A stretch of DNA of 64,000 nucleotides from NCBI GenBank assembly GCA_947494305.1, contig CANLUL010000001.1:1364001-1428000 (forward strand). Direction: 5' to 3'. Source of the stretch: an uncultured Sphingomonadaceae bacterium. GTDB lineage: Bacteria > Pseudomonadota > Alphaproteobacteria > Sphingomonadales > Sphingomonadaceae. Made by a program: the position numbers and the translations under genes. The notes beneath the pieces are model-generated. The model had not been told where the DNA came from and did no database searches. It saw only the letters and a program-made list of their open reading frames with translations. Shown piece by piece: positions 1 to 64,000 of the stretch; position 1 is the stretch's first letter, and the number at the start of each line of letters is the position of its first letter.

Positions 1-767
1 TCGCCGATATCGAATCGCGCTATGGTGTGAGTGTCGAGATTGTTCCAGACGGTGAAGATGAAGGCGCCCGCATGGAAGTGAAAGCTTCTGGTAGTCCTCC
101 CAAAAATGTTCCAAAATTCGAACCTATTATCGATGATGATGACGATGAGGATGTGATTGAAGCGGCCGATAGCGATGAGGATGAAAAGCCTCGTAAACGC
201 CGCCGCCGCCGTGGCCGTCGAGGACGCGGTGCTGATCGCCCCGATGCACAGAGCGATGAAAATGAACAGCAACGCGACGATGAGCAATCAGAAAAGCCTA
301 AACCAAGTCGCGGTAAGAATTCTGAACCAAAAGCAGACGATGGCAAGCCTGTCGAAAAAGGTGAAGAAAAACCAAAACGCACTAGATCCCGCAAGAAACC
401 TGCTGCTAGTGAAGAAAAATCAGAAACAGCTGGTTCTGATGAGGCTGTAGCTGAAGAAAAGCCAAAACGCCGCCGTGCACCTCGCAAGAAAAAGGTGGAT
501 GACGTCGAGGTAAAAGCGGACGCACCGGTACCGGAGGAAAAAACCGAAGAAAAGCCCAAAAAGCCGGCACGCTCAAGGGCGAAAAAAGCAGACGGCGACA
601 CAGAAACGGCCAAAGAGGAAAAGCCGAAACGGGCATCACGAGCAAAAGCCAAGCCAGCTGCAAAAGCCAAAACTACAAAATCTGATGAGCCAAAACCAAC
701 TTCAGATACAAGTGGAGGCAACACAGAAGGTGGTCGCAAAGGCTGGTGGCAACGTACTTTTGGATAG
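1..767 (+). CDS. rne: Ribonuclease E, C-terminal part (5' end outside window)
   Basis: This is the 3' end of a gene that enters the window in frame at base 3 and stops at 765-767. The first visible residues (ADIESRYGVSVEIVPDG) match the end of the RNase E/G catalytic half. The rest is the low-complexity scaffold expected of RNase E: an acidic stretch, an Arg-rich block (RRRRRGRRGRG) near codon 60, then alternating Lys/Arg/Pro/Glu clusters, ending in KGWWQRTFG. In the family this tail binds RNA and degradosome partners, and the enzyme starts mRNA decay and processes rRNA. The tail is disordered, so partner sites cannot be read. The first GTG at 27 is only an internal codon. A terminator-like hairpin follows. 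Confidence 0.9.
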   Translation, partial: ADIESRYGVSVEIVPDGEDEGARMEVKASGSPPKNVPKFEPIIDDDDDEDVIEAADSDEDEKPRKRRRRRGRRGRGADRPDAQSDENEQQRDDEQSEKPKPSRGKNSEPKADDGKPVEKGEEKPKRTRSRKKPAASEEKSETAGSDEAVAEEKPKRRRAPRKKKVDDVEVKADAPVPEEKTEEKPKKPARSRAKKADGDTETAKEEKPKRASRAKAKPAAKAKTTKSDEPKPTSDTSGGNTEGGRKGWWQRTFG

Positions 768-773
768 TATATT

Positions 774-808
774 GATCTCGCCCAATTGGCTTTGGGCGAG
801 ATCTATTT
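774..808 (+). terminator. Rho-independent terminator-like hairpin after rne
   Basis: A perfect 12-bp inverted repeat (GATCTCGCCCAA / TTGGGCGAGATC) with a 6-base loop starts seven bases after the rne stop and is followed by TATTTCA. The stem is strong but the T tract is short, so termination may be partial. Confidence 0.7.
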
Positions 809-865
809 CATCGCTGGTTAAGATTGAATCTGTAAGACTGGTCGGAATTCTGTAAAAGGACTTCA

Positions 866-2275
866 ATGACTCCTCCCCCTCTCTATTTGGCACGCGCTTT
901 TCGCCAATTCGATTTGGCCGCAACATTTCGACTTTTTGTCGCTTTTCTGGCGATTTCTGCCATTACTGCGCAACCGGTTGCCGCCCAATCTATATTACGC
1001 GATGCGGAAACCGAAGAACTCTTCCGCGATATGGTCGCCCCTTTAGTCGAAGTATCGGAACTTGATGCCAGGGACGTCGAAGTCATTCTGATCAATGACA
1101 AACAAATTAACGCCTTCGTGGCTGGCGGCCAACGAATGTTTTTCTTTTCTGGCTTGATCGCTACGGCTGACAGCGCAAACGAAGTTCGCGGCGTGATGGC
1201 ACACGAGCTAGGTCACATAACGGGCGGTCATGCAATCCGCTTCAATGAAGGCTTAGAGCCAGCAACTGGGATTACGATTCTCAGCTTGATCTTGGGCGCA
1301 GCGGCTATTGCTGCTGGTGCGGGAGAGGCCGGCGCGGGTATTCTAGCAGCAGGACAACAAGCTGCTTTGGGTAAATTTCTGGCCTTTAGCCGGGAACAAG
1401 AACGACGTGCAGATGCCGCCGGTGCAAGGTATCTATCCAAAGCGGGTATCACTGGCAAAGGGTCGATCAACTTTTTCAAACAGTTACAAAATTACGAGTT
1501 TCGCCTCGGGATCCCGCAGGAAGACAGCTATGGTCGAACGCACCCTCTTTCAGGTGAACGTGTTTCTCTATTGCGTGATGTCTATCAGGCGGACCCTGCC
1601 TGGGACGTAACACCCGATCAGGATATTGAACGTCGTTTTCAGAGGGTAAAAGCCAAATTGCTCGGTTTCACGGCGGAACCCAACGCCACGTTAAGAGAGT
1701 ATCCTGAGAGCGACCAAAGCGTTCCTGGACGCTATGCAAGAGCCTATGCTTGGCACAAAAGCGCTTACCCGGATCGCGCGCTATACGAGGTTGAAAAGCT
1801 ATTGGCATCAGCACCAAACGATCCTTATTTCTTGGAACTACAAGGGCAAATATTACTGGAATCAGGCAATCCCGAAGGGGCGCTGACTCCTCTTCGAAAA
1901 GCGGTCAAGCTTACCAACAATCAACCTCTAATCGCCAGTTTGTTTGGACATGCGCTGGTTGCAACCGAAGATGAACAGCATCTGGCAGAGGCCTCAGAAA
2001 TTCTAAAAGCCGCGGTTACAAAAGATAATCGAAACCCGTTTGCTTGGTACCAATTGGGCGTTGTTTATTCACAGAAAGGCGACAAGCCGCGTGCGCAGTT
2101 GGCCACCGCAGAGAGTGCACTTTTGCAAAGGAATTATCCTACCGCCATCAGAAGTTCACAAATCGCTATGGCTGGCATCAAAGAAAATACGCCAGACTGG
2201 ATCAGAGCTCAGGATATCTCATTGATTGCCAAAACCGAGTTCGAACGAAACGGTGGTAAACGAAGGCGACGTTGA
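866..2275 (+). CDS. M48 family zinc metalloprotease with C-terminal TPRs (BepA/YfgC-like)
   Basis: The 469-residue protein begins with a basic N-terminus and a hydrophobic signal ending near QPVAAQ (residues ~20-42), so it is exported to the periplasm. The zinc motif HELGH lies at residues 113-117, and the EQERRADAAG segment about 60 residues later supplies the third ligand (Glu). The C-terminal 180 residues carry TPR-like helices. This protease-plus-TPR order is that of BepA/YfgC, which degrades or assembles outer-membrane proteins such as LptD. The role is inferred from the architecture. The ATG at 866 is preceded by an AAGGA ribosome site. A DsbA-like gene follows, which fits envelope quality control. 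Confidence 0.9.
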   Translation: MTPPPLYLARAFRQFDLAATFRLFVAFLAISAITAQPVAAQSILRDAETEELFRDMVAPLVEVSELDARDVEVILINDKQINAFVAGGQRMFFFSGLIATADSANEVRGVMAHELGHITGGHAIRFNEGLEPATGITILSLILGAAAIAAGAGEAGAGILAAGQQAALGKFLAFSREQERRADAAGARYLSKAGITGKGSINFFKQLQNYEFRLGIPQEDSYGRTHPLSGERVSLLRDVYQADPAWDVTPDQDIERRFQRVKAKLLGFTAEPNATLREYPESDQSVPGRYARAYAWHKSAYPDRALYEVEKLLASAPNDPYFLELQGQILLESGNPEGALTPLRKAVKLTNNQPLIASLFGHALVATEDEQHLAEASEILKAAVTKDNRNPFAWYQLGVVYSQKGDKPRAQLATAESALLQRNYPTAIRSSQIAMAGIKENTPDWIRAQDISLIAKTEFERNGGKRRRR

Positions 2276-2368
2276 TGGGTTTGTAACGAACCTCGAAAAA
2301 TCTCCGAACAACTATGGACAAGCCCTGCCACCTCTTTCATGGGTTGCGGGGGCAAAGGATTGTAATCC

Positions 2369-3154
2369 GTGGAAGATAAAAAAAATAACAGGTGGTTGAT
2401 AATGGCAGGTGGCGGTTTGGCTTTGGCAGCGGCTGTAGGTGTATGGTTCTGGCAAACAGGAAGTGTTTCGGCCGGTAGTGAGGCAACTGAAGCTGCACTG
2501 GCAGCGGGTATTGATGGCAAGGAACAAAAGGCAATTGAAGCCATTGTTCGCGATTATATTTTGAACAATCCAGAGATTATTCCGGAAGCTGTCGAAATTC
2601 TGCAGAACCGTCAGAAAGCAGAAGTTCTCAATCAGGTACGTGATCAGATTGAAGCTCCTTTTGCCAACGCGGCCTGGGCCGGAAATCCAAATGGCGATGT
2701 CACTGTCGTCGAATATTCCGACTTTGCCTGCCCTTATTGCAAACAGACAACCGCTGATATCGACCGTGTTCTAAAAGAAGATAATAATATTAAGGTCGTT
2801 TTTCGCGAGCTTCCCATATTGAGCGAAGCGAGCAACGAGGCCGCTTTGATGGCATTGGCCGCCGCAAAACAAGGCAAGTATTTCGCATTTCACAAAACGA
2901 TGTTCGCTACAGGCCGCCCTACCCCATCGACTATAGAAAGTGCTGCGCGGGAGGTTGGCATTGACCTCGCGGAAGCGCGTCAATTCATGGGAAGCAGCGA
3001 AGCGCAAAAAGAGATTCAGGCCAATATCGAAATGGCTAGAAAACTTGAATTCACCGGCACACCGGCTTGGGTCGTGGGTGAAGAATCTGCCGTTGGTGCT
3101 GTGGGCTATGATGGGTTGAAGGAAATGATCGCCGATGCCCGGGCTTCAAAATAG
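2369..3154 (+). CDS. DsbA family thiol:disulfide oxidoreductase
   Basis: The 261-residue protein has an N-terminal membrane anchor or signal (residues ~8-30), a helical linker, then a thioredoxin fold with the redox motif CPYC at residues 121-124 (context SDFACPYCKQ) and a cis-Pro loop TGTPAWVVG near the C-terminus. The family oxidises or isomerises disulfides in periplasmic proteins. CPYC rather than CPHC is common in the Com1/DsbA-like group, so the exact redox role is open. The GTG at 2369 has an AAAGGA site about nine bases upstream; an ATG at 2402 is the alternative. Its stop is one base from the stop of the convergent rlmE. Confidence 0.9.
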   Translation: MEDKKNNRWLIMAGGGLALAAAVGVWFWQTGSVSAGSEATEAALAAGIDGKEQKAIEAIVRDYILNNPEIIPEAVEILQNRQKAEVLNQVRDQIEAPFANAAWAGNPNGDVTVVEYSDFACPYCKQTTADIDRVLKEDNNIKVVFRELPILSEASNEAALMALAAAKQGKYFAFHKTMFATGRPTPSTIESAAREVGIDLAEARQFMGSSEAQKEIQANIEMARKLEFTGTPAWVVGEESAVGAVGYDGLKEMIADARASK

Positions 3155-3155
3155 C

Positions 3156-3818
3156 CTAGGACCCCTTAAAACCCTGCGCTACAACATACCACTCGGATGA
3201 ACCCTTGCGGCTTGCTGGTGGTTTTGCGTGTTTAACAGTTTTAAAGTGCTTCTTAAGCAAAGTCAGAAGTTCATTATCCGTGCCGCCTGCCAAAACTTTT
3301 GCGACAAACACTCCGCCTTTTTCCAGATTCTCAATGGCAAAATAGGCACCGGCTTCAACCAAGCCCATTGTTCGCAAGTGATCGGTTTGCTGATGCCCGA
3401 CCGTGTTGGCAGCCATATCTGACAGGACCAGGTCGGGTTTCGTGCCCAGCGCTTCAATCAATCTATCCGGCGCGGCATCGTCCATGAAATCCATCTCGAA
3501 TATCGTCACGCCGTCAATGGGATCAATCGCTAGCAGGTCGATCCCAACAACCGATGCCTTCGGGGTGAATTTGCGGACCACTTGGGCCCATCCACCAGGT
3601 GCAATACCCAAATCGACTATCGCACGCGATCGACGAACAAATTTAAATCGTTCGTCCAATTCGATCAGTTTATAGGCAGCGCGGGAACGATAACCATCGG
3701 CTTTGGCCTTCTTGACATAAGGATCGTTCAACTGACGTTCCAGCCATTTGGTCGACCCTAGCTTCCGACCCTTTGCGGTCTTCACTCGCTCTTTATGACC
3801 AGATCGTCCTCGGCTCAC
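3156..3818 (-). CDS. rlmE: 23S rRNA (uridine-2'-O-)-methyltransferase RlmE (FtsJ/RrmJ)
   Basis: RlmE methylates the 2'-OH of U2552 in the A loop of 23S rRNA using S-adenosylmethionine. Visible features are a basic N-terminus (SRGRSGHKERVKTAKGRK), the SAM-binding motif DLGIAPGGWAQV, and a K-D-K-E set: Lys in SRAAYKL, Asp in VLSDMAAN, Lys in FVAKVLAGG, Glu in SSEWYVVA. I chose the GTG at 3818, giving 220 residues, the usual family length. The open frame extends 29 codons further, but that part lies inside ppx and is not FtsJ-like. The GTG overlaps the ppx stop as GTGA, which suggests translational coupling. Confidence 0.92.
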   Translation of the reverse strand: MSRGRSGHKERVKTAKGRKLGSTKWLERQLNDPYVKKAKADGYRSRAAYKLIELDERFKFVRRSRAIVDLGIAPGGWAQVVRKFTPKASVVGIDLLAIDPIDGVTIFEMDFMDDAAPDRLIEALGTKPDLVLSDMAANTVGHQQTDHLRTMGLVEAGAYFAIENLEKGGVFVAKVLAGGTDNELLTLLKKHFKTVKHAKPPASRKGSSEWYVVAQGFKGS

Positions 3819-4924
3819 GATTTCATCTCGTTCGATGACATAAGCGATCGCAAAATACCTTCGCGAATTCCGCGATCTGCTACACCAACACGATTGGCTG
3901 GCCAAATATCCAAAATGCTATCCAATATCGCACATCCACCGACAACCAGATCAGCACGTTCTTTACCGATGCAGGGAATTTCAGCGCGTTCGGATGGTGG
4001 ACATGCCGCCAGCATGGCGCTGATATCGCGCATTGATTGTGCTGGCACGATCAAACCATCGATAACTTTCCGGTCGTAATGCGGTAGTTTCAAATGCAGG
4101 CTAGCCAGAGTCGTAACTGTACCACTTGTTCCCAGCAAACGATAATCTGCATCGGTATCATAAGGAAGGCGCGACGCAAATTCGGCGAAACTATCGGTAA
4201 CCCGTTGTCGCATGGCGGCATACGCAGCGGCTCGTGCGTCCGCATCCGAGCCGTCATAGCGTTCGCTCTCCGTGAGTGAAACCACGCCCCAAGGCGCGCT
4301 AAGCCAGTCGACAATTTCCGGTGCGTTGCCGGTTGTGTCAACCAACACCAATTCCGTCGAACCACCCCCAATGTCAAAAATCAATGCTGGCCCCTCACCG
4401 GGCTCCAGCAAAATATGGCAACCAAGCACAGCTAGTCTGGCTTCTTCTTCCGCGGAAATCACATTGAGCGCGATTCCAGTTTCACTCCGGACTCTCTCGA
4501 TAAATTTGTTTCCATTGCTCGCTCGTCTGCAAGCTTCAGTTGCGACACTGCGCGCCAGGGTCACATTGCGGCGGCGCAGCTTATCGGCGCAAATGGAAAG
4601 AGCGGCAACGGCCCTATCCATCGCCCGATTGCTGATCCTGCCAGTCTCCCCAAGCCCCTCGCCCAGTCTAACAACACGCGAGAACGCATCAGTAACTATG
4701 AAACCGTCAGAAGAAGGCTTGGCGACTAACAGTCGACAATTATTGGTGCCAAGATCAATGGCTCCATATGACCGCATTTTCGGCCATCGCGCACCATTAC
4801 TTCTGGGTGCAAAAGACGGAGTTCGACTCCGCTTATCTTGTTTCGCCGCATGGTTCGGGCGGGTATTCCTTGCGGATTCCCGGCCTTTTTTTCTCTGCGG
4901 CGATGGGGATGGTTGATCCGCCAT
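3815..4924 (-). CDS. Ppx/GppA family phosphatase
   Basis: This 369-residue protein has an Arg/Pro-rich, probably disordered N-terminal ~50 residues. The ASKHA-fold Ppx/GppA domain follows, with the first phosphate loop YGAIDLGTNNCRLLVA and the second FDIGGGSTELVLV. The family hydrolyses inorganic polyphosphate and/or the 5' phosphate of pppGpp. The short, single-domain form cannot be assigned to Ppx or GppA from sequence. It is the first gene of a two-gene leftward unit with rlmE, joined by a 4-base overlap, a pairing seen in other alphaproteobacteria. Confidence 0.9.
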   Translation of the reverse strand: MADQPSPSPQRKKGRESARNTRPNHAAKQDKRSRTPSFAPRSNGARWPKMRSYGAIDLGTNNCRLLVAKPSSDGFIVTDAFSRVVRLGEGLGETGRISNRAMDRAVAALSICADKLRRRNVTLARSVATEACRRASNGNKFIERVRSETGIALNVISAEEEARLAVLGCHILLEPGEGPALIFDIGGGSTELVLVDTTGNAPEIVDWLSAPWGVVSLTESERYDGSDADARAAAYAAMRQRVTDSFAEFASRLPYDTDADYRLLGTSGTVTTLASLHLKLPHYDRKVIDGLIVPAQSMRDISAMLAACPPSERAEIPCIGKERADLVVGGCAILDSILDIWPANRVGVADRGIREGILRSLMSSNEMKS

Positions 4925-5043
4925 AACCGTAAACTCTTATGTTCTCCGGATCGGATAATACCGCCGGTACTTGATAGTAGAGATAACCGTTGGAAGGCTG
5001 GTGCGCAAGATATAAGAGATAGGTAACCACGGGGAGAACTATA

Positions 5044-5613
5044 ATGGGGCAAAAATCGGTACTAGTATTCGCAGGCAGCGCGCGAAAAGATTCTTTCAAC
5101 AAGAAATTAGCGCAATATGCCGCCAAACAATTAGCCGACAAAGGCATTGAACATAGTTTTGCAGATTTGAACGATTATCAAGCACCGCTTTATCATGGAG
5201 ATCATGAATCGGAGACCGGTATTCCGGAGTCGATGCAAAGATTCAAACAGCTCATGAAATCACATGACGCCTTTCTAATCGCAAGCCCAGAATATAACGG
5301 GTTTGTTCCGCCGTTACTGATCAATACCTTCAGCTGGTGTTCTCGGCCAGAACCGGGAGACACCAACCTTATCGCGACACGCTTAAAACATATTGGTCTG
5401 ATGGCAACGTCTCCTGGCGCGATGGGTGGAATTCGGATGCTGCCCAGACTGCGTGAAGCTCTGTGCGACTTGGGGGCAATTGTTATCCCCGGACCGGTCG
5501 CCATTGGTGGGGCAATGACGGCCTTTGATGAAGACGGTAATCTTATCGACGAAGGCAACCAGAAACGCATTTCGGCGTTGATTGAAACACTCACTGCGAC
5601 TGCAGGGATCTGA
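5044..5613 (+). CDS. NADPH-dependent FMN reductase family protein
   Basis: The 189-residue protein is a single flavodoxin-like domain. An N-terminal GSARKDSFNKKLA phosphate-binding loop (residues ~11-23) and ASPEYNGFVPP (~79) are the FMN and dimer motifs of the NAD(P)H:FMN reductase family (SsuE/ChrR/YieF-like). Such enzymes reduce FMN, quinones or metal oxyanions with NAD(P)H in the cytoplasm; the substrate here is unknown. A GGGGAGAAC ribosome site precedes the ATG. The SRAP gene starts seven bases after its stop, so the two are probably cotranscribed. Confidence 0.88.
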   Translation: MGQKSVLVFAGSARKDSFNKKLAQYAAKQLADKGIEHSFADLNDYQAPLYHGDHESETGIPESMQRFKQLMKSHDAFLIASPEYNGFVPPLLINTFSWCSRPEPGDTNLIATRLKHIGLMATSPGAMGGIRMLPRLREALCDLGAIVIPGPVAIGGAMTAFDEDGNLIDEGNQKRISALIETLTATAGI

Positions 5614-5620
5614 GTCTGCG

Positions 5621-6292
5621 ATGTGCGGGCGGAAGTTTAGTCACGAAGAACTAACATGGGCCGACTATCGGGACATGCTGCAAATCATCCAATCACCGCC
5701 TGACACCAATTTTCAACCAAACTACAATATCTGCCCGACGCAGAAGGTGCCTGTCTGTCTAACAACTAATGGCCAACGAGTTTTGCGTAAAATGCACTGG
5801 GGTCTGGTACCGCAATGGGCGAAAGACACTAAGTTCGCGGCAAAGATGATCAATGCGCGCAGCGAAACTCTGACGGAAAAGCCTTCGTTTCGTCCTCTGG
5901 TGAACAAAAACCGATGTATTATAATGGTTTCCGGATTTTACGAGTGGGAAAGAATAGGGAAACACAAGACTCCCTATAAAGTGGAAGGGGGTGACAAAGC
6001 ACCCATGATGCTTGGCGGACTTTGGACCTCAAATGACAAACTAGAACTAGATAGCTACAGCGTGATCACCACTGCTGCTCCAAAAGGATTTGAGCATATT
6101 CACCACCGCGCACCAGTGATAATTGATCCCGAACAAGTAGCTTCATGGCTCGACAACGACTGGTTTGAAGCAAAGCAAATTGCCCAGCCATTTGCTGGAA
6201 GGCTCTCCGCCGTTGAGATAAATGCGGCGGTCAATAGTAACCGAAATAATAGCCTACAATTGCTTGAACCAGCACCAGCAAGACTGATCTAA
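5621..6292 (+). CDS. SOS response-associated peptidase (SRAP/YedK/HMCES family)
   Basis: SRAP proteins form a covalent thiazolidine crosslink with abasic sites in single-stranded DNA through the Cys exposed after Met removal, shielding the lesion. Here Cys2 directly follows Met1 (MCGRKFS), which fixes the start at 5621 although the frame is open further upstream. Other family motifs are NARSETLTEKPSFR, GFYEWER (active-site Glu) and HIHHRAPVII (active-site His). The 223-residue length is normal. There is no visible LexA site upstream, and the gene appears to ride with the FMN reductase gene. Confidence 0.92.
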   Translation: MCGRKFSHEELTWADYRDMLQIIQSPPDTNFQPNYNICPTQKVPVCLTTNGQRVLRKMHWGLVPQWAKDTKFAAKMINARSETLTEKPSFRPLVNKNRCIIMVSGFYEWERIGKHKTPYKVEGGDKAPMMLGGLWTSNDKLELDSYSVITTAAPKGFEHIHHRAPVIIDPEQVASWLDNDWFEAKQIAQPFAGRLSAVEINAAVNSNRNNSLQLLEPAPARLI

Positions 6293-6351
6293 AACCGCTT
6301 GACCAGCCCCCACTCCCTGCCTATTGCCGCGCGCTTACGACCACACGGCAT

Positions 6352-6425
6352 TCCCCTGTCGTCTAATGGTAAGACTACGGACTCTGACTCCGTCAATTGT
6401 GGTTCGAATCCACACGGGGGATCCA
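6352..6425 (+). tRNA. tRNA-Gln (anticodon CTG)
   Basis: A 74-nt cloverleaf with acceptor TCCCCTG / CGGGGGA (one T-G pair), D loop with CTAATGGT, anticodon stem ACGGA / TCCGT around loop CTCTGAC (anticodon CTG), T arm with GGTTCGAATCC, discriminator T and an encoded CCA. It reads CAG codons. Confidence 0.95.
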
Positions 6426-6613
6426 AAACTATTTGGCCATATAGACACTCCTTCATTCAAAGCAAAAGTGCAAGTTCAAGGCATATGGTTCTCGACATGT
6501 AAACCGGTGTACCGCTGTGTTTATTTGGTAAACTCTTCTACAAACTCGCAAATCAAAATCGTTTTTTCTCTCATCCATGATAACGGCCCACAATCCCAAA
6601 TTGTGAGACCCCT

Positions 6614-7006
6614 ATGCAAGAAGCAAATCTTGACTATTTCTACCAAAAAGAAGTAAACCCTGACGAGGAAGTGGTTGGCACCATCGAATGCCTTCATGAA
6701 GGAAATCCATTTGTCGGAACGCTAATATTAACCGATCAGCGGTTGGCCTTTGTCCGCAAGGGAACCCCCGGGTTCGAGGTTCTCGTTATTCGAAGCAGCC
6801 TCATTGCGAATGTTGAGCAACGCATAGATCGCGGCCTTGATTTTATTTTGATAGTGACTCTGAAAAATTTTTCGCAAGAATTTGAGCTACGCGGCATCGA
6901 TATGGCGAGCAAGCAAGCCTTTGTTGATCAAATAAAAGATCAGTTCGAACTTTGTGGCAACAGCGTTCTGCCGATCAGCAAGGACCGTCCCTCAACGCAT
7001 CTCTAG
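6614..7006 (+). CDS. Small PH-like (YokE-type) domain protein, unknown function
   Basis: The predicted 130-residue soluble protein has the pattern GTLILTDQRLAFVRKG, then two or three further beta strands, then a C-terminal helix (MASKQAFVDQIKDQFELC). This resembles bacterial PH-like/YokE domains, in which a strand ending in LT-DQRL-FV is typical; the assignment rests on pattern alone. It lies alone between tRNA-Gln and the leftward xpaC-telA pair. The ribosome site is weak (GTGAGA). The C-terminal ~17 residues look unstructured. I cannot assign a function. Confidence 0.65.
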   Translation: MQEANLDYFYQKEVNPDEEVVGTIECLHEGNPFVGTLILTDQRLAFVRKGTPGFEVLVIRSSLIANVEQRIDRGLDFILIVTLKNFSQEFELRGIDMASKQAFVDQIKDQFELCGNSVLPISKDRPSTHL

Positions 7007-7020
7007 AGATTGGGTGTGGA

Positions 7021-7734
7021 TTATTGCGCTTCGCCAATTTTGTCATATTTCATTTCCAGAAACCGCTCCCGGATCGAAAGATTGTCAATATCACCTTGCG
7101 CAATCTGCTGGGTCACGTCGGCAATTTCTTTTTCGATCAGTGATAATCCACTGACTAGCTGTTCATCTGGGCTTTTCATGCCATCTTCAGATTTGGTGCG
7201 CATGGAGGTTGGAATGGAACGATAGCCATTGATCAATTCTGGCAAATGCTCGCCGACCAATTTCCGCACTTCATAGGCGGCTGATTCTTTTTCATCCAGT
7301 TTCTGTAACTGCGGTGACAGTGCATCCAGTTGCGCACCGATGTCGTTGACAATTCTTACGGCGGGAGCAGGCAAGGCTGGCCGCTGGTTTTCCAACCAAA
7401 TTTCCGTTTTGCCCGCCAATGATTTCAGATCAGATTGAATCAAGGATTCTGGTGTTGGCAGTTTCATTTTGGGGAATTTCATGGAGGCCCAAATACCGCC
7501 GCCAATTAGACCAGCCGCGATCATCACACCCCAAAAACCAATACCGCTGATTATACCGCCGACAACGCTTGCTCCAACCAGAACAGCTCCGGTCCAAACT
7601 GCTGCCCTGCCCAGTTTCTTCATGAAATGCCCGCGCTTCAGAGATTCAGACCGTGTGCCTATCGACCGACGATACTGAGAGTCCTTCAGCGCCCGATTGG
7701 CGTTCATCATGACTTGGTTGGAGGATTCAGTCAC
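7021..7734 (-). CDS. XpaC-like membrane protein, partner of TelA
   Basis: This 237-residue protein has a short polar N-terminus, then a Gly/Ala/Val-rich hydrophobic segment (residues ~40-80) long enough for two membrane passes. A soluble, mostly helical C-terminal part follows (KFPKMKLPTPESLIQSDL onward). It starts with GTG immediately after the TAA of the upstream telA-type gene. In Bacillus and many other genomes an XpaC/YceG-type protein is encoded beside TelA/YceH; I use that context plus the membrane-helix layout for the call, since direct similarity is not obvious by eye. The pair may act on the envelope under toxic-anion or antimicrobial stress. Confidence 0.6.
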   Translation of the reverse strand: MTESSNQVMMNANRALKDSQYRRSIGTRSESLKRGHFMKKLGRAAVWTGAVLVGASVVGGIISGIGFWGVMIAAGLIGGGIWASMKFPKMKLPTPESLIQSDLKSLAGKTEIWLENQRPALPAPAVRIVNDIGAQLDALSPQLQKLDEKESAAYEVRKLVGEHLPELINGYRSIPTSMRTKSEDGMKSPDEQLVSGLSLIEKEIADVTQQIAQGDIDNLSIRERFLEMKYDKIGEAQ

Positions 7735-8940
7735 TTATTCTTCCAATGCGCTCAATGGATTGGCTTCCGGTGATTCCAGTTTTGCCTTTTCCGCTCCTTC
7801 GGCGCGAGCGATATAGCCTTTCGATTTTTCAATCTCACCAGAAAGCGAATTCACGGTAGTTTTCATGTTCTCCAGCGCTTTCAGCTTGAACGTATCGATA
7901 TTGTCCATTGTGTCGTAAACATTCTGGAAAGCGCGCTGCAATGTCTCCAAAGGAATGGTAGATGATGCAGCCTGCTCGTGAATTTGACCGGTTTGGTTTT
8001 TCAGCATCTCGCTGGTGCTATCAATAACCCCTGCCGTCGTCGTATTCAGTGCGGAAATCTGATCGAGGACCAGCCTCTGATTGGTCAATGCCTGTGCCAC
8101 GGTAACCCCCGTACGAAGCGCTCCAACCGTAGTAGTACTTGCGCGATCAACGCCTTTCACAAGCTCGACATTGTTCTTCTTCACCAGATCAAGTGCTAGA
8201 TAGCCTTGCACTGTCACGGCCATTTGAGTCAGCAGGTCCTGCGTGCGTTGCCGTACATAAAATAGTGCGCTTTCGCGGATGGCTTTTGCTTTTGCCGGAT
8301 CTGTTGCGTCAAGTTCTGCAGCTTTATCTTCCAGACGCTGATCCATAGTTTTCGAAACATGGATCATCTGTTCCAGTCGCCCCATGGCGGCCCACAGGTT
8401 TTTGCGCTCCACATCGATGGCGGCATTGTCCATCAACAATTCGTCTTTACCGGAACGCAGGCGGTCCAGGATCGATCCAATATGACCTTGCGCACTTTGA
8501 TACCCATCAAAATAGTTACGAAGTTTGTTACCGAAGGGTATGATACCAAATATTTTTTTCCTGGTCGTGAGATTTCCTTGCTTACCCGGGTCAAGGTCTT
8601 CAACGGTTCGGCGAAGCTCGGCCAAATCAGCGCCTATTCCCGCTTCTTCGTCCATAGAGCGGATCGGACGGTCAAGAAATCGATTGGATTGACCTGCCGC
8701 TTCCTGGATTTCTTTGCGGCCCATATTAGTGATCTGATCAACTTTTTTGCCAAATTCCGGGCTATTTTCATCCTGCGCGATCAGATCGTCGATGAAACCA
8801 TCAACTTTTTCTTCCAGCTTCGATTTTACCTCATCTCCTACAGGAACCAAGCCAGAGGCTTTTTCTGGTGCAACAACGGCAATCGGCTCAGGCGGCGTTA
8901 GTTGCAGTTCTTCGGTTTCGGTAATTGTTTCGGTTGCCAT
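7735..8940 (-). CDS. TelA family toxic anion resistance protein
   Basis: The protein is almost entirely alpha-helical and soluble, with family features such as FIDDLIAQD, an NRFLDRPIRS segment, KIFGIIPFGNKLRNYF near the middle, and a long helical C-terminus with KALENMKTTV. TelA homologues are linked to resistance to tellurite, nisin and other agents, by an unclear mechanism. I chose the ATG at 8940 (401 residues) because GGAGG lies ten bases upstream; the frame is open to a GTG at 8985 with no good ribosome site. It is the first gene of the leftward pair with the XpaC-like gene. A perfect AT-rich palindrome lies ~85 bases upstream. Confidence 0.88.
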   Translation of the reverse strand: MATETITETEELQLTPPEPIAVVAPEKASGLVPVGDEVKSKLEEKVDGFIDDLIAQDENSPEFGKKVDQITNMGRKEIQEAAGQSNRFLDRPIRSMDEEAGIGADLAELRRTVEDLDPGKQGNLTTRKKIFGIIPFGNKLRNYFDGYQSAQGHIGSILDRLRSGKDELLMDNAAIDVERKNLWAAMGRLEQMIHVSKTMDQRLEDKAAELDATDPAKAKAIRESALFYVRQRTQDLLTQMAVTVQGYLALDLVKKNNVELVKGVDRASTTTVGALRTGVTVAQALTNQRLVLDQISALNTTTAGVIDSTSEMLKNQTGQIHEQAASSTIPLETLQRAFQNVYDTMDNIDTFKLKALENMKTTVNSLSGEIEKSKGYIARAEGAEKAKLESPEANPLSALEE

Positions 8941-9024
8941 CGGGCCTTGTCCTCCATGTTGCTGTCCATGCGCAGCGCTTTCCACCTAAATGGATGCAAA
9001 CGCGCCGCTTTTCAAGCGTTACAA

Positions 9025-9048
9025 CTACTGTATTATAAAAATAATACA
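9025..9048. promoter_or_regulatory. AT-rich perfect palindrome upstream of telA
   Basis: Two perfect 10-base arms (ACTGTATTAT and ATAATACAGT) flank AAAA in the 153-base gap between the end of tesA and the start of telA, both leftward genes. The arms are AT-rich and no T run follows on the leftward strand, so this fits an operator for a dimeric regulator better than a terminator. The regulator is unknown. Confidence 0.5.
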
Positions 9049-9093
9049 GTTACGGCAATAATGTGATTGAGGCTTCCATCTATTCCGGTTTGA

Positions 9094-9819
9094 TCAAAGC
9101 TTATCGATCGCCGCCACAACGCTGGGCGTAATTTTTTCGACGATCAGGTCAATTCCCTTGTCATTAGGATGAATTCCATCCTCCAAAATCAGGTCCGGTC
9201 TCCCCACCAGCCCTTCCATGAAAAAGGGATACAAGTCAGTCCCATATTGCTTGGCAAGGTCTGAATAGATGCCGTTAAAAGCACTACCATATTCCTTGCC
9301 CAGATTAATCGGTGCAACCATTCCCGTGAGCATCACCGGGATTTCCCGCTCTTTGAGCTTCTTGATCATCGCATCAAGATTTATTCGCGACTCTTCAGGT
9401 TTTAAACCGCGCAACAAATCGTTTCCACCAAGCCCCAATATTACCAGATCAGGTTTTTTCGGAAGGCTATCAAGAACAAAATCCATCCGCCGCAAACCGG
9501 CTGCCGTTGTATCTCCCGAGACGCCCGCGTTGTGGACCTTCACATCTTTCCCAGCCGCTATCAGTGCTTTTTGCAAATCGGGAACAAAGCCATCATTTTG
9601 GGAAAGACCGTAGCCAGCATATAGGCTATCCCCGAAGGCCAGCACCAAAATGTCGGCTTCGTCTATGGATGGTCGATTTGAGGTTGCAGTTTTTTCTGGG
9701 TTTGAAGCTGTTTCAGCCCGGTCACTGTCCGTAGGTGCATCTTGCGAAGCCGACCCACATGCAACCAGTAGTTGCAGAACGGCTATGCCGAACCCATATT
9801 GCACCAAGCGCTTCAACAT
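9094..9819 (-). CDS. tesA: TesA-like SGNH/GDSL arylesterase / acyl-CoA thioesterase I, lipoprotein form
   Basis: The 241-residue protein is an SGNH hydrolase. Block I is FGDSLYAGYGLS (nucleophile Ser), block III is GLGGNDLLRG (Asn), and block V is DGIHPND (catalytic Asp and His). The start at 9819 gives a short signal with lipobox LVAC (lipidated Cys21), followed by a Ser/Thr/Asp-rich linker. It is therefore probably a membrane-tethered periplasmic enzyme, unlike soluble E. coli TesA. Upstream sequence in the same frame is open to 10170 but lies inside the divergent ABC gene. GGGAGA precedes the ATG. Divergent pairing with ybbA-ybbP is as in E. coli and supports the name. Confidence 0.9.
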   Translation of the reverse strand: MLKRLVQYGFGIAVLQLLVACGSASQDAPTDSDRAETASNPEKTATSNRPSIDEADILVLAFGDSLYAGYGLSQNDGFVPDLQKALIAAGKDVKVHNAGVSGDTTAAGLRRMDFVLDSLPKKPDLVILGLGGNDLLRGLKPEESRINLDAMIKKLKEREIPVMLTGMVAPINLGKEYGSAFNGIYSDLAKQYGTDLYPFFMEGLVGRPDLILEDGIHPNDKGIDLIVEKITPSVVAAIDKL

Positions 9820-9837
9820 CGGATGATTTCTCCCACT

Positions 9838-10563
9838 ATGACCCAATCCACTGCCGCAACCGGCGACACCGCTCAATCTAATTCCCATATTGCCATTCAA
9901 GCACAAAATGTCACCCTCTCTTTGGGAGAAGGCGATGCGCGTGTCGATATCTTGAAGGGCATAGACCTGTCGATCGACGCCGGAAACACTGTTGCTCTGC
10001 TGGGTCCGTCCGGCTCTGGCAAATCGTCTCTCATGGCAATCCTGTCTGGTTTGGAGCGGGCAACCAGTGGCACAGTCAATATCGCTGGAGCAGACTTTGG
10101 CAAGATGAATGAGGACGAACTTGCCGTGGCTCGGCGTGGTCGCGTTGGAATTGTATTGCAGGCTTTTCACCTGCTACCGACAATGACCGCACATGAAAAT
10201 GTTGCCGTTCCTCTGGAGCTGGATGGATCCAAAGATCCTTTTTCCATTGCGGCTAAGGAATTATCAGCCGTTGGCCTGGGTGATCGCCTTGGTCACTATC
10301 CAACCCAGCTTTCCGGCGGCGAACAGCAACGCGTGGCCATCGCTCGCGCCATGGCCTCGCGACCGTCCATTATATTTGCCGATGAACCGACGGGAAATTT
10401 GGACGGCGCAACCGGTGAAATCATCATCGAACTATTGTTTGAACGTCAAAAGGCAACGCAAGCGACTTTGTTGATGATCACCCATGACCCAGAGCTCGCG
10501 AAGCGTTGTGACCGGATTATTGAGTTACGCGATGGCCTGATTGAGCGGGACAGTGCCACATGA
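9838..10563 (+). CDS. ybbA: ABC transporter ATP-binding protein (YbbA-like)
   Basis: A LolD/MacB-type nucleotide-binding subunit with Walker A GPSGSGKS (residues 56-63), signature LSGGEQQR, Walker [13 protein letters not shown] and the switch His in MITHDPE. ATP hydrolysis would drive the FtsX-like permease encoded next, which starts inside its stop codon (ATGA). I take the ATG at 9838; an in-frame ATG at 9823 is possible and neither has a clear ribosome site. Only 18 bases separate it from the divergent tesA start, so each promoter must lie within the neighbouring gene. Confidence 0.92.
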
Positions 10564-13067
10564 GCGGTAATCTTGCCAAAGCTTGGACGATAGCACGCCG
10601 CGATTTACGCGGGCGATTTGTTGGCCTGCGTCTTTTGATCGTCTGTCTGTTTTTGGGGGTCGCAACGCTGGCCACAATTGGCAGTCTAACGGTATCCATA
10701 ACAGAAGAGCTGGCCAATCGGGGCCAATCCATCTTGGGCGGTGATATTGAAGTGTCTATTGCCCAGCGCGAAGCCACGTCGGAGGAACTGGATGCACTGC
10801 GCAGCGAAGGTGAAATGTCGGAAACCATCCGCATGCAGGCGATGGCGCGGCTGCCCCAACGCAGCGATACGCAGCTGGTCGAACTAAAAGGCGTCGACGA
10901 TCTATACCCACTTTATGGTGAACTGTTGTTGGATACAGGCAAAGCCGCGCAGAAACCCGGGCCCAATGATATTTTCGTGACCCCTGCCCTGATGCAGCGA
11001 TTGGCGTTGAAAACTGGCGACACCATCAATTTTGGCGAAACCAGTTTTACAATAACGGGCGTGATCAGCGACGAACCGGACCGGCTAAGCGAAGGTCTTT
11101 CGCTGGGACCAGTTGCGATTACATCGCTCGAAGGATTGCGGGCGACGCAATTGATACGACCGGGAAGCCTTTTCGAGAGTAAATATCGAGTTAAACTACC
11201 TCCTGAAATCGACCCCAGTGAACTGGCAGATCGTTTTGGAGAGGAGTTTAAGAACCAGGCTTGGGAAATTGATACTCGCAACAACGGTGCTCCAGGAACA
11301 CGCCGTTTCATTGAACGGATGGGGCAATTTTTGACGTTGGTCGGCCTTGCTTCTTTGGTCATTGCTGGGATTGGAGTCGGCAACGGCGTTGCCTCCTATC
11401 TGCGCGGTAAACAAAACGCGATTGCCACTCTAAAAATTCTCGGTGCCGATAGCGCAATGATTTTTCGGATCTACATGATGCAGATTTTTGCCATAGCTGT
11501 TATCGCAATCGTAGCCGGGCTGTTTGTAGGCGCCTTTATACCTTATCTGATATTGCAATTCGCTGGCGATGTCCTACCCATCCGACCTGATTTTGCGATC
11601 TACCCACTGCCCCTTTTTGTAAGCGCGGCTTATGGATTGCTTATTGCTGTCATCTTTGCATTGCCTCCGTTGGCGCGCGCAAAGCTGATCCCAGCGGCTG
11701 GTTTGTTCAGAGGTGAAGGCAATAGCTGGCGTTCTATTGACCGCTCCACATGGGTAGCCGTGCTACTCTCCATCGCCGGTATTATTGTTCTGGCGTTAAG
11801 CAGCACCAATGAACCGACCTTTACCCTGGCATTCATTGGTTCAGCTCTGGGTATCCTGATTTTGCTCACACTTCTTGGAATATTGATCAGATGGCTGGCG
11901 AGCAAAGCGCCTCGCCCCAATCAGCCGTTATTGCGATTGGCGCTGACCAATCTTCATCGACCCGGAGCACAAACCGGACAATTAGTGGTCGCTTTGGGTT
12001 TGGGTCTGACACTGTTTGCAACTTTGGCGGCCATTCAAACCAGCTTGAATAACGAAATTCGCAACACCGTTCCGACCGAAGCTCCGAGCTTTTTCGTTTT
12101 GGATATTCCCGTCGAACGGGCGGACGAATTCACTTCCAGAGTGAATGCTGAAGCAGGAACAGCTGAAGTTAACATCGTTCCAACTCTGCGCGGAGTCATT
12201 ACCGAATATGGTGGACAGATTGTATCCGAGCTGGAAGAGATTCCGGAAGGTGCTTGGGTTCTACGCGGTGATCGCGGCCTGACCTATAGCCCGACCGTTC
12301 CGGAAGGCAGCGAAGTAACCTCAGGAGAATGGTGGACTGCGGACTATGACGGTCCTCCTGTTGTTTCGATGGATGAAGAGGTTGCCGGTGTGCTCGGATT
12401 GAAAGTCGGCGATAGTTTGACGGTCAGCCTTCTGGGTGTGGAAATCAAATCCACAATTGCGTCGCTGCGCGCCGTTAACTGGCGCAATTTCGGATTCAAT
12501 TACGTATTGGTCTTTCCGCCCAATGTTCTTGCCAACACGCCGCACAGCGTGGCTGCTACGATACAAGTAGAGGAGGCGATGGAAGATGGGCTTCTTGGCA
12601 TATTACCCAGTGAGTTTCCCTCGATTTCCATGGTGAAAGTCAAGGAGATAACATCCCAAATCAGCACCATCCTCAATCAAATGGCCACCGCCATTGCATC
12701 GGCCGCGTCTATCGCAATCTTCTCCGGCATTGCGGTCTTAATCGGCGCTATAGCTGCATCCCGTCAGTCGCGCATATATGACAGCGTGATTTTGAAACTG
12801 CTCGGCGCAACGCGTACTCAGATACTCTCTGCGCAGGCGATTGAATATGCGGTGCTGGCACTATTGCTGTTGGCAGTTGCGTTGGCATTGGGGCTTTTTG
12901 CAGGCTGGTTCGTCATCACGCAGATCTTTGAGTTTAACTGGCAGCCGGATTGGGGAGTTGTGTTGCTAACACTGGCCATTGGTGCAGTCGTCACGCTCGG
13001 CATAGGACTGATCGGTTCTATTCCGGTATTGTCCGCCAAACCGGCTCGTGCACTGCGCGAACTTTAG
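10560..13067 (+). CDS. ybbP: ABC transporter permease, FtsX/MacB-like (YbbP)
   Basis: The 835-residue protein has an N-terminal membrane helix (~20-45), a large periplasmic domain, an FtsX bundle from ~260, a middle set of helices (~390-450), a second periplasmic domain, and a second FtsX bundle at the C-terminus with SRQSRIYDSVILKLLGATR. The duplicated FtsX layout and ~800-residue length are typical of YbbP. The complex probably acts on a lipid or hydrophobic envelope substrate rather than importing a solute; the substrate is not established here. It overlaps ybbA by four bases. Its stop shares TTAG with the convergent transporter gene. Confidence 0.9.
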   Translation: MSGNLAKAWTIARRDLRGRFVGLRLLIVCLFLGVATLATIGSLTVSITEELANRGQSILGGDIEVSIAQREATSEELDALRSEGEMSETIRMQAMARLPQRSDTQLVELKGVDDLYPLYGELLLDTGKAAQKPGPNDIFVTPALMQRLALKTGDTINFGETSFTITGVISDEPDRLSEGLSLGPVAITSLEGLRATQLIRPGSLFESKYRVKLPPEIDPSELADRFGEEFKNQAWEIDTRNNGAPGTRRFIERMGQFLTLVGLASLVIAGIGVGNGVASYLRGKQNAIATLKILGADSAMIFRIYMMQIFAIAVIAIVAGLFVGAFIPYLILQFAGDVLPIRPDFAIYPLPLFVSAAYGLLIAVIFALPPLARAKLIPAAGLFRGEGNSWRSIDRSTWVAVLLSIAGIIVLALSSTNEPTFTLAFIGSALGILILLTLLGILIRWLASKAPRPNQPLLRLALTNLHRPGAQTGQLVVALGLGLTLFATLAAIQTSLNNEIRNTVPTEAPSFFVLDIPVERADEFTSRVNAEAGTAEVNIVPTLRGVITEYGGQIVSELEEIPEGAWVLRGDRGLTYSPTVPEGSEVTSGEWWTADYDGPPVVSMDEEVAGVLGLKVGDSLTVSLLGVEIKSTIASLRAVNWRNFGFNYVLVFPPNVLANTPHSVAATIQVEEAMEDGLLGILPSEFPSISMVKVKEITSQISTILNQMATAIASAASIAIFSGIAVLIGAIAASRQSRIYDSVILKLLGATRTQILSAQAIEYAVLALLLLAVALALGLFAGWFVITQIFEFNWQPDWGVVLLTLAIGAVVTLGIGLIGSIPVLSAKPARALREL

Positions 13068-14023
13068 TCTTTTGCCAATCGAACGGCTATCGGAGCTGAT
13101 ATAAATAACTGAGCCAAATGATAGAAGATCAGCGGCAGGATTACCAACCCTGCCCGTTCAGGAACAAAGAGTATCGCGGCGAGCGGTGCACCTATGGCGA
13201 CGCTTTTCTGTGCACCCGAAAAAAGTAGTGTTTTGCGATCGCCCCGAGCGAAGCCCATTACGCCGCCCAAGACCCATGTGCCTGCAAAAGCCAACAATAA
13301 CCAAATGGACAAAGCCAACGCTAGCCAGCCAAATTCAAATCCGCTGACCCGGTTCCACATTCCGGCAATGATAGCGGCTGAGAAAGAGACATAGACGGCC
13401 AGAGCGATTGCCCCTTTGTCCAGCCATCCGGTAAAATCCTTGTGCCGCATGACAAATGGACGCAGCCAGCGTTGAAATATTTGCCCCAATGCAAAGGGTA
13501 GAACCAGGATCGCTGCGATTTTGAACACGGTATCAGTGGTAATTTCCACTCCTGCCGCACTGGCCAATAGCGCGAACAAAAGCGGTGAGAGCAAGACACC
13601 AGCCAAATTGATGAAAGCACTGGCAACAACTGATGCCGCGACGTTTCCTTTTGCGATGGCACAGTAACTCGTGGCGGATTGCACGGTGCTGGGCAGCACG
13701 CCCAAAAACAGGAAACCCAGCGCCACATCTGCCGGAAGTACTTGATCAACAACATTGGATAGTGTCAATCCGATGGCTAGCATCACCCCAAATACCCAGA
13801 TGAAAATCGTTCCTTGCAATCGAACATTGCTTAGACCGGATCGGACTTCGCTGCGTTCCAAACGAATACCATGTAACAGGAAGATAAGAAAAATACCGGC
13901 ATTGAAGGCAATTCGGGCGATCACTTCCGCCTGACCTTGAACCGGGAACAGGGTAGCCAGCAAAACTGCGCCACTCAAAAGCCAGATAAATTTATCAGCA
14001 AGGATCAAGCGAAAAGTTTGCAT
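13064..14023 (-). CDS. Bile acid:sodium symporter (BASS/YfeH-like) family protein
   Basis: About ten hydrophobic segments span the 319 residues. Family features include GIFLIFLLHGIRL in an early helix, LGFLFLGVLPSTVQSATSY, where a Pro-containing broken helix is typical of the sodium-coupled fold, and FSGAQKSVAIGAPLAAIL near the C-terminus. This is the YfeH-like branch of BASS, and the solute is unknown (organic anion most likely). The gene converges on ybbP and overlaps it by four bases. No partner gene lies next to it. Confidence 0.88.
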   Translation of the reverse strand: MQTFRLILADKFIWLLSGAVLLATLFPVQGQAEVIARIAFNAGIFLIFLLHGIRLERSEVRSGLSNVRLQGTIFIWVFGVMLAIGLTLSNVVDQVLPADVALGFLFLGVLPSTVQSATSYCAIAKGNVAASVVASAFINLAGVLLSPLLFALLASAAGVEITTDTVFKIAAILVLPFALGQIFQRWLRPFVMRHKDFTGWLDKGAIALAVYVSFSAAIIAGMWNRVSGFEFGWLALALSIWLLLAFAGTWVLGGVMGFARGDRKTLLFSGAQKSVAIGAPLAAILFVPERAGLVILPLIFYHLAQLFISAPIAVRLAKD

Positions 14024-14130
14024 TCAGCTGCCTGTAACCGAAACATCGATCGTTGCGAATAGAGAATTGGAACAACATTTCCAGTGTTGCCAAGAATATG
14101 GTAGATAGAGAAATGGAATAGGAGATGATT

Positions 14131-15063
14131 ATGCGTAGATCACTAACATTGTTAGCCACAGGAGCGGCTTTATCGCTTTCAGCTATTCCTTTTGCCGTAA
14201 ACGCCGCAGGCGGCGGAGGAGGAGGCGGAGGTTTTAGTGGAAGCCCATCCCAATCTGCGCCTCGCTATGATGCCTCAGCCGAATATCAAAAAGGGCGAAC
14301 CGCGCTCCAAGCGAAAGATTACAAAAAAGCGATCAAAGCTTTTAAGCGATCATTAAGCGTCGCATCCAAAAATGCCAACGCTCAGTATTTACTTGGCTTC
14401 TCCTATATGAAGTTAGACAATCACAAAAAGGCGAAAAAGCCACTTGAAAAAGCCGTTAAGCTTAGTCCCGGCCTTATCGACGCCCATCGCGATCTTGCGA
14501 TAACCTATCACAAACTGGGAAATACCGAGAAAGCCAATTCTACCCTTGGTAAGCTGACTGCAAAGCAGAACGCTTGTGGAGACAGCTGCGCCGAAAAGGC
14601 TCAATTAAACGCGGCAGTAGCCGCTGTTCAAAGCACTATGGGTGGAAATGAGCAAGCCTCACTCCAACTTCCTCAGAGTTTTGGATTGGTCGACGGTCAG
14701 ACAAGTGATGCTGTCTATTTAAGTGCGGTCAGCCTGATCAACGAAGGTCAGTATGAAGCGGCCCTTTTGGAATTGGATGAAGCTGGAAAGACATTTGGCC
14801 CGCATCCTGATGTGCTTACCTATATCGGTTTTGCTAATCGCAAGATGAAACGGTTTGACATCGCGGAGGAATATTACCAGCGCGCACTCACCGTCGCTCC
14901 CAACCATTTGGGTGCTATCGAATATTATGGCGAGCTGAAAATTGAACGCGGTGATCTAGCGGGAGCCCAGCAACATCTGGTGCGTTTAGAGAAGCTATGT
15001 GCATTTGGATGCTATGAAGCAGAGGAGTTGCGCCGTTGGATCACCGAGGCACAAAGCTCCTAA
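14131..15063 (+). CDS. Secreted TPR-repeat protein with Gly-rich N-terminal linker
   Basis: After a signal peptide (RRSLTLLATGAALSLSA... to VNAA) there is a run of eight Gly residues and a Ser/Pro linker. Two blocks of tetratricopeptide repeats follow, one at residues ~45-150 and one at ~195-300. Two Cys pairs (NACGDSCAE and LCAFGCYE) could form disulfides in the periplasm. I chose the ATG at 14131 because GGAG lies six bases upstream; the ATG at 14125 abuts that site. The cytochrome c gene begins inside the last 28 bases, so the two are coupled. Function unknown; likely a protein-interaction scaffold. Confidence 0.82.
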   Translation: MRRSLTLLATGAALSLSAIPFAVNAAGGGGGGGGFSGSPSQSAPRYDASAEYQKGRTALQAKDYKKAIKAFKRSLSVASKNANAQYLLGFSYMKLDNHKKAKKPLEKAVKLSPGLIDAHRDLAITYHKLGNTEKANSTLGKLTAKQNACGDSCAEKAQLNAAVAAVQSTMGGNEQASLQLPQSFGLVDGQTSDAVYLSAVSLINEGQYEAALLELDEAGKTFGPHPDVLTYIGFANRKMKRFDIAEEYYQRALTVAPNHLGAIEYYGELKIERGDLAGAQQHLVRLEKLCAFGCYEAEELRRWITEAQSS

Positions 15064-16037
15064 CGTTTGCGGCGCTTACCCTTGCAGTAACAGCGGCATC
15101 AGCAGCGCCCAAGGAAAACCGGGGCCTGAGTGCACTGGCATGGTTGGAACCCCGTGGTGCTTTGCAGGCTCTGAGCAACGAACCCGATCGGCGACTACAT
15201 GTTCGGAGTTCTGAGAATCCCGCTGCGACAGATGATCCTGGATCCACAAAACGTCGCTGGCAACAAATCTCCGCTGGCGAAATATTGTTTCATACGCCCA
15301 TCCTTCTGGGCGGACAGGCGGCTAAAGCAGGAATCAGTTGCGCCAGTTGCCATGTTAATGGGCGCGACAATGCGCATTTTCAGTTTCCCGGTGTCTCTCA
15401 CGATCCCGGCACCGCTGACGTTACCCATAGTTTCTTCAGTTCATTTCGCGGCGACGATCATTTCAATCCGGTATCCATCCCCGACCTGACCCGGCCGGGA
15501 AAGATATCGCATGAGAATCCGGAAGAACTGGAAAAATTTATCCGTGGTCTGATTGTCGAGGAATTTGATGGTCAGGAGCCGGGTAACGCCGCCCTTACAG
15601 CGCTCGCCGCGTATGTCCGCGCCCTTCGACCATGTGATGGGTGCAGTCCAAGGCCTCTAATCATGACGACCCATCTAGGCCGGGTCAAACAGGCGCTATC
15701 GGCTGCTGTGCAGATCGAAGCCAGCGAGCAGCGCCTTTCACATCTGCTGATCGGCGGAGCACGAACACAATTAAGTTTGATTCACGAGCGCTATGCAGAC
15801 AAAAAACTCGCGAGAGAAAGGACTGCAATCACCAAATTGAGCGTTGATTTGGCGACACTACAGGACAATATTGGCGTTCGTAGTGCACGATATTATCAAC
15901 TGCATCGCAAAGCGACGGATCAAATCCAAGCATTGCGAAAATTACTGGCGGACAGCGAATCCCGGTCTCTGTATAATCCGGAGCGATTGGAAGCCTATTT
16001 GGAAAAACACGCTATTCGACAACGGCCTACACACTAA
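15036..16037 (+). CDS. Periplasmic cytochrome c family protein
   Basis: The 333-residue protein has a clean signal peptide (LLTFAALTLAVTAASA) and one heme c site, CASCH at residues 102-106. It continues HVNGRDNAHFQFPG, as in di-heme peroxidase/MauG-like relatives, but no second CxxCH is present; a later CDGC lacks the His. The C-terminal 120 residues are helical and may be a coiled coil. The start is a TTG at 15036 with GAGGAG about ten bases upstream; later starts would remove the signal. It overlaps the TPR gene, and the two may form one periplasmic redox unit. Confidence 0.82.
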   Translation: MDHRGTKLLTFAALTLAVTAASAAPKENRGLSALAWLEPRGALQALSNEPDRRLHVRSSENPAATDDPGSTKRRWQQISAGEILFHTPILLGGQAAKAGISCASCHVNGRDNAHFQFPGVSHDPGTADVTHSFFSSFRGDDHFNPVSIPDLTRPGKISHENPEELEKFIRGLIVEEFDGQEPGNAALTALAAYVRALRPCDGCSPRPLIMTTHLGRVKQALSAAVQIEASEQRLSHLLIGGARTQLSLIHERYADKKLARERTAITKLSVDLATLQDNIGVRSARYYQLHRKATDQIQALRKLLADSESRSLYNPERLEAYLEKHAIRQRPTH

Positions 16038-16128
16038 TGTTGCAGCGCAGCACCAAACCCGCTAAGGGCGCATCCAATATAAGGTTAGGCAGTTAAGCCC
16101 CCTTTCCTCTCTTTACGGTAGAATTGAT

Positions 16129-17946
16129 ATGTCCCTTCGCAATATCGCGATCATTGCTCACGTTGATCATGGCAAAACCACGTTGGTGGACCAGCTTTTC
16201 CGCCAGTCCGGCACCTTCCGTGAAAATGAGCGCGTTGAAGAACGCGCGATGGATAGCAACGATCTGGAAAAAGAGCGCGGCATTACGATTCTTGCGAAAT
16301 GTACTAGTGTCGAGTGGAAAGGCACGCGCATCAATATTGTCGATACACCTGGTCACGCCGACTTTGGCGGCGAAGTGGAACGCATTCTTTCCATGGTCGA
16401 TGGCGTTATCCTGCTGGTGGACAGTGCAGAGGGCGCGATGCCGCAAACCAAATTTGTGACGGGGAAAGCACTCGCCCTGGGCCTTAAACCCATTGTCGTC
16501 GTGAACAAAATCGACCGTCCTGATGGCCGCGCCGAAGAAGTTCTAGACGAAGTTTTCGACCTTTTTGTCAACCTTGATGCCAATGATGAGCAACTCGATT
16601 TCCCATCTATGTTTGCCAGCGGTCGCAATGGCTATGCAGGAGCTACTCCCGAAGTTCGAGAGGGTGACCTTGCGCCATTGTTCGATACCATTATCGACCA
16701 CGTGCCTGAGCCAGATGTTGATCCTGACGCAGAGTTTAAATTTCTTGTGACTCTGCTCGACCGCGATAATTTTGTCGGCCGCATTCTGACTGGTAAAGTC
16801 GAAAGCGGTAAAATCGATATCAATGCCCCAATCCACGCGATTGATATGGAAGGCAATGTGGTTGAAACGGGCCGTGCGACCAAGATCATGTCGTTTGATG
16901 GACTGGAGCGTGTTCCCGTAGAAAGCGCCAAAGCAGGTGATATTATTTCACTTGCCGGTCTGACTGAGGCGACGGTTTCGAATACAATTTGCGATCCAAC
17001 GGTTACCGAAGCTATTGCTGCACAACCAATTGATCCGCCTACATTGTCGATGAACTTTGCCGTGAATGACAGCCCCATGGCTGGCCGCGAAGGCGACAAG
17101 GTTACCAGCCGCGTAATCCGCGACCGCCTGCTTCGCGAAGCGGAATCCAATGTCGCGATCAAAGTAACCGAAAGCGATGACAAGGACAGCTTTGAAGTGG
17201 CTGGCCGCGGTGAATTGCAATTGGGCGTTTTGATTGAAACCATGCGCCGCGAAGGCTTTGAGCTGGGCATTTCCCGTCCTCGAGTCTTGTACCGTGAAGA
17301 AAATGGCCAACGTCAAGAACCCTATGAAACCGTGGTGATAGATGTTGACGAAGAATATTCGAGTACTGTTGTTTCCAAAATGCAACGGCGCAAAGCGGAG
17401 CTAACGGAGCAACGCCCCTCTGGCGCAGGCAAAACCCGCCTTACTTTCAGTGCCCCTTCTCGCGGCCTTATCGGCTATCATGGCGAGTTTCTGTCTGATA
17501 CTCGCGGAACCGGTTTGATGAACCGTCTGTTCGAAAAATATGGCGAGTATAAAGGTGTAATCGAAGGCCGTCCGGTCGGTGTGCTGGTATCGAACGGCAC
17601 AGGGACCACCGCTGCTTATGCGCTCAATGCACTGGAAGAGCGCGGCATAATGTTTATCGGCGCCCAAACTCCAGTTTACGAAGGCATGGTCATCGGCGAG
17701 AATGCAAAACCCGGCGATCTTGATGTGAACCCGATGAAATCGAAACAGCTCACCAACTTCCGCGTCTCTGGCAAGGAAGACGCCATCCGTTTGACGACAC
17801 CAAAGGTCATGACCCTCGAACAGGCTATTGCCTATATCGACAATGATGAATTGGTTGAAGTGACACCGAAAAATATCCGTCTGCGCAAACGCTATCTGGA
17901 TCCCAATGACCGGAAAAAAGCGGCGCGCAAGGCAGAGGCTGCTTGA
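16129..17946 (+). CDS. typA: Translational GTPase TypA/BipA
   Basis: TypA is an EF-G-like GTPase that binds ribosomes and assists 50S assembly at low temperature or under stress. All G motifs are present: [10 protein letters not shown] (G1), RGITI (G2), [11 protein letters not shown] (G3) and NKIDR (G4), followed by EF-G domains II, III and V and the BipA-specific C-terminal domain, with the full usual length of 605 residues. The start ATG at 16129 is well placed. It appears to be a single-gene unit. Confidence 0.97.
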
Positions 17947-18004
17947 TATTTCCTGGTAATCTTTTCAATTCATCTGCTTTGACAGAAAAGTTGGAACGCA
18001 ATTG

Positions 18005-18439
18005 ATGGAATGGATGTTTTTACCACTAAAACGCTATGCCGATTTCAGCGGACGCTCTCGTCGCAAAGAATATTGGATGTTCTTTCTGTTCCAGTTTTTG
18101 GTTCAGCTACTCTTTATCGCATTGATGATACTTGTCATTTTTGCCGGCGGTGCAGATGATGGTTCTTCTTCAACAGTAGCCATGTTCTTCATCCTCATTG
18201 CATTATGGGTGATTTTCTGGCTCGCTATGTTGATCCCCAATGTCGCCATTGTTGTCCGAAGATTGCACGATCAAGACATCCCAGGAATCGTTGGAATATT
18301 ACTGTACATCGCGACCATAATTTTCACGATACCCGGCTTGGTCATCTTGGTTTTCATGTGCCTGGAAGGAAAAAAGGGTGATAACCAATATGGCAGAGAT
18401 CCAAAGATGAACGAAAATGTCGGCGATGTTTTCCGCTAA
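18005..18439 (+). CDS. DUF805 family membrane protein
   Basis: This 144-residue inner-membrane protein has the DUF805 start pattern (F-LPLKRYADFSGRSRRKEYW) followed by two long hydrophobic hairpins (~22-50 and ~58-82) and a further one at ~95-120. The conserved RRLHD lies in the cytoplasmic loop between them, and the GDNQYGRDP tail is typical. Function is not known for the family. I chose the ATG at 18005 over the adjacent TTG at 18002. Confidence 0.88.
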   Translation: MEWMFLPLKRYADFSGRSRRKEYWMFFLFQFLVQLLFIALMILVIFAGGADDGSSSTVAMFFILIALWVIFWLAMLIPNVAIVVRRLHDQDIPGIVGILLYIATIIFTIPGLVILVFMCLEGKKGDNQYGRDPKMNENVGDVFR

Positions 18440-18499
18440 ATTCGTTTCCACATTCTGAATACCAAGTTCGATTTGATTTTTGCCGCAATTATGGCAAAG

Positions 18500-18520
18500 C
18501 GCTTTCAAACTTAGAAAGCG
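18500..18520. repeat. Inverted repeat upstream of DUF3297 gene
   Basis: Seven-base arms CGCTTTC and GAAAGCG around a 7-base spacer lie 10-30 bases before the DUF3297 start. No T run follows on either strand, so it is not a normal terminator. It could be an operator or a hairpin in the leader. Confidence 0.35.
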
Positions 18521-18529
18521 AACATCATC

Positions 18530-18844
18530 ATGACAGACGAACAACCCGATCAAGCCAATAGCGCCGCAGCCGGTCCGGATATTCCGCCAGACCGCCTCGC
18601 AATCAATCCTCGCAGCCCGCATTATGGTGGAGATCTGTTAACGCGCGGGATTGGCATCAATTTTCGCGGTGAGCGCAAACATAGCATTGAGGAATATTGT
18701 ATTTCCGAGAATTGGGTAAAGGTACAAGCAGGCAAGACTATGGATCGTAAAGGTAACCCTCTACTCATCAAACTAAACGGTGAAGTAGAAGCCTGGTTCG
18801 AAGACCTCGGCGACGACGCACCCAAAAACAGCAAGTCGGTTTAA
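18530..18844 (+). CDS. DUF3297 family protein
   Basis: A 104-residue soluble protein with an acidic N-terminus and the conserved core LAINPRSPHYGGDLLTRGIGI, then ENWVKVQAGKTMDRKGNP and LNGEVEAWFED. These match DUF3297 (Glutamine-tRNA synthetase-like small family) as known from proteobacteria; no activity is established. The short gap to the next rightward gene suggests they may be cotranscribed. Confidence 0.85.
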   Translation: MTDEQPDQANSAAAGPDIPPDRLAINPRSPHYGGDLLTRGIGINFRGERKHSIEEYCISENWVKVQAGKTMDRKGNPLLIKLNGEVEAWFEDLGDDAPKNSKSV

Positions 18845-18854
18845 GCGAACGAAA

Positions 18855-19241
18855 ATGACACCAAAGCAAATTCAGTTTTTCATTGCTTTGGTGTTTTTCA
18901 TACTCGGCGGCTGGGCCCTGTTTTTCCCGCAGCATGTCATTAACACAGTATTTCTTCCCGAATATCGAGAAGGCGGGCGCGCATTGCCCTTCATGATGGC
19001 TTGTTTTGGTGTCCAGGCTTACTTAGCGGGCCTCTTTGCTGCATTCTCCCGCTTCACCTCCACAACATTTCTTGCCTATGGCATCGCCCTGATCCCATTT
19101 TTCATATTCAACTATTATTTCACGTTTCATGATCCGATCTTCACCAGCATGGGCCTGATTGACGCTGTTGGTAATGTCATCATGCTTGTGCTCTGCTATG
19201 TTGGTTGGAGAAAATTGAAAGCCGCTGAAAAAGGGAACTAA
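18855..19241 (+). CDS. Small four-helix membrane protein, unknown function
   Basis: Four hydrophobic segments (residues ~5-27, ~45-68, ~73-93, ~97-120) fill this 128-residue protein; the loops are short and a Lys-rich tail ends it. I do not recognise the family with certainty; it resembles small DUF4345/DoxX-sized integral membrane proteins. It is ten bases after the DUF3297 gene and three bases before the SDR gene, so it probably belongs to one rightward operon running to 21248. Confidence 0.75.
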   Translation: MTPKQIQFFIALVFFILGGWALFFPQHVINTVFLPEYREGGRALPFMMACFGVQAYLAGLFAAFSRFTSTTFLAYGIALIPFFIFNYYFTFHDPIFTSMGLIDAVGNVIMLVLCYVGWRKLKAAEKGN

Positions 19242-19244
19242 AAC

Positions 19245-20069
19245 ATGCGTTTTAAGGACAAAATCGTTTGGATTACTGGTGCTTCATCAGGCATTGGTGA
19301 AGCATTGGCCAAAGCATTTGCAGAAGATGGCGCACATATTATCCTATCAGGCCGTCGCACAGAAGCGCTTGAGGAAGTGGCCGCTGGCATTGAAACAGAA
19401 ACATTGAATCTGCCTTTTGAAACGACGGACTATGATGTACTTCCAGAAAAAATCGAAACAGCACTTGGGTGGAAGGGCAAAGTCGATATCTTGGTCAATA
19501 ATGCGGGGATCAGCCAGCGTAGCCTTGCCATCGACACTCATCCCGATGTTCATCACAAGATTATCAATGTCGATCTCATCGCCCCCATTTGGCTTACACA
19601 GTTGCTGCTTCCGCACATGGTGAAAGCAGGTGGCGGGCATATTGTAGGCATTAGTTCGGTCGCCGGCCGGATTGGGCCACCATTGCGCACCGCCTATGCC
19701 GCCGCCAAACATGGTCTTATCGGCTATTTGGACGCACTTCGCGCCGAAACCGAAATTCTCCACAACATCAAAGTCACCAACATATTACCTGGCTCGATCC
19801 GAACCGATGTGTCTCGCAATGCGCTGACCAAAGAGGGCGAGCGGCGCGGTAAGTCTGATGATGTAATTGACAATGGCATGGAGCCGGCAGAATGCGCGCG
19901 TCAGATTTTGGAGGCGGTAGAGAACAATGTGCCGGAAAAAATTGTTGCTGAGGGCCCGGAAATGATGATGGCACAAATGCGGCAAAGCGAACCCGAGAAA
20001 CTGTTTGAAATGCTATCTCAATTTGGTGCTGAAACGGCACGCAAATATGAAGCGGGAGATGATGATTGA
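19245..20069 (+). CDS. SDR family NAD(P)-dependent oxidoreductase
   Basis: A classical short-chain dehydrogenase: TGASSGIGEALA cofactor loop near the N-terminus (residues ~11-22), NNAGIS at ~85, catalytic Ser in VGISSVAGR and YAAAK (Tyr, Lys) at ~150. The arrangement is like the DHRS7B-type group, and NADP preference is suggested by the GRR after the second strand. The substrate is unknown. It is followed by an enoyl-CoA hydratase gene whose ATG shares the A of its stop (TGATG), and then by a VOC gene, suggesting one acyl-CoA or xenobiotic modifying unit. Confidence 0.9.
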   Translation: MRFKDKIVWITGASSGIGEALAKAFAEDGAHIILSGRRTEALEEVAAGIETETLNLPFETTDYDVLPEKIETALGWKGKVDILVNNAGISQRSLAIDTHPDVHHKIINVDLIAPIWLTQLLLPHMVKAGGGHIVGISSVAGRIGPPLRTAYAAAKHGLIGYLDALRAETEILHNIKVTNILPGSIRTDVSRNALTKEGERRGKSDDVIDNGMEPAECARQILEAVENNVPEKIVAEGPEMMMAQMRQSEPEKLFEMLSQFGAETARKYEAGDDD

Positions 20070-20845
20070 TGTCGTTGATATTACTGGATAAATCAGACGG
20101 CGTTGCAACGATCACTCTAAATCGCCCGCAGGCAATGAACGCCCTGTCACAATCATTGCGGCGGGAACTGTGTAGTGCCTGCAATGATGTATCGGCAGAT
20201 CAGAGCATTCATGCATTGATTGTAACCGGCGCAGGTGAACGCGCCTTTACCGCCGGTCTGGATTTGAAGGAATTGGGCGAATCTGGATTGGGCCCAGCCA
20301 ATGACCGGGACGCAGAAACGAACCCCGTTTTCACACTAACCAACATGCCAATTCCGGTAATTGGTGCTATTAATGGCGTTGCAATCACTGGCGGTTTTGA
20401 ACTCGCCCTCGCCTGTGACATCCGCATTGCTTCAACTAATGCCAGGTTTGCCGATACACATGCTCGGGTTGGAATCACTCCTGGTTGGGGACTATCACAA
20501 AAACTATCGCGCTTTATCGGCCTGTCTCGGGCTTGTGAGCTCAGCTTCACGGGACAATTTTTGGATGCAAAAACCGCCTGTGAATGGGGCCTTGTCAATC
20601 GGGTTTACGAACCAGATGAGCTATTGGACGCAGCTCAGGCGCTAGCCTTAGATATGACGACAATCGACCGAGAGTTTCTCAAAACCTACAAGCATATGAT
20701 CATGCAGGGTTTTGATATGAACTTCGGCGACGCGATGGTCTATGAAGACAAAATGTCCAAACCATATAACGCAGCCGTATCGATGGACGAGGTTGAAAAA
20801 CGCCGCCTTGCGATTATCGAACGCGGGCGTAAGTTAAAGGGCTGA
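20069..20845 (+). CDS. Enoyl-CoA hydratase/isomerase family protein
   Basis: The 258-residue crotonase-fold protein shows the oxyanion-hole segments AGERAFTAGLDLKEL and INGVAITGGFELALACDIR, and the later THARVGITPGWGLSQKL. The two usual hydratase Glu positions fall in the GITPGW region and are not both clear, so the reaction could be hydration, isomerisation or another crotonase reaction. The start is the ATG that overlaps the SDR stop by one base; GGGAG lies upstream. Confidence 0.9.
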   Translation: MSLILLDKSDGVATITLNRPQAMNALSQSLRRELCSACNDVSADQSIHALIVTGAGERAFTAGLDLKELGESGLGPANDRDAETNPVFTLTNMPIPVIGAINGVAITGGFELALACDIRIASTNARFADTHARVGITPGWGLSQKLSRFIGLSRACELSFTGQFLDAKTACEWGLVNRVYEPDELLDAAQALALDMTTIDREFLKTYKHMIMQGFDMNFGDAMVYEDKMSKPYNAAVSMDEVEKRRLAIIERGRKLKG

Positions 20846-20846
20846 T

Positions 20847-21248
20847 ATGAAAGTCAACGCGCTCGATCACGTCAACATTATCACCGAAGACTTGCAAGGT
20901 ACGGCGCGGTTCTTTGTCGAGATTTTCGGCCTGGATGTCCGCGATGGTCCAGAGCCATTGTCCCCGGAACATGTGCAATGGCTATATGATGAAAATGGTC
21001 GCGCGATATTTCACATCAACTCCAAACAGATGACTCAAGCTTTTCAGCGCGAAACACAGTCAGGATTGACAACTGGAGCGATCCATCATGTTGCTCTTGA
21101 TTGCAGCGATCATCGTGCATTTATCGGAAAGCTGGAAGCGCATGATATTGATTATCGTCTGAATGACATTCCATCCATTGATCTCAAGCAGCTATTCTTC
21201 AACGAACCCAATGGCGTTCTGCTTGAACTTAATTTTCGCGGCGAATAG
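20847..21248 (+). CDS. VOC (glyoxalase/dioxygenase) family protein
   Basis: A 133-residue protein with paired beta-alpha-beta-beta-beta modules: DHVNIITEDLQGTARFFVEI at the start and AIHHVALDCSDHRAFIGKL in the second half, ending in NEPNGVLLELNF with a metal-ligand Glu. The His, His and Glu positions suggest a metal site. The substrate is unknown. It follows the enoyl-CoA hydratase gene by one base and is probably the last gene of the rightward operon. Confidence 0.87.
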   Translation: MKVNALDHVNIITEDLQGTARFFVEIFGLDVRDGPEPLSPEHVQWLYDENGRAIFHINSKQMTQAFQRETQSGLTTGAIHHVALDCSDHRAFIGKLEAHDIDYRLNDIPSIDLKQLFFNEPNGVLLELNFRGE

Positions 21249-21277
21249 TCACAGTTCAATCGTAAATACTGCGTTTT

Positions 21278-22174
21278 TTACCGACGCAAAAACTCGACAA
21301 TCTGATCCATCACATGCTTTGCTTCCTTGATCGGAAACAGCATCCAGACATGTTGCATATGTGGATAAGCGTGAAAATCAATTGTTACGCCAGCATCTTT
21401 GGCCTTCTTTTGAAACCGCTTTGCATCGACATGCAATATGTCATGACTGCCGGTAAACACAATCATCGACGGTAGGTTATCTATTGATGCGAAGAGTGGA
21501 CTTACAGGATAATCACCGGGATTTCCGCCTTCTCCAGCCCACCACCTACCCATCGATTGAATGCCATCGAGTGAGATAATACGATCATTGGGCTCAATCT
21601 CCGCCATTGCTGGATCATCGGCTTTGCCATCCAGCCATGGCGACAACAGCACGAGTTTGCCCGGCAATGGCTTCGCCTCGTCCCGGAGCATCTGCGCAAG
21701 GCCTAATGACCAACCACCGCCCGCACTATCGCCCATGAATACCAGGTTTTTCGAATCCTCTCTTCCAATCAAACTGTCATAAAGTTTCATGATGACAGCG
21801 TAGGAAGCTTTCCAATCATGCTCCGGTGCCAAAGGATAAATCGGAACGGTTAGCTTTACACCTGTTCGTTGCACCAGCTTGGTCAGAAAGTCCCAATGCG
21901 GTTTAACAATGTCAAAAACATATCCGCCGCCATGAAAATAGACCACCCGCTGTTCACTTCCACCGCTTTTCGGAGAGATATGATAGTTGAGGAAGCCATC
22001 TATCATTTCTTCTTCAACTATACAGTTCTCAAGCAACCATTTACTGGGTTTAGCCGGGCCGGCATTACGGTCCTTGATCAGGGCTTTTTTCGCACCCTCT
22101 TCATTGGCAAAATTCTTTTTCAGGCCCGCAAATCGCAATGCGACATTGAATAATTTTGCACTGATGCTGGTCAT
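21278..22174 (-). CDS. Alpha/beta hydrolase (HSL-type esterase)
   Basis: The 298-residue enzyme has the HSL-family oxyanion motif FHGGGYVF, nucleophile elbow GDSAGGG, Asp in FTGSHDILHVDA and His in YPHMQHVW. It should hydrolyse short or medium carboxylic esters in the cytoplasm; there is no signal peptide. The ATG at 22174 has no ordinary Shine-Dalgarno element. Instead an 11-base G tract lies five bases upstream, a point treated separately. It is the last gene of a leftward group that begins with the KAS III gene. Confidence 0.9.
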   Translation of the reverse strand: MTSISAKLFNVALRFAGLKKNFANEEGAKKALIKDRNAGPAKPSKWLLENCIVEEEMIDGFLNYHISPKSGGSEQRVVYFHGGGYVFDIVKPHWDFLTKLVQRTGVKLTVPIYPLAPEHDWKASYAVIMKLYDSLIGREDSKNLVFMGDSAGGGWSLGLAQMLRDEAKPLPGKLVLLSPWLDGKADDPAMAEIEPNDRIISLDGIQSMGRWWAGEGGNPGDYPVSPLFASIDNLPSMIVFTGSHDILHVDAKRFQKKAKDAGVTIDFHAYPHMQHVWMLFPIKEAKHVMDQIVEFLRR

Positions 22175-22179
22175 TTACG

Positions 22180-22190
22180 CCCCCCCCCCC
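22180..22190 (-). repeat. G11 homopolymer at ribosome-binding position of hydrolase gene
   Basis: On the coding strand eleven consecutive G bases lie between the stop of the GFA gene and the ATG of the hydrolase, ending five bases before the ATG. The tract takes the place of the Shine-Dalgarno sequence. Long mononucleotide runs are prone to slippage. Confidence 0.85.
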
Positions 22191-22192
22191 GA

Positions 22193-22600
22193 TTAACCTG
22201 GATTGGCTTCTATTTGAGCCACGTCCGGATCGATATCCACCCAGTCCTGTTTACTACCCGTCCAAAAGTGAACTTGCGGTTTCAAAACGCTCGTATCATC
22301 CAACGTTCCAGCTTTGATAAAAGTCACACCCGGCTGCGTTGGTAGCGAAGATTTAATGGGTGAACCGCATTTTGGGCAGAAATGGCGTTGCACCACATTG
22401 CCGCTATCAGCCGTATCATCATAGGTGGTTAGATCACCGTCAATTTTAATCTGATCATCACCAACTGCGAACAGCACAGAATACGCAGTGCCAGCCTGCC
22501 GCTGACAATTTTTGCAATGGCACACACCGGTCATTTGCAGGTCGCCTTCAACCTTGTAGCTCACTGCACCGCATAAACACTGTCCGGTCATTGTCATCAT
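22193..22600 (-). CDS. GFA family zinc-binding protein
   Basis: A 135-residue protein of the glutathione-dependent formaldehyde-activating (Gfa/CENP-V) family. Zinc Cys motifs are CLCGAVSY near the N-terminus, VCHCKNCQRQAG, and HFCPKCGSPI. Most members have no proven enzyme activity. Several Met codons cluster at the start; I chose the ATG at 22600, whose A is also the last base of the DUF72 stop (TGATG), with GGGAG four bases upstream. It is cotranscribed with the DUF72 gene. Confidence 0.88.
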   Translation of the reverse strand: MMTMTGQCLCGAVSYKVEGDLQMTGVCHCKNCQRQAGTAYSVLFAVGDDQIKIDGDLTTYDDTADSGNVVQRHFCPKCGSPIKSSLPTQPGVTFIKAGTLDDTSVLKPQVHFWTGSKQDWVDIDPDVAQIEANPG

Positions 22601-23349
22601 CAATCTCCCAATTGTTCTATCAACGCCATCGCAGCTGCTGGAGCGCGGACTTTTGCGCCGTTGATGAAATAGACATACACATCACGGCCACTATCTTGCC
22701 ACTGGCTGAATTGCTCGGACCATTTGGCAATCTCTTTCGCTGGATATCCGGTTGCGATATCTTCCTGTGCACATAGAAGCCGAAGATAAGCAAAGCCGGC
22801 CGTCTGTTCGCTGAACTTCGGATATTTGTCAGAATCGGAGTTTACCAGAGCAATATCATTCGCTTTGAGCAAATCGAAAAACCGGTCGTCGTGAAAGCTT
22901 TCATGCCGTGCTTCAACCGCATGACGAACCGGCTTTCCGTTGATCTGCCTTGGGAATAACTGAATATAGTCGGCTAGTTCTTGTGCATCAAATTTCTTTG
23001 TCGGCATGAATTGCCATAATATCGGCCCCATTCGATCACCCAGGTCGTGAATTTCCTGAGCAAAGAATTTCTCCATGCTTTCCTTGGCATCGGGCAGGTA
23101 TTTGCGGTTTGTACAATAACGTGATGCCTTGATCGCAAACTGGAATCCGTCTGGTGCTGCATCACCCCATTTTGCAAAACTGCCGGGCGTTTGGGTTCGA
23201 TAATATGTACCATTTATCTCTATGCTCGTCAGCTTGCTGGCCGCATAGCTCAGTTCATCGGCCTGCCTCACCCCCTTAGGATAGAACGTCCCACGCCATG
23301 GTTTGAACGTCCAGCCACCAATGCCGCATCGGATTGTGGCATCACCCAT
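22600..23349 (-). CDS. DUF72 domain-containing protein
   Basis: The protein opens with the DUF72 signature RCGIGGWTFKPWRGTFYP and continues with a TIM-barrel-like pattern: EINGTYYRTQ, WQFMPTKKF, HAVEARHESF, and a C-terminal VYFINGAKVRAPAAA. The family is widespread (YecE) and has no settled activity. The start ATG at 23349 gives 249 residues and overlaps the end of the KAS III gene by eight bases, implying coupled translation; the frame extends upstream only inside that gene. Confidence 0.88.
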   Translation of the reverse strand: MGDATIRCGIGGWTFKPWRGTFYPKGVRQADELSYAASKLTSIEINGTYYRTQTPGSFAKWGDAAPDGFQFAIKASRYCTNRKYLPDAKESMEKFFAQEIHDLGDRMGPILWQFMPTKKFDAQELADYIQLFPRQINGKPVRHAVEARHESFHDDRFFDLLKANDIALVNSDSDKYPKFSEQTAGFAYLRLLCAQEDIATGYPAKEIAKWSEQFSQWQDSGRDVYVYFINGAKVRAPAAAMALIEQLGD

Positions 23350-24475
23350 TTTTGCGGATAAACACAGTACCAGCCGAATATCCGGCGCCAAAGGAACAGA
23401 TCAGGCCAATGTCACCGTCGGACAAATCTTCGCTATGCTTGTGAAACGCGATGATAGAGCCAGCAGATGACGTATTCGCATAAGTATCCAGCACAGTCGG
23501 ACTTTCATCATCATTTGCCTCATGCCCCAATACCCTTTGGGCAATTAATCGATTCATTCCTGCATTGGCCTGGTGCAACCACAGGCGGCGCAGATCTGAG
23601 CTTTCGAGGCCAAATCGCTCAGCTTGTTCGACGATCATGTTAGCGACCATTGGCACTACTTCTTTAAAAACCTTACGCCCTTCCTGAATAAACAGCTTGT
23701 CGTCTTCATCCCGGCTTTCAGGATGGGTGCGATTGAGAAAACCAAAATTATTGCGGATGTTGTTTGAAAACTGTGTCTTCAGTTTGGTTCCAATAATCTC
23801 CCAATGCTTGTCTGGAGCAATGTCCTTGGCCTCAATCAATATCGCGGTCGCAACATCTCCGAAAATAAAGTGGCTGTCGCGATCCCGCCAATTCAAATGA
23901 CCAGAACAAATTTCCGGATTGATGACCAGTACCGACTTTGCGCTGCCGGAGCGGATATAGTCGGCAGCGGTTTGAATACCGAATGTCGCCGAGGAACAAG
24001 CCACATTCATATCAAAGCCGAAACCATCTTCCATACCCAGTGCATCTTGTATTTCTACCGCAATCGCCGGATAAGCACGCTGCAAGTTGGAACATGCACA
24101 CAACACAGCATCAACGTCTTCGGGTTTTCTTCCTGCTGACTCCAATGCCTGCTTGGCAGCTTTCACCCCTATTTCAGCAAGTATCGATATTTCCTCGTTC
24201 GGGCGTTCGGGTAATCGCGGGCACATGGTTTCTGGATCCAGTATTGGATCCTTCGACAACACGAAGCGCGATTTTATACCAGAAGCTTTCTCGATAAATT
24301 CTACCGAGCTATGCTGCAATTCTTCGACGTTGCCAGCCGCTATCGCTTCTGCATTGTCTCGATTGTGAAGATCGACATAGCTGTTGAAGCTAGCCACGAG
24401 TTCCTCATTGCTGATGCTGTTTTCCGGGGTAAACAATCCAGTGGAAGAAATGACGGGAGTATTGGAATCAGTCAT
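23342..24475 (-). CDS. Beta-ketoacyl-ACP synthase III (FabH-like)
   Basis: The 377-residue thiolase-fold enzyme has catalytic Cys160 in MNVACSSATFG, His in LWLHQANAGMNRL and Asn in YANTSSAGS, the Cys-His-Asn triad of KAS III. FabH condenses an acyl-CoA with malonyl-ACP to start fatty acid synthesis. At 377 residues it is longer than housekeeping FabH (~320) and has an N-terminal insertion (~40-75). It is therefore probably a paralogue with a different acyl substrate. It heads the leftward group ending at 21278. An AAGGAC site precedes the ATG. Confidence 0.88.
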   Translation of the reverse strand: MTDSNTPVISSTGLFTPENSISNEELVASFNSYVDLHNRDNAEAIAAGNVEELQHSSVEFIEKASGIKSRFVLSKDPILDPETMCPRLPERPNEEISILAEIGVKAAKQALESAGRKPEDVDAVLCACSNLQRAYPAIAVEIQDALGMEDGFGFDMNVACSSATFGIQTAADYIRSGSAKSVLVINPEICSGHLNWRDRDSHFIFGDVATAILIEAKDIAPDKHWEIIGTKLKTQFSNNIRNNFGFLNRTHPESRDEDDKLFIQEGRKVFKEVVPMVANMIVEQAERFGLESSDLRRLWLHQANAGMNRLIAQRVLGHEANDDESPTVLDTYANTSSAGSIIAFHKHSEDLSDGDIGLICSFGAGYSAGTVFIRKNG

Positions 24476-24607
24476 GGGAAACGCTTAGTCCTTCTGCAAT
24501 TACGCCTATTGTTGACGCTTTGGCGCAATCGTAATCTCACACCGCGCAACTGGCAAGCTTGCATGAACATCCCTTGCTGCATTTAATCAAGCTGGTAACA
24601 AGGGCCT

Positions 24608-25306
24608 ATGTCTGATCACATCAATTTGCATGAGAGCTGGAAACAGCCACTAACCGATGAATTTGCTAGCCCCTATATGGCCCAATTGCGCGAATTTCTT
24701 GTCGCGGAAAAAAATGCGGGCAAACAAATTTATCCCAAAGGCGCGGAATATTTTCGGGCACTAGACCTCACACCTCTGAACAAAGTTCGCGTTGTTGTCT
24801 TAGGCCAGGACCCTTATCACGGACCTGATCAAGCCCATGGCCTATGCTTCAGCGTCAAACCGGGTGTCCGCCCTCCCCCGTCACTGGTTAACATCTATAA
24901 GGAAATGCATAGTGATTTGGGAATAACTCAGCCCAACCACGGTTTTCTGGAACATTGGGCCAATCAAGGCGTACTGCTCCTAAACAGTGTTCTTACCGTA
25001 GAGGCGCATCAGGCTGCGTCTCACCGAGGGAAAGGTTGGGAAAAATTCACCGACGCCATTGTTCAGCTAATAACAGCCAGTGAGAAGCCCGTAGTGTTTC
25101 TTCTTTGGGGTGCCTATGCGCAAAAAAAGGCAGCATTTGTGCGAGATGTAAATGACGGCGGCAAACATCTGATACTAAAAGCACCGCATCCCTCTCCTCT
25201 TTCGGCATATAATGGATTTTTTGGCTGCAACCATTTCAGTAAAACAAACACGTTTTTGGAAGCACAAGGACAGGAACCGATCAATTGGTTGTTGCCTGAG
25301 CTCTAA
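24608..25306 (+). CDS. ung: Uracil-DNA glycosylase, family 1
   Basis: Ung removes uracil from DNA to start base-excision repair. The 232-residue protein has the water-activating loop GQDPYH (residues 66-71, Asp69-equivalent), the uracil-binding VLLLNSVLT segment, and the [14 protein letters not shown] loop with the catalytic His. Length and motif order are standard. AAGGG precedes the ATG. Confidence 0.96.
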
Positions 25307-25349
25307 TCGTCTAATTTTCAGTAAACGGATGGCTAGGAAAGTTACAGCT

Positions 25350-25697
25350 ATGACAAATCGACCCAAGGAACATGACAGCTTTGAATCCTTTTGGCCCTTT
25401 TATCTGCAGGAACATAGCAAGCCCGCGACAAGGAACTTACACTATATTGGTACAACATTAGTGGTTGCGATCGGATTCTATGCCATTGCGACCACCAATT
25501 GGTGGTTGATGCTTGCCATGCCGCTTTGCGGTTATTTCTTCGCTTGGTTATCCCATTGGCGGATCGAGAAGAATCGGCCGGCGACTTTCACCTATCCTCT
25601 TTGGTCGCTGATTGCTGACTTCAAAATGTGGGGAATGTGGTTAACCCGACGGCTTAATTCTGAGTTGGAGCGCGCTGGAGTCAAAGAACCAAAGTAG
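25350..25697 (+). CDS. DUF962 / Mpo1-like membrane protein
   Basis: A 115-residue protein with the family motif HSKPATRNLHYIGTT, two membrane segments (~30-65), then SHWRIEKNRPATFTYPLWSL and a short amphipathic tail. Yeast Mpo1 of this family is an Fe(II)-dependent dioxygenase in 2-hydroxy fatty acid alpha-oxidation; the conserved His residues (HYIG, SHWRIEKN) are present here, so a similar lipid role is possible. I chose the ATG at 25350 because AGGAAAG lies eight bases upstream. An in-frame ATG at 25329 is the alternative. Confidence 0.82.
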   Translation: MTNRPKEHDSFESFWPFYLQEHSKPATRNLHYIGTTLVVAIGFYAIATTNWWLMLAMPLCGYFFAWLSHWRIEKNRPATFTYPLWSLIADFKMWGMWLTRRLNSELERAGVKEPK

Positions 25698-25720
25698 ACT
25701 AACACTCCTTAATCGAAAGC

Positions 25721-26701
25721 TCAGCGAACACTTTCTGAACTTTCCGTTGCTCTCTCCATGATATTGGTTTTTACCCAAGTTCCGATGTCTCGTGCCACTT
25801 GTTCCGGTATTTCCTCCATCGGCAAATGACCGGCATCTGGGTAAATAATCAGCCGGCTGTTGGGTAAGGCCAAATCGAAGGCCTTTCCATGAGACACCGG
25901 AACAACACTATCCTGATCTCCCCAAAGCAAGAGCGTGGGTATTTCAATATTGCCAACCTCTTTCCACTTTTCCGGCTCACGATCGACACCCGCGCGGTCA
26001 ACTGCAGCTTGTCGGTTACCCGGAAAGCGAAGCATTTCCCAATAACGGTCTACCAATTGTTCCGTTATCAACTCCGGATTGGCATAATTTTCTTCTAGTG
26101 ATGATTTGACCAAAAAACGTGGTGTGATTTCCGGTAGCAACAATTGACCGATAGAGGATTGAGCCAAGCGCGCGCCCAAATAGGGTTTCACTTTTTCGCT
26201 CGTTTGAGCCCCGGATGCATCGACTAAAACCAACCCTGAAACGCGATCTGGCTCGGCCAAAGCAGCGCGCCAACTTAGCCATCCACCCATGCTGTTTCCG
26301 ACCCAGACTGCTTTTGCGACACCAGCTTTGTCCAAAACTTTTGTCACTGCACCTATCATGGAATTGGCATCATAATTTGCAGATAGATTTGGCCCCGTTA
26401 GGCCATGGCCATATAGATCTAAAGAAATCAGTCGAAAATCATCTTGCATAAGCTCGACCATTCGATCCCAAGTTTGCACGTGACCATTGGAACCATGAAT
26501 AAGGACAATCGCTGGCCCTTCCTTATTGCCTTGATCTCGATAGTGGATTTGTCCACCGTTACCATCATCTAGAAACTCAGAAGCATTGCTGCCATATTTT
26601 GCGGTCATTTCTGCACGATCAGTATCGGGCGTGCGAAAGATGAAAAAAGTCGCCACCAGTACCAGCAATAATATTAATAATATCCGGACCAATTTTTTCA
26701 T
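25721..26701 (-). CDS. Alpha/beta hydrolase with N-terminal membrane anchor
   Basis: A hydrophobic N-terminal segment (RILLILLLVLVATFFIF) tethers or exports the 326-residue protein. The catalytic part has HGSNGHVQTWD (oxyanion His-Gly), nucleophile elbow VGNSMGGWLSW, Asp in LLWGDQDSVVP and His in YPDAGHLPMEE. It is in the large haloperoxidase/epoxide hydrolase-like group, with cap residues between ~190 and 240; the substrate is not predictable. GGGAG precedes the ATG. No clear operon partner. Confidence 0.88.
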   Translation of the reverse strand: MKKLVRILLILLLVLVATFFIFRTPDTDRAEMTAKYGSNASEFLDDGNGGQIHYRDQGNKEGPAIVLIHGSNGHVQTWDRMVELMQDDFRLISLDLYGHGLTGPNLSANYDANSMIGAVTKVLDKAGVAKAVWVGNSMGGWLSWRAALAEPDRVSGLVLVDASGAQTSEKVKPYLGARLAQSSIGQLLLPEITPRFLVKSSLEENYANPELITEQLVDRYWEMLRFPGNRQAAVDRAGVDREPEKWKEVGNIEIPTLLLWGDQDSVVPVSHGKAFDLALPNSRLIIYPDAGHLPMEEIPEQVARDIGTWVKTNIMERATESSESVR

Positions 26702-26731
26702 CGTGCAACTCCCTGTCTATTAGCTGGATAC

Positions 26732-26766
26732 AAAAAAAGGGCGGGAGTGCCAATGCATCCCGCCCT
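26732..26766 (-). terminator. Rho-independent terminator of the cold-shock gene
   Basis: On the leftward strand a 9-bp stem (AGGGCGGGA / TCCCGCCCT) with an 11-base loop is followed by a run of seven T, 25 bases after the csp stop. It is a strong, classic terminator. Confidence 0.9.
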
Positions 26767-26789
26767 AAAACTTGATTGATCGTGGAAGA

Positions 26790-26996
26790 TCAAGCCTGTT
26801 GCAGGTTCACCGCAGCTTCTTTGCCATTACGGCCGGTTTCGATTTCATATGTGAGGCGTTGCTCTTTTTCGAGAGACTGCATGCCAGCCGCCTGAACAGC
26901 GGTAATGTGAACAAAGCTGTCATCGCCGCCATCTTCCGGAGCGATAAATCCATAGCCTTTGTCGGTATTAAAAAATTTTACGGTGCCTGTAGGCAT
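26790..26996 (-). CDS. Cold-shock domain protein (CspA family)
   Basis: The 68-residue OB-fold protein has RNP1 KGYGFIAP and RNP2 DSFVHI, the aromatic RNA/ssDNA-binding surface of CspA-like RNA chaperones. It is a single cold-shock domain with no extension. The upstream 235 bases to the divergent lipoprotein gene leave room for the long structured 5' leader usual for csp mRNAs. A strong terminator follows. I give no csp letter because paralogues cannot be told apart. Confidence 0.95.
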   Translation of the reverse strand: MPTGTVKFFNTDKGYGFIAPEDGGDDSFVHITAVQAAGMQSLEKEQRLTYEIETGRNGKEAAVNLQQA

Positions 26997-27231
26997 AGTC
27001 TATTCCTATTCAATTCAAAAAGTACGACCCCGCGATATTGCGGACCCGGACCGGTGTCGCCAATTTCGAGAAAGGGGAAAAACATTAGGCGGCCCCGCTG
27101 GGCACACAAAAACAATATTTCGTCGAGACGCGATGATTAGCTAATCGGCCCCTTAGCAGTCAATATGCGTACTGGCAAACGAATGTGAACAGAAGGTTGG
27201 AAGCAAAAAGGAAAGCGTGTAGTAAATAAAA

Positions 27232-27867
27232 ATGAGAACCGTACATCTTTTGACTTCGATAGCCTTGCCCTGGGGGCTTTCCGCATGTGTACCTGGTGAC
27301 GAGCCCAAACCAGAAACTTCACCGCAGGACATATTTTTTGAACGGATATCGATACTTTGTGACAAGGCTTATAAAGGTGAACTTGTTTCAGATGAGGCCG
27401 TCGATGCTGATTTTGTCGGAAAACCGATGATCATGCACGTTTCCAAATGCGAGCAGAACAAAATCGAAATTCCTTTTCATGTCGCTGCTGACGGTGAAGA
27501 GTGGAATCGCTCAAGGACTTGGATCCTTACTCGAACTGCTGAAGGAATTCGTCTCAAACATCGCCACAAGCATGAAGATGGTTCGTTGGACATCGTCACC
27601 AACTATGGTGGCGATACCGAAGAAAATGGAACCGAAGGTCGCCAGGAGTTCCCGGTTGATGCCGAATCCATAGTCTCTTTCGAAGCAAACGATCTAGCTC
27701 CTTCGGTCGAAAATACATGGGCAGTTGAGATAAGCCCTCCGGGTCAAAGCAACGCTAAATTTGCATATGAACTGCGCCGACCCAAAGGTGCCAACGCACG
27801 CTTTTTTCGCGTTGAGTTTGACCTGTCAAAGCCGGTGCCAGTTCCCCCACCACCATGGGGAGGATAA
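27232..27867 (+). CDS. Predicted lipoprotein, unknown function
   Basis: The 211-residue protein starts with a short signal and lipobox LSAC (Cys19). The mature part is mostly beta-strand (FHVAADGEEWNRSRTWILTR, LKHRHKHEDGSLDIVTNYGG) and ends in a Pro-rich VPVPPPPWGG. I do not recognise a domain. It is likely attached to the inner or outer membrane on the periplasmic side. A membrane-protein gene follows 46 bases downstream. Confidence 0.72.
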   Translation: MRTVHLLTSIALPWGLSACVPGDEPKPETSPQDIFFERISILCDKAYKGELVSDEAVDADFVGKPMIMHVSKCEQNKIEIPFHVAADGEEWNRSRTWILTRTAEGIRLKHRHKHEDGSLDIVTNYGGDTEENGTEGRQEFPVDAESIVSFEANDLAPSVENTWAVEISPPGQSNAKFAYELRRPKGANARFFRVEFDLSKPVPVPPPPWGG

Positions 27868-27913
27868 GGGGATCAGACGATTACCTTAGATAAAGAGATT
27901 AAGGGGAACCAAA

Positions 27914-28338
27914 GTGAAAGCCGAAAACGCGCATTCTTCAGATGGCTGCTCGCAATTTTCTACTTGGTTGCGGGCATAATACATATCCGAAGCCCTAGTG
28001 GCTTTCTCGCGATCACACCAGAGTGGGTTCCGTTTCCAGAACAGGTTGTTTTCCTCACTGGCGTAGCGGAGATTGCAGGTGCGATTGGACTTCTAATGCC
28101 GTTAAAGAATATGCCCAAAGCTCGCTATGCAGCTGGAATTGGACTGGCGCTTTACGCGCTGTGTGTTTGGCCTGCAAATATCAATCATGCGATGAACAAT
28201 ATAGCAATTGGCGGCGAAACACTTGGTTGGAGTTACCACGGCCCGCGCCTCTTCTTTCAGCCCATTTTTATCTGGTGGGCTCTGATCGCCGGCGGCGTCA
28301 TTGACTGGCCATTTCGCTCTCAAAGAGCAAAAAAATAG
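27914..28338 (+). CDS. DoxX-like small membrane protein, apparent frameshift near start
   Basis: From about base 27925 the frame encodes KRAFFRWLLAIFYLVAGIIHI, a typical DoxX-like first helix, then three more helices and an FRSQRAKK tail ending at 28338. No ATG, GTG or TTG opens this frame until a TTG at 27964 inside the first helix. A GTG at 27914 with AAGGGG upstream opens another frame, which ends after about 21 codons. One extra A in the AAAA run at 27924-27927 would join them into MKAEKRAFF. Either the gene is disrupted or a base is missing from the assembly. If the frame is truly broken, the shorter start at 27964 gives 124 residues. Confidence 0.6.
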
Positions 28339-28365
28339 TTGTCGTATAGCTGAAAGTCCAAAACT

Positions 28366-28473
28366 CTATTTACTGATCAGCTCGTCGGTCATATCCGCCA
28401 ACGCCGTAACTAGTTTGTCGGAATGATAATAGTATAATAACTCCCCCGCATCGGCGATCATTTCAAGCTGCAT
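28366..28473 (-). CDS. Small ORF (35 codons) behind the acyl-CoA ligase gene
   Basis: This ORF lies 17 bases after the ligase stop on the same strand and encodes MQLEMIADAGELLYYYHSD followed by a helical acidic end. Codon use and amphipathic pattern look protein-like, and the frame is open upstream to the ligase end (KYQFR precedes the Met). There is no good ribosome site near the ATG. It may be a small cotranscribed gene or the residue of a longer one. I cannot name it. Confidence 0.35.
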   Translation of the reverse strand: MQLEMIADAGELLYYYHSDKLVTALADMTDELISK

Positions 28474-28490
28474 TCGAAACTGATACTTGC

Positions 28491-30185
28491 CTATCCTAAC
28501 TCCTCCGCCCGAAGGGCTTTGCGATCAAGTTTTCCTATCATAGTTTTAGGCAAGTTATCGCGCACAACAACAGCAACTACCCGCTCGTGCTTGCCAAGCT
28601 GTGGATTGAGCCAATCTTTTAGTTCATCACCACTAACCCTTTCGCCATCCTCCAACGCCACATAAGCCTTGGGGCTTTCTCCGCGATAGTCATCAGGCAC
28701 ACCTATTACGAGCGCCTCTTTCACGGCGTCATGTTTGTAAAGAACTTCCTCAACTTGGCTGGGGAACACCTTAAAACCGCCGACTGCGATCATATCTTTA
28801 ATGCGATCGACAATCTTGATGTAACCATCTTCGTCGATCACCGCGACATCTCCGGTACGCAAAAAACCATCGACAAACACTTCATCATTTTGATCTGGTT
28901 TGTCCCAGTACCCTTGCATGACTTGAGGACCGGAAAAAATTAACTCGCCAGGCTCTCCTTCGGGTACTTGTTTTGTTGGATCTTCCTTATCGACAAGCTT
29001 TACTAACGTACCGGCGACTGGTTGACCGATGGTTCCAGCTTTATTGAGACCCTCATAGGGATTGGCGCTAACCACCCCGCTGCTCTCTGTCAGACCATAA
29101 CCTTCAACCAGTTTCGCTCCTGTTTTCGCTTCGAATTTCTTTTTGAGTTCCTGTGACAAGGGCGCGCCTCCAGAAACGCATACCTTTAGAGACGAAAAAT
29201 TGGTTTTTTCAATGTCGGGATGATCGAGAAGCGCTTGATACATAGTCGGCACACCTGGCATTGCAGTGATATGGTTTTTGGTGATTGCCTTGAGTGTCTG
29301 CTTCGCATCAAAACGTGGAAGCATTACAATCTCACCGCCGCGTTGCACCGTGCGATTAAGCACTGCACTATTTGCAAACACATGAAAGAAGGGCAGCACA
29401 CCCATCAGCCGATCTTCTTCGTCAATAAACGGATCCATTGCATTAATCTGCCGGGCATTGGCCGTCAGATTTTGATGGCTAAGCATCGCTCCCTTGGGTG
29501 TACCAGTGGTCCCGCCGGTATACTGTAACAACGCAATATCCTTTTCCGGGTGGATATTGGGCGCTTTATATTGGCCATCATTATCGATCAGATCAGCGAA
29601 GGGCGTTATTCGATCGTCCTTGGGCTGCACCGAGTTTTCCTTACGGCGGAACAAACGGTAAAAAAGTGCTTTTCCAACCGGCAGCGCGCCAGCCACACTT
29701 CCCACAACTAATCGCTCGAGGCTGGACTGCTCAAGCACTTCATAGGCGGTTGGAAACACTGCGGACGCCGACAGGGTAAAAAGGATTTTGGTACCACTAT
29801 CCTCAACCTGATGGTTCAATTCTTCAACAGTGTAGAGCGGTGAAAAATTGACCACCGTCGCACCGATGGCCATCGCACCATAATAGGCGCTAACATAATG
29901 TGGCACGTTAGGTAGGAACAATCCGATCCGGTCACCTTTTCCAATCCCAAGATCTTGTAAACCCTTTGCGACATGCGTGACGCCAGCTGCAACTTCGGCA
30001 TAGCTGTACTTACGTCCCATGAAATCAAGCAGGTTGGCATCCCCTCGCCTCCCTGCTGATGCAAAAAACATGGCCGGCATAGACAAAGGAGAGAAGAATT
30101 GATCCCATTGTGTTGGGTGATTGTAACGGGACTTCCAGATCGGGGGCTGGTCCACTGCAGTGATGCTATCATTTTTATCAGTCAT
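28491..30185 (-). CDS. Long-chain acyl-CoA ligase (FadD-like, AMP-binding)
   Basis: This ANL-superfamily adenylating enzyme of 564 residues has P-loop YTGGTTGTPKGAMLSH, GYGLTESS, and the hinge region LRTGDVAVIDEDGYIKIVDR with KDMIAVGGFKVFP. The C-terminal catalytic Lys lies in LPKTMIGKLDRKALR. It activates a fatty acid with ATP and CoA for beta-oxidation. The length and N-terminal extension fit FadD; substrate chain length is not certain. I chose the ATG at 30185 (AGGG six bases upstream) rather than 30191. It is divergent from an MFS pump gene. Confidence 0.9.
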   Translation of the reverse strand: MTDKNDSITAVDQPPIWKSRYNHPTQWDQFFSPLSMPAMFFASAGRRGDANLLDFMGRKYSYAEVAAGVTHVAKGLQDLGIGKGDRIGLFLPNVPHYVSAYYGAMAIGATVVNFSPLYTVEELNHQVEDSGTKILFTLSASAVFPTAYEVLEQSSLERLVVGSVAGALPVGKALFYRLFRRKENSVQPKDDRITPFADLIDNDGQYKAPNIHPEKDIALLQYTGGTTGTPKGAMLSHQNLTANARQINAMDPFIDEEDRLMGVLPFFHVFANSAVLNRTVQRGGEIVMLPRFDAKQTLKAITKNHITAMPGVPTMYQALLDHPDIEKTNFSSLKVCVSGGAPLSQELKKKFEAKTGAKLVEGYGLTESSGVVSANPYEGLNKAGTIGQPVAGTLVKLVDKEDPTKQVPEGEPGELIFSGPQVMQGYWDKPDQNDEVFVDGFLRTGDVAVIDEDGYIKIVDRIKDMIAVGGFKVFPSQVEEVLYKHDAVKEALVIGVPDDYRGESPKAYVALEDGERVSGDELKDWLNPQLGKHERVVAVVVRDNLPKTMIGKLDRKALRAEELG

Positions 30186-30278
30186 TAACATCCCTGTAAG
30201 TTAGGCTTTTTGAACAGACAATGAAAAACAGCATCAAAAGTCGGTAGTGATTTTCTATCGCCCTTGCTATCGGCCCTT

Positions 30279-31574
30279 ATGGCCGCCGCGGAAAAAGAAT
30301 CAATAACACCAAAAGCTTCAAAGGCGTCTATTGCCTTTGTCTTTACGGTCGTACTCATCGATATGATTGGCTTTGGCATCATTATGCCTGTTTTGCCCAA
30401 ACTGATTACACAAATAACCGGAGATAATCTTTCGAGTGCAGCTATACATGCAGGCTGGCTTGCGTTTGCTTATGCAGCAATGCAATTTTTCTTTGGGCCA
30501 ATTATCGGTAATTTATCGGATCGCTATGGTCGGCGTCCTGTCCTGCTTGGTGCCTTGGCCGGCTATGCAATCGCATATGCTCTGATGGGCTTTGCTCCGA
30601 CGTTATTCTGGTTGTTCGTCGCACGCATTGTCGCTGGAATCATGGGCGCCAGCTTTAGTACCGCTTATGCCTATGTAGCCGACGTATCTCCTCCGGAACA
30701 AAGGTCTCAGAATTTTGGTCTGATCGGGGCAGCATTCGGACTGGGCTTCATAGTCGGCCCTGCAATCGGTGGATTACTCGGCGAATATGGCGTTCGCTTG
30801 CCATTTTTTGCCGCTTCTGCTTTGGCTGCAATCAATCTTATGTTTGGGTTTTTCATGCTGAAAGAAAGCTTGCCAGCTGAAAAACGCCGACCATTTGAGT
30901 TTGCCAGAGCCAACGCGTTTGTCGCATTGCGTGGCCTCAGTGGTCAAAATAGCGCTGTCCTCTGGTATGCCGCATCACTGCTAATCTGGATGATTGGGCA
31001 TATTGTATATCCCATTGTTTTTGCATTCTACGGAATCGAAGCTTTTGGCTGGAGCATGTTTACGGTTGGCATGGCATTGGCTCTGGTTGGCGTAGGCGCC
31101 GCTTTGGTTCAAGGCGTACTTATCCGTTATCTCATTCCGAAAATCGGTGAACGGAAAGCCGTTATTATTGGCGCTTTGGGCATGGCAGTCAGCACTGCTT
31201 TTTACGTTGTTGCTGGACCGGAGCAAAGCTGGCTCATTTTTCTCGCTATCCCGATTGGCGCGCTGCAAGGCCTGTTTCAACCCTCTATAAACGGACTGAT
31301 GAGCCGAGCTGTATCAGATGAAACACAAGGAGAATTGCAAGGTGCTGTGGCAAGTTTGCAGAGCGTCGGCTCGATTATTGGTCCACCGATGTTTACCGCA
31401 GTCTTTGCATTTTTTACCGTCGCGACAGCACCAGTCTATTTGCCGGGCGCGCCGTTTGGGCTGGCCGGTTTTATCGCATTGATCGCTCTTGCAGTGTTTC
31501 TTCGCGGCTATGCGTTGCATTGTACAAGTGACGATGTCGCTCTACCACCCGACGCAGAACCAGTTGCCAATTAG
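30279..31574 (+). CDS. MFS transporter, TCR/Tet family
   Basis: About twelve membrane segments. Motif A of drug/H+ antiporters (GNLSDRYGRRPVLL) lies between helices 2 and 3, and the first helix FVVLIDMIGFGIIMPVLP is typical of TetA-like pumps. GLIGAAFGLGFIVGPAIGG is the antiporter motif C region. It is likely an exporter, but tetracycline specificity cannot be inferred. The start is the ATG at 30279; a TTG at 30264 is possible. Its stop overlaps that of the convergent MBL gene (TTAG). Confidence 0.88.
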   Translation: MAAAEKESITPKASKASIAFVFTVVLIDMIGFGIIMPVLPKLITQITGDNLSSAAIHAGWLAFAYAAMQFFFGPIIGNLSDRYGRRPVLLGALAGYAIAYALMGFAPTLFWLFVARIVAGIMGASFSTAYAYVADVSPPEQRSQNFGLIGAAFGLGFIVGPAIGGLLGEYGVRLPFFAASALAAINLMFGFFMLKESLPAEKRRPFEFARANAFVALRGLSGQNSAVLWYAASLLIWMIGHIVYPIVFAFYGIEAFGWSMFTVGMALALVGVGAALVQGVLIRYLIPKIGERKAVIIGALGMAVSTAFYVVAGPEQSWLIFLAIPIGALQGLFQPSINGLMSRAVSDETQGELQGAVASLQSVGSIIGPPMFTAVFAFFTVATAPVYLPGAPFGLAGFIALIALAVFLRGYALHCTSDDVALPPDAEPVAN

Positions 31575-32686
31575 GCGCTATACCAGGCGGTGCCATCCTT
31601 CATCTCGTGACCTGCTCGTCCCGTATATTCCAAATGTCGAAGCGTAGCCATCGCCTCACCGGTGGCCATACCGATCACATCTTCGCCAATTTCTCTGGAA
31701 AAAAGCAATGGAAAGCTATCTACCACGCGCATTGGTTTTTGCTTTAAGGCCTCAACCACTTCATCCAACGCATCATTATGACGTGCTGCCAAGGTATCGA
31801 GCCGTTGATGCACACCTTTGAACGGGCGGCCGTGAGCCGGTAATATGAGAAGTTCCGGATCGACCTCCGCACGAAAACGGGCAATGCTGTCGAGCCATTC
31901 GCCAAGCGGATCGGCAGTTGGCTCACTAATCATGGTTGAAATATTGGATGTAATGCGCGGCAAAATCTGATCACCCGAAATCATCACATGATTGGCGTCA
32001 TCTACAAGACAGGCATGCTCGGGTGTATGGCCGCTGCCAATCATGATACGCCAATCATGGCTGCCGGTGGAAAGTTCTGTTCCCTCTTCCAGGCGATTCA
32101 CGCTGATTGGCACATCGGAAACAGCCCGAGCAAACCTGCCCCAACCTTTTTTCCGGAAATTGTCAATCAGTCCCTGATCCCATCCGGCAAAACGCCAGTT
32201 TTCCAGAATTTCTTCTGGTACATCACCGTCATTGTCCAGCGTCAGCATCCGCGTCATCAGCCATTCGGTACGGTTCATGTAAAGCGGCGCTTTGAACCGC
32301 TTACAGAGCCAGCCGGCACAACCGACATGATCCGGATGATAATGGGTGACAATGATCTTGGTGGCACGTTTCCCTCGCAACGCACCAACTTCAAACAATG
32401 ATTTCCAGACCTCTATGGCCGCGGGCATGAACAGGCCTGTATCGGCGATTGCGAAACCTTCTTCGCCATCATCATGCTGATCGCGCAGAATCCAGTTGTT
32501 AATATGCTTCAAAGGCCCCGGCACCGGTGTCCGGGTCCAGTGAATACCGGGCATCAATTCAAAATATTCACCAAATTCCGGTTCATATTCGCCTAGGGGA
32601 TAAGTCAATCCATCAGATTCGATCGGATCAAAACCATGATCAGCGAGAAGTGCATCATAGGCGGGTGGTTTGCGAAGAGCGTCCAT
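31571..32686 (-). CDS. MBL-fold metallo-hydrolase
   Basis: A 371-residue metallo-beta-lactamase-fold protein: ligand cluster HYHPDHVGC, His in GSGHTPEHACLVD, Asp in VMISGDQILPR, and a late His in LPAHGRPFKG. A C-terminal winged-helix-like part (residues ~290-350) follows, as in LACTB2-like hydrolases. It binds two metals, probably zinc; the substrate is unknown (thioester, lactone or RNA are possible in the group). It is convergent with the MFS gene. Confidence 0.88.
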   Translation of the reverse strand: MDALRKPPAYDALLADHGFDPIESDGLTYPLGEYEPEFGEYFELMPGIHWTRTPVPGPLKHINNWILRDQHDDGEEGFAIADTGLFMPAAIEVWKSLFEVGALRGKRATKIIVTHYHPDHVGCAGWLCKRFKAPLYMNRTEWLMTRMLTLDNDGDVPEEILENWRFAGWDQGLIDNFRKKGWGRFARAVSDVPISVNRLEEGTELSTGSHDWRIMIGSGHTPEHACLVDDANHVMISGDQILPRITSNISTMISEPTADPLGEWLDSIARFRAEVDPELLILPAHGRPFKGVHQRLDTLAARHNDALDEVVEALKQKPMRVVDSFPLLFSREIGEDVIGMATGEAMATLRHLEYTGRAGHEMKDGTAWYSA

Positions 32687-32817
32687 AAAAAGACCATGCC
32701 GCCCTTATGACAAAGAGGCAACCTGATTTAATTGGTTGGTTAAAGTCAGCAAAGACCAGCAACAAGCACAGCCGCTAGTGATGCGGTTTTGAATATCGCG
32801 AATGCCAAGCCTAAAAT

Positions 32818-33522
32818 TTAGCTTTTAAATAAAGTGTCGGCCGTATGCTCTACCGGCGCTTCCTCTTCACCGTCTTCTGCGGCCAGAGCAGCTTCAGCAT
32901 CTTTTACCGCTTGCGCGCGCTCTTCCTGCAACTCCGCAATCAAGGCTTCCTTGTCACCGCCCAATTTTGTATCTTCCGGAACTTCCGGCTCGATACCCGC
33001 CTTCTTCGCTGCTTTTGCAACTACCGCGTCCAGTTCACGTTGCGAACATAGGCCCAGTGTCACTGGGTCCTTTGGAACAATATTGGCAATATTCCAGTGT
33101 TCCCGCTCCCGAATGGCATTGATGGTGGTTCGGGTTGTGCCGATAAGCTTGCCCACTTGTGCATCGGAGATTTCGGGGTGGTTTTTCAGCAACCAGGCAA
33201 TACCGTCGGGTTTATCCTGTCGTTTGGAAACGGGCGTATAGCGCGGCCCTTTGGTTCTGCGCACCTGATCCGGGCCTTTTTGCAAAACCATTCGATAGTC
33301 GGAATCTTTCTCTGCCTTTTCAATCTCTTCATGCGTCAATTCCTGCGCTTGGACAGGATCACGACCTGTATATTTGCTGCCCGCCAAATCATCAGCCATC
33401 GCGTTCACTTCAAGAATATGAAGCCCACAAAACTCAGCAATCTGGTCAAAACTCAGACCGGTGTTATCGACCAACCAACTAGCTGTCGCATGCGGCATAA
33501 GAGGTGTGAGTTGTTCGGCCAT
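32818..33522 (-). CDS. trcR: Cell-cycle transcriptional regulator TrcR (DUF1013)
   Basis: The DUF1013 family is confined mainly to alphaproteobacteria and contains TrcR, a regulator linked to cell-cycle transcription. The 234-residue protein has the conserved N-terminus LMPHATASWLVDNTGLSF, the IAEFCGLHILEVNAMAD helix-turn-helix-like segment, the core KRQDKPDGIAWLLKNHP followed by KLIGTTRTTINAIRERE, and an acidic C-terminal tail. The start ATG at 33522 is preceded by AAGGAC; the open frame extends to 33570 without supporting similarity. The next gene upstream on the strand is a Nudix hydrolase behind a terminator. Confidence 0.9.
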   Translation of the reverse strand: MAEQLTPLMPHATASWLVDNTGLSFDQIAEFCGLHILEVNAMADDLAGSKYTGRDPVQAQELTHEEIEKAEKDSDYRMVLQKGPDQVRRTKGPRYTPVSKRQDKPDGIAWLLKNHPEISDAQVGKLIGTTRTTINAIREREHWNIANIVPKDPVTLGLCSQRELDAVVAKAAKKAGIEPEVPEDTKLGGDKEALIAELQEERAQAVKDAEAALAAEDGEEEAPVEHTADTLFKS

Positions 33523-33570
33523 AGTGGCGTCCTTTTCGATGTCCTGGCCAGTAACGGCCGTAAGCTTCAT

Positions 33571-33603
33571 AAAATAAGGGCCACCCCCTTTCGGAGATGG
33601 CCT
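33571..33603 (-). terminator. Terminator-like hairpin between Nudix and trcR genes
   Basis: On the leftward strand GGCCATCTCC and GGGGGTGGCC pair (two G-U pairs) around a GAAA loop, followed by CTTATTTTATG. It lies 53 bases after the Nudix stop and before trcR, so it would end the quinone oxidoreductase-Nudix transcript and isolate trcR. Confidence 0.6.
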
Positions 33604-33655
33604 GTTACATGCTTATGTAAGATATTTTACCGGAGTCGGCAAGATAATTGAGTAT

Positions 33656-34078
33656 TCAATGTAGTTCGAGATATTGTCTCAATCTCAGCTGCAAATGCGG
33701 CACCGCCAGGCTACTGTTCAGAAACTCACCGACCGGCATCATCATCCAGTTTTGCCCCTCATCTCCGAACACTATATTGTTGAGCTGTTGCTGGGTTAAG
33801 TGCCCTACGAAAAACAAAGCTTGCTTGCCTTCTCCTCTCCAATTTGGATAGGCATGCACAAACGTTAGTTCATCCGAATCAATTGTTATCCCGAATTCTT
33901 CATGCGTTTCGCGCACCACACATTCGACGCCGGATTCCGCTTCTTCACGCCCCCCGCCAGGGAGATCAAGCATGTCAGGAAACGGAATATCCGGTTTGTC
34001 ATCTCGGCGGTAGACAAGGATTTCATCGCCAACGAAAAGTGCAACTTTCGCGCCGTGAAAATCCGGTTCCTTGTCCAC
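33656..34078 (-). CDS. Nudix hydrolase
   Basis: The 140-residue protein has a full Nudix box: GGGREEAESG, then RETHEEFGI, with Glu residues placed to bind Mg. It should hydrolyse a nucleoside diphosphate linked to another group; the substrate cannot be told. It begins with GTG directly after the TGA of the quinone oxidoreductase gene, so the two are cotranscribed and probably coupled. Confidence 0.9.
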   Translation of the reverse strand: MDKEPDFHGAKVALFVGDEILVYRRDDKPDIPFPDMLDLPGGGREEAESGVECVVRETHEEFGITIDSDELTFVHAYPNWRGEGKQALFFVGHLTQQQLNNIVFGDEGQNWMMMPVGEFLNSSLAVPHLQLRLRQYLELH

Positions 34079-35092
34079 TCAGCTTTCAACCTTCAGCACA
34101 ATCTTCCCAATATGGTCACCCGCTTCCATATGCATATGGGCCTTCGCTGCGTCAGCCAATACAAAGCTTTCATCCATAACTGGCTTCAATTTACCGGCCT
34201 CTACATCGGGCCAAATATTCTTATAGATTTCATCCGTCAGAACTGATTTGCGTTCTTTTGATTGAGGACGCAGTGTCGATCCTGTCAGCGTCAGCCGGCG
34301 CATCATGATATGCGCCATGTTGAGTTCAGCCGTCATACCGCCCTGCACGGCTATGGTTACGTGACGACCGTCCTCCTTCAGGCACTGGAGGTTGCGCGTA
34401 ACATAGTCGCCCGCCACCATGTCCAATACCACTTCGACACCCACTCCATCAGTGATTTTCTTAACTTCCTCAACAAAATCCTGTGACTTGTAATTGATCG
34501 CATGATCAGCACCGATATGTTTGGCCGCCGTACACTTCTGATCGGTTCCGCAGGTGACAATGACATCCAAGCCAAATAATTTCCCAAGCTGGATAGCCGT
34601 TGTGCCAATTCCACTGGTTCCACCATGAACCAACACCGTCTCTCCCTCTCGCGCAAATCCGCGATTGAAGAGATTGCCCCAGACTGTGAAAAGCGTTTCC
34701 GGCAAAGCCGCTGCTTCTTCCATCGTCAAACTATCCGGAACCGGTAAGCATTGACCTGCGGGAGCCACACAAAATTCTGCATATCCGCCACCGTTGGTTA
34801 GCGCGCAAACTTTCCTACCCAGCCATTCAGCTTCTAGATCACTGCCGATCGCAACGACGGTACCGGAAACTTCAAGGCCCGGTAATGGAGATGCTCCAGG
34901 AGGTACGGGATACAAGCCCATACGCTGAACAACATCGGGCCGGTTAACACCAGCCGCAGCAACCTTGATCAACAACTCATCGGATTTTGGTTCCGGTACC
35001 TTCACCGTTTCCGGCTTTAACACATCCGGACCACCCGGCTCACTAATCGCGACCGCTGTCATCTCTGACTGCAACACATCTGATATTGTCAT
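34079..35092 (-). CDS. NAD(P)H-quinone oxidoreductase (zeta-crystallin/PIG3 type)
   Basis: An MDR-superfamily enzyme without structural zinc Cys residues: AAAGVNRPDVVQRMGLYPVP near the N-terminus, LVHGGTSGIGTTAIQL as cofactor loop (residues ~143-158), and LDMVAGDYVTRNL, all like TP53I3/PIG3. It probably reduces quinones or enones with NADPH. The divergent DUF1192 gene upstream is a common neighbour in alphaproteobacteria. A GGGGG site precedes the ATG. Confidence 0.9.
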   Translation of the reverse strand: MTISDVLQSEMTAVAISEPGGPDVLKPETVKVPEPKSDELLIKVAAAGVNRPDVVQRMGLYPVPPGASPLPGLEVSGTVVAIGSDLEAEWLGRKVCALTNGGGYAEFCVAPAGQCLPVPDSLTMEEAAALPETLFTVWGNLFNRGFAREGETVLVHGGTSGIGTTAIQLGKLFGLDVIVTCGTDQKCTAAKHIGADHAINYKSQDFVEEVKKITDGVGVEVVLDMVAGDYVTRNLQCLKEDGRHVTIAVQGGMTAELNMAHIMMRRLTLTGSTLRPQSKERKSVLTDEIYKNIWPDVEAGKLKPVMDESFVLADAAKAHMHMEAGDHIGKIVLKVES

Positions 35093-35225
35093 TATAAGCC
35101 CCCATCAACGCCGCAAGATACGCTACAATTTCGGCGACCATTTTCTCCAAGGCTCTTATTGACAGCAATCTCTCTTCGGTCAACATTGAGTGTACCGATT
35201 TCAGTGTATAATGGGTTGAACAACT

Positions 35226-35423
35226 ATGGATGAAGAAGATTTTTTACCGCGAAACGCCAATGTTCCGCTCGCTTTGTTGATAAAAGAGGATTTGGACCCA
35301 TTATCGGTAAATGAGTTGGAAGAACGAATTTCTGCTCTGAAATCTGAGATAAATCGCTGCGAAGCAAAGAAAAAATTTGCCGTATCGCATCGAGCGAGCG
35401 CTGATAATCTCTTCAAAAAGTGA
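35226..35423 (+). CDS. DUF1192 family protein
   Basis: A 65-residue protein with the conserved LDPLSVNELEERISALKSEI helix, which is predicted to form a coiled coil, and a short tail with CEAKKKFAVSHRASAD. The family is small, alphaproteobacterial and of unknown function. Divergent from the quinone oxidoreductase gene, as in other genomes. Confidence 0.88.
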   Translation: MDEEDFLPRNANVPLALLIKEDLDPLSVNELEERISALKSEINRCEAKKKFAVSHRASADNLFKK

Positions 35424-35694
35424 TAAAAACTAGCTTTCTGGTAAGCTTTTGTTAACCATGTTTAATAATATTCGTGGTTAAGCCGATCTACAACGTACCG
35501 TCTAGGAGATAAGACACTTAAATATTGGCAGCTTTGGCTTATAGCCTGACACTCCAGATATTTTGCCCCCTTGATCTTTTGGGTGGCAACCCGATCTAGA
35601 GTAAAAGCAATTGGTTAAAGCCCGAAAAAGAATGAATTCTCATATTTTTCGGCAAACGGGATGTTAATATCATCCCAATTTTGGAGTTAAGTAT

Positions 35695-38013
35695 ATGCCA
35701 TCATTCGCGGAATCGCTCGAGAAAACACTGCATCAGGCGTTAAAAAACGCGTCTGACCGTAGTCATGAATATGCTACACTCGAGCATCTCCTTCTCGCTT
35801 TGATTGATGATGGCGATGCCGCACAAGTAATGAATGCCTGCGGTGTTGATCTGGGTGAACTGGAAGACGCTGTTGTCCTTTATCTCGATAGTGAGCTGGA
35901 TAGTCTAAAGGTTGAAAAGGCAATTGATCCGTCCCCGACCTCTGGATTTCAGCGTGTTGTGCAGCGTGCTATTCTGCACGTCCAGTCATCTGGAAAAGAT
36001 GAAGTCACCGGTGCGAATGTATTGGTTGCACTGTTTTCCGAACGTGAAAGCTATGCCGTCTATTTCCTTCAACAGCAGGATATGAGTCGCCTTGATGCGG
36101 TCAGCTTCATCAGCCATGGCGTCGGCAAAGGCGGTCAGGCCATCGAGCCCGCTGAGCTATCAAGCAACGAAGGTGAAGAAGAAAAGAAAGAGAAAAACAA
36201 GAAAGAAACCGCGCTTGACCAATTCACCGTCAATCTGAACAAAAAGGCCGAGGAAGGCCGCATAGATCCGTTGATCGGGCGTCAGGCTGAAGTGGATCGA
36301 ACGGTGCAAATTCTTTGCCGCCGTTCAAAAAACAATCCACTTTATGTCGGTGAACCGGGTGTCGGCAAAACCGCTATCGCTGAAGGTTTGGCATTGCGCA
36401 TTGTAGAAGAAAATGTGCCTGATGTGCTGTTACCGGCAATCATATATTCACTTGATATGGGGTCGCTGCTAGCCGGAACCCGCTATCGTGGTGATTTTGA
36501 AGAGCGCCTGAAACAGGTCGTATCCGAGCTGGAAAAAATGCCCGATGCGATTTTGTTTATCGATGAAATTCATACTGTGATCGGTGCAGGTGCAACCAGT
36601 GGCGGTGCCATGGATGCAAGTAACTTGCTCAAACCGGCCCTGTCCGGCGGCGTTATTCGTTGTATTGGTTCAACGACTTACAAGGAATTCCGCAACCATT
36701 TTGAGAAGGACCGTGCGTTGCTGCGGCGCTTCCAGAAAATCGATATTAATGAACCATCGGTTGAGGATACAATCAAAATTCTTGCTGGCCTGCGCGGAGC
36801 GTTCGAAGAACATCACAAGGTCCGTTATGCCCCTGATGCATTGAAGTCAGCGGTGGAACTGTCCACGCGCTATATCAACGATCGCAAATTGCCGGACAAA
36901 GCTATCGACGTGATCGATGAAGTCGGTGCGATGCAGATGCTGCTGCCCCCTTCCCGCCGGAAGAAGATGATCACAACCAAGGATATTGAAGCCGTAATCG
37001 CAACTATGGCGCGGATCCCGCCCAAATCCGTTTCGAAAGACGATAAAAAAACGCTCGAAAATCTGGAGAAAGATCTTAAACGCGTTGTCTTTGGTCAGGA
37101 TGCTGCCATCCAAAAACTTTCCAGCGCGATCAAGCTTTCGCGAGCTGGTCTGCGTGAACCCGATAAGCCCATTGGGAATTATTTGTTCAGCGGCCCAACA
37201 GGTGTTGGTAAAACCGAGGTTGCACGGCAATTGTCGTCGATCATGGGTATTCCGCTCAAACGCTTTGATATGTCCGAATATATGGAGCGTCATAGCGTAT
37301 CACGGCTCATTGGTGCACCTCCAGGCTATGTTGGCTATGATCAGGGCGGTCTTCTTACGGATGCCATTGATCAGAATCCGCATTGTGTGCTGTTGCTCGA
37401 CGAGATTGAGAAAGCCCATCCGGACCTGTTCAACATCCTGCTTCAGGTGATGGATAATGGCAAACTCACGGATCATCATGGTAAGACCGTGGATTTCCGC
37501 AATGTTGTATTGATCATGACCACCAATGCTGGCGCATCCGACATGGCGAAAGAGGGCATCGGCTTTGGCAATGTGTCCAAAGAAGATGCCAGTGATGAAG
37601 CAGTCAAAAGAATGTTCACGCCGGAATTTCGCAATCGTCTGGATGCTATTGTCCCGTTTGCTTATCTGCCACCAGAAGTGGTTGCTCGTGTCGTCGAGAA
37701 GTTTATTCTCGAACTGGAATTGCAACTGGCGGATCAAAATGTCCACATCACACTGGATGAGGATGCGCAAGCATGGCTCACTGAGCGCGGATATGACAAA
37801 CTCTATGGCGCACGCCCTATGGGTCGCCTAATCCAAGAGAAAATCAAACAACCGCTCGCAGAAGAGTTACTCTTTGGTAAGCTCAAAAATGGCGGTGAAG
37901 TTAAGGTGCATTTGAAGGACAAGGCATTGGCCTTTGAGGTCACAGCCGCCGCGCCGAAAGCCAAAAAGAAAAAATCTCCTCCCAAAAAGAAAGCGGAGAG
38001 CAAAACCAAATAG
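35695..38013 (+). CDS. clpA: ATP-dependent Clp protease ATP-binding subunit ClpA
   Basis: The 772-residue AAA+ unfoldase has the N-terminal Clp-N repeat domain (~1-145), a charged linker (EEEKKEKNKK), and AAA domain D1 with Walker A GEPGVGKT and Walker B FIDEIHT. Domain D2 has GPTGVGKT and LLDEIEKA. The IGFG ClpP-binding loop is visible as EGIGFGNV. There is no ClpB middle domain, so it is ClpA, which feeds ClpP. The C-terminus ends in a Lys/Pro tail (APKAKKKKSPPKKKAE), longer and more basic than the E. coli form. No clpS gene is adjacent. GGAG lies upstream of the ATG. Confidence 0.96.
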   Translation: MPSFAESLEKTLHQALKNASDRSHEYATLEHLLLALIDDGDAAQVMNACGVDLGELEDAVVLYLDSELDSLKVEKAIDPSPTSGFQRVVQRAILHVQSSGKDEVTGANVLVALFSERESYAVYFLQQQDMSRLDAVSFISHGVGKGGQAIEPAELSSNEGEEEKKEKNKKETALDQFTVNLNKKAEEGRIDPLIGRQAEVDRTVQILCRRSKNNPLYVGEPGVGKTAIAEGLALRIVEENVPDVLLPAIIYSLDMGSLLAGTRYRGDFEERLKQVVSELEKMPDAILFIDEIHTVIGAGATSGGAMDASNLLKPALSGGVIRCIGSTTYKEFRNHFEKDRALLRRFQKIDINEPSVEDTIKILAGLRGAFEEHHKVRYAPDALKSAVELSTRYINDRKLPDKAIDVIDEVGAMQMLLPPSRRKKMITTKDIEAVIATMARIPPKSVSKDDKKTLENLEKDLKRVVFGQDAAIQKLSSAIKLSRAGLREPDKPIGNYLFSGPTGVGKTEVARQLSSIMGIPLKRFDMSEYMERHSVSRLIGAPPGYVGYDQGGLLTDAIDQNPHCVLLLDEIEKAHPDLFNILLQVMDNGKLTDHHGKTVDFRNVVLIMTTNAGASDMAKEGIGFGNVSKEDASDEAVKRMFTPEFRNRLDAIVPFAYLPPEVVARVVEKFILELELQLADQNVHITLDEDAQAWLTERGYDKLYGARPMGRLIQEKIKQPLAEELLFGKLKNGGEVKVHLKDKALAFEVTAAAPKAKKKKSPPKKKAESKTK

Positions 38014-38055
38014 TTTGACACCTCAAAAGAGGCTGCAAATTGCAAGAAACGGAAT

Positions 38056-38083
38056 CGGCGTGACTGGTCTCACGCCGTTTTTT
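38056..38083 (+). terminator. Rho-independent terminator of clpA
   Basis: An 8-bp GC-rich stem (CGGCGTGA / TCACGCCG) with a 6-base loop is followed by TTTTTT, 42 bases after the clpA stop. Confidence 0.9.
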
Positions 38084-38144
38084 GTGCGGCCTGCAAATTT
38101 CCCTCCGTTTCTGGTAAATGTTCCCAAGGAAATGGGAGAGGCAA

Positions 38145-38504
38145 ATGAGATATATTGATGGTTTTCTGATCGCTTGCAAAACCACGAACAAGCAAAAGTT
38201 CATCGAGCATGCCAAAATGTTCGATCACCTGTTTATTGAATATGGCGCGCTCAGAGTAATGGAATGCTGGCAAGATGATGTTGCCAAAGGTGAAACCACC
38301 GACTTTTTTCGCGCCGTCAAAGCGGAGGAGGATGAAGCAATTGTATTTTCCTGGATCGAATGGCCAGATAAGGAAACACGCAACACACAGATGGCGAAAA
38401 TGATGGAAGACCCCCGCATGGATCCAGAAGGAGTCGAAATTCCATTTGATGGTATGCGGATGATCTATGGCGGATTTGTGCCAGTGTATGAGGTAACCGC
38501 CTAA
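38145..38504 (+). CDS. DUF1428 family protein
   Basis: A 119-residue, ferredoxin-fold (dimeric alpha-beta barrel-like) protein with the DUF1428 pattern RYIDGFLIACKTTNKQKF at the start, ECWQDDV, FSWIEWPDKETRN and FDGMRMIYGGFVPV at the end. Function is not established. I took the ATG at 38145, which has GGGAGAGG upstream; the frame is open to 38118. Confidence 0.9.
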   Translation: MRYIDGFLIACKTTNKQKFIEHAKMFDHLFIEYGALRVMECWQDDVAKGETTDFFRAVKAEEDEAIVFSWIEWPDKETRNTQMAKMMEDPRMDPEGVEIPFDGMRMIYGGFVPVYEVTA

Positions 38505-38525
38505 CTCCACGCCGATCCGGGCTTC

Positions 38526-39305
38526 TTATGCGGGAACAGTTTCCTTCACCCAATCCCATGCTTCGTCTTCATCATCCAGATCGAAAGTTTCGATTTCAAA
38601 GCTGAACAACGGAGCCAAAGACCTGACCAGATGTTGCAGCCAGTCAGGGCCACCAACCACCGCATAGCGGTCAAGATGCTTTCGGGCTTCCTGCTTCATT
38701 GCGATCATTTGCTGATCGAACAGGGTTGAAGGCTGGATGCCTTGCAAATCGGTGATACGAACAAGCAATCTGCGCGGTGGTTCATCGTTTAAAAAGGGGA
38801 TCACCAGCTTCTTGCTAAACTCAATATCCTCCTTGCGGATTTTACCGTTCACTTCAAAGGCTGCGACATTTGGATCGTCTGACGGCAATTCAGTGATCGC
38901 TGCAACATGACTTTGTTCAACCTCCCCTTTTGCCCATGCCAGCGCATAATCTCGTTCGCTTTCATCGTAGACATGTAGTTCAAAATCATGATCAGTTACG
39001 GCGAGCACAGCTTCTTCAAGCCTGGCAATCGCACGCAACCAATCCTGATTGGTAACGATAGCAATCCGTTCAAAATGCTTGAGATGTTTGAAAAACTCCG
39101 GGGATCTTTTGAAGTCCTGAAAGATTGCCGGACCTTCAATGTCAAACCCACCCAGCATTTCTATGAACAGGCTTAGTTTTGCATCTCCTTCCAAAGCTTC
39201 ATTCAGCAACGCATAGGTCTGATCAATATCCTCGGCCGTTATGTTACCAGCATAAGAAAGGGCAACAAGTTTGGTATTATTTTCGGCAGGAATTATTCGC
39301 ATCAT
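38526..39305 (-). CDS. Tandem SpoIIAA/STAS-like domain protein
   Basis: The 259-residue protein seems to hold two copies of a SpoIIAA-like (DUF3478/PF11964-type) domain. The first runs at ~5-110 (NNTKLVALSYAGNITAEDID ... FERIAIVTNQDWL), the second at ~140-255 (AAFEVNGKIRKEDIEF ... DRYAVVGGPDWLQHL). Both share the order beta strand - G-I - helix - RI/VI strand - V(T/G)..DWL, so an internal duplication is likely. Usual members have one such domain. The ATG at 39305 has AAGGAG seven bases upstream. Such domains bind lipids or act in stress responses; the role here is unknown. Confidence 0.75.
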   Translation of the reverse strand: MMRIIPAENNTKLVALSYAGNITAEDIDQTYALLNEALEGDAKLSLFIEMLGGFDIEGPAIFQDFKRSPEFFKHLKHFERIAIVTNQDWLRAIARLEEAVLAVTDHDFELHVYDESERDYALAWAKGEVEQSHVAAITELPSDDPNVAAFEVNGKIRKEDIEFSKKLVIPFLNDEPPRRLLVRITDLQGIQPSTLFDQQMIAMKQEARKHLDRYAVVGGPDWLQHLVRSLAPLFSFEIETFDLDDEDEAWDWVKETVPA

Positions 39306-39420
39306 GGCAATTCTCCTTAATCCCTCCTCCTCATACTGTTTATGGAGTCGTTCAGCCTGCGTCATTGATTTAGATCAGCCGGGGTAACCGCTAGCCCTTT
39401 TCCGATATTTGAAAACACTA

Positions 39421-39438
39421 CTGACATAATGCTGTCAG
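39421..39438. promoter_or_regulatory. Palindrome CTGACA-N6-TGTCAG upstream of VOC-WYL operon
   Basis: Perfect six-base arms around TAATGC lie 49 bases before the VOC start, in the region between that operon and the divergent SpoIIAA-like gene. The position suits an operator for the WYL regulator encoded by the second gene of the operon. Autoregulation is inference. Confidence 0.55.
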
Positions 39439-39486
39439 GAGGGGTATGACATAGAGTGCTTGTTCAACAATAGAAGGAGCGAAACA

Positions 39487-39861
39487 ATGACTGATGCACC
39501 CCACGATCAACTGGTATGGGTAGAAATGCCCGCCACCGACCTAAACCGGGCCAAGGCCTTTTACGAAACGGTACTGGAAACGTCGTTGATAGAAAATAGT
39601 GACGGACCACAGACCATGCAGATGATTCCCAGCAAGGGCGATGCGATGTGCGGGCATCTATATGAAGGCAAGCCTGCAACAGCTGGCGATGGCCCTACCC
39701 CACATTTTGCGACAACAAGCGCCTTAACCGATGCGATGGAGCGGATAAAGGCAGCTGGTGGAGAAGTTGTATCAGAACCTATTCCCCTCCCCAACGCAGC
39801 CTTCTTCTATGCGAAAGACACCGAAGGCAATTCAATTGCAATGTTCAAATATAACGACTGA
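39487..39861 (+). CDS. VOC family protein (glyoxalase-like)
   Basis: A 124-residue protein with N-terminal LVWVEMPATDLNRAKAFYE, the central pattern ATTSALTDAMERIKAAGG, and the end FFYAKDTEGNSIAMFKYND. This is one VOC domain pair; metal ligands are not all clear. GAAGGAG lies before the ATG at 39487 (the frame is open to 39460). The WYL regulator gene follows with its ATG overlapping the stop (TGATG). Confidence 0.9.
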   Translation: MTDAPHDQLVWVEMPATDLNRAKAFYETVLETSLIENSDGPQTMQMIPSKGDAMCGHLYEGKPATAGDGPTPHFATTSALTDAMERIKAAGGEVVSEPIPLPNAAFFYAKDTEGNSIAMFKYND

Positions 39862-40583
39862 TGCGTAGAGCCGACCGCCTGTTTCAGATAGTACAATATC
39901 TGCGTGGCGGCCGGCTCACGACTGCTGCGTCGCTGGCGGAACGGTTGGAAGTCTCTGAGCGCACTATTTATCGTGATATTGCCGACCTTCAATCCACAGG
40001 TGTCCCAATCGATGGTGAGGCCGGCATTGGCTATATCATGCGCAGTGGTTTTGATCTGCCACCCCTGATGTTCACTCGAGATGAAATTGTCGCTTTGGTA
40101 ACAGGGGCCCGAATGGTCAAAGCTTGGGGCGGAACGTCAATGATAGCGGCGGCAGAAGAGGCGCTGATCAAAATCGAAGCCGTGCTGCCCGAGATTGACC
40201 GAAACCGCGTGGGTGATACGAAGGTTTTTGCTCCGCGGATGGGATTAGCGGGTCAAGCACGAGAATTAATTGATCGATGTGAGGTTGCGGTTGAGAGAAG
40301 AGAAGTCATTTCGATAGAGTATGAAGATGGCGATGGCTCTTCCACACACCGGACGGTTCAGCCACTTGGCCTTTGGTTTTGGGGTAAGGTCTGGACCTTG
40401 GTTGGATGGTGCGAGTTGCGTGACGATTTCAGAATGTTTCGGCTCGATAGAATTGTGAACCTCGAACCAACCGGCAACATTTATCAGCCTAACCCCGAAC
40501 GCTCACTCGAAGAATTTTCGCGGCAGGAACGGAAAAGATACCAAGCACATATTTCGGAAATCAAAGACCAGAAAGAACAATGA
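39861..40583 (+). CDS. YafY-type WYL-domain transcriptional regulator
   Basis: The 240-residue protein has an N-terminal HTH_11/DeoR-like domain (RRADRLFQIVQYLRGG ... SERTIYRDIADLQSTGVPI) and a C-terminal WYL domain with the conserved stretch VQPLGLWFWGKVWTLVGWCE. WYL domains sense ligands such as nucleotides or DNA ends. Its position behind the VOC gene suggests that it controls this operon, and a palindrome lies upstream. A GST gene starts one base after its stop. Confidence 0.9.
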   Translation: MRRADRLFQIVQYLRGGRLTTAASLAERLEVSERTIYRDIADLQSTGVPIDGEAGIGYIMRSGFDLPPLMFTRDEIVALVTGARMVKAWGGTSMIAAAEEALIKIEAVLPEIDRNRVGDTKVFAPRMGLAGQARELIDRCEVAVERREVISIEYEDGDGSSTHRTVQPLGLWFWGKVWTLVGWCELRDDFRMFRLDRIVNLEPTGNIYQPNPERSLEEFSRQERKRYQAHISEIKDQKEQ

Positions 40584-40584
40584 A

Positions 40585-41202
40585 ATGGCAATAGTCTTTT
40601 ACACGAACCCCATGTCTCGCGGTCAGATTGCTCGTTGGGCCTTGCACGAAGTGGGCGCAAAATATGAGCAGATATTGTTGGACTATGGTACAACCATGAA
40701 GGGGGAAGATTATCTTCAAATCAACCCAATGGGGAAAGTCCCCACTATTGTTCACAATGACAAAGTCGTGACTGAGGGTGCTGCTATTTGCACATATCTC
40801 GCTGAAAATTTACCGGAAGCAGGACTGTTACCAACAGCCGAAGAACGTGCCGATTATTATCGCTGGATGTTTTATGCCGCTGGACCTTTGGAAACAGCAA
40901 TCAGTAATAAATCAATGGGTTTTGAGATTACACCGGAAGCAGAACGCAGCGCTGGCTATGGTAATTATGACCGCGTGATAGATGTTCTGGATCAAAAATT
41001 CACATCCGATGATTATGTATGCGGTGATCGTTTTACCATGGCCGATGTTTATGTCGGTGCGCAAATCATCTGGGGCACACAGTTTAAAACATTGCCAGAA
41101 CGGGGATCATTTATAGCTTATGCCGCGCGACTAACGGCGCGCGCGCCCTATTTGGCAGCCAAAGCAATTGATGATGCCATGATTGCTGACACAGAAAGTT
41201 AA
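40585..41202 (+). CDS. Glutathione S-transferase family protein
   Basis: A full-length (205-residue) cytosolic GST: N-terminal thioredoxin-like domain with MSRGQIARWALHEVG, INPMGKVPTIV (cis-Pro) and EGAAICTYLAE, then an all-helical C-terminal domain. The catalytic residue is probably the Ser of NPMSRGQ. Its position with VOC and WYL genes suggests detoxification of an electrophile or peroxide. Confidence 0.9.
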   Translation: MAIVFYTNPMSRGQIARWALHEVGAKYEQILLDYGTTMKGEDYLQINPMGKVPTIVHNDKVVTEGAAICTYLAENLPEAGLLPTAEERADYYRWMFYAAGPLETAISNKSMGFEITPEAERSAGYGNYDRVIDVLDQKFTSDDYVCGDRFTMADVYVGAQIIWGTQFKTLPERGSFIAYAARLTARAPYLAAKAIDDAMIADTES

Positions 41203-41287
41203 GGATTGCTGTAACCTTCACCGGTGAGCGCGCGAACCACTTTGTAAGAACGGTGTTACCAAAACCGCACAACAAAGGAATTTACCG

Positions 41288-41740
41288 ATGAACAAAGCAA
41301 TCATCATTTTCGCAGCCACTATTTCCACAATAACCGCGTCTCCAGTTTTGGCCGACGATGCCGGAATGGATAGCGCCTCTATGGTTGAACTGGTCAAACC
41401 ACGATCGATTGATGCGGTTACGCCAGCTGTAACAAGTTTCAACATTGCAACTCTCGGAATCAAGTCAGCCAGCAGCTTCATGGCGACGGAACCCGGAAGG
41501 TTTGAGCAGGGATATCGATTGGAAGTCGCGAACGGTGGTTTTAAAAATCAATCGGCCGCTGGATTGGTCAGCTTGTTTGTTCCTGAAGAATTTGCATATC
41601 GTTCCAATGCGCAAGACACCGGCGTTGATGCCGCTCTGCCTGGTCGTTTTCTTGCCTCTTCGACGCGTTCTGACTTTATATCGCAATCGGGTCCAGAAAA
41701 TCGTGGAAAAACCTCACTAGGGATCAGATTAGGTTTCTGA
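41288..41740 (+). CDS. Predicted secreted protein, unknown function
   Basis: The 150-residue protein has a signal peptide (IIIFAATISTITASPVLA) and a mature part without recognised domains: a conserved-looking FNIATLGIKSASSFMATE, then TLGIRLGF at the end. It may be periplasmic. A strong terminator follows, so it is a single-gene unit. A weak AAAGGA element precedes the ATG. Confidence 0.7.
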   Translation: MNKAIIIFAATISTITASPVLADDAGMDSASMVELVKPRSIDAVTPAVTSFNIATLGIKSASSFMATEPGRFEQGYRLEVANGGFKNQSAAGLVSLFVPEEFAYRSNAQDTGVDAALPGRFLASSTRSDFISQSGPENRGKTSLGIRLGF

Positions 41741-41796
41741 ATACAGACAACTCTCGGCACCCTCTTCTCTCCTTCCTCAAATGCCAAGAGTAAACT

Positions 41797-41830
41797 GGGC
41801 CAGATGGTTGATCCATCTGGCCCTTTTTTA
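41797..41830 (+). terminator. Rho-independent terminator
   Basis: An 11-bp perfect stem (GGGCCAGATGG / CCATCTGGCCC) with loop TTGAT is followed by TTTTTT. It ends the rightward secreted-protein gene at 41740. Confidence 0.92.
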
Positions 41831-41856
41831 GGTTCCGCTAAAATATATTTTTCGCA

Positions 41857-42510
41857 CTATGTCTGCGGTTGACCATATTCCCGGTTCCAAGCTTCAAGAT
41901 CCCGTTGATACTCTTCAAACGCCAGATAGAAGTCATTAAATGGCTTTTCCAGTTCGGGTAGAGCTTCGGCAGCAAAAGCGTTCAAATCTTTTGATTTGGT
42001 TACTATAGCGCGCTGGCTAACCTGTACTGCCTGATCACAGAATGGACGCCGAATGGGTGAGAATGACCAATAATTATAGAGGCTGGTCATATGTCGATCA
42101 TGTGCTTTCCGATCACTGTTTTCCCGGCGAAACTTCGCCTTGATAGCGTTATTTGCGCGTCGCAGTGATGAGCTATTGTTCTTGATAAACGCATTATAGT
42201 CGTCGGTGATCCGGTTATAGAGCGGTCCGGTGCAACTTAGGGCCGCAACGTTTAGAGCCGACCGCACATGCCATAGAGTTTGTAGAGGGCCAATATCGCG
42301 ATTGATTGTCTGACGTAGACCATCTGCACGCAGGGGCGGTACAATTGTTGTGGCACTGGCACGGAATGGCGGTGTGGGTGCACGCGGCGTATATTGTGGC
42401 TGGATGACAGGTGCAGCCGGTGGAGGTGCTGGGGCTGTTTGACAAGCTGCTAGAACAGTGACTGCTAGACTAATAACAACCAATTGAATTTTTGCACGGC
42501 GCGACGGCAT
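41857..42510 (-). CDS. Predicted lipoprotein, unknown function
   Basis: The 217-residue protein has a signal peptide with lipobox LAAC (Cys23), a Pro/Ala-rich linker (APAPPPAAPVIQPQYTPRAP), and a helical body with ALSCTGPLYNRITDDY, RRPFCDQAV and LEKPFNDFYLAFEEYQRDL. Two Cys residues could form a disulfide. I do not recognise a family. The order of Pro-rich linker and helical body suggests an envelope tether. Confidence 0.75.
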   Translation of the reverse strand: MPSRRAKIQLVVISLAVTVLAACQTAPAPPPAAPVIQPQYTPRAPTPPFRASATTIVPPLRADGLRQTINRDIGPLQTLWHVRSALNVAALSCTGPLYNRITDDYNAFIKNNSSSLRRANNAIKAKFRRENSDRKAHDRHMTSLYNYWSFSPIRRPFCDQAVQVSQRAIVTKSKDLNAFAAEALPELEKPFNDFYLAFEEYQRDLEAWNREYGQPQT

Positions 42511-42601
42511 TATACTCTCCCGTAAATACTGAGAGCTCCTTATGCGGCGTCAAATCGATTGTCCAGCAATCAACCATCAAAGTCCGATCAACGCCCCATA
42601 G

Positions 42602-42637
42602 AAAAAGCCCAGCGGTTTCCCGCCGGGCTTTGTTTTT
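42602..42637 (-). terminator. Terminator after the BI-1 gene
   Basis: On the leftward strand an AAAGCCC-rich stem (AAAGCCCGGCGG / CCGCTGGGCTTT, one mismatch) with a GAAA loop is followed by a short T run, 38 bases after the BI-1 stop. The other strand also has a T run, so it may work in both directions. Confidence 0.8.
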
Positions 42638-42674
42638 AAAATCTCATAGTTTTATACAGGCTTAATCTGTTTGG

Positions 42675-43427
42675 TTACTCCTGATTGCCCATGAAATAGA
42701 GCAGGAATTGGAACATGTTGATAAAATCCAAATACAGGTTAAGCGCGCTCATGATGACGACCTTGCCGACCATATCTGTGCCAGCGACATAAGCATACAT
42801 GCTTTTGATACGCTGCGTATCATAGGCGGTTAGTCCAGCAAAAATTAACACACCTATGCCACTTACAGCCATCGCAAATATGGTTGACTGCAAGAAGATA
42901 TTGATCACCATCGCAACGATCAAACCAATCACGCCCATAATCAAGAAGCTTCCCCACCCGGAAAGATCTTTCTTAGTCGTGTAGCCATAGAGACTAAGCC
43001 CAAGGAAAGCTGCCGCTGTTGCAAAGAAAGTCTGTGCGATCGAAGTTCCTGTGTAGACTAGGAAGATCGTAGACAATGATAGTCCCATCAATGTCGCAAA
43101 TCCCCAGAACATTGCCTGAAGCGTCATTGTCGAGAATTTATTCTGTCCAAAGCTCATCGCAAATACGATGGCCAATGGAGACAGCATAATCACCCATTTC
43201 AACGGCCCTCCACCTAGCATGATATCTGCTGCCATACCGGAGCTAGCGAACAACATTGCAACAATGCCGGTCAGCAAAACGCCGCTCGCCATATAATTAT
43301 ACACTTTGAGCATATAGGTGCGCAGGCCTTCGTCATAGGCAACGTCGCTTTGCGTTGTCGTACCTACTGACGATCGTCCCATTCCCATACCGGTATTTTG
43401 AGTGGTTCTTGGATCAGGCCAAGCCAT
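42675..43427 (-). CDS. Bax inhibitor-1/YccA family membrane protein
   Basis: Seven hydrophobic segments fill this 250-residue protein after a 30-residue polar N-terminus with AYDEGLRTYMLKVYNYM. TAYDTQRIKSMY near helices 6-7 carries the Asp of the BI-1 family, and NLYLDFINMFQFLLYFMG ends it. Family members act as pH-dependent Ca2+ leak channels or FtsH modulators. The ATG at 43427 has AAAGGAG at a good distance; the frame is open to 43517 without a plausible start. Confidence 0.92.
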   Translation of the reverse strand: MAWPDPRTTQNTGMGMGRSSVGTTTQSDVAYDEGLRTYMLKVYNYMASGVLLTGIVAMLFASSGMAADIMLGGGPLKWVIMLSPLAIVFAMSFGQNKFSTMTLQAMFWGFATLMGLSLSTIFLVYTGTSIAQTFFATAAAFLGLSLYGYTTKKDLSGWGSFLIMGVIGLIVAMVINIFLQSTIFAMAVSGIGVLIFAGLTAYDTQRIKSMYAYVAGTDMVGKVVIMSALNLYLDFINMFQFLLYFMGNQE

Positions 43428-43725
43428 ATAGATAAACTCCTTTGGTATCATCCGACATAAACGGTCGGTTACGTATAATATCGGTCGATTCCTTAATTTT
43501 TTCAAGAGAAACCGCAATTAAATGTAAGATTAAGTCATCATGGATTGATAGATACCTTCTATCGCCCGCATGTTAACACCATGGCTTTTCTATGAAATCA
43601 GACGTCGAATTGAAACAATGCACAACCTTGAGGCAGGCACATGGCCGCTTGGACTTTAAGGATTTCTATCCTGATCAGACCTCGGTGCAAGAAGGCCTAT
43701 GCTGCCAGGATTCCAAAACCTTACT

Positions 43726-44184
43726 CTATTTCAGCACTTTAACAATGGAACGCGCTGCCTCAGTTACTTCGGCCCATGTCACATCAAAGCCGTTTTCCTT
43801 GCCATAATATGGATCGGCAATATCCTCACCTTTGCGGCCATGGATATAATCAGTCAGCATGGACAATTGAGCTGTCCCATCCACAGGTTGGATATTCTCA
43901 AGGTCTTTTAGGTTTTGTGCATCAAGTGCAATAATATGATCGAAATCCCGAAAATCGTTCGCACTGACCATACGGCCACGCAAATGACCGATATCCAAAC
44001 CATTTTTCGTCGCAACGGCCTGCGCGCGTTCGTCTGGTGCCTGTCCAGCATGCCAATCGCTAGTGCCTGCGGAATCGACAACCATCGAAACAGACTGCAA
44101 CTTGCATTCCTCCCTAAGGGCCGCTTCAGCAAGTGGCGAACGACAGATATTGCCTAGACATATGAACAAAACTGATTGTGGCAT
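43726..44184 (-). CDS. Low-molecular-weight protein-tyrosine phosphatase
   Basis: The P-loop CLGNICRSP (CX5R) stands at residues ~9-17, and the general acid Asp lies in ADPYYGKENGFD near the C-terminus, so this is an active-looking LMW-PTP of normal size (152 residues). The targets are unknown. A Cu/Zn superoxide dismutase gene lies 49 bases upstream on the same strand, but no operon evidence is certain. Confidence 0.93.
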   Translation of the reverse strand: MPQSVLFICLGNICRSPLAEAALREECKLQSVSMVVDSAGTSDWHAGQAPDERAQAVATKNGLDIGHLRGRMVSANDFRDFDHIIALDAQNLKDLENIQPVDGTAQLSMLTDYIHGRKGEDIADPYYGKENGFDVTWAEVTEAARSIVKVLK

Positions 44185-44233
44185 TAACTACCCTTTACAC
44201 AACGCACCATATTTTGGAGCTATTCTCGAAACG

Positions 44234-44785
44234 TTAGCGACCAACCACAAATACTCCGCAGGCTAAACGTCCACCACTTTCGCCCGATGGATCCGACTTG
44301 AGATCATCTGGACCTTCATGGACAACGAATGCCGCACCGTCAGCATCGAGAAGCGCCGCCTCTCCTTCTTTCAAAGAACCGCCGTCTATGGTTGCTTCCA
44401 ACGAACCGGTTCCATCTTTTCCAATATCGAGATTAAAGAGATCACCCATGTGCGCTCCTTTTGCATTTTCGAATCCGTGCTCTTTCTCGGAAGGATTCCA
44501 ATGCCCTCCAGCAGATTTAAAATCCGGACCGTCGCACTTTCCAACCGAATGAATGTGCACACCATGCGGTCCTGGTGACATATTTTGTGCATTAATATTG
44601 ATGATGAGTTCACCATCCCCTTGCGCTGCAATGACTTCGCCATATTCAGTCTGGTCAGCACCCATTAGCTGGGCCCGCGCAACATTTCCGCTCACCTCCC
44701 CCGGAGATTCCCCGCTTTCTCCGCATCCGGCCAAAGCAATTGGCAAAAATATCATACCAGTAAGTTTCATCAAATTGGATCGCAT
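44234..44785 (-). CDS. sodC: Cu/Zn superoxide dismutase, lipoprotein form (SodC-like)
   Basis: A 183-residue SOD with copper-zinc ligands: HVH pair in GPHGVHIHSVG, His in SAGGHWNP, HGFEN, and Asp in HMGDLFN, then HEGPDDLKSD and the conserved active-site Arg in GGRLACGV. The N-terminus has lipobox LAGC (Cys21), so the enzyme is anchored in the envelope and converts superoxide to peroxide in the periplasm. The ATG at 44785 has AAGGAG upstream. The open frame extends to 44851. Confidence 0.93.
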   Translation of the reverse strand: MRSNLMKLTGMIFLPIALAGCGESGESPGEVSGNVARAQLMGADQTEYGEVIAAQGDGELIININAQNMSPGPHGVHIHSVGKCDGPDFKSAGGHWNPSEKEHGFENAKGAHMGDLFNLDIGKDGTGSLEATIDGGSLKEGEAALLDADGAAFVVHEGPDDLKSDPSGESGGRLACGVFVVGR

Positions 44786-44893
44786 GGCAAATCTCCTTGG
44801 TTTCCCAATTGTTCGCAGCATGGTAGCCTTCTGTCCAGTGTGTTGGGACAATTAGTTCTGACAGTCTCATTGTTGAACGCCTGTTAGGATCAT

Positions 44894-45409
44894 ATGGCCA
44901 AGACGGATTACCTTATCGGACTGGGTTCGAACCAACGCCATCATCGTCACGGGCGCCCTAAAGAGGTTCTCGAGGCGGCTATTGCGCAACTAAATAGAAA
45001 TACACTTTCCGTTCGTTGTGTTTCATCCACAATAACCTCGTATCCGATAGGCCCTTCAAGCAGAACCTATGCCAACGCCGCGGCTATTGTCGAATCAGAT
45101 CTTGATCCACTGCAGCTACTTTTGCGTTTGAAAGAAATAGAGAGGCAATTTGGCAACAGAAATGGGCAACGTTGGTCTAAACGCGTACTTGACCTAGACA
45201 TTATATTATCCGCGAACGGCACATATCACAACATTAACCCAAATCTCTGTATCCCCCATTGCGCCATGCATCAGCGGCTTTTTGTGCTTGGCCCTGCCGC
45301 AGAAATAGCCCCCCAATGGCGTGACCCAATAACTAACCTCACAGTGCGACATTTGTTAAGCCGCTTAAAACGCGCGAAGCCGCTTGACCCAAAGCAAAAG
45401 CGCTACTAG
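44894..45409 (+). CDS. folK: 2-amino-4-hydroxy-6-hydroxymethyldihydropteridine diphosphokinase
   Basis: FolK transfers pyrophosphate from ATP to 6-hydroxymethyl-dihydropterin in folate synthesis. The protein has YLIGLGSNQRHHRHGRP, SSTITSYPIGPSSRTYANAA and RWSKRVLDLDIIL, the family signature with the Mg-binding Asp residues. The C-terminal half is shorter and more basic than in E. coli, giving 171 residues. tRNA-Lys follows. Other folate genes are not present here. Confidence 0.9.
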   Translation: MAKTDYLIGLGSNQRHHRHGRPKEVLEAAIAQLNRNTLSVRCVSSTITSYPIGPSSRTYANAAAIVESDLDPLQLLLRLKEIERQFGNRNGQRWSKRVLDLDIILSANGTYHNINPNLCIPHCAMHQRLFVLGPAAEIAPQWRDPITNLTVRHLLSRLKRAKPLDPKQKRY

Positions 45410-45453
45410 GGAAGCGCTTCCCAACCGAATTGTGCACTGCACACTCGTTTTGT

Positions 45454-45529
45454 GGGCCCTTAGCTCAGTCGGTAGAGCAACTGACTTTTAATCAGTAGGT
45501 CGCTGGTTCGAACCCAGCAGGGCTCACCA
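45454..45529 (+). tRNA. tRNA-Lys (anticodon TTT)
   Basis: A 76-nt cloverleaf with acceptor GGGCCCT / AGGGCTC (one G-T pair), D arm GCTCAGTCGGTAGAGC, anticodon stem ACTGA / TCAGT around CTTTTAA (anticodon TTT), T arm GGTTCGAACCC, discriminator A and encoded CCA. Confidence 0.96.
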
Positions 45530-45575
45530 TTATTTCAATGATTTATGGAATATGTGTGAAGCACTAGATGCGCCT

Positions 45576-45596
45576 GGGTATTGGGTGGGGTATTGG
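45576..45596 (+). repeat. Two direct copies of GGGTATTGG with 12-base period, after tRNA-Lys
   Basis: GGGTATTGG at 45576-45584 and 45588-45596 lies 46 bases after the tRNA. The 240 bases from the tRNA to the VOC gene hold no convincing gene. Repeats of this type near a tRNA 3' end recall the region in front of tyrosine-integrase genes, but no integrase is present. Confidence 0.3.
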
Positions 45597-45769
45597 ACTT
45601 CAATTGGTCAACCAGAAATCTGTCTAGTTATGCAGTCCGTTAGCACCTCTAATCGTTACACGTCTTTTTACCTAAATATATCGGGCATTGGTCTTGACGC
45701 TTTTGGATGAAAAGAGCTTGCCGCATTACATCTTTCCATCCAAATCTTGCGATAATGTACCCAGTGACA

Positions 45770-46147
45770 TTAACCTGGACGATGCATGCCGCAGATTTTA
45801 TGTCCATCAAGGTCTCGAAAATAGCACAGATATATCTTACCCATAGCACCGTCTCGCAGTCCCGGAGGATCTTCAATACTTATCCCACCATACAGTATCG
45901 CTGCATCATGGAACGCTTGGATTTGTTCAGGTGAATTGCAGGTAAATCCAATAGTTCCACCATCCGCGCTATTGGCGTTTTTGTCGCTAATCGGTTCTGC
46001 AATACCAAAAATATTGCCGCCATGCATATAAAAGGCACGTTTGTGATTGGTGGTATTGGGTTGCACCATTCCTTCGCCAATCCCCAGAACTCCGAGTACA
46101 TTGTCATAGAAATTTTTGGCTTTATCTATGTCGTTGGTGCCGACCAT
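45770..46147 (-). CDS. VOC family protein, start codon unusual
   Basis: A glyoxalase-like protein with SHIMVGTNDIDKAKNFYDNV, GGTIGFTCNSPEQIQAFHD, and YFRDLDGHKICGMHRP at the end. The first ATG at 46147 lies within what is normally the family's first strand: homologous N-termini read like MFSHIMVGTND. The frame continues upstream as IFSHI to an ATT at 46162, and a GAGGAAAG ribosome site lies five bases before that ATT. I keep 46147 as the formal start. Function unknown; probably a small-molecule metal enzyme. Confidence 0.8.
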   Translation of the reverse strand: MVGTNDIDKAKNFYDNVLGVLGIGEGMVQPNTTNHKRAFYMHGGNIFGIAEPISDKNANSADGGTIGFTCNSPEQIQAFHDAAILYGGISIEDPPGLRDGAMGKIYLCYFRDLDGHKICGMHRPG

Positions 46148-46203
46148 TATATGACTGAAAATTTCTCTTTCCTCTCTATAATATTCGATAGATCCTCCAG
46201 AAT

Positions 46204-47451
46204 CTAACGCGCGCGATGATGTTTGAAGTAGATCGGCAACCAGTTGCTACCTTCTTCCTTAGTCTCGGGAAGGCGCTTTGATGGGGTTTCCATTCTGGAT
46301 GACTCGAGATATTTTTCGAAACGCGATTTTTTTTGCCAATGCCGGGAAACAACGCCGTCTCCATCTAGTTGGGCAGGCTTTGCTGCTGTGACATTTTGCA
46401 TCTCGGGCGGACAGAAAATTTCTCCGCCCAGTATGGAGACAGCTTCTTCCGGAAGGAAAGCATCACACTTCAATTTCTCGTCAGCACTTAACGCTTGATA
46501 GCGCTCTTGCAATTGCGCCAGACAATAGACCCGATATGGTGCCGTCACCACATCCCAACTGAGTCCGCCTTGCGTATATTGTGTCCGCTCCTCTCCTTGT
46601 TGAAACGCTCTTCTGTTCGCCACGAGATAGGGAAGATACTCGCTCGCAAATTTTTGGATGAGGGGCTTCAGGTCATCGGGCACAGATGCGATCTCATCGG
46701 TTGTTTCCAACTCGTCCGGCCGCGATGACCAGAGCCGGGCGACCCATCGAAAAACATGTGGCGCACGCACTTGCATGATCTCTTGCGATGTCGGGTCATT
46801 GGCAAAATGCGGAAACACCGGACCGTGCAGACCAATATCGGCCTCACAAGGGCGATCGCCAAACAGAAACGCGCGCTTCTTAAGGACCGGTTGCAATAAG
46901 TCGAGCAGATCAAGATAAAGCTCCTCAATGTGCCGGGCGTGGGAGGGGCTGGTTATGCCGTTTGCTTTCAAGTGCACTTTCTTTTGGCGAAAGGTTAAAA
47001 TACGCCGCAATATGGCACGCGGAAATTTGAATCCGTTGGCGGCAATTGTATAAGTAAACTCTTCACTCCGCCGAATTTCGTCCATCGGAAATGCCCAGCG
47101 ATAATAGAGCGCAGGTGCCCAAAGCCATTCGTCAAAACAATCTTCCAGAAAGTAGCTGAAAAACGCTGCGACAGGGTCTTTGGGCCGAATCGACAGCAAA
47201 GACGGATCCGCTTCAAATTCCTGAATAATCGGTGTGGTATCGCAAATCCAGCTCCCATCCGGACACTCGATCAGCGGAAGCTGCATCACGCCCACTTTTT
47301 GTGAAGATTGCGCAAATCCCGGCGCATCCATCTCAACAAATTTATAGGGAATGCCCTTTACTCGAAAGTATGTTTCCAGCTTCTTGGTGAAGTAAGAGCA
47401 GAACATTCCATGAATAATATAGTCTCCATCCTGCACAATTTTATCGGTCAT
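46204..47451 (-). CDS. GST-like protein with extended C-terminal domain
   Basis: The N-terminal ~80 residues form a GST thioredoxin-like domain: GMFCSYFTKKLETYFRVKG, MQLPLIECPDG (cis-Pro) and CDTTPIIQEFE. The next ~170 residues are helical, with LLDLLQPVLKKRAFLFGD and EADIGLHGPVF as in GST C-terminal domains. A further ~150 residues (from VANRRAFQQG) have no clear match, so at 415 residues it is about twice normal GST length. CSYF at the active-site position could give a catalytic Cys or Tyr. The ATG at 47451 with AAAAGGAG upstream is preferred. It overlaps the TetR gene by 11 bases. Confidence 0.8.
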   Translation of the reverse strand: MTDKIVQDGDYIIHGMFCSYFTKKLETYFRVKGIPYKFVEMDAPGFAQSSQKVGVMQLPLIECPDGSWICDTTPIIQEFEADPSLLSIRPKDPVAAFFSYFLEDCFDEWLWAPALYYRWAFPMDEIRRSEEFTYTIAANGFKFPRAILRRILTFRQKKVHLKANGITSPSHARHIEELYLDLLDLLQPVLKKRAFLFGDRPCEADIGLHGPVFPHFANDPTSQEIMQVRAPHVFRWVARLWSSRPDELETTDEIASVPDDLKPLIQKFASEYLPYLVANRRAFQQGEERTQYTQGGLSWDVVTAPYRVYCLAQLQERYQALSADEKLKCDAFLPEEAVSILGGEIFCPPEMQNVTAAKPAQLDGDGVVSRHWQKKSRFEKYLESSRMETPSKRLPETKEEGSNWLPIYFKHHRAR

Positions 47452-48208
47452 TTCCAACTCCTTTTAGTTTTTGAGGGCGCGGTAGCAGCGGCTCATGCGC
47501 AAGTATCTCTGGCGCCCTGTGGGACAATCTGTCCCGAACCCCGGCGTCACGCGTCACTGAATTCACGGATGTATGGTGTGAGGATGCTTGTTCCAATGCG
47601 ACCTTGAACTCACGCCCGGCAGATGCTTTCAGATTGGGGAGCAGGACAGCAAAATGGTGTTGAATTCCGCGCTCCTGATCTGCCCAACCAATTTCCTTCA
47701 GTCCTTCCAATTCGCGCAGATAGTCCATCCAATATCGGCTCACTATCCATAGTGATCGAACGAGCACGTCCGTATCTGGCTCCGTTCCATCAACAAACAT
47801 GCCCTCTTCCCGGATGCGTTCCAGCAGTGCGGAAAGCTCGTCAAAATCTGCCGTGAGTTCGGAGTCGGGACGCTGACCAATGGGCTCGTTCGCATATTGG
47901 AGATGATCCCGCATCAGGAAACGATTACTCCACGTCAGCTCCATTCCAAATAACAAGTGATCAACATAATCCTGAGCCAAAAGTCCGGGAATGAGGTTTT
48001 CACGGCGTGTTTTCATCAAGAGCAGAACGTCTGCTTCCAACTGCATTGCCAAGTGTCGTTTGGTAGGAAAGTGATATGTCAAATTGCCCTGAGACATACC
48101 CAAAGACGCTGCGATCTCGTTCAATGAGGTGGCCGCATATCCTTTGGCGTTAAACTGTTCTCGGGCGGCATTGAGTATCCGAATAGCGGTGGTCGAACGC
48201 GTTTTCAT
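47441..48208 (-). CDS. TetR/AcrR family transcriptional regulator
   Basis: The N-terminal HTH reads AIRILNAAREQFNAKGYAA, TSLNEIAASLGMSQGNLTYHF, a full TetR DNA-binding domain with YHFPTKRHL. The ~200-residue C-terminal part is a helical ligand domain without a known match. The gene sits divergently from a GMC oxidoreductase gene. Two tandem 16-bp palindromes lie in between, so it probably represses both directions and is released by a pathway compound. AAGGAG precedes the ATG. Confidence 0.88.
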   Translation of the reverse strand: MKTRSTTAIRILNAAREQFNAKGYAATSLNEIAASLGMSQGNLTYHFPTKRHLAMQLEADVLLLMKTRRENLIPGLLAQDYVDHLLFGMELTWSNRFLMRDHLQYANEPIGQRPDSELTADFDELSALLERIREEGMFVDGTEPDTDVLVRSLWIVSRYWMDYLRELEGLKEIGWADQERGIQHHFAVLLPNLKASAGREFKVALEQASSHHTSVNSVTRDAGVRDRLSHRAPEILAHEPLLPRPQKLKGVGNDR

Positions 48209-48249
48209 TACACCTTACTCCTTCCCCAATTAAAAGCACATTATCGAAT

Positions 48250-48285
48250 TAGGTTGTATTACCTATTTTTAGGTTGTACTACCTA
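48250..48285. promoter_or_regulatory. Two tandem TetR-type operators (TAGGTTGTAYTACCTA)
   Basis: TAGGTTGTATTACCTA at 48250-48265 and TAGGTTGTACTACCTA at 48270-48285 are 16-bp inverted repeats (arms TAGGT / ACCTA; inner GTA-TAC). Starts are 20 bases apart, so the two dimers would lie on almost the same face of the helix. They lie between the divergent tetR and GMC genes and would cover their promoters. Binding by the TetR protein is inferred from position. Confidence 0.75.
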
Positions 48286-48331
48286 ATTCACGATTCGGCA
48301 AGCTAATGTTGAAAAGATGGTGGAGCAGGAG

Positions 48332-49801
48332 ATGAAGCATATTGTCATAGTGGGCGGCGGAACTGCCGGATCGGTACTGGCGGCCCGCCTTAGTGAAGAC
48401 AGTGCTGTTCGAGTGACTTTGCTGGAAGCCGGTTCTGACGATTCCTCTTATAGTGCGGCAGTGCGCGATCCATCGCAGGCGCCCGAAGCCTGGGTTGGCG
48501 CCATCCCCGTTGCGCGCAGCTATATGCAAATGGAGCCTGCGGCTATTCCCATATTACAAGGTCGGATGTTGGGCGGCACCTCGGCTGCAAACGGGCTAGC
48601 AACACTGCGCGGCTTGCCCGAAGACTATGATAGTTGGGAAGAGATGGGGCTGACGGGTTGGAGCTGGGATGATGTGGTGGACACATTTATTGCAGCCGAG
48701 ACAGATGTTGATTTTGGAGAGACGCCTCTTCATGGCAGCACAGGGCCCCTGACAGTGCGGCGGTGGCGGCGTGATGAAATGAGCCGTGCTCAGCTGGCAT
48801 TTTATGATGGCATGATCGAAGCCGGCAATGATGCCGTAAGTGACATAAATGATTCCAGTCAGCTACCGGGTATTGGTGTGTTCCCCGTTACCATCGACGC
48901 AAATAGCGACCGATTGACCACCAGCCTGGCCTATTTGACGCCATCCGTGCGGGAGCGTGAGAATCTTACCATAAGGACTGATTGTGCGGTGCAGGGTCTG
49001 CACTTCGATGGGAACAAAATTGTCGGCGTTGTTACCGAGCAAGGCGAGGAAGTTGTTGCTGACGAGGTGATACTTTCTATGGGTGCGCTTTGGACGCCAA
49101 CCATGCTCATGCGCTCTGGTATTGGTCCTGCTGATCATTTGGCCGATCATGGCATAGCCTTACGTTCGGATTTACCGGTCGGTGAAACCATGAGCGATCA
49201 TCTCGGTCCTGCTGTTACCTATCAGCATGAAGGCCCGCGGGGAGGAACGGCGGGTCCTGCACAATCGCTTTATATCGGCGCATCAAATGGCAAAGATCCG
49301 GACTATCATCTGTTTCCTATTGCGCCGGCGCCCGGCGACGGACCAACAACGTTCAATATGGGCGTATTTTTGCTCCGTTCTTCGGGTGAGGGTAAGGTGC
49401 GTTTAACCGATGGTGAGGGTTTGACGCCAACCGTCTTTGCTCCTCCACTTCCCGATGACGGCGTGCAACGCCTGCGTCACGCATTTTGCAAACTAGCAGA
49501 TTGGGAGAAATCGGAGGCCGCGAAAAAATCCGGCTGCGAACCGATTGTTCCGTCAGACCTGACTGCTGATGATGCCGTTCAAACTGCACTCAATCGTGGT
49601 GTCATCAGCTATGGTCATATGACCAGCACCTGCCCGATGGGCGGGGTGCTTGATGCAGATTGCCGTGTGCTTGGTATTGATGGTCTGCGGGTAGTGGATG
49701 CGTCTGTCATGCCAACGATTCCATCCGGCAACACTTATCTTGGATGCGTAATGATCGCTGAACGGGTCGCGCGAAAAATGAAAGCGGCGGTCCAGCTATG
49801 A
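48332..49801 (+). CDS. GMC family FAD-dependent oxidoreductase
   Basis: GMC enzymes oxidise alcohols, sugars or choline with FAD. Motifs here: dinucleotide loop IVGGGTAGSVLAARLSE, then GRMLGGTSAANGLA and the His-Asn pair in ISYGHMTSTCPMGG and PSGNTYLGCVMIAE. At 489 residues it is at the short end (choline or PEG dehydrogenases are 530-560). Its electron acceptor is not evident. The ATG at 48332 has GGAGCAGGAG upstream and gives a start right at the FAD strand; the ATG at 48317 is an alternative. Confidence 0.9.
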   Translation: MKHIVIVGGGTAGSVLAARLSEDSAVRVTLLEAGSDDSSYSAAVRDPSQAPEAWVGAIPVARSYMQMEPAAIPILQGRMLGGTSAANGLATLRGLPEDYDSWEEMGLTGWSWDDVVDTFIAAETDVDFGETPLHGSTGPLTVRRWRRDEMSRAQLAFYDGMIEAGNDAVSDINDSSQLPGIGVFPVTIDANSDRLTTSLAYLTPSVRERENLTIRTDCAVQGLHFDGNKIVGVVTEQGEEVVADEVILSMGALWTPTMLMRSGIGPADHLADHGIALRSDLPVGETMSDHLGPAVTYQHEGPRGGTAGPAQSLYIGASNGKDPDYHLFPIAPAPGDGPTTFNMGVFLLRSSGEGKVRLTDGEGLTPTVFAPPLPDDGVQRLRHAFCKLADWEKSEAAKKSGCEPIVPSDLTADDAVQTALNRGVISYGHMTSTCPMGGVLDADCRVLGIDGLRVVDASVMPTIPSGNTYLGCVMIAERVARKMKAAVQL

Positions 49802-49864
49802 CCACAGCAATACAGCCCAACGGCAAGCGAGATTGTTTGAAATTAACATCATGGAGAAATGACA

Positions 49865-50509
49865 ATGACCAATAATGTCGATGTCTTCTGGTCCTTCAGA
49901 AGCCCCTATTCCTATCTGGTGACACCAGATTTGATGAAATTACGCGAAGATTATGATGTGAATGTTGTCTTCCGGCCGGTATTGCCGATAGCGCTGCGTG
50001 CCAAGCAGACGGTGTTCGACGCATCGGACAAAAAGCGCCCTCGCTATATCGTGATGGATTCTAAACGCAGGGCAGAATTCCTTGGCCTACCCTTTGTCTG
50101 GCCCAATCCCGATCCCGTTATTCAGGATCTGGAGACATATGAGGTCCCAGAGGAACAGCCGTATATCTGGCGCCTGTCCTCCTTAGGGGTCGAGGCGGAA
50201 CGACAAGGGCGCGGTATCGACTTCGCTCATCACGTTGCTGCGCTGCTTTGGAGTGGCGTGCGTGGTTGGAATGAAGGCGACCTTCTTGCTCAGGCGACCG
50301 AAAAGGCTGGTCTCAATCTTTCCGAATTGGAGGCCGCTGTCGAACTATATGACGTTCGCGCGGAGATCGCGAAAAACCATGAGATGCTGGAAGAAGCTCA
50401 ACATTGGGGTGTTCCCACCATGGTATTCAAGGGCGAACCTTTCTTCGGTCAGGATCGCATTGATACGCTACGTTGGCGGCTTGATCAGGCTGGCCTGAGG
50501 AAAGGCTAA
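49865..50509 (+). CDS. 2-hydroxychromene-2-carboxylate isomerase/DsbA-like (kappa-GST) protein
   Basis: The 214-residue protein has the family start VDVFWSFRSPYSYLVTP (Ser active site; no CxxC), a helical insertion with RYIVMDSKRRAEFLGLPF, and the cis-Pro loop WGVPTMVFKGEPFFGQDRI. HCCA isomerases are glutathione-dependent in naphthalene degradation and use this kappa-GST fold. Whether this one isomerises a ring cleavage product or another substrate is unknown. I chose the ATG at 49865, eight bases after GGAG, over the one at 49859. Confidence 0.87.
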   Translation: MTNNVDVFWSFRSPYSYLVTPDLMKLREDYDVNVVFRPVLPIALRAKQTVFDASDKKRPRYIVMDSKRRAEFLGLPFVWPNPDPVIQDLETYEVPEEQPYIWRLSSLGVEAERQGRGIDFAHHVAALLWSGVRGWNEGDLLAQATEKAGLNLSELEAAVELYDVRAEIAKNHEMLEEAQHWGVPTMVFKGEPFFGQDRIDTLRWRLDQAGLRKG

Positions 50510-50563
50510 ACCGCGTGGATCGGCTCTACGCGTCTACACAGAATTTACATAAGGAGAAATACG

Positions 50564-51358
50564 ATGGACCTTCAAATCAAGGGTAAAAAAGCGGTTATGG
50601 CTGGCGGTAGTGCCGGTATGGGCCGTGCCACCGCCGAGCGTCTTGCCGAAGCTGGCGCTGAACTGGTTATCTCGGCGCGCAGGGAAGAACGGTTGGTAAA
50701 TGCCGCCCGTGAAATAGCTGAAAAATATGGTACAAAAGTAACCCCCGTGGTTGCCGATTCCTCAACGGAAGAAGGCCGCAAAGCCCTGTTTGCCGACTGC
50801 CCTGACCCGGACATCCTTTCGATTACCATCAAACCGCCTGCACCCAACGGAGATTTCCTGAAGGTCACACCTGAGATGTGGCGTGAATCCATCGAAACGG
50901 CACTGATCGGACCGACCGAAATCATGCGCCATTATATTCCGGTCATGAAGGAAAAAGGATGGGGGCGTATTGTCAATATCGCGACCTTCTCGGCCAAGAA
51001 TCCGATGATCTGGCGATTGATGTCGGGCCCTGCGCGTTCCGCTCTGCTCAACTATACTGCAAGCGTGTCTCGTGAAGTGGCGCAGCATGGCGTGGTTATC
51101 AATAATCTGCTGCCCGGCATGTTTCAAACCGAGGGCGCTTCAGAGATCATGGGACATTATGCCGAAGCATTCGGTTTGGAAGCAGATCCTGAAGTCGTGG
51201 GCAAACATTTCAGGGAACATAACAAAATTCCCGCAGGTTTCGTCGGTGTGGCCGATGATCTGGCACCAATGGCTGCATTTTTGTGCAGCGACCTGGCGCG
51301 CTTCATCGTTGGTCAGAATATAGTGATCGATGGCGGGCAGCATAACGCGATCTTTTGA
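50564..51358 (+). CDS. SDR family oxidoreductase lacking the YxxxK catalytic pair
   Basis: The Rossmann part is intact: VMAGGSAGMGRATAERLAE and a C-terminal LCSDLARFIVGQNIVIDGG as in ketoacyl reductase-like SDRs. The catalytic site is not. The YxxxK position reads SGPAR (Tyr replaced by Ser, Lys by Arg), and the upstream Ser is Thr (NIATFSAK). This matches an atypical ketoacyl-reductase-like SDR subgroup of unknown activity. It lies between the HCCA isomerase-like and ALDH genes. An AAGGAG site precedes the ATG. Confidence 0.85.
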   Translation: MDLQIKGKKAVMAGGSAGMGRATAERLAEAGAELVISARREERLVNAAREIAEKYGTKVTPVVADSSTEEGRKALFADCPDPDILSITIKPPAPNGDFLKVTPEMWRESIETALIGPTEIMRHYIPVMKEKGWGRIVNIATFSAKNPMIWRLMSGPARSALLNYTASVSREVAQHGVVINNLLPGMFQTEGASEIMGHYAEAFGLEADPEVVGKHFREHNKIPAGFVGVADDLAPMAAFLCSDLARFIVGQNIVIDGGQHNAIF

Positions 51359-51456
51359 TGAACCTGACTTTCGCCGCGATGACCAAATTGGACATCACGT
51401 CTGTCAATTGGATCTGAGATTGGCTTGCCATCTCTAAGGATTTGGAGAAAAATTTT

Positions 51457-52881
51457 ATGGACAGCTTCGAACAAAATTACATCAACGGCAAATGGATCGA
51501 TTCCGACGGCGGCACGCCGCATCGAGTCATCAATCCTGCTACAGAGGAACCAGGCACCAAAATCGTTCTAAGTACAGCGGCAGATGTTGATCTGGCTGTA
51601 GCAGCGGCCAAGGAAGCTTTCAAATCCTTCAGCCAGACAACGCGCGAGGAGCGGCTTGCCTTGCTCGGAAGGATCGTCGGGGAATATCAAAAACGCATGC
51701 CTGACATTGCGGCGTCTCTAGCTGTTGAAATGGGCGCACCTATCAGCATGGGAAATGCGCTGCAGGCGCCGACAGGATTGGGCGGGTTCATAAGCACAAT
51801 CGCGGCGCTCAAGGAGTTTCAATTTTCTGAGCAACAGGGATCGAATTTGATAGTACACGAACCTATCGGTATTGTGGGAATGATCACGCCATGGAATTGG
51901 CCGCTCAATCAGATTTCCCTAAAAGTTGCACCGGCACTGGCGGGGGGAAACACCATGGTGCTAAAGCCTTCGGAGGAATGTCCGGGATGCGCAGCGATCT
52001 TAGCCGAAGTCATGGATGCCGCGGGCGTCCCACCCGGCGTGTTCAATCTTGTTCAAGGCGATGGACCGACAGTTGGCGCTGCGCTTTCATCTCATCCAGA
52101 CGTTGATATGATCAGCTTCACCGGTTCGACGCGGGCCGGTGTATTGGTGGCAAAAGCTGCCGCAGAAACTGTAAAACGCGTCCACCAGGAGCTGGGTGGC
52201 AAATCTCCCAATGTTGTTCTGCCGGGAGCTAATCTCGAAGAAGTATTGCCTCCCACAATCAGCGGCGTCCTGATCAACACTGGACAAAGTTGCATCGCGC
52301 CAACTCGCGTATTGGTGCACAAGGATCAGACAAAAGAGGCAATTGATGTTGTCACGGGCATTGTCGAAGCACAAGAGATTGGTGATCCAATGGATCCAGG
52401 CAATCATATGGGACCAGTGGTCAACAAGGCTCAGCACGGCAAGATTCAGGAACTCATTCATTCAGCCATTGATGAAGGCGCTATTCTCGAGAGCGGGGGT
52501 GCCGCTATGCCAACTAATGTCAATCGCGGTTACTACATAAAACCAACCATTTTTAGTGGTGTTACGCCAAATATGAGGATAGCCAAAGAAGAGGTTTTCG
52601 GGCCTGTTGTGACCTTGATGAGTTACAATGATCTTGATGAAGCCATAGAAATTGCAAACGATACGGAATATGGGCTCTCGGCAGTCATTTCTGGAGATCC
52701 GATTGAAGCCGCCAAGGTTGCAACCAAGTTGCAGGCGGGAGCGGTAATGATCAACAGTTGGGCGCCCGCACCGGGTGCGCCCTTTGGAGGTTACAAGCAA
52801 TCCGGCAATGGCCGCGAAGGCGGACCACAAGGCCTGCGAGATTTCATGGAAATCAAGTGTATTTCGGGGTTGCCGGCATAG
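51457..52881 (+). CDS. Aldehyde dehydrogenase family protein
   Basis: A 474-residue NAD(P)-dependent aldehyde dehydrogenase with catalytic Cys279 in NTGQSCIAPTRV, Glu in HQELGGKSPNVV, cofactor Asn in TPWNWPLNQIS, and SFTGSTRAG. The catalytic set is complete. Together with the GMC oxidoreductase it would turn an alcohol to an aldehyde and then an acid. The ATG at 51457 is nine bases after GGAG; the frame is open to 51442. Confidence 0.92.
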   Translation: MDSFEQNYINGKWIDSDGGTPHRVINPATEEPGTKIVLSTAADVDLAVAAAKEAFKSFSQTTREERLALLGRIVGEYQKRMPDIAASLAVEMGAPISMGNALQAPTGLGGFISTIAALKEFQFSEQQGSNLIVHEPIGIVGMITPWNWPLNQISLKVAPALAGGNTMVLKPSEECPGCAAILAEVMDAAGVPPGVFNLVQGDGPTVGAALSSHPDVDMISFTGSTRAGVLVAKAAAETVKRVHQELGGKSPNVVLPGANLEEVLPPTISGVLINTGQSCIAPTRVLVHKDQTKEAIDVVTGIVEAQEIGDPMDPGNHMGPVVNKAQHGKIQELIHSAIDEGAILESGGAAMPTNVNRGYYIKPTIFSGVTPNMRIAKEEVFGPVVTLMSYNDLDEAIEIANDTEYGLSAVISGDPIEAAKVATKLQAGAVMINSWAPAPGAPFGGYKQSGNGREGGPQGLRDFMEIKCISGLPA

Positions 52882-52901
52882 CGAGACGAAAGGCAATTTG
52901 G

Positions 52902-53288
52902 ATGACCCGCAATCTGAAATTGGAAATTGGTTACCAGAATCGACAAAAACCGGATCGCCAATATGTAGCGAAACAGGTTTTGTCGATCTGGGATAGACGC
53001 AAGATTATTTTTGCTGACTTTCAAATTCCAAATGAAGAGATGTGTTTGAACATTCTTGCATTCGTATTGGTGAGAACCGATTTCGAAAAACCAGTTCTGG
53101 CAAGCGAAATAGTGGCGAGGTTCAATTCTCCAAAATCAACCACCTATAGATATTTACAGTTGCTAGGTGATGCCAGATTGCTGAAATTGCACAAAGGCAA
53201 CAATGAGCTGATTGTAAACCTAGCTTCTGCAGGCAGTGCATTGCTCGATGAGTTGTTCAATCAGATTTCCGAGGCGCAAAAATGTTGA
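52902..53288 (+). CDS. Winged-helix DNA-binding protein, unknown family
   Basis: The 128-residue protein has an N-terminal basic region and a winged-helix-like part: LASEIVARFNSPKSTTYRYLQLL is a helix-turn-helix and KLHKGNNELIVNL a wing. It is probably MarR/IclR-like without a ligand domain. The ATG at 52902 has AAAGG upstream. It comes 20 bases after the ALDH gene, so it may be a second regulator of the cluster. No recognised family; function is a guess. Confidence 0.65.
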   Translation: MTRNLKLEIGYQNRQKPDRQYVAKQVLSIWDRRKIIFADFQIPNEEMCLNILAFVLVRTDFEKPVLASEIVARFNSPKSTTYRYLQLLGDARLLKLHKGNNELIVNLASAGSALLDELFNQISEAQKC

Positions 53289-53409
53289 TTTGAATTTCGT
53301 GCCGGAATGCCCGCCCACGAAAAGAAGTGGAAATTTTCCAATAACAATGGATGAGGTGAATAATCTCATTTGGATCACTTGCACTGGTTACCAAACATCG
53401 GAGGAACAA

Positions 53410-55305
53410 TTGAAAAAGCGTAAATTTTTAATAGCGTGTAATGCCGCGCTGGTATTGGTTAGTTGTGGTGATATTCAGGAAAAGCCGGTTCAAGCTAGCA
53501 AAGTTGAAAACACCGAGTATCCCGAGCAGGTATTCTGGGGCGATACGCATCTTCATACGGATAATAGCATCGATGCTTTTGGGTTTGGCAATCGTCTTGA
53601 TGCAGAAGCGGCATTGCGTTTTGCGCGAGGGGAGAAAGTCACCGCGTCTAAGGGAGACGCAGCACACCTTTCACGCCCGCTCGATTTTCTGGTAATCGCC
53701 GATCATAGCGACGGTCTTGGCGCACTCAAAACACTCTACAACACTCCCCGCATTGCCGTTTCTCTTTTCGGAAATGATTTTCTGCTTCGTTGGTATGACA
53801 TGATGCATGAAAGTGACGAAGGCTCACTTCGTGTTGTCAATGAGATGACAGACGGGGCCGCCAATGACACGTTGCCGGACGATCTGTTTGATCCTGAAGA
53901 AAGCGCTGAGCGGACAAGTGAAATCTGGAAAGCACACGGAAAAACCGTCGACGAATATAATGAACCCGGCAAATTCACTGCTTTCATGGGTTATGAATAC
54001 ACTTCCATGCCAGGGGGAGATAATCTTCATCGTGTGGTCATGTTCCGCGATGGCGCCGAAAAAGCAACGCAGGTTAGCCCCTTCCCAGCTCGGGAGTCCC
54101 AAGACCCAGAAAAATTATGGGAGCATATGGCCGCGTATGAAAAGAAAACCGGCGGAAAAATGCTCGCGATTCCGCACAATGGTAATGTCTCGAACGGCCG
54201 GATGTTTGCGATGCAAAAATATGATGGCAGCCCAATTGATGCGGCTTATGCTAAAACCCGGGCGCTGCGCGAACCAATTGTAGAGATGACCCAGATCAAG
54301 GGTGACAGCGAAACGCATCCTTTTCTTTCACCCAATGATGAATTTGCCGATTTTGGCAATGTCGGTTGGGATCAATGTAATCTGAGCTGCACTCGGGAAA
54401 TGTCTCCAGAAAGCTATGCTGGAAGCTATACACGTGAAGCTCTAAAACGTGGGTTGGAGCTTATGCAAACTGTCGGTGCTAATCCTTTCAAATTTGGAAT
54501 GATCGGTTCAACCGACAGCCACACCTCGCTTGCAACGGCAGACGAAGACAATTTTTTCGGCAAACATAGTGGAAGTGAGACCAACAACGGGGACCGCGCT
54601 TTAAAACCTCAAAACTTGGGCACGAATGAAGGGCGCTTCGGTTGGCATTACCTGTCCAGTGGTTACGCCGCTGTTTGGGCCACCAGCAATACACGCGAAG
54701 CAATATTCGACGCGATGATGCGACGCGAAGTCTACGCAACGACTGGACCGCGCATGCAGGTGCGTTTCTTTGGCGGATTTGATTTTGCAAAAGAGGATAC
54801 CGGTGATCTAGTCAAAACTGGCTATGCCAAAGGTGTTCCTATGGGTGGTGACCTATCGGGAGGAGATGGCAAAGCGCCAACCTTTCTCATCTCCGCCACA
54901 ATGGACCCAGAAAGTGCCAGCCTGGATCGCATCCAGATTGTCAAAGGTTGGGTCAATGCAAGCGGAAAATCGCAGGAAAAAGTCTATGATGTCAGCTGGA
55001 GCAAATCGGACACACGTAAAGCTGACGCTGATGGCAAGCTTCCTTCAGTTGGTAACAGTGTCAATCTGGCTACAGGCAAATGGGATAATAGCATCGGTGC
55101 CCCGGAGCTGGTAACATTTTGGCAAGATCCAGATTTTGATGCAGGCCAAAATGCTTTTTACTATGTGCGAGTGCTGGAAATCCCAACACCAACCTGGCCC
55201 GTTTATGACGCGCTGAAATTTGGACTGACACTGCCAGATGATGTCATCAAAATTCAACAGGAACGCGCTTATTCATCGCCGATTTGGTATACGCCAACGA
55301 CGTAA
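53410..55305 (+). CDS. DUF3604 lipoprotein (PHP-like metallo-phosphoesterase fold)
   Basis: The start is a TTG at 53410 with GGAGG five bases upstream. It gives a lipoprotein signal with lipobox LVSC (Cys19), which an upstream start would disrupt. The body has metal-site patterns of a PHP-like fold: WGDTHLHTDNS, VIADHSDGLG, AIPHNGNVSNG and GSTDSHTS, the DUF3604 core. The family is about 620 residues and uncharacterised, often beside catabolic genes. A periplasmic or outer-membrane hydrolase role is likely. It is probably the last gene of the rightward cluster. Confidence 0.88.
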   Translation: MKKRKFLIACNAALVLVSCGDIQEKPVQASKVENTEYPEQVFWGDTHLHTDNSIDAFGFGNRLDAEAALRFARGEKVTASKGDAAHLSRPLDFLVIADHSDGLGALKTLYNTPRIAVSLFGNDFLLRWYDMMHESDEGSLRVVNEMTDGAANDTLPDDLFDPEESAERTSEIWKAHGKTVDEYNEPGKFTAFMGYEYTSMPGGDNLHRVVMFRDGAEKATQVSPFPARESQDPEKLWEHMAAYEKKTGGKMLAIPHNGNVSNGRMFAMQKYDGSPIDAAYAKTRALREPIVEMTQIKGDSETHPFLSPNDEFADFGNVGWDQCNLSCTREMSPESYAGSYTREALKRGLELMQTVGANPFKFGMIGSTDSHTSLATADEDNFFGKHSGSETNNGDRALKPQNLGTNEGRFGWHYLSSGYAAVWATSNTREAIFDAMMRREVYATTGPRMQVRFFGGFDFAKEDTGDLVKTGYAKGVPMGGDLSGGDGKAPTFLISATMDPESASLDRIQIVKGWVNASGKSQEKVYDVSWSKSDTRKADADGKLPSVGNSVNLATGKWDNSIGAPELVTFWQDPDFDAGQNAFYYVRVLEIPTPTWPVYDALKFGLTLPDDVIKIQQERAYSSPIWYTPTT

Positions 55306-55476
55306 CATTGGCTGCTTAACTGATTTGACTCAACTCTCTTCAACGTGATCCAAGCTTACATATCTAGATTGGGAGAAGATGCTATGGTCGGCTTGGTTGC
55401 GATATTTGGCGCTGGCTCTGAACCATTAAAGCACATCCATTTTTACCGAGATCGAAATATCTTTCCAAAGCAGGAA

Positions 55477-56418
55477 TTATTTAATTGTCAGTGACAAGTT
55501 TTCGCTCGTTAGTTCGATAATCTTCTTCAATACATACTTGGCATCCGCAACTTCACTGTCCGTGAGATGAGCCATCAGACCATCTTCAAACGCTTTGGCC
55601 ACTTCCAGAGTTTCAATCAGATTACTTCGCCCCTTTGCCGACAGGTCAAACTCGTTACCATTTTTGAGCAACAATTCTCTTTCCAACATGGATTCGAGCT
55701 CCACATCACTTGGCGCCAATCCGGTATGTCCAAGCCGATCCGATATATCCGATGATTTTGCCGGAGCGATCATACTCAAGACCGCCAAAACCATATATTC
55801 AGTTTGTGTCAGGCCCAATTGTTCGAATTTTTCGCGTGTTGGAAGTGAAGTCTGAAAATGCGCTCTCGAAACCAGGTAAAGCAGGAAATCTTCCGTGAAA
55901 CGCCCCCCTGTGACGTCGACATTGTCTCCTGCCTCATTTTTGACCTTGGGCCTGCTTTCGGCATACCGCCCGCCGTGAAAGAGCAAGGGGGCATGATCTT
56001 TACGATCAAATTCGATGACCTCTCCGACCAAAATAACATGATCACCGCCTTCGTATTCATGCATCATTTTACACTGGAACAAGGCGGAATAGTTATCAAG
56101 AACTGGTGAGCCCAGCACTCCTGATCTCCATTTCACATCGGCAAATTTTTCTGCGCCAGAGCGTGCAAAATTATTCGAAAGCTCTTCTTGAGCAGCGGAT
56201 AGAACATGAATACAAAAATGGCCGCTACTGCAAAAAGCCTCCTTAGATGAAGACGATTTAGCCAAAGACCAAAGTACAAGCGGTGGATCTAGGGATACAG
56301 AATTAAAGCTACTGGCCGTAACGCCAATCGGTTCACCCGTTTCCGATGTTGTCGTCACGATTGTTACACCTGTAGCAAATGTGCCCAAAGCTGCTCGAAA
56401 ATCACTTTGTTTATCCAT
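55477..56418 (-). CDS. Flavin reductase with C-terminal MarR-like domain (C1-HPAH-type)
   Basis: Residues ~1-160 are an FMN-binding flavin reductase (FRAALGTFATGVTIVTT, GVTASSFNSVSLDPPLVLWS, EYEGGDHVILVGEV). Residues ~165-313 are a winged-helix MarR-like domain (TEYMVLAVLSMIAPAKSSDISDRLGHTG). This order and length (313 residues) match the reductase C1 of Acinetobacter p-hydroxyphenylacetate hydroxylase, whose C-terminal domain is an autoinhibitory ligand sensor. It should give reduced flavin to a partner monooxygenase, but no oxygenase is encoded nearby. The ATG at 56418 is two bases after the fnr stop on the same strand. Confidence 0.88.
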   Translation of the reverse strand: MDKQSDFRAALGTFATGVTIVTTTSETGEPIGVTASSFNSVSLDPPLVLWSLAKSSSSKEAFCSSGHFCIHVLSAAQEELSNNFARSGAEKFADVKWRSGVLGSPVLDNYSALFQCKMMHEYEGGDHVILVGEVIEFDRKDHAPLLFHGGRYAESRPKVKNEAGDNVDVTGGRFTEDFLLYLVSRAHFQTSLPTREKFEQLGLTQTEYMVLAVLSMIAPAKSSDISDRLGHTGLAPSDVELESMLERELLLKNGNEFDLSAKGRSNLIETLEVAKAFEDGLMAHLTDSEVADAKYVLKKIIELTSENLSLTIK

Positions 56419-56420
56419 CG

Positions 56421-57125
56421 TCAAGGTTGCAAGTTTGCCAGCGCCACCAACGCATCTCTATCTCTAATAACAATGTCTCGTTTGCCAGGCAGATCAACTA
56501 CTGACTTTTTCGATAGATCCGTCAATTGCCGGCTCACCGTTTCAATTGTCAAACCTAGAATATCCGCAATTTGCTGGCGACCAAAGGGCAAGCTAAACTG
56601 GTTCTGTGGCATAAAATTTGTTGCGCAGCTCGAATCAGCAGACCGTTCAGACATATTGATCAGGAATGTTGCCAGTTTCTCTGCTGCAGTCTTGCGCCCT
56701 AATAACAACATCCAATCTCGAGCCTGATCCAACTCGTCTAATGTACGCTCGAGCACCTTGTGTTCAAGATTGGGATGGTCATGAGCGAACTGCTCAAAGC
56801 CATTTCGGGAAAAGCTACATATCTGCGTATCGGTCAATGCGGTTACGGTATGTTTTACATTATCTTGATAGGGGCGACCGATAAAATCTGCTGGAAAGGC
56901 AAGGCCAACAATCTGCTCCCGCCCATCATCCAGCGAGTTTGTCAGCTTCAAAACACCGTCAATCACATTCGCAACAACAGTAGATTCATCACCTTCCCAC
57001 ATAAATGTTTGGCCAGCTTTCAAGACTTGCTTGTGGCCAATGCGATTCATTATTTGTAATTCGCCATCATCCAGAGAACCACAAATTGCTTTGTTACGGA
57101 CGACACAATCTTCACATACTGACAT
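56421..57125 (-). CDS. fnrL: Crp/Fnr family oxygen-responsive regulator (FnrL-like)
   Basis: The N-terminus holds a C-x2-C-x7-C set (Cys4, 7, 15) and a further Cys103, as in FnrL/FixK-type proteins that bind a 4Fe-4S cluster. The cAMP-binding-like beta roll follows, and the HTH is GRQQIADILGLTIETVSRQL, with E..SR to read TTGAT. It would activate cbb3 oxidase genes at low oxygen. The gene is divergent from ccoN, with one perfect FNR box in between. The downstream flavin reductase gene begins two bases after its stop. Confidence 0.92.
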   Translation of the reverse strand: MSVCEDCVVRNKAICGSLDDGELQIMNRIGHKQVLKAGQTFMWEGDESTVVANVIDGVLKLTNSLDDGREQIVGLAFPADFIGRPYQDNVKHTVTALTDTQICSFSRNGFEQFAHDHPNLEHKVLERTLDELDQARDWMLLLGRKTAAEKLATFLINMSERSADSSCATNFMPQNQFSLPFGRQQIADILGLTIETVSRQLTDLSKKSVVDLPGKRDIVIRDRDALVALANLQP

Positions 57126-57221
57126 GACTGTCCCTTAGAGAACCCGCTTAAAAATGTATAGCGGGAATGATAATCGTTTTGGTTCTATTCCTATAGGAAT
57201 TTTCGATTGGTCGGCAAAAGT

Positions 57222-57235
57222 TTGATCCAGATCAA
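57222..57235. promoter_or_regulatory. FNR box TTGAT-N4-ATCAA
   Basis: TTGATCCAGATCAA is a perfect FNR consensus palindrome. It lies 76 bases before the ccoN start and 97 bases before the fnr start. It would support activation of ccoN and possibly autoregulation of fnr. It is the only perfect FNR box I noticed in the window. Confidence 0.9.
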
Positions 57236-57310
57236 AGAATCAATTCAAAAGCACTCCTACGGTCTTCCTGTTGAAGCGGAATTCATGCCGCTTAAACGGG
57301 GAAGGACATC

Positions 57311-58981
57311 ATGGATCTAATATTACTGAGGGCTGGCGGATGGCTGGCTTTGGCATTTGTTGCATTTGCTGCGATGGTTATGGCTGTCGACAGCGGTTTT
57401 GCTTTTCACATGGCAATCTTCATGATTGCCTGCTTTATTGCTCTTTGGGTGACGGTCAGTAAAGCTGACTATCAAGCCATTGGAAGAGGGATTATTAAAG
57501 CTCCCGCTGATCAGGGGCTTTACGATGATGATCCAATCCGTTGGGGTATCATCGCGACTATTTTCTGGGGCATGGCCGGCTTTCTTGCAGGACTTTATAT
57601 CGCACTGCAACTGGCGTTCCCGGTTCTGAATTTAGGATTGGAATATACGACGTTCGGGCGCCTCCGCCCGCTTCACACGTCTGCCGTAATTTTTGCTTTC
57701 GGAGGCAACGCGCTGATTGCGACGAGTTTTTACATCGTCCAGCGCACTTGCAGGGCGAGGTTGGCCTTCCCCGGCCTCGCCCGCTTTGTTTTCTGGGGTT
57801 ACCAGCTGTTTATCGTGCTGGCCGCCACGGGCTACCTATTGGGTATCACTCAATCGAAGGAATATGCCGAACCGGAATGGTATGTCGATATATGGCTTAC
57901 CATTGTCTGGGTAAGTTATGCCGCTGTGTTTATCGGCACGATCGTCAAGCGCTCCGAACCGCATATCTATGTCGCGAACTGGTTTTTCCTTTCATTCATC
58001 CTAACCGTTGCAATGCTGCATTTGGTCAATGGCCTGGCCATGCCGGTCAGCCTGCTCGGTGCCAAAAGTTATAGTGCTTTTGCGGGGGTTCAGGATGCTC
58101 TGACGCAATGGTGGTATGGCCATAACGCTGTCGGTTTTTTCCTGACCGCTGGTTTCCTGGGCATGATGTACTATTTTGTGCCAAAACAGGCTGAGCGGCC
58201 GGTGTACAGCTACCGCTTGTCGATCATTCACTTCTGGTCACTGATCTTCCTGTATATCTGGGCTGGCCCTCACCACTTGCACTATACGGCGCTGCCCGAT
58301 TGGGCGCAGACGCTGGGCATGGTCTTCTCGATCATCCTTTGGATGCCTAGCTGGGGTGGAATGATCAACGGACTGATGACGCTGAATGGCGCATGGGAGA
58401 AAATCCGCACCGACCCGATCATTCGGATGATGGTCCTAAGCCTAGCATTCTACGGCATGAGCACCTTTGAAGGACCGATGATGTCGATCAAGGCAGTTAA
58501 CAGCTTGTCGCACTATACTGACTGGACCATTGGCCACGTGCACTCGGGTGCTCTGGGCTGGAACGGTATGATCACCTTTGCCGCGATCTATTATCTTGTA
58601 CCACGTCTGTGGGGCAAGCAACGCTTGTATAGCTTGCGCATGATCAACTGGCATTTCTGGCTCGCGACTATGGGTATCGTGCTCTACGCCGCATCAATGT
58701 GGGTCGCCGGGATCATGCAAGGCCTGTTATGGCGCGAATATGGCGATGATGGATATCTCGTCTATTCCTTCAGCGAAGTGGTTAGCGCGATGCTTCCCAT
58801 GTACCTGATCCGCGCAGTGGGCGGTCTCATGTATCTCGCTGGAGCTATAGTAATGGTTTACAATGTCTGGATGACCATCGCTGGCAAACAACGCGATGAG
58901 AAGCCGATGACCGAAACACCGCATGATCCTGAAGCCGATAAGCCGTTGGTGCACAAACCAACTGCAGTTCCAGCAGAATAA
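57311..58981 (+). CDS. ccoN: Cytochrome c oxidase cbb3-type subunit I (CcoN)
   Basis: The catalytic subunit with the low-spin heme b His in [19 protein letters not shown], CuB/heme b3 ligands in [14 protein letters not shown] and [11 protein letters not shown], and the late [19 protein letters not shown]. It has at least 12 membrane segments plus an N-terminal extra pair. It reduces oxygen to water with high affinity and pumps protons. The tail after ~530 is polar. It is the first gene of an FnrL-controlled operon. Confidence 0.97.
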
Positions 58982-58994
58982 GGGAGGCTGAACG

Positions 58995-59729
58995 ATGTCA
59001 AACTTTGCACAAAAGCATAAGAAACTCGAAAAAAATGTCACCCTGCTGGCAGTCTGCTCACTTGTTGTAGTGATTATCGGCGGGATTGTAGAAATCGCAC
59101 CACTCTTCTGGATCGACAATACAATTGAAGAAGTCGAAGGCGTGCGGCCCTATTCACCGCTCGAACTGGCTGGCCGAAACATCTATATTCGTGAAGGTTG
59201 TTATACATGCCACAGCCAAATGATCCGTCCGTTCCGTGACGAGGTCGAGCGTTATGGCCACTATTCACTCGCGGCAGAGTCTATGTATGATCATCCATTC
59301 CAATGGGGCTCAAAGCGAACAGGTCCTGACCTCGCTCGGGTCGGCGGACGCTATTCCGACGAGTGGCACGTTCAGCATCTCGAAGATCCCCGGCAGGTTG
59401 TACCGGAATCAATCATGCCACCTTACGCGTTCCTTAAGGAAAAAGATCTCAATGCCGGCGATATGAGTAAAGATTTGCGTGCGCTTTACAGATTGGGCGT
59501 TCCCTACACGGAAGAAGCAATCGAAAACGCCAATGCTGATCTGATGGCACAGGCCGATCCGATGGCAAGTACCACCGATCTCGAAAAGCGCTATCCCAAA
59601 GCACAAGTTCGTGACTTTGACGGTGACCCAGATAGGCTCACCGAAATGGATGCGTTGGTCGCCTACCTACAAATGCTCGGCACCCTTGTCGACTTTGAAG
59701 CTGGAGAGGCACAGGAGCAGCCACGATGA
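58995..59729 (+). CDS. ccoO: Cytochrome c oxidase cbb3-type subunit II (CcoO)
   Basis: A mono-heme cytochrome c anchored by one N-terminal helix ([21 protein letters not shown]). The heme motif is CYTCH in [16 protein letters not shown], and a late Met supplies the second ligand. It passes electrons from CcoP to CcoN. A GGGAGG site precedes the ATG. It overlaps ccoQ by four bases. Confidence 0.96.
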
Positions 59730-59899
59730 ACTATGAGGCGCTCCGCCACTTTGCTGACAGTTGGGGATTGCTGTTCATGGCCCTGCTATGGCTGGGTTTT
59801 GCCCTCTGGGCATTCCGGCCCGGTGCCAAAAGCATGCACGACGATGCAGCCAATATGATCTTTGATGATCCCGAAAAAGGGGACAAAAACGATGTCTGA
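59726..59899 (+). CDS. ccoQ: Cytochrome c oxidase cbb3-type subunit IV (CcoQ/FixQ)
   Basis: This 57-residue protein is a single membrane helix ([18 protein letters not shown]) followed by [20 protein letters not shown], the usual form of CcoQ. It stabilises the CcoN-CcoO-CcoP assembly and is too short for most ORF calls. The ATG overlaps the ccoO stop (ATGA), and its end overlaps ccoP by eight bases. Confidence 0.93.
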
Positions 59900-60818
59900 G
59901 AATAAATATATCGACGAAGCAACTGGTACCGAGACCGTTGGGCATGAATGGGATGGTATTGAGGAACTCGATACCCCTATGCCACGTTGGTGGGTATGGA
60001 CTTTCTATCTGACCATAATCTGGGCCATTGGCTATGTTATCATGTACCCGGCCTGGCCGATGCTTAACAGTGCCACCGAAGGTGTACTGGGTTGGACCAG
60101 TCGCGGTGAACTAGCGAAAGAAATGGACCTTAGAGAGAAAGAACTGGAGCCAATTCGGGCAGCTATGGTAGCGACCGACATCAATGAGGTCGCCGCAAAC
60201 GAAGAACTACGCAATCAGGCGATTAACGGCGGCGCATCGGCGTTCAAAGTACATTGCGTTCAATGCCATGGTTCAGGTGCAGCCGGGTTTAAAGGTTACC
60301 CAAATTTGAATGACGATGATTGGCTCTGGGGCGGCGATCTGGAGACTATTGAATATACCTTAGTACACGGCATTAGACAACCGGATCATGCGGATACGCG
60401 CTTCTCGCAAATGCCTGCATTTGGCCGCGATGGTATGTTACAATCCAATGAAATCCAGGATGTGGTTTCACATGTTCGCGTTTTGCAAGGTGACGAAAAA
60501 GCCAGCGCGGCATCACAACGCGGTGCTGCACTCTATTCCGCTAATTGTGTTATCTGCCACGGTGAGAATGGAGAGGGCGATCGCTTTCAAGGTGCACCGA
60601 ACCTAACAGACAAGATTTCACTCTATGGCCGTGACCGCGCTTCATTGACTGAAACGATAACCAATAGCCGCTACGGTGTTATGCCGCGCTGGAACACGCG
60701 TCTTGATCCCGCTACCATTCGGATGTTGGCCATCTACGTCCATTCATTGGGCGGCGGTGAAGCAGCACCACAACCGGAGCAAAGCGCAGAAGCGGACGCA
60801 GGTGATGAACAGTCCTAA
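59892..60818 (+). CDS. ccoP: Cytochrome c oxidase cbb3-type subunit III (CcoP)
   Basis: A di-heme cytochrome c: N-terminal helix (VWTFYLTIIWAIGYVIMYP), heme motif 1 CVQCHGSG in AFKVHCVQCHGSGAAG, heme motif 2 CVICHGENGEG, with Met ligands in FSQMPAFG and RYGVMPRWN. It accepts electrons from periplasmic cytochromes or quinol complexes. The ATG at 59892 follows AAAGGGG and gives 308 residues; the frame opens at 59862 inside ccoQ. Confidence 0.96.
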   Translation: MSENKYIDEATGTETVGHEWDGIEELDTPMPRWWVWTFYLTIIWAIGYVIMYPAWPMLNSATEGVLGWTSRGELAKEMDLREKELEPIRAAMVATDINEVAANEELRNQAINGGASAFKVHCVQCHGSGAAGFKGYPNLNDDDWLWGGDLETIEYTLVHGIRQPDHADTRFSQMPAFGRDGMLQSNEIQDVVSHVRVLQGDEKASAASQRGAALYSANCVICHGENGEGDRFQGAPNLTDKISLYGRDRASLTETITNSRYGVMPRWNTRLDPATIRMLAIYVHSLGGGEAAPQPEQSAEADAGDEQS

Positions 60819-62256
60819 AGAAATACTCGATGATGAGCTAAAACTCTACGAGGCCCGAAAAGCTGTTCATCCTCAAAGGATAGACGGAACATTTCGACGA
60901 TTAAAATGGGCGATTATGGCGGTAACGCTGGCGATCTATTATATTACGCCATGGATCCGCTGGGATCGCGGACCTTATGCCCCCAATCAGGCTGTGCTTG
61001 TAGACCTCGCCAACCGGCGTTTCTATATGTTCGGTATCGAAATCTGGCCGCACGAATTCTATTATGTTGCAGGTCTTTTGGTCATGGCCGGGATTGGCCT
61101 GTTCATGGTCACATCTGCAATAGGTCGGGCTTGGTGCGGCTATGCCTGTCCGCAAACCGTATGGACCGACCTGTTTCAGCATGTTGACCGGTTTGTCGAT
61201 GGTGATCGCAACGCGCGAATGCGGCTAGACAAAGCGCCGTGGACTGCGAGCAAGATATCAAAGCGACTTTTCAAATGGGGGATTTACCTATTTATAGCCT
61301 TTTGGACAGGCGGTGCATGGATCATGTATTTTGCCGATGCGCCAACGCTGTTTGTGGATTTCTGGACCGGAAACGCAGCATTTGTCGCCTATACTACCGT
61401 GGGCATCCTGACGGCCACAACTTTCATTTTTGGCGGCTTTATGCGTGAACAGGTCTGTGTCTATATGTGCCCTTGGCCGCGTATTCAGGCTGCGATGATG
61501 GACGAGAAGTCACTGCAGGTTACCTATAAGGATTGGCGCGGTGAAAAACGCGGTAGCGTTAAAAAGGCCCAGAAAAACCCGGAGGAATTTGGCGACTGTG
61601 TCGACTGCAACCAGTGCGTAGCTGTATGCCCAACAGGCATTGATATTCGCGAGGGTCCGCAAATTGGATGCATAACCTGTGCGCTTTGCATTGATGCTTG
61701 TGACCGTGTGATGGGCGAAGTGGGTCGTCCACGCGGTTTGATCGATTATGTAACATCCGACGATGCTGAAGCGGAGCGTGCGGGTAAGGAAACGCAGCCG
61801 GCCTGGAAAAACCTTCTTCGCGTTCGCGTATTCATCTATTTTGCTGTTTGGGCTGGCATCGGACTGGCAATGCTGTTTGCCCTCGGCAATCGTACGCGTT
61901 TGGATTTGGCAGTGCAACACGACCGCAACCCCGTCTTTGTGCAACTATCAAATGGAGATATTCGAAACACTTACACTGCAAAGATTCGGAATATGGAAAA
62001 CCGGCCGCGTGAAATGGATGTCGCGATCAGCGGTTTGGCAAACGCAACAATGTGGGAGGGCGGGACTACTCGGCCAGATCAACAGACAACATTGCGCATC
62101 AAAGTGCCGGCCGACACGGTTGCCAAGTTAAAGCTTTTTATCGCAACACCAGAATCCACTTCCGAACGTGATGAATTCGAAATGACGGTACAAGGCGTTG
62201 ATGATGAAGCACCGACCGACACCGAAGAACTATTTTTCGAACGTCCGAAAAACTGA
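60805..62256 (+). CDS. ccoG: cbb3 oxidase accessory ferredoxin-like protein CcoG (FixG/RdxB)
   Basis: CcoG is a membrane-bound iron-sulfur protein that helps deliver or reduce copper for cbb3 assembly. Cys clusters are CVDCNQCVAVCP and CITCALCIDACD (4Fe-4S type), with an NosR/FixG-type CGYACPQTVW and helices at ~40, ~90, ~165 and ~335. The C-terminal part (~370-480) is the beta-rich FixG domain. The ATG at 60805 gives 483 residues and overlaps ccoP by 14 bases; the open frame goes to 60676. Confidence 0.95.
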   Translation: MNSPKEILDDELKLYEARKAVHPQRIDGTFRRLKWAIMAVTLAIYYITPWIRWDRGPYAPNQAVLVDLANRRFYMFGIEIWPHEFYYVAGLLVMAGIGLFMVTSAIGRAWCGYACPQTVWTDLFQHVDRFVDGDRNARMRLDKAPWTASKISKRLFKWGIYLFIAFWTGGAWIMYFADAPTLFVDFWTGNAAFVAYTTVGILTATTFIFGGFMREQVCVYMCPWPRIQAAMMDEKSLQVTYKDWRGEKRGSVKKAQKNPEEFGDCVDCNQCVAVCPTGIDIREGPQIGCITCALCIDACDRVMGEVGRPRGLIDYVTSDDAEAERAGKETQPAWKNLLRVRVFIYFAVWAGIGLAMLFALGNRTRLDLAVQHDRNPVFVQLSNGDIRNTYTAKIRNMENRPREMDVAISGLANATMWEGGTTRPDQQTTLRIKVPADTVAKLKLFIATPESTSERDEFEMTVQGVDDEAPTDTEELFFERPKN

Positions 62257-62270
62257 TTGAGGATCGAAAC

Positions 62271-62738
62271 ATGCAGAAAACAAAGAAAAAGATTACTGGC
62301 TTTCATGTTACACTGATGTTCATGGCCTTTTTTGGGGTGATCATGGCAGTTAATTTTCTGATGGCGAGCCTGGCATTAGGCTCCTTTAGCGGGACGGTGG
62401 TCGATAACAGCTATGTTGCCAGCCAGAAATACAATGAATGGTTGGAAGAAAGTAGGCAGGAAGCCGCTCATGGTTGGATTGTTGGCGAACCAAAACGTAC
62501 AGATGACAAGCTACAACTATCTGTCTTGGACGCCGAAGGTGCAGCGCTGTCCGATCCCAAAATTTCCGCTATTGCTTATCACCCAGTCGGCCAGACGGAG
62601 GCCATCAACCTGACCTTTACAGAAAACGCCGGTGGACTGTATCAAAGCAATGAAGCGCTACCTGCTGGTCGATGGAAACTGAAGATTTCTATCTCAGAAG
62701 ATGTTCGCAACCTTGATATGGTAAGCGAAATCAAGTGA
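62271..62738 (+). CDS. ccoH: FixH/CcoH family protein
   Basis: The 155-residue protein has one N-terminal helix (VTLMFMAFFGVIMAVNFLMA), the pattern SFSGTVVDNSYVASQKYNEW, then an Ig-like beta domain with DAEGAALSDPKISAIA. This is the standard FixH layout, an assembly factor for cbb3 oxidase. It lies between ccoG and ccoI, and its stop overlaps the ccoI start (GTGA). Confidence 0.93.
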   Translation: MQKTKKKITGFHVTLMFMAFFGVIMAVNFLMASLALGSFSGTVVDNSYVASQKYNEWLEESRQEAAHGWIVGEPKRTDDKLQLSVLDAEGAALSDPKISAIAYHPVGQTEAINLTFTENAGGLYQSNEALPAGRWKLKISISEDVRNLDMVSEIK

Positions 62739-64000
62739 ACGCTTCAGTTGCTCTCGATGATCTGAAGACGGCTGAGACTTCAGAGGATAGCCGCTTCGCC
62801 GTTCCCACGATGCGCTGCGCTGGCTGTATCTCAAAAATCGAACGAGGGCTTGCAGATCTACCAGGTGTAATTCACGCTCGTGTGAATTTCTCGACCAAGC
62901 AAGTCGCTGTTTCACACACACCCGAACTCACTGAAGACAAGTTAAAAGGCGCCATTGGTTTGTTAGGATTTGAGGCTCAAATACTAGCCGATAATCCTCT
63001 CTCGGAAGATCGTGGTGACACCAAGAGATTGCTTCGTGCAGTGGCGGTCGCTGGCTTTGGCATGATGAACATCATGCTGTTGTCCGTCAGCGTCTGGTCT
63101 GGTGCAATAGGCGTTACCAAGGACCTATTCCACTGGCTTTCAGCGCTAATTGCTATTCCGGTAATCGCTTACTCGGGTCGTCCATTTTTTGCATCTGCCG
63201 CAATGGCACTGCGCTATATGCGCACCAACATGGATGTACCAATCAGCATTGGGATTATTCTCGCCACTGGTCTCAGTTTATACGAAACCGCGACCAGTGG
63301 GCCGCATGCGTATTTTGACGGTGTGGTTATGCTCATCTTTTTCCTGCTCGCTGGCCGCGTACTTGACGGAATGATGCGTGACCGGGCTCGCGAGGGCATT
63401 TCAGCTTTATTGAAGCAAACAGCATCAGGAGCCATGATAATTCAGTCCGACGGTACTACCGTTTGGACGAAGGCGGGAGAAATCGAAGCCGGGATGCTGA
63501 TGCAGGTGGCCGCAGGAGATAATCTTGCTGCCGATGGTATCATCATTGAGGGTCGCAGCGGTTTTGATTTCTCCATGCTGACAGGAGAAAGTGATCCACA
63601 AAACCGTTCCGTTGATGATGAAGTTCTTGCCGGAACAACCAACCTAACTGCTCCCGTTAAAGTTCGCGTAACCGCTGCGGGTAAAGATACAAGCATTTCT
63701 GACATCGCCCGATTGATGGATGAGGCAGGTCAGCACCGGTCATTCCACGTGCGTGTTGCCGATCGTGCAGCTCGCTATTATGCCCCTGCGGTACATTGCC
63801 TTGCCCTGCTTGCGTTTGTTGGTTGGATGCTCGCCGGCGTAGGTTGGCATCAGGCATTACTTATTTCTGTCGCCGTTCTCATTATCACCTGCCCCTGCGC
63901 ACTCGGCTTAGCTGTTCCTGCCGCACAGGTGGTTGCCTCAGGTGCCCTGATGCGAAAAGGAGTTTTGGTCAAGGATGGCAGCGCGTTAGAACGTTTGGCC
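62735..64000 (+). CDS. ccoI: Cation-transporting P-type ATPase CcoI, 5' part (3' end outside window)
   Basis: The GTG at 62735 overlaps the ccoH stop and the frame stays open to the end (422 codons). An HMA domain with MRCAGCISKIE (Cys-x-x-Cys) is followed by four helices, the actuator loop with LTGESDPQN, and a transmembrane CPC (ITCPCALGLAVPAAQ). This identifies a P1B copper ATPase, CcoI/FixI, which supplies copper to cbb3 oxidase. The window ends before the phosphorylation site DKTGT. Some isoleucine/glycine-rich helices (VAGFGMMNIMLLSV) fit the family. Confidence 0.95.
   Translation, partial: MNASVALDDLKTAETSEDSRFAVPTMRCAGCISKIERGLADLPGVIHARVNFSTKQVAVSHTPELTEDKLKGAIGLLGFEAQILADNPLSEDRGDTKRLLRAVAVAGFGMMNIMLLSVSVWSGAIGVTKDLFHWLSALIAIPVIAYSGRPFFASAAMALRYMRTNMDVPISIGIILATGLSLYETATSGPHAYFDGVVMLIFFLLAGRVLDGMMRDRAREGISALLKQTASGAMIIQSDGTTVWTKAGEIEAGMLMQVAAGDNLAADGIIIEGRSGFDFSMLTGESDPQNRSVDDEVLAGTTNLTAPVKVRVTAAGKDTSISDIARLMDEAGQHRSFHVRVADRAARYYAPAVHCLALLAFVGWMLAGVGWHQALLISVAVLIITCPCALGLAVPAAQVVASGALMRKGVLVKDGSALERLA

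Follow-up and report, generated by a model that had tools for sequence, protein, structure and literature searches.

Among the closest described systems is the isoprene pathway, in which, according to the available part of PMC10057887, IsoI makes a glutathione conjugate and IsoH oxidises that conjugate. Sphingomonad lignin-dimer enzymes are another point of reference and, in the accessible portion of PMC12997858, include GMC oxidases (HpvZ, PhcC/PhcD), aldehyde dehydrogenase (ALDH), GSTs and lignostilbene dioxygenase. Here we describe a block of eight genes in a 64,000-nucleotide stretch of DNA (the window) that an earlier note had read as a TetR-linked oxidative cluster outside the standard pathways, with no substrate assigned. 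That description holds, and no known pathway could be matched to the block. The open-access literature searched did not contain a description of the cassette reported below, and its novelty depends entirely on that search; PF12228 and combinations of the cassette's family names retrieved no relevant open-access literature, and DUF3604 led to Chlamydia only.

A recurring core cassette with local additions

Judged by sequence comparison, the block is a composite of a recurring core cassette and local additions at its outer end. The core comprises a divergent TetR regulator, a GMC oxidoreductase, a DSBA/HCCA-isomerase-like protein, and an unusual SDR; a long GST is often present as well. Pfam agrees with the positions and families first noted for all eight genes, the winged-helix protein being IclR-like only below the cut-off.

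The GMC-family FAD oxidoreductase (48317–49801, forward strand) belongs to its family by its Pfam domains GMC_oxred_N and GMC_oxred_C, a GGGTAG-type FAD motif and the C-terminal His/Asn motifs HM..CPMG and GNTYL, both of which are kept in 16 of 16 aligned rows. The DSBA-fold, HCCA-isomerase/kappa-GST-like protein (49859–50509, forward strand; Pfam DSBA, 3e-21) had a 2-hydroxychromene-2-carboxylate isomerase as its sole PDB sequence match at E ≤ 0.001, and it aligns to PDB 2imd and, weakly, to GSTK1. It has the motif serine of NahD and GSTK1 (FRSPYSYL; motif present in all 24 rows printed) and so combines, at sequence level, the DSBA fold and active-site serine of an HCCA isomerase. The long GST-like protein (46204–47451, reverse strand; Pfam GST_N_3), whose ATG start at 47451 was read from the sequence and for which searches used 46207–47439, has a GST_N domain, a helical C-terminal part and a low-confidence tail. 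Its fold model is of moderate confidence (pLDDT 74.3), and the Foldseek matches are GSTs, with 4kf9 first, StyI (9qd3) at ranks 4–5 and LigF at rank 47 (TM-scores 0.31–0.44 by query length). Together, the retained serine and these GST matches suggest glutathione chemistry. Orthologues of the long GST (82–88% identity) adjoin the core TetR at loci L069, L070, L120 and L121; a 65% relative lies 3′ of the SDR at L081, and 34–41% versions lie 3′ of the SDR at other loci.

Three genes stand outside the recurring cassette, and the eight do not form a single conserved unit. The ALDH (51457–52881, forward strand; family by Pfam) is an extra copy added locally, and shares 83% identity with another in its own genome (G000:C1:1198456). 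Copies at 78–83% stand elsewhere in 7 of the 13 same-genus genomes searched, own genome included, and the gene occupies chromosomal places of its own in the genus. No close ALDH was found by tblastn at the 53 other loci described below, where the relatives were distant (37% at L070; 33%, about 9 kb off, at L101). On these two results the proposal that GMC and ALDH form an alcohol-to-acid pathway is not supported. The small winged-helix protein (52902–53288, forward strand; HTH_IclR, 19.9 bits against a cut-off of 22) is lineage-restricted, with no match in 97 other genomes and none by tblastn at the 53 loci. The DUF3604 lipoprotein (53410–55305, forward strand; Pfam, 3.6e-241), with a TTG start behind GGAGG and a lipoprotein-type signal read from the sequence, is an occasional accessory rather than the integral step once suggested: a DUF3604 gene lies within 4.5 kb at 3 of 53 loci only, an 81% relative is found directly 3′ of the SDR at L069, and the query has seven matches in its own genome. 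Its fold model (pLDDT 58.8, from six sequences) matches beta-sandwiches only and was set aside as evidence. A PHP-like HxH motif was spotted by eye in this protein.

Distribution and linkage of the cassette

The SDR (50564–51358, forward strand; family by Pfam), the common element of the cassette, served as bait for the searches. Its orthologues (76–89% identity) occur at 53 named loci in Alphaproteobacteria, Gammaproteobacteria and a Myxococcota bin; these loci include near-copies, so that counts over them are not independent. Of the 53, 43 have one or more partners within 4.5 kb; none of the 26 loci around other SDRs that served as controls has any. Within that distance we counted any DSBA protein at 31 loci, TetR at 17, AraC at 15, GMC at 15 (64–72% identical where measured) and GST at 14, leaving 38 loci without GMC and 39 without GST. 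The remaining ten loci have no partner, three of them on short contigs, indicating that the SDR can stand alone. The cassette is modular, and its flanking genes vary from locus to locus.

Gene order was checked beyond close relatives, as the earlier note had proposed, and the core TetR|GMC-DSBA-SDR was found again in Sphingomonadales and in two bins, one of Rhodobiaceae and one of Henriciella, while the SDR–DSBA pairing reaches Gammaproteobacteria. Over the genes compared, dN was 0.07–0.37 and pS 0.58–0.87, which indicates purifying selection. Within the genus, orthologues of the cassette DSBA protein (76–79%) are present in 8 of 32 genomes, and these are the genomes where the SDR core was located. 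Three genomes hold a DSBA paralogue at 47–50%, and its gene setting yielded no pathway. Cassette hosts are mostly marine bacteria.

Several loci are not self-contained, since the same families recur nearby: among 155 neighbour proteins we found LysR (7), TonB receptor (6), TetR_N (6) and AMP-binding (at least 4), many of them in a SAR92-type setting. There, in SAR92/Porticoccaceae, the SDR is accompanied by an AMP-binding enzyme of the acyl-CoA-synthetase type, a second SDR, an alpha/beta hydrolase and TonB-receptor genes.

Searches against plasmids returned one match for the SDR (45.8% identity), one for the long GST (28.7%), none for the DSBA-fold protein and, for GMC, at most 35.3% identity among the 30 matches listed of 918; the SDR had no match in viral contigs. 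A genomic island at a tRNA was considered and rejected: the cluster has a tRNA-Lys next to it, with its end at 45529, but a tRNA is present at only 6 of 56 related loci, and the sole direct repeat found is an 18-nucleotide pair inside the DUF3604 gene.

A constrained SDR with a non-textbook active site

The SDR keeps the GxxxGxG cofactor motif, with G14, G18 and G20 present in 53 of 54 rows and one gap, and lacks the catalytic Tyr-x3-Lys, in place of which S154-x3-R158 stands in all 54 rows. S143 is likewise invariant. NNAG is also absent, and the TIKPP found there is nearly fixed (T88, P91 and P92 in 54 of 54 rows; I89 and K90 in 53). With dN at 0.07–0.11 and synonymous differences at 0.75–0.81 per site, and with its replacement residues invariant, the SDR is by these measures strongly conserved under purifying selection and not decaying. 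The label 'degenerate SDR' was therefore right in that Tyr-x3-Lys and NNAG are missing, and wrong in so far as it implied decay. In the alignments seen, the non-canonical SDR structures 5vps, 5idx, 5va8 and 1o5i also have Ser-x3-Arg for Tyr-x3-Lys, whereas 6jh7, another SDR relative, has Ser-x3-Asn at that position. NNAG is retained in 5vps, 5idx and 5va8, in contrast to the TIKPP of the cassette SDR. The record names of these structures are generic, save for 1o5i, a 3-oxoacyl-ACP reductase.

Putative operators in the TetR–GMC promoter

The TetR-family regulator (47441–48208, reverse strand; Pfam TetR_N, 4.7e-15) diverges from GMC, and two tandem palindromes of the form TAGGTN6ACCTA, 20 bp apart, fill the promoter between them: TAGGTTGTATTACCTA at 48250–48265 and TAGGTTGTACTACCTA at 48270–48285. 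They had been overlooked in the earlier note. None arose in 100 shuffles of the window, and the 3.35-Mb genome contains just two sites of this pattern, both in this promoter, against ten for the reversed control pattern. TetR relatives are found at 17 of the 53 SDR-orthologue loci, and the exact motif occurs at 15 of these 17 and at none of the other 36. Ten of the 15 motif-bearing loci have two exact copies, spaced start to start by 20 bp in nine and by 19 bp in one. The TetR_N domain and the palindromes in the divergent promoter are as expected of a local regulator, and we regard the palindromes as putative TetR operators, at which TetR is predicted to repress until a ligand releases it. TetR and AraC swap places several times on the SDR tree.

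Proposed function and alternatives

Our tentative preference, to which we give somewhat less than an even chance, is for a cassette that is transferred as a whole and carries out a glutathione-dependent conversion when induced by a ligand; we infer its repression, induction, reactions, substrate and co-transcription. TetR on the two tandem palindromes would shut transcription in both directions, GST–TetR leftward and GMC–DSBA–SDR rightward, until it is freed by one particular small compound; this would probably be an alcohol, or a reactive carbonyl or epoxide, that marine bacteria encounter. GMC would then oxidise the alcohol to a reactive product, which the long GST and the DSBA/HCCA-type protein would isomerise, conjugate or open with the help of glutathione; the SDR, with its remodelled active site, may act on that product or its conjugate. 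These proposed reactions rest on fold and motif, as no enzyme of the cassette has a characterised close relative. In this strain the extra ALDH copy, the small winged-helix gene and the DUF3604 lipoprotein would have been added downstream, and with these additions an acid may be the end product.

The cassette might instead only detoxify a toxic aldehyde, quinone or epoxide, such as an algal defence compound, with no carbon gained. TetR would be the toxin sensor, GST and the DSBA protein would conjugate, and GMC and the SDR would adjust the redox state. The lack of both transporter and CoA ligase genes in the part of the window scanned, the confinement of the operator motif to one locus in the genome, the patchy presence in the genus and the occurrence among the hosts of strain EhC05, which we take to have been isolated from an alga, all fit such a defence. 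However, alcohol oxidation by GMC would create an aldehyde rather than remove one, and the SAR92/Porticoccaceae setting looks catabolic; we consider this reading unlikely. That the cassette is part of a route for breaking down aromatic dimers of the lignin or stilbene type, as in Sphingobium SYK-6, seems quite improbable. GMC oxidases, GSTs, ALDHs and lignostilbene dioxygenases do serve such pathways in the available part of PMC12997858, the GST model matches LigF, and the cassette at L070 has as neighbours another ALDH and a protein of the RPE65 family whose nearest match is lignostilbene dioxygenase (375 bits against a cut-off of 800). But this dioxygenase-type gene was seen at one locus only, GMC shares just 33% identity with the hpvZ product of Novosphingobium and is no closer than the above 35.3% to the plasmid matches listed, and the 25 commonest neighbour families of either scan include no ring oxygenase.

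That the genes have no joint function, being independently useful redox genes brought together by chance or co-transfer, would suit the partnerless SDR loci and the TetR/AraC interchange. It is very unlikely given the absence of partners at the control loci and the order, spacing and palindromes of TetR|GMC-DSBA-SDR, which persist despite changing flanks and synonymous distances that are mostly close to saturation. Hardly credible is an eight-gene route from alcohol to acid with DUF3604 as a surface hydrolase. The genes from SDR to DUF3604 share a strand with gaps of 98, 20 and 121 bp, and terminator-like sites are not above shuffles (12 versus 10.8; promoter-like sites 14 versus 9.5, s.d. 4.0), but at the 53 other loci the winged-helix gene has no relative and ALDH relatives are all distant, ALDH has separate chromosomal places in the genus, and DUF3604 is repeatedly matched in its own genome.

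An extension of the conversion-cassette reading, which we put forward as speculative and rather doubtful, is that an undescribed glutathione-dependent pathway has spread horizontally among marine bacteria under exchangeable TetR or AraC control, the SDR-fold Ser...Ser-x3-Arg/TIKPP site acting, perhaps without net redox change, on a conjugate of glutathione with some common marine compound. What had been a loosely drawn candidate can now be treated as a delimited unit open to testing, namely a widely distributed cassette that has a predicted operator and a strongly constrained SDR with a non-textbook active site. The TetR ligand could reveal the substrate and hence the role of many genes annotated just as GST, SDR or HCCA isomerase in groups such as SAR92, Halieaceae and Sphingomonadales.

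Comparison with known systems

Pfam identified no transporter, acyl-CoA ligase, monooxygenase or CoA transferase among the ten proteins at 45770–56424. The locus thereby differs from the PEG operon, in which GMC is accompanied by a transporter and an acyl-CoA ligase, whose absence here had been noted earlier. GMC has its best NCBIfam match in MftG (mycofactocin dehydrogenase) and its best PDB match in HMF oxidase, although it scores 296 bits, below the MftG cut-off of 387. NahD (2-hydroxychromene-2-carboxylate isomerase) and kappa GST share with the cassette protein the DSBA fold and the serine in the SP(F/Y)S motif; NahD is nevertheless distant (27 bits over the aligned stretch), and no naphthalene genes are among the window genes scanned. 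The sphingomonad lignin-dimer enzymes, as far as the available part of their description goes, resemble the block in combining GMC oxidases, ALDH and GSTs within the same bacterial order; our sequence comparison with them covers the hpvZ product. From the isoprene (isoGHIJ-aldH) and styrene (StyI/StyJ) pathways the cassette departs in having GMC, in lacking a monooxygenase and CoA transferase among the proteins scanned, in one partner being of DSBA/kappa type, in an SDR without the usual catalytic residues and in a long GST that scores 28.6 bits against the IsoI equivalog cut-off of 300, yet all have in common two GST-type proteins, an SDR and an ALDH, and the GST model matches StyI.

A recurring core and its linkage

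Gene calls and a family scan located in the window (G000:C1:1364001-1428000, in a genome of 3.35 Mb) all eight genes of the TetR-governed oxidative cluster that the earlier note had proposed. In our reading of the window sequence, the long GST is best started at ATG 47451, so that it overlaps the end of TetR, and the DUF3604 gene at TTG 53410, with GGAGG ahead of the start and a lipoprotein-type signal. Just beyond the cluster's edge lies a leftward glyoxalase-family gene (45770-46147).

We scanned 84,980 named species genomes with an alignment of the SDR (50564-51358, forward strand), seeded from two peptide patterns. The scan confirmed 81 stretches, of which 80 were kept, giving 79 loci: 53 at 76-89% SDR identity (L069-L121) and 26 other-SDR controls at no more than 37% (L122-L147). 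The 53 orthologue loci are labelled Sphingomonadales, Rhodobiaceae, Hyphomicrobiales, Henriciella, Halieaceae, SAR92/Porticoccaceae, Cellvibrionaceae and K189A, the rest being unplaced bins from both classes and one Myxococcota bin; most of these lineages are marine. Since many loci are MAG-derived, some may reflect binning errors, and several closely duplicate one another. In samples drawn by order, class and phylum, SDR orthologues of at least 81% identity were found in 6 of 396 order-sample, 5 of 385 class-sample and 1 of 398 phylum-sample genomes, each count including the own genome, with the six best candidates scored per genome. In all, 20 of 396 (order) and 13 of 385 (class) genomes passed the E-value limit; matches at 44-52% formed a separate paralogue group.

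Profile models detected at least one partner gene within 4.5 kb of the SDR at 43 of the 53 orthologue loci versus none of the 26 other-SDR loci. By construction this favours the scores at the 53, since members of these loci went into the models; the controls lay outside training. The SDR is the common element because it was chosen as bait. DSBA was present within this distance at 31 loci (cassette type at 24, a longer SAR92 type at 7), TetR at 17, AraC at 15, GMC at 15, GST at 14 and DUF3604 at 3. TetR and AraC never occurred together at any of the 53 loci, and GMC accompanied TetR at 14 of 17 loci, AraC at 0 of 15, and was found at one further locus (L100). The SDR stood without a partner at ten loci, of which L083, L102 and L115 are on short contigs.

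A GST search of 60 relatives yielded seven more loci with TetR, DSBA, SDR and a GST. GMC is intact between TetR and DSBA in six of the seven; in Sphingomonadales bacterium EhC05, a strain of algal origin (G007, L069/L022), a short remnant of 129 bits occupies this position, compared with 912-983 bits for whole copies. The GST lies behind TetR (82-88% identity) or behind SDR (about 37%), and three of the seven loci have a common flanking context, the remainder differing. Of the 32 genus genomes, eight carry a cassette DSBA orthologue (76-79%), and these are the eight with a mapped SDR core; the figure is a count of DSBA presence. A DSBA paralogue (47-50%) is present in 31 of 32. Sphingorhabdus sp. 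EL138 carries a second TetR-DSBA-SDR copy (L116), in which the SDR match spans residues 1-189 only. A sequence paralogous to the window GST (33% identity), at G000:C1:608057-609172, has two TGA codons within the match.

The three downstream genes behave differently, and the eight-gene combination stands in part: the TetR/GMC/DSBA/SDR/GST core recurs, whereas ALDH, winged-helix and DUF3604 genes are, from their distribution, best seen as local additions. Of 13 same-genus genomes searched, seven, the own genome among them, have ALDH copies (78-83% identity) at other places, four of these in one common chromosomal setting; at the 53 loci, tblastn found distant ALDHs only, at L070 and L101. No winged-helix relative was found at the 53 loci by tblastn or among 97 other genomes. 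For DUF3604 the own genome gives seven matches, of which two are adjacent pieces on contig C3, and every one of the 18 genomes searched has at least one; at L069 an 81% relative directly follows the SDR. For the glyoxalase-family gene, tblastn found no relative at the 53 loci.

Palindromes in the TetR-GMC promoter

The TetR-GMC gap contains TAGGTTGTATTACCTA (48250-48265) and TAGGTTGTACTACCTA (48270-48285), against none in 100 window shuffles. Genome-wide, TAGGTN6ACCTA occurs at these two sites only, and a reversed control pattern ten times. The exact motif is present at 15 of 17 TetR-type loci, and the remaining 36 orthologue loci lack it. In 14 cases it is in the divergent promoter, next to the TetR start; at L092, where TetR and GMC both point leftward, it lies in the GMC-DSBA gap. 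Ten of the 15 loci have two copies, spaced 20 bp apart in nine and 19 bp in one. At L117 and L119 only sites of a looser form, TAGGN8CCTA, are present, close to the TetR-GMC junction; this form is also found at unrelated places. Given this uniqueness and recurrence at TetR-type loci, the palindromes and TetR are taken as a putative dedicated local regulon.

Spread and neighbours

On a tree of the SDR, built from 50 orthologue rows plus four paralogues and with 13 weak forks, the two classes are intermixed. It requires eight TetR and seven AraC regulator changes, with starred branches forcing at least six and at least four. This mixing, with repeated regulator change, fits horizontal transfer with regulator exchange.

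We surveyed 155 non-cassette proteins within 5 kb at 38 of the 53 loci (15 near-duplicates or short contigs were left out), family-scanned in sets of 104 and 51 with 25 families shown per set, so that counts are lower bounds. LysR (at least 7), TonB receptor and TetR_N (at least 6 each) led, followed by GST_N_3 and adh_short (at least 5 each) and AMP-binding and MFS_1 (at least 4 each). Among the families shown, no single pathway was common to all loci surveyed. The SAR92-type setting looks catabolic, having an AMP-binding enzyme, a second SDR and a hydrolase; the dioxygenase-like protein and ALDH at L070 hint at phenolics or apocarotenoids.

Near the cassette, the window also holds a Crp/FNR-type gene and cco (cbb3 oxidase) genes (55477-58981). 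Such genes lie near the cassette at L080 and L082 (Erythrobacter), arranged differently, the Crp domain having been scanned at L080 only; this proximity is possibly chance. The flavin reductase at 55477-56424, which has a C-terminal extension, gives a nearly full-length match to the reductase component of p-hydroxyphenylacetate hydroxylase, at 220 bits where the cut-off is 340.

Enzymes and the SDR active site

The residues named here have known catalytic roles in NahD, GSTK1, GMC and SDR enzymes. All 16 GMC rows retain HM..CPMG and GNTYL. DSBA aligns with NahD (2imd) and weakly with human GSTK1, with the motif serine in common, and FRSPYSYL is present in all 24 rows printed. No PDB sequence matched the GST at E<=0.01; its model (pLDDT 74.3) matched GSTs, including StyI and the beta-etherase LigF. 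Among 50 matches listed, TM-scores were 0.51-0.68 when taken by target length and 0.31-0.44 when taken by query length. The DSBA alignment and motif and the GST model matches support, by fold, putative glutathione chemistry for both proteins. We infer the step order of the proposed cassette mechanism.

The SDR gene, called 'degenerate' earlier, is not decaying: in comparisons of the window copy with six relatives, dN is 0.07-0.11, versus 0.75-0.81 synonymous differences per site. GST (0.08-0.12, three relatives) and DUF3604 (0.12, one pair) have similar dN, and GMC, DSBA and TetR 0.16-0.37. T88, P91, P92, N95, G96, S143, S154, G155, P156, A157 and R158 do not vary across the 54 rows, which comprise the window and the 53 loci.

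The 44-52% paralogues retain Ser154, Gly155 and Arg158, with Ala at position 143 (6/6). The own genome's paralogue (46% identity; L148, G000:C1:384000-403900) has another DUF3604 gene about 2.7 kb away. In 1.3-1.4-Mb genomes of the same class (L150, L151, L153), a paralogous SDR accompanies an FAD enzyme and further genes that are probably catabolic, which looks like a cyclic-compound cluster. L151 has a P450, Rieske oxygenase, crotonase and FAD enzyme; a family scan confirmed the P450, Rieske and KstD-like FAD proteins, the last closest to 4-oxocyclohexanecarboxylate and 3-ketosteroid dehydrogenases, all below cut-off.

In the cassette SDR, Ser-x3-Arg replaces Tyr-x3-Lys and TIKPP replaces NNAG. 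The solved SDR relatives 5vps, 5idx, 5va8 and 1o5i have Ser-x3-Arg as well, and, judged by this motif, the cassette SDR therefore belongs to a known non-canonical branch of the SDR family.
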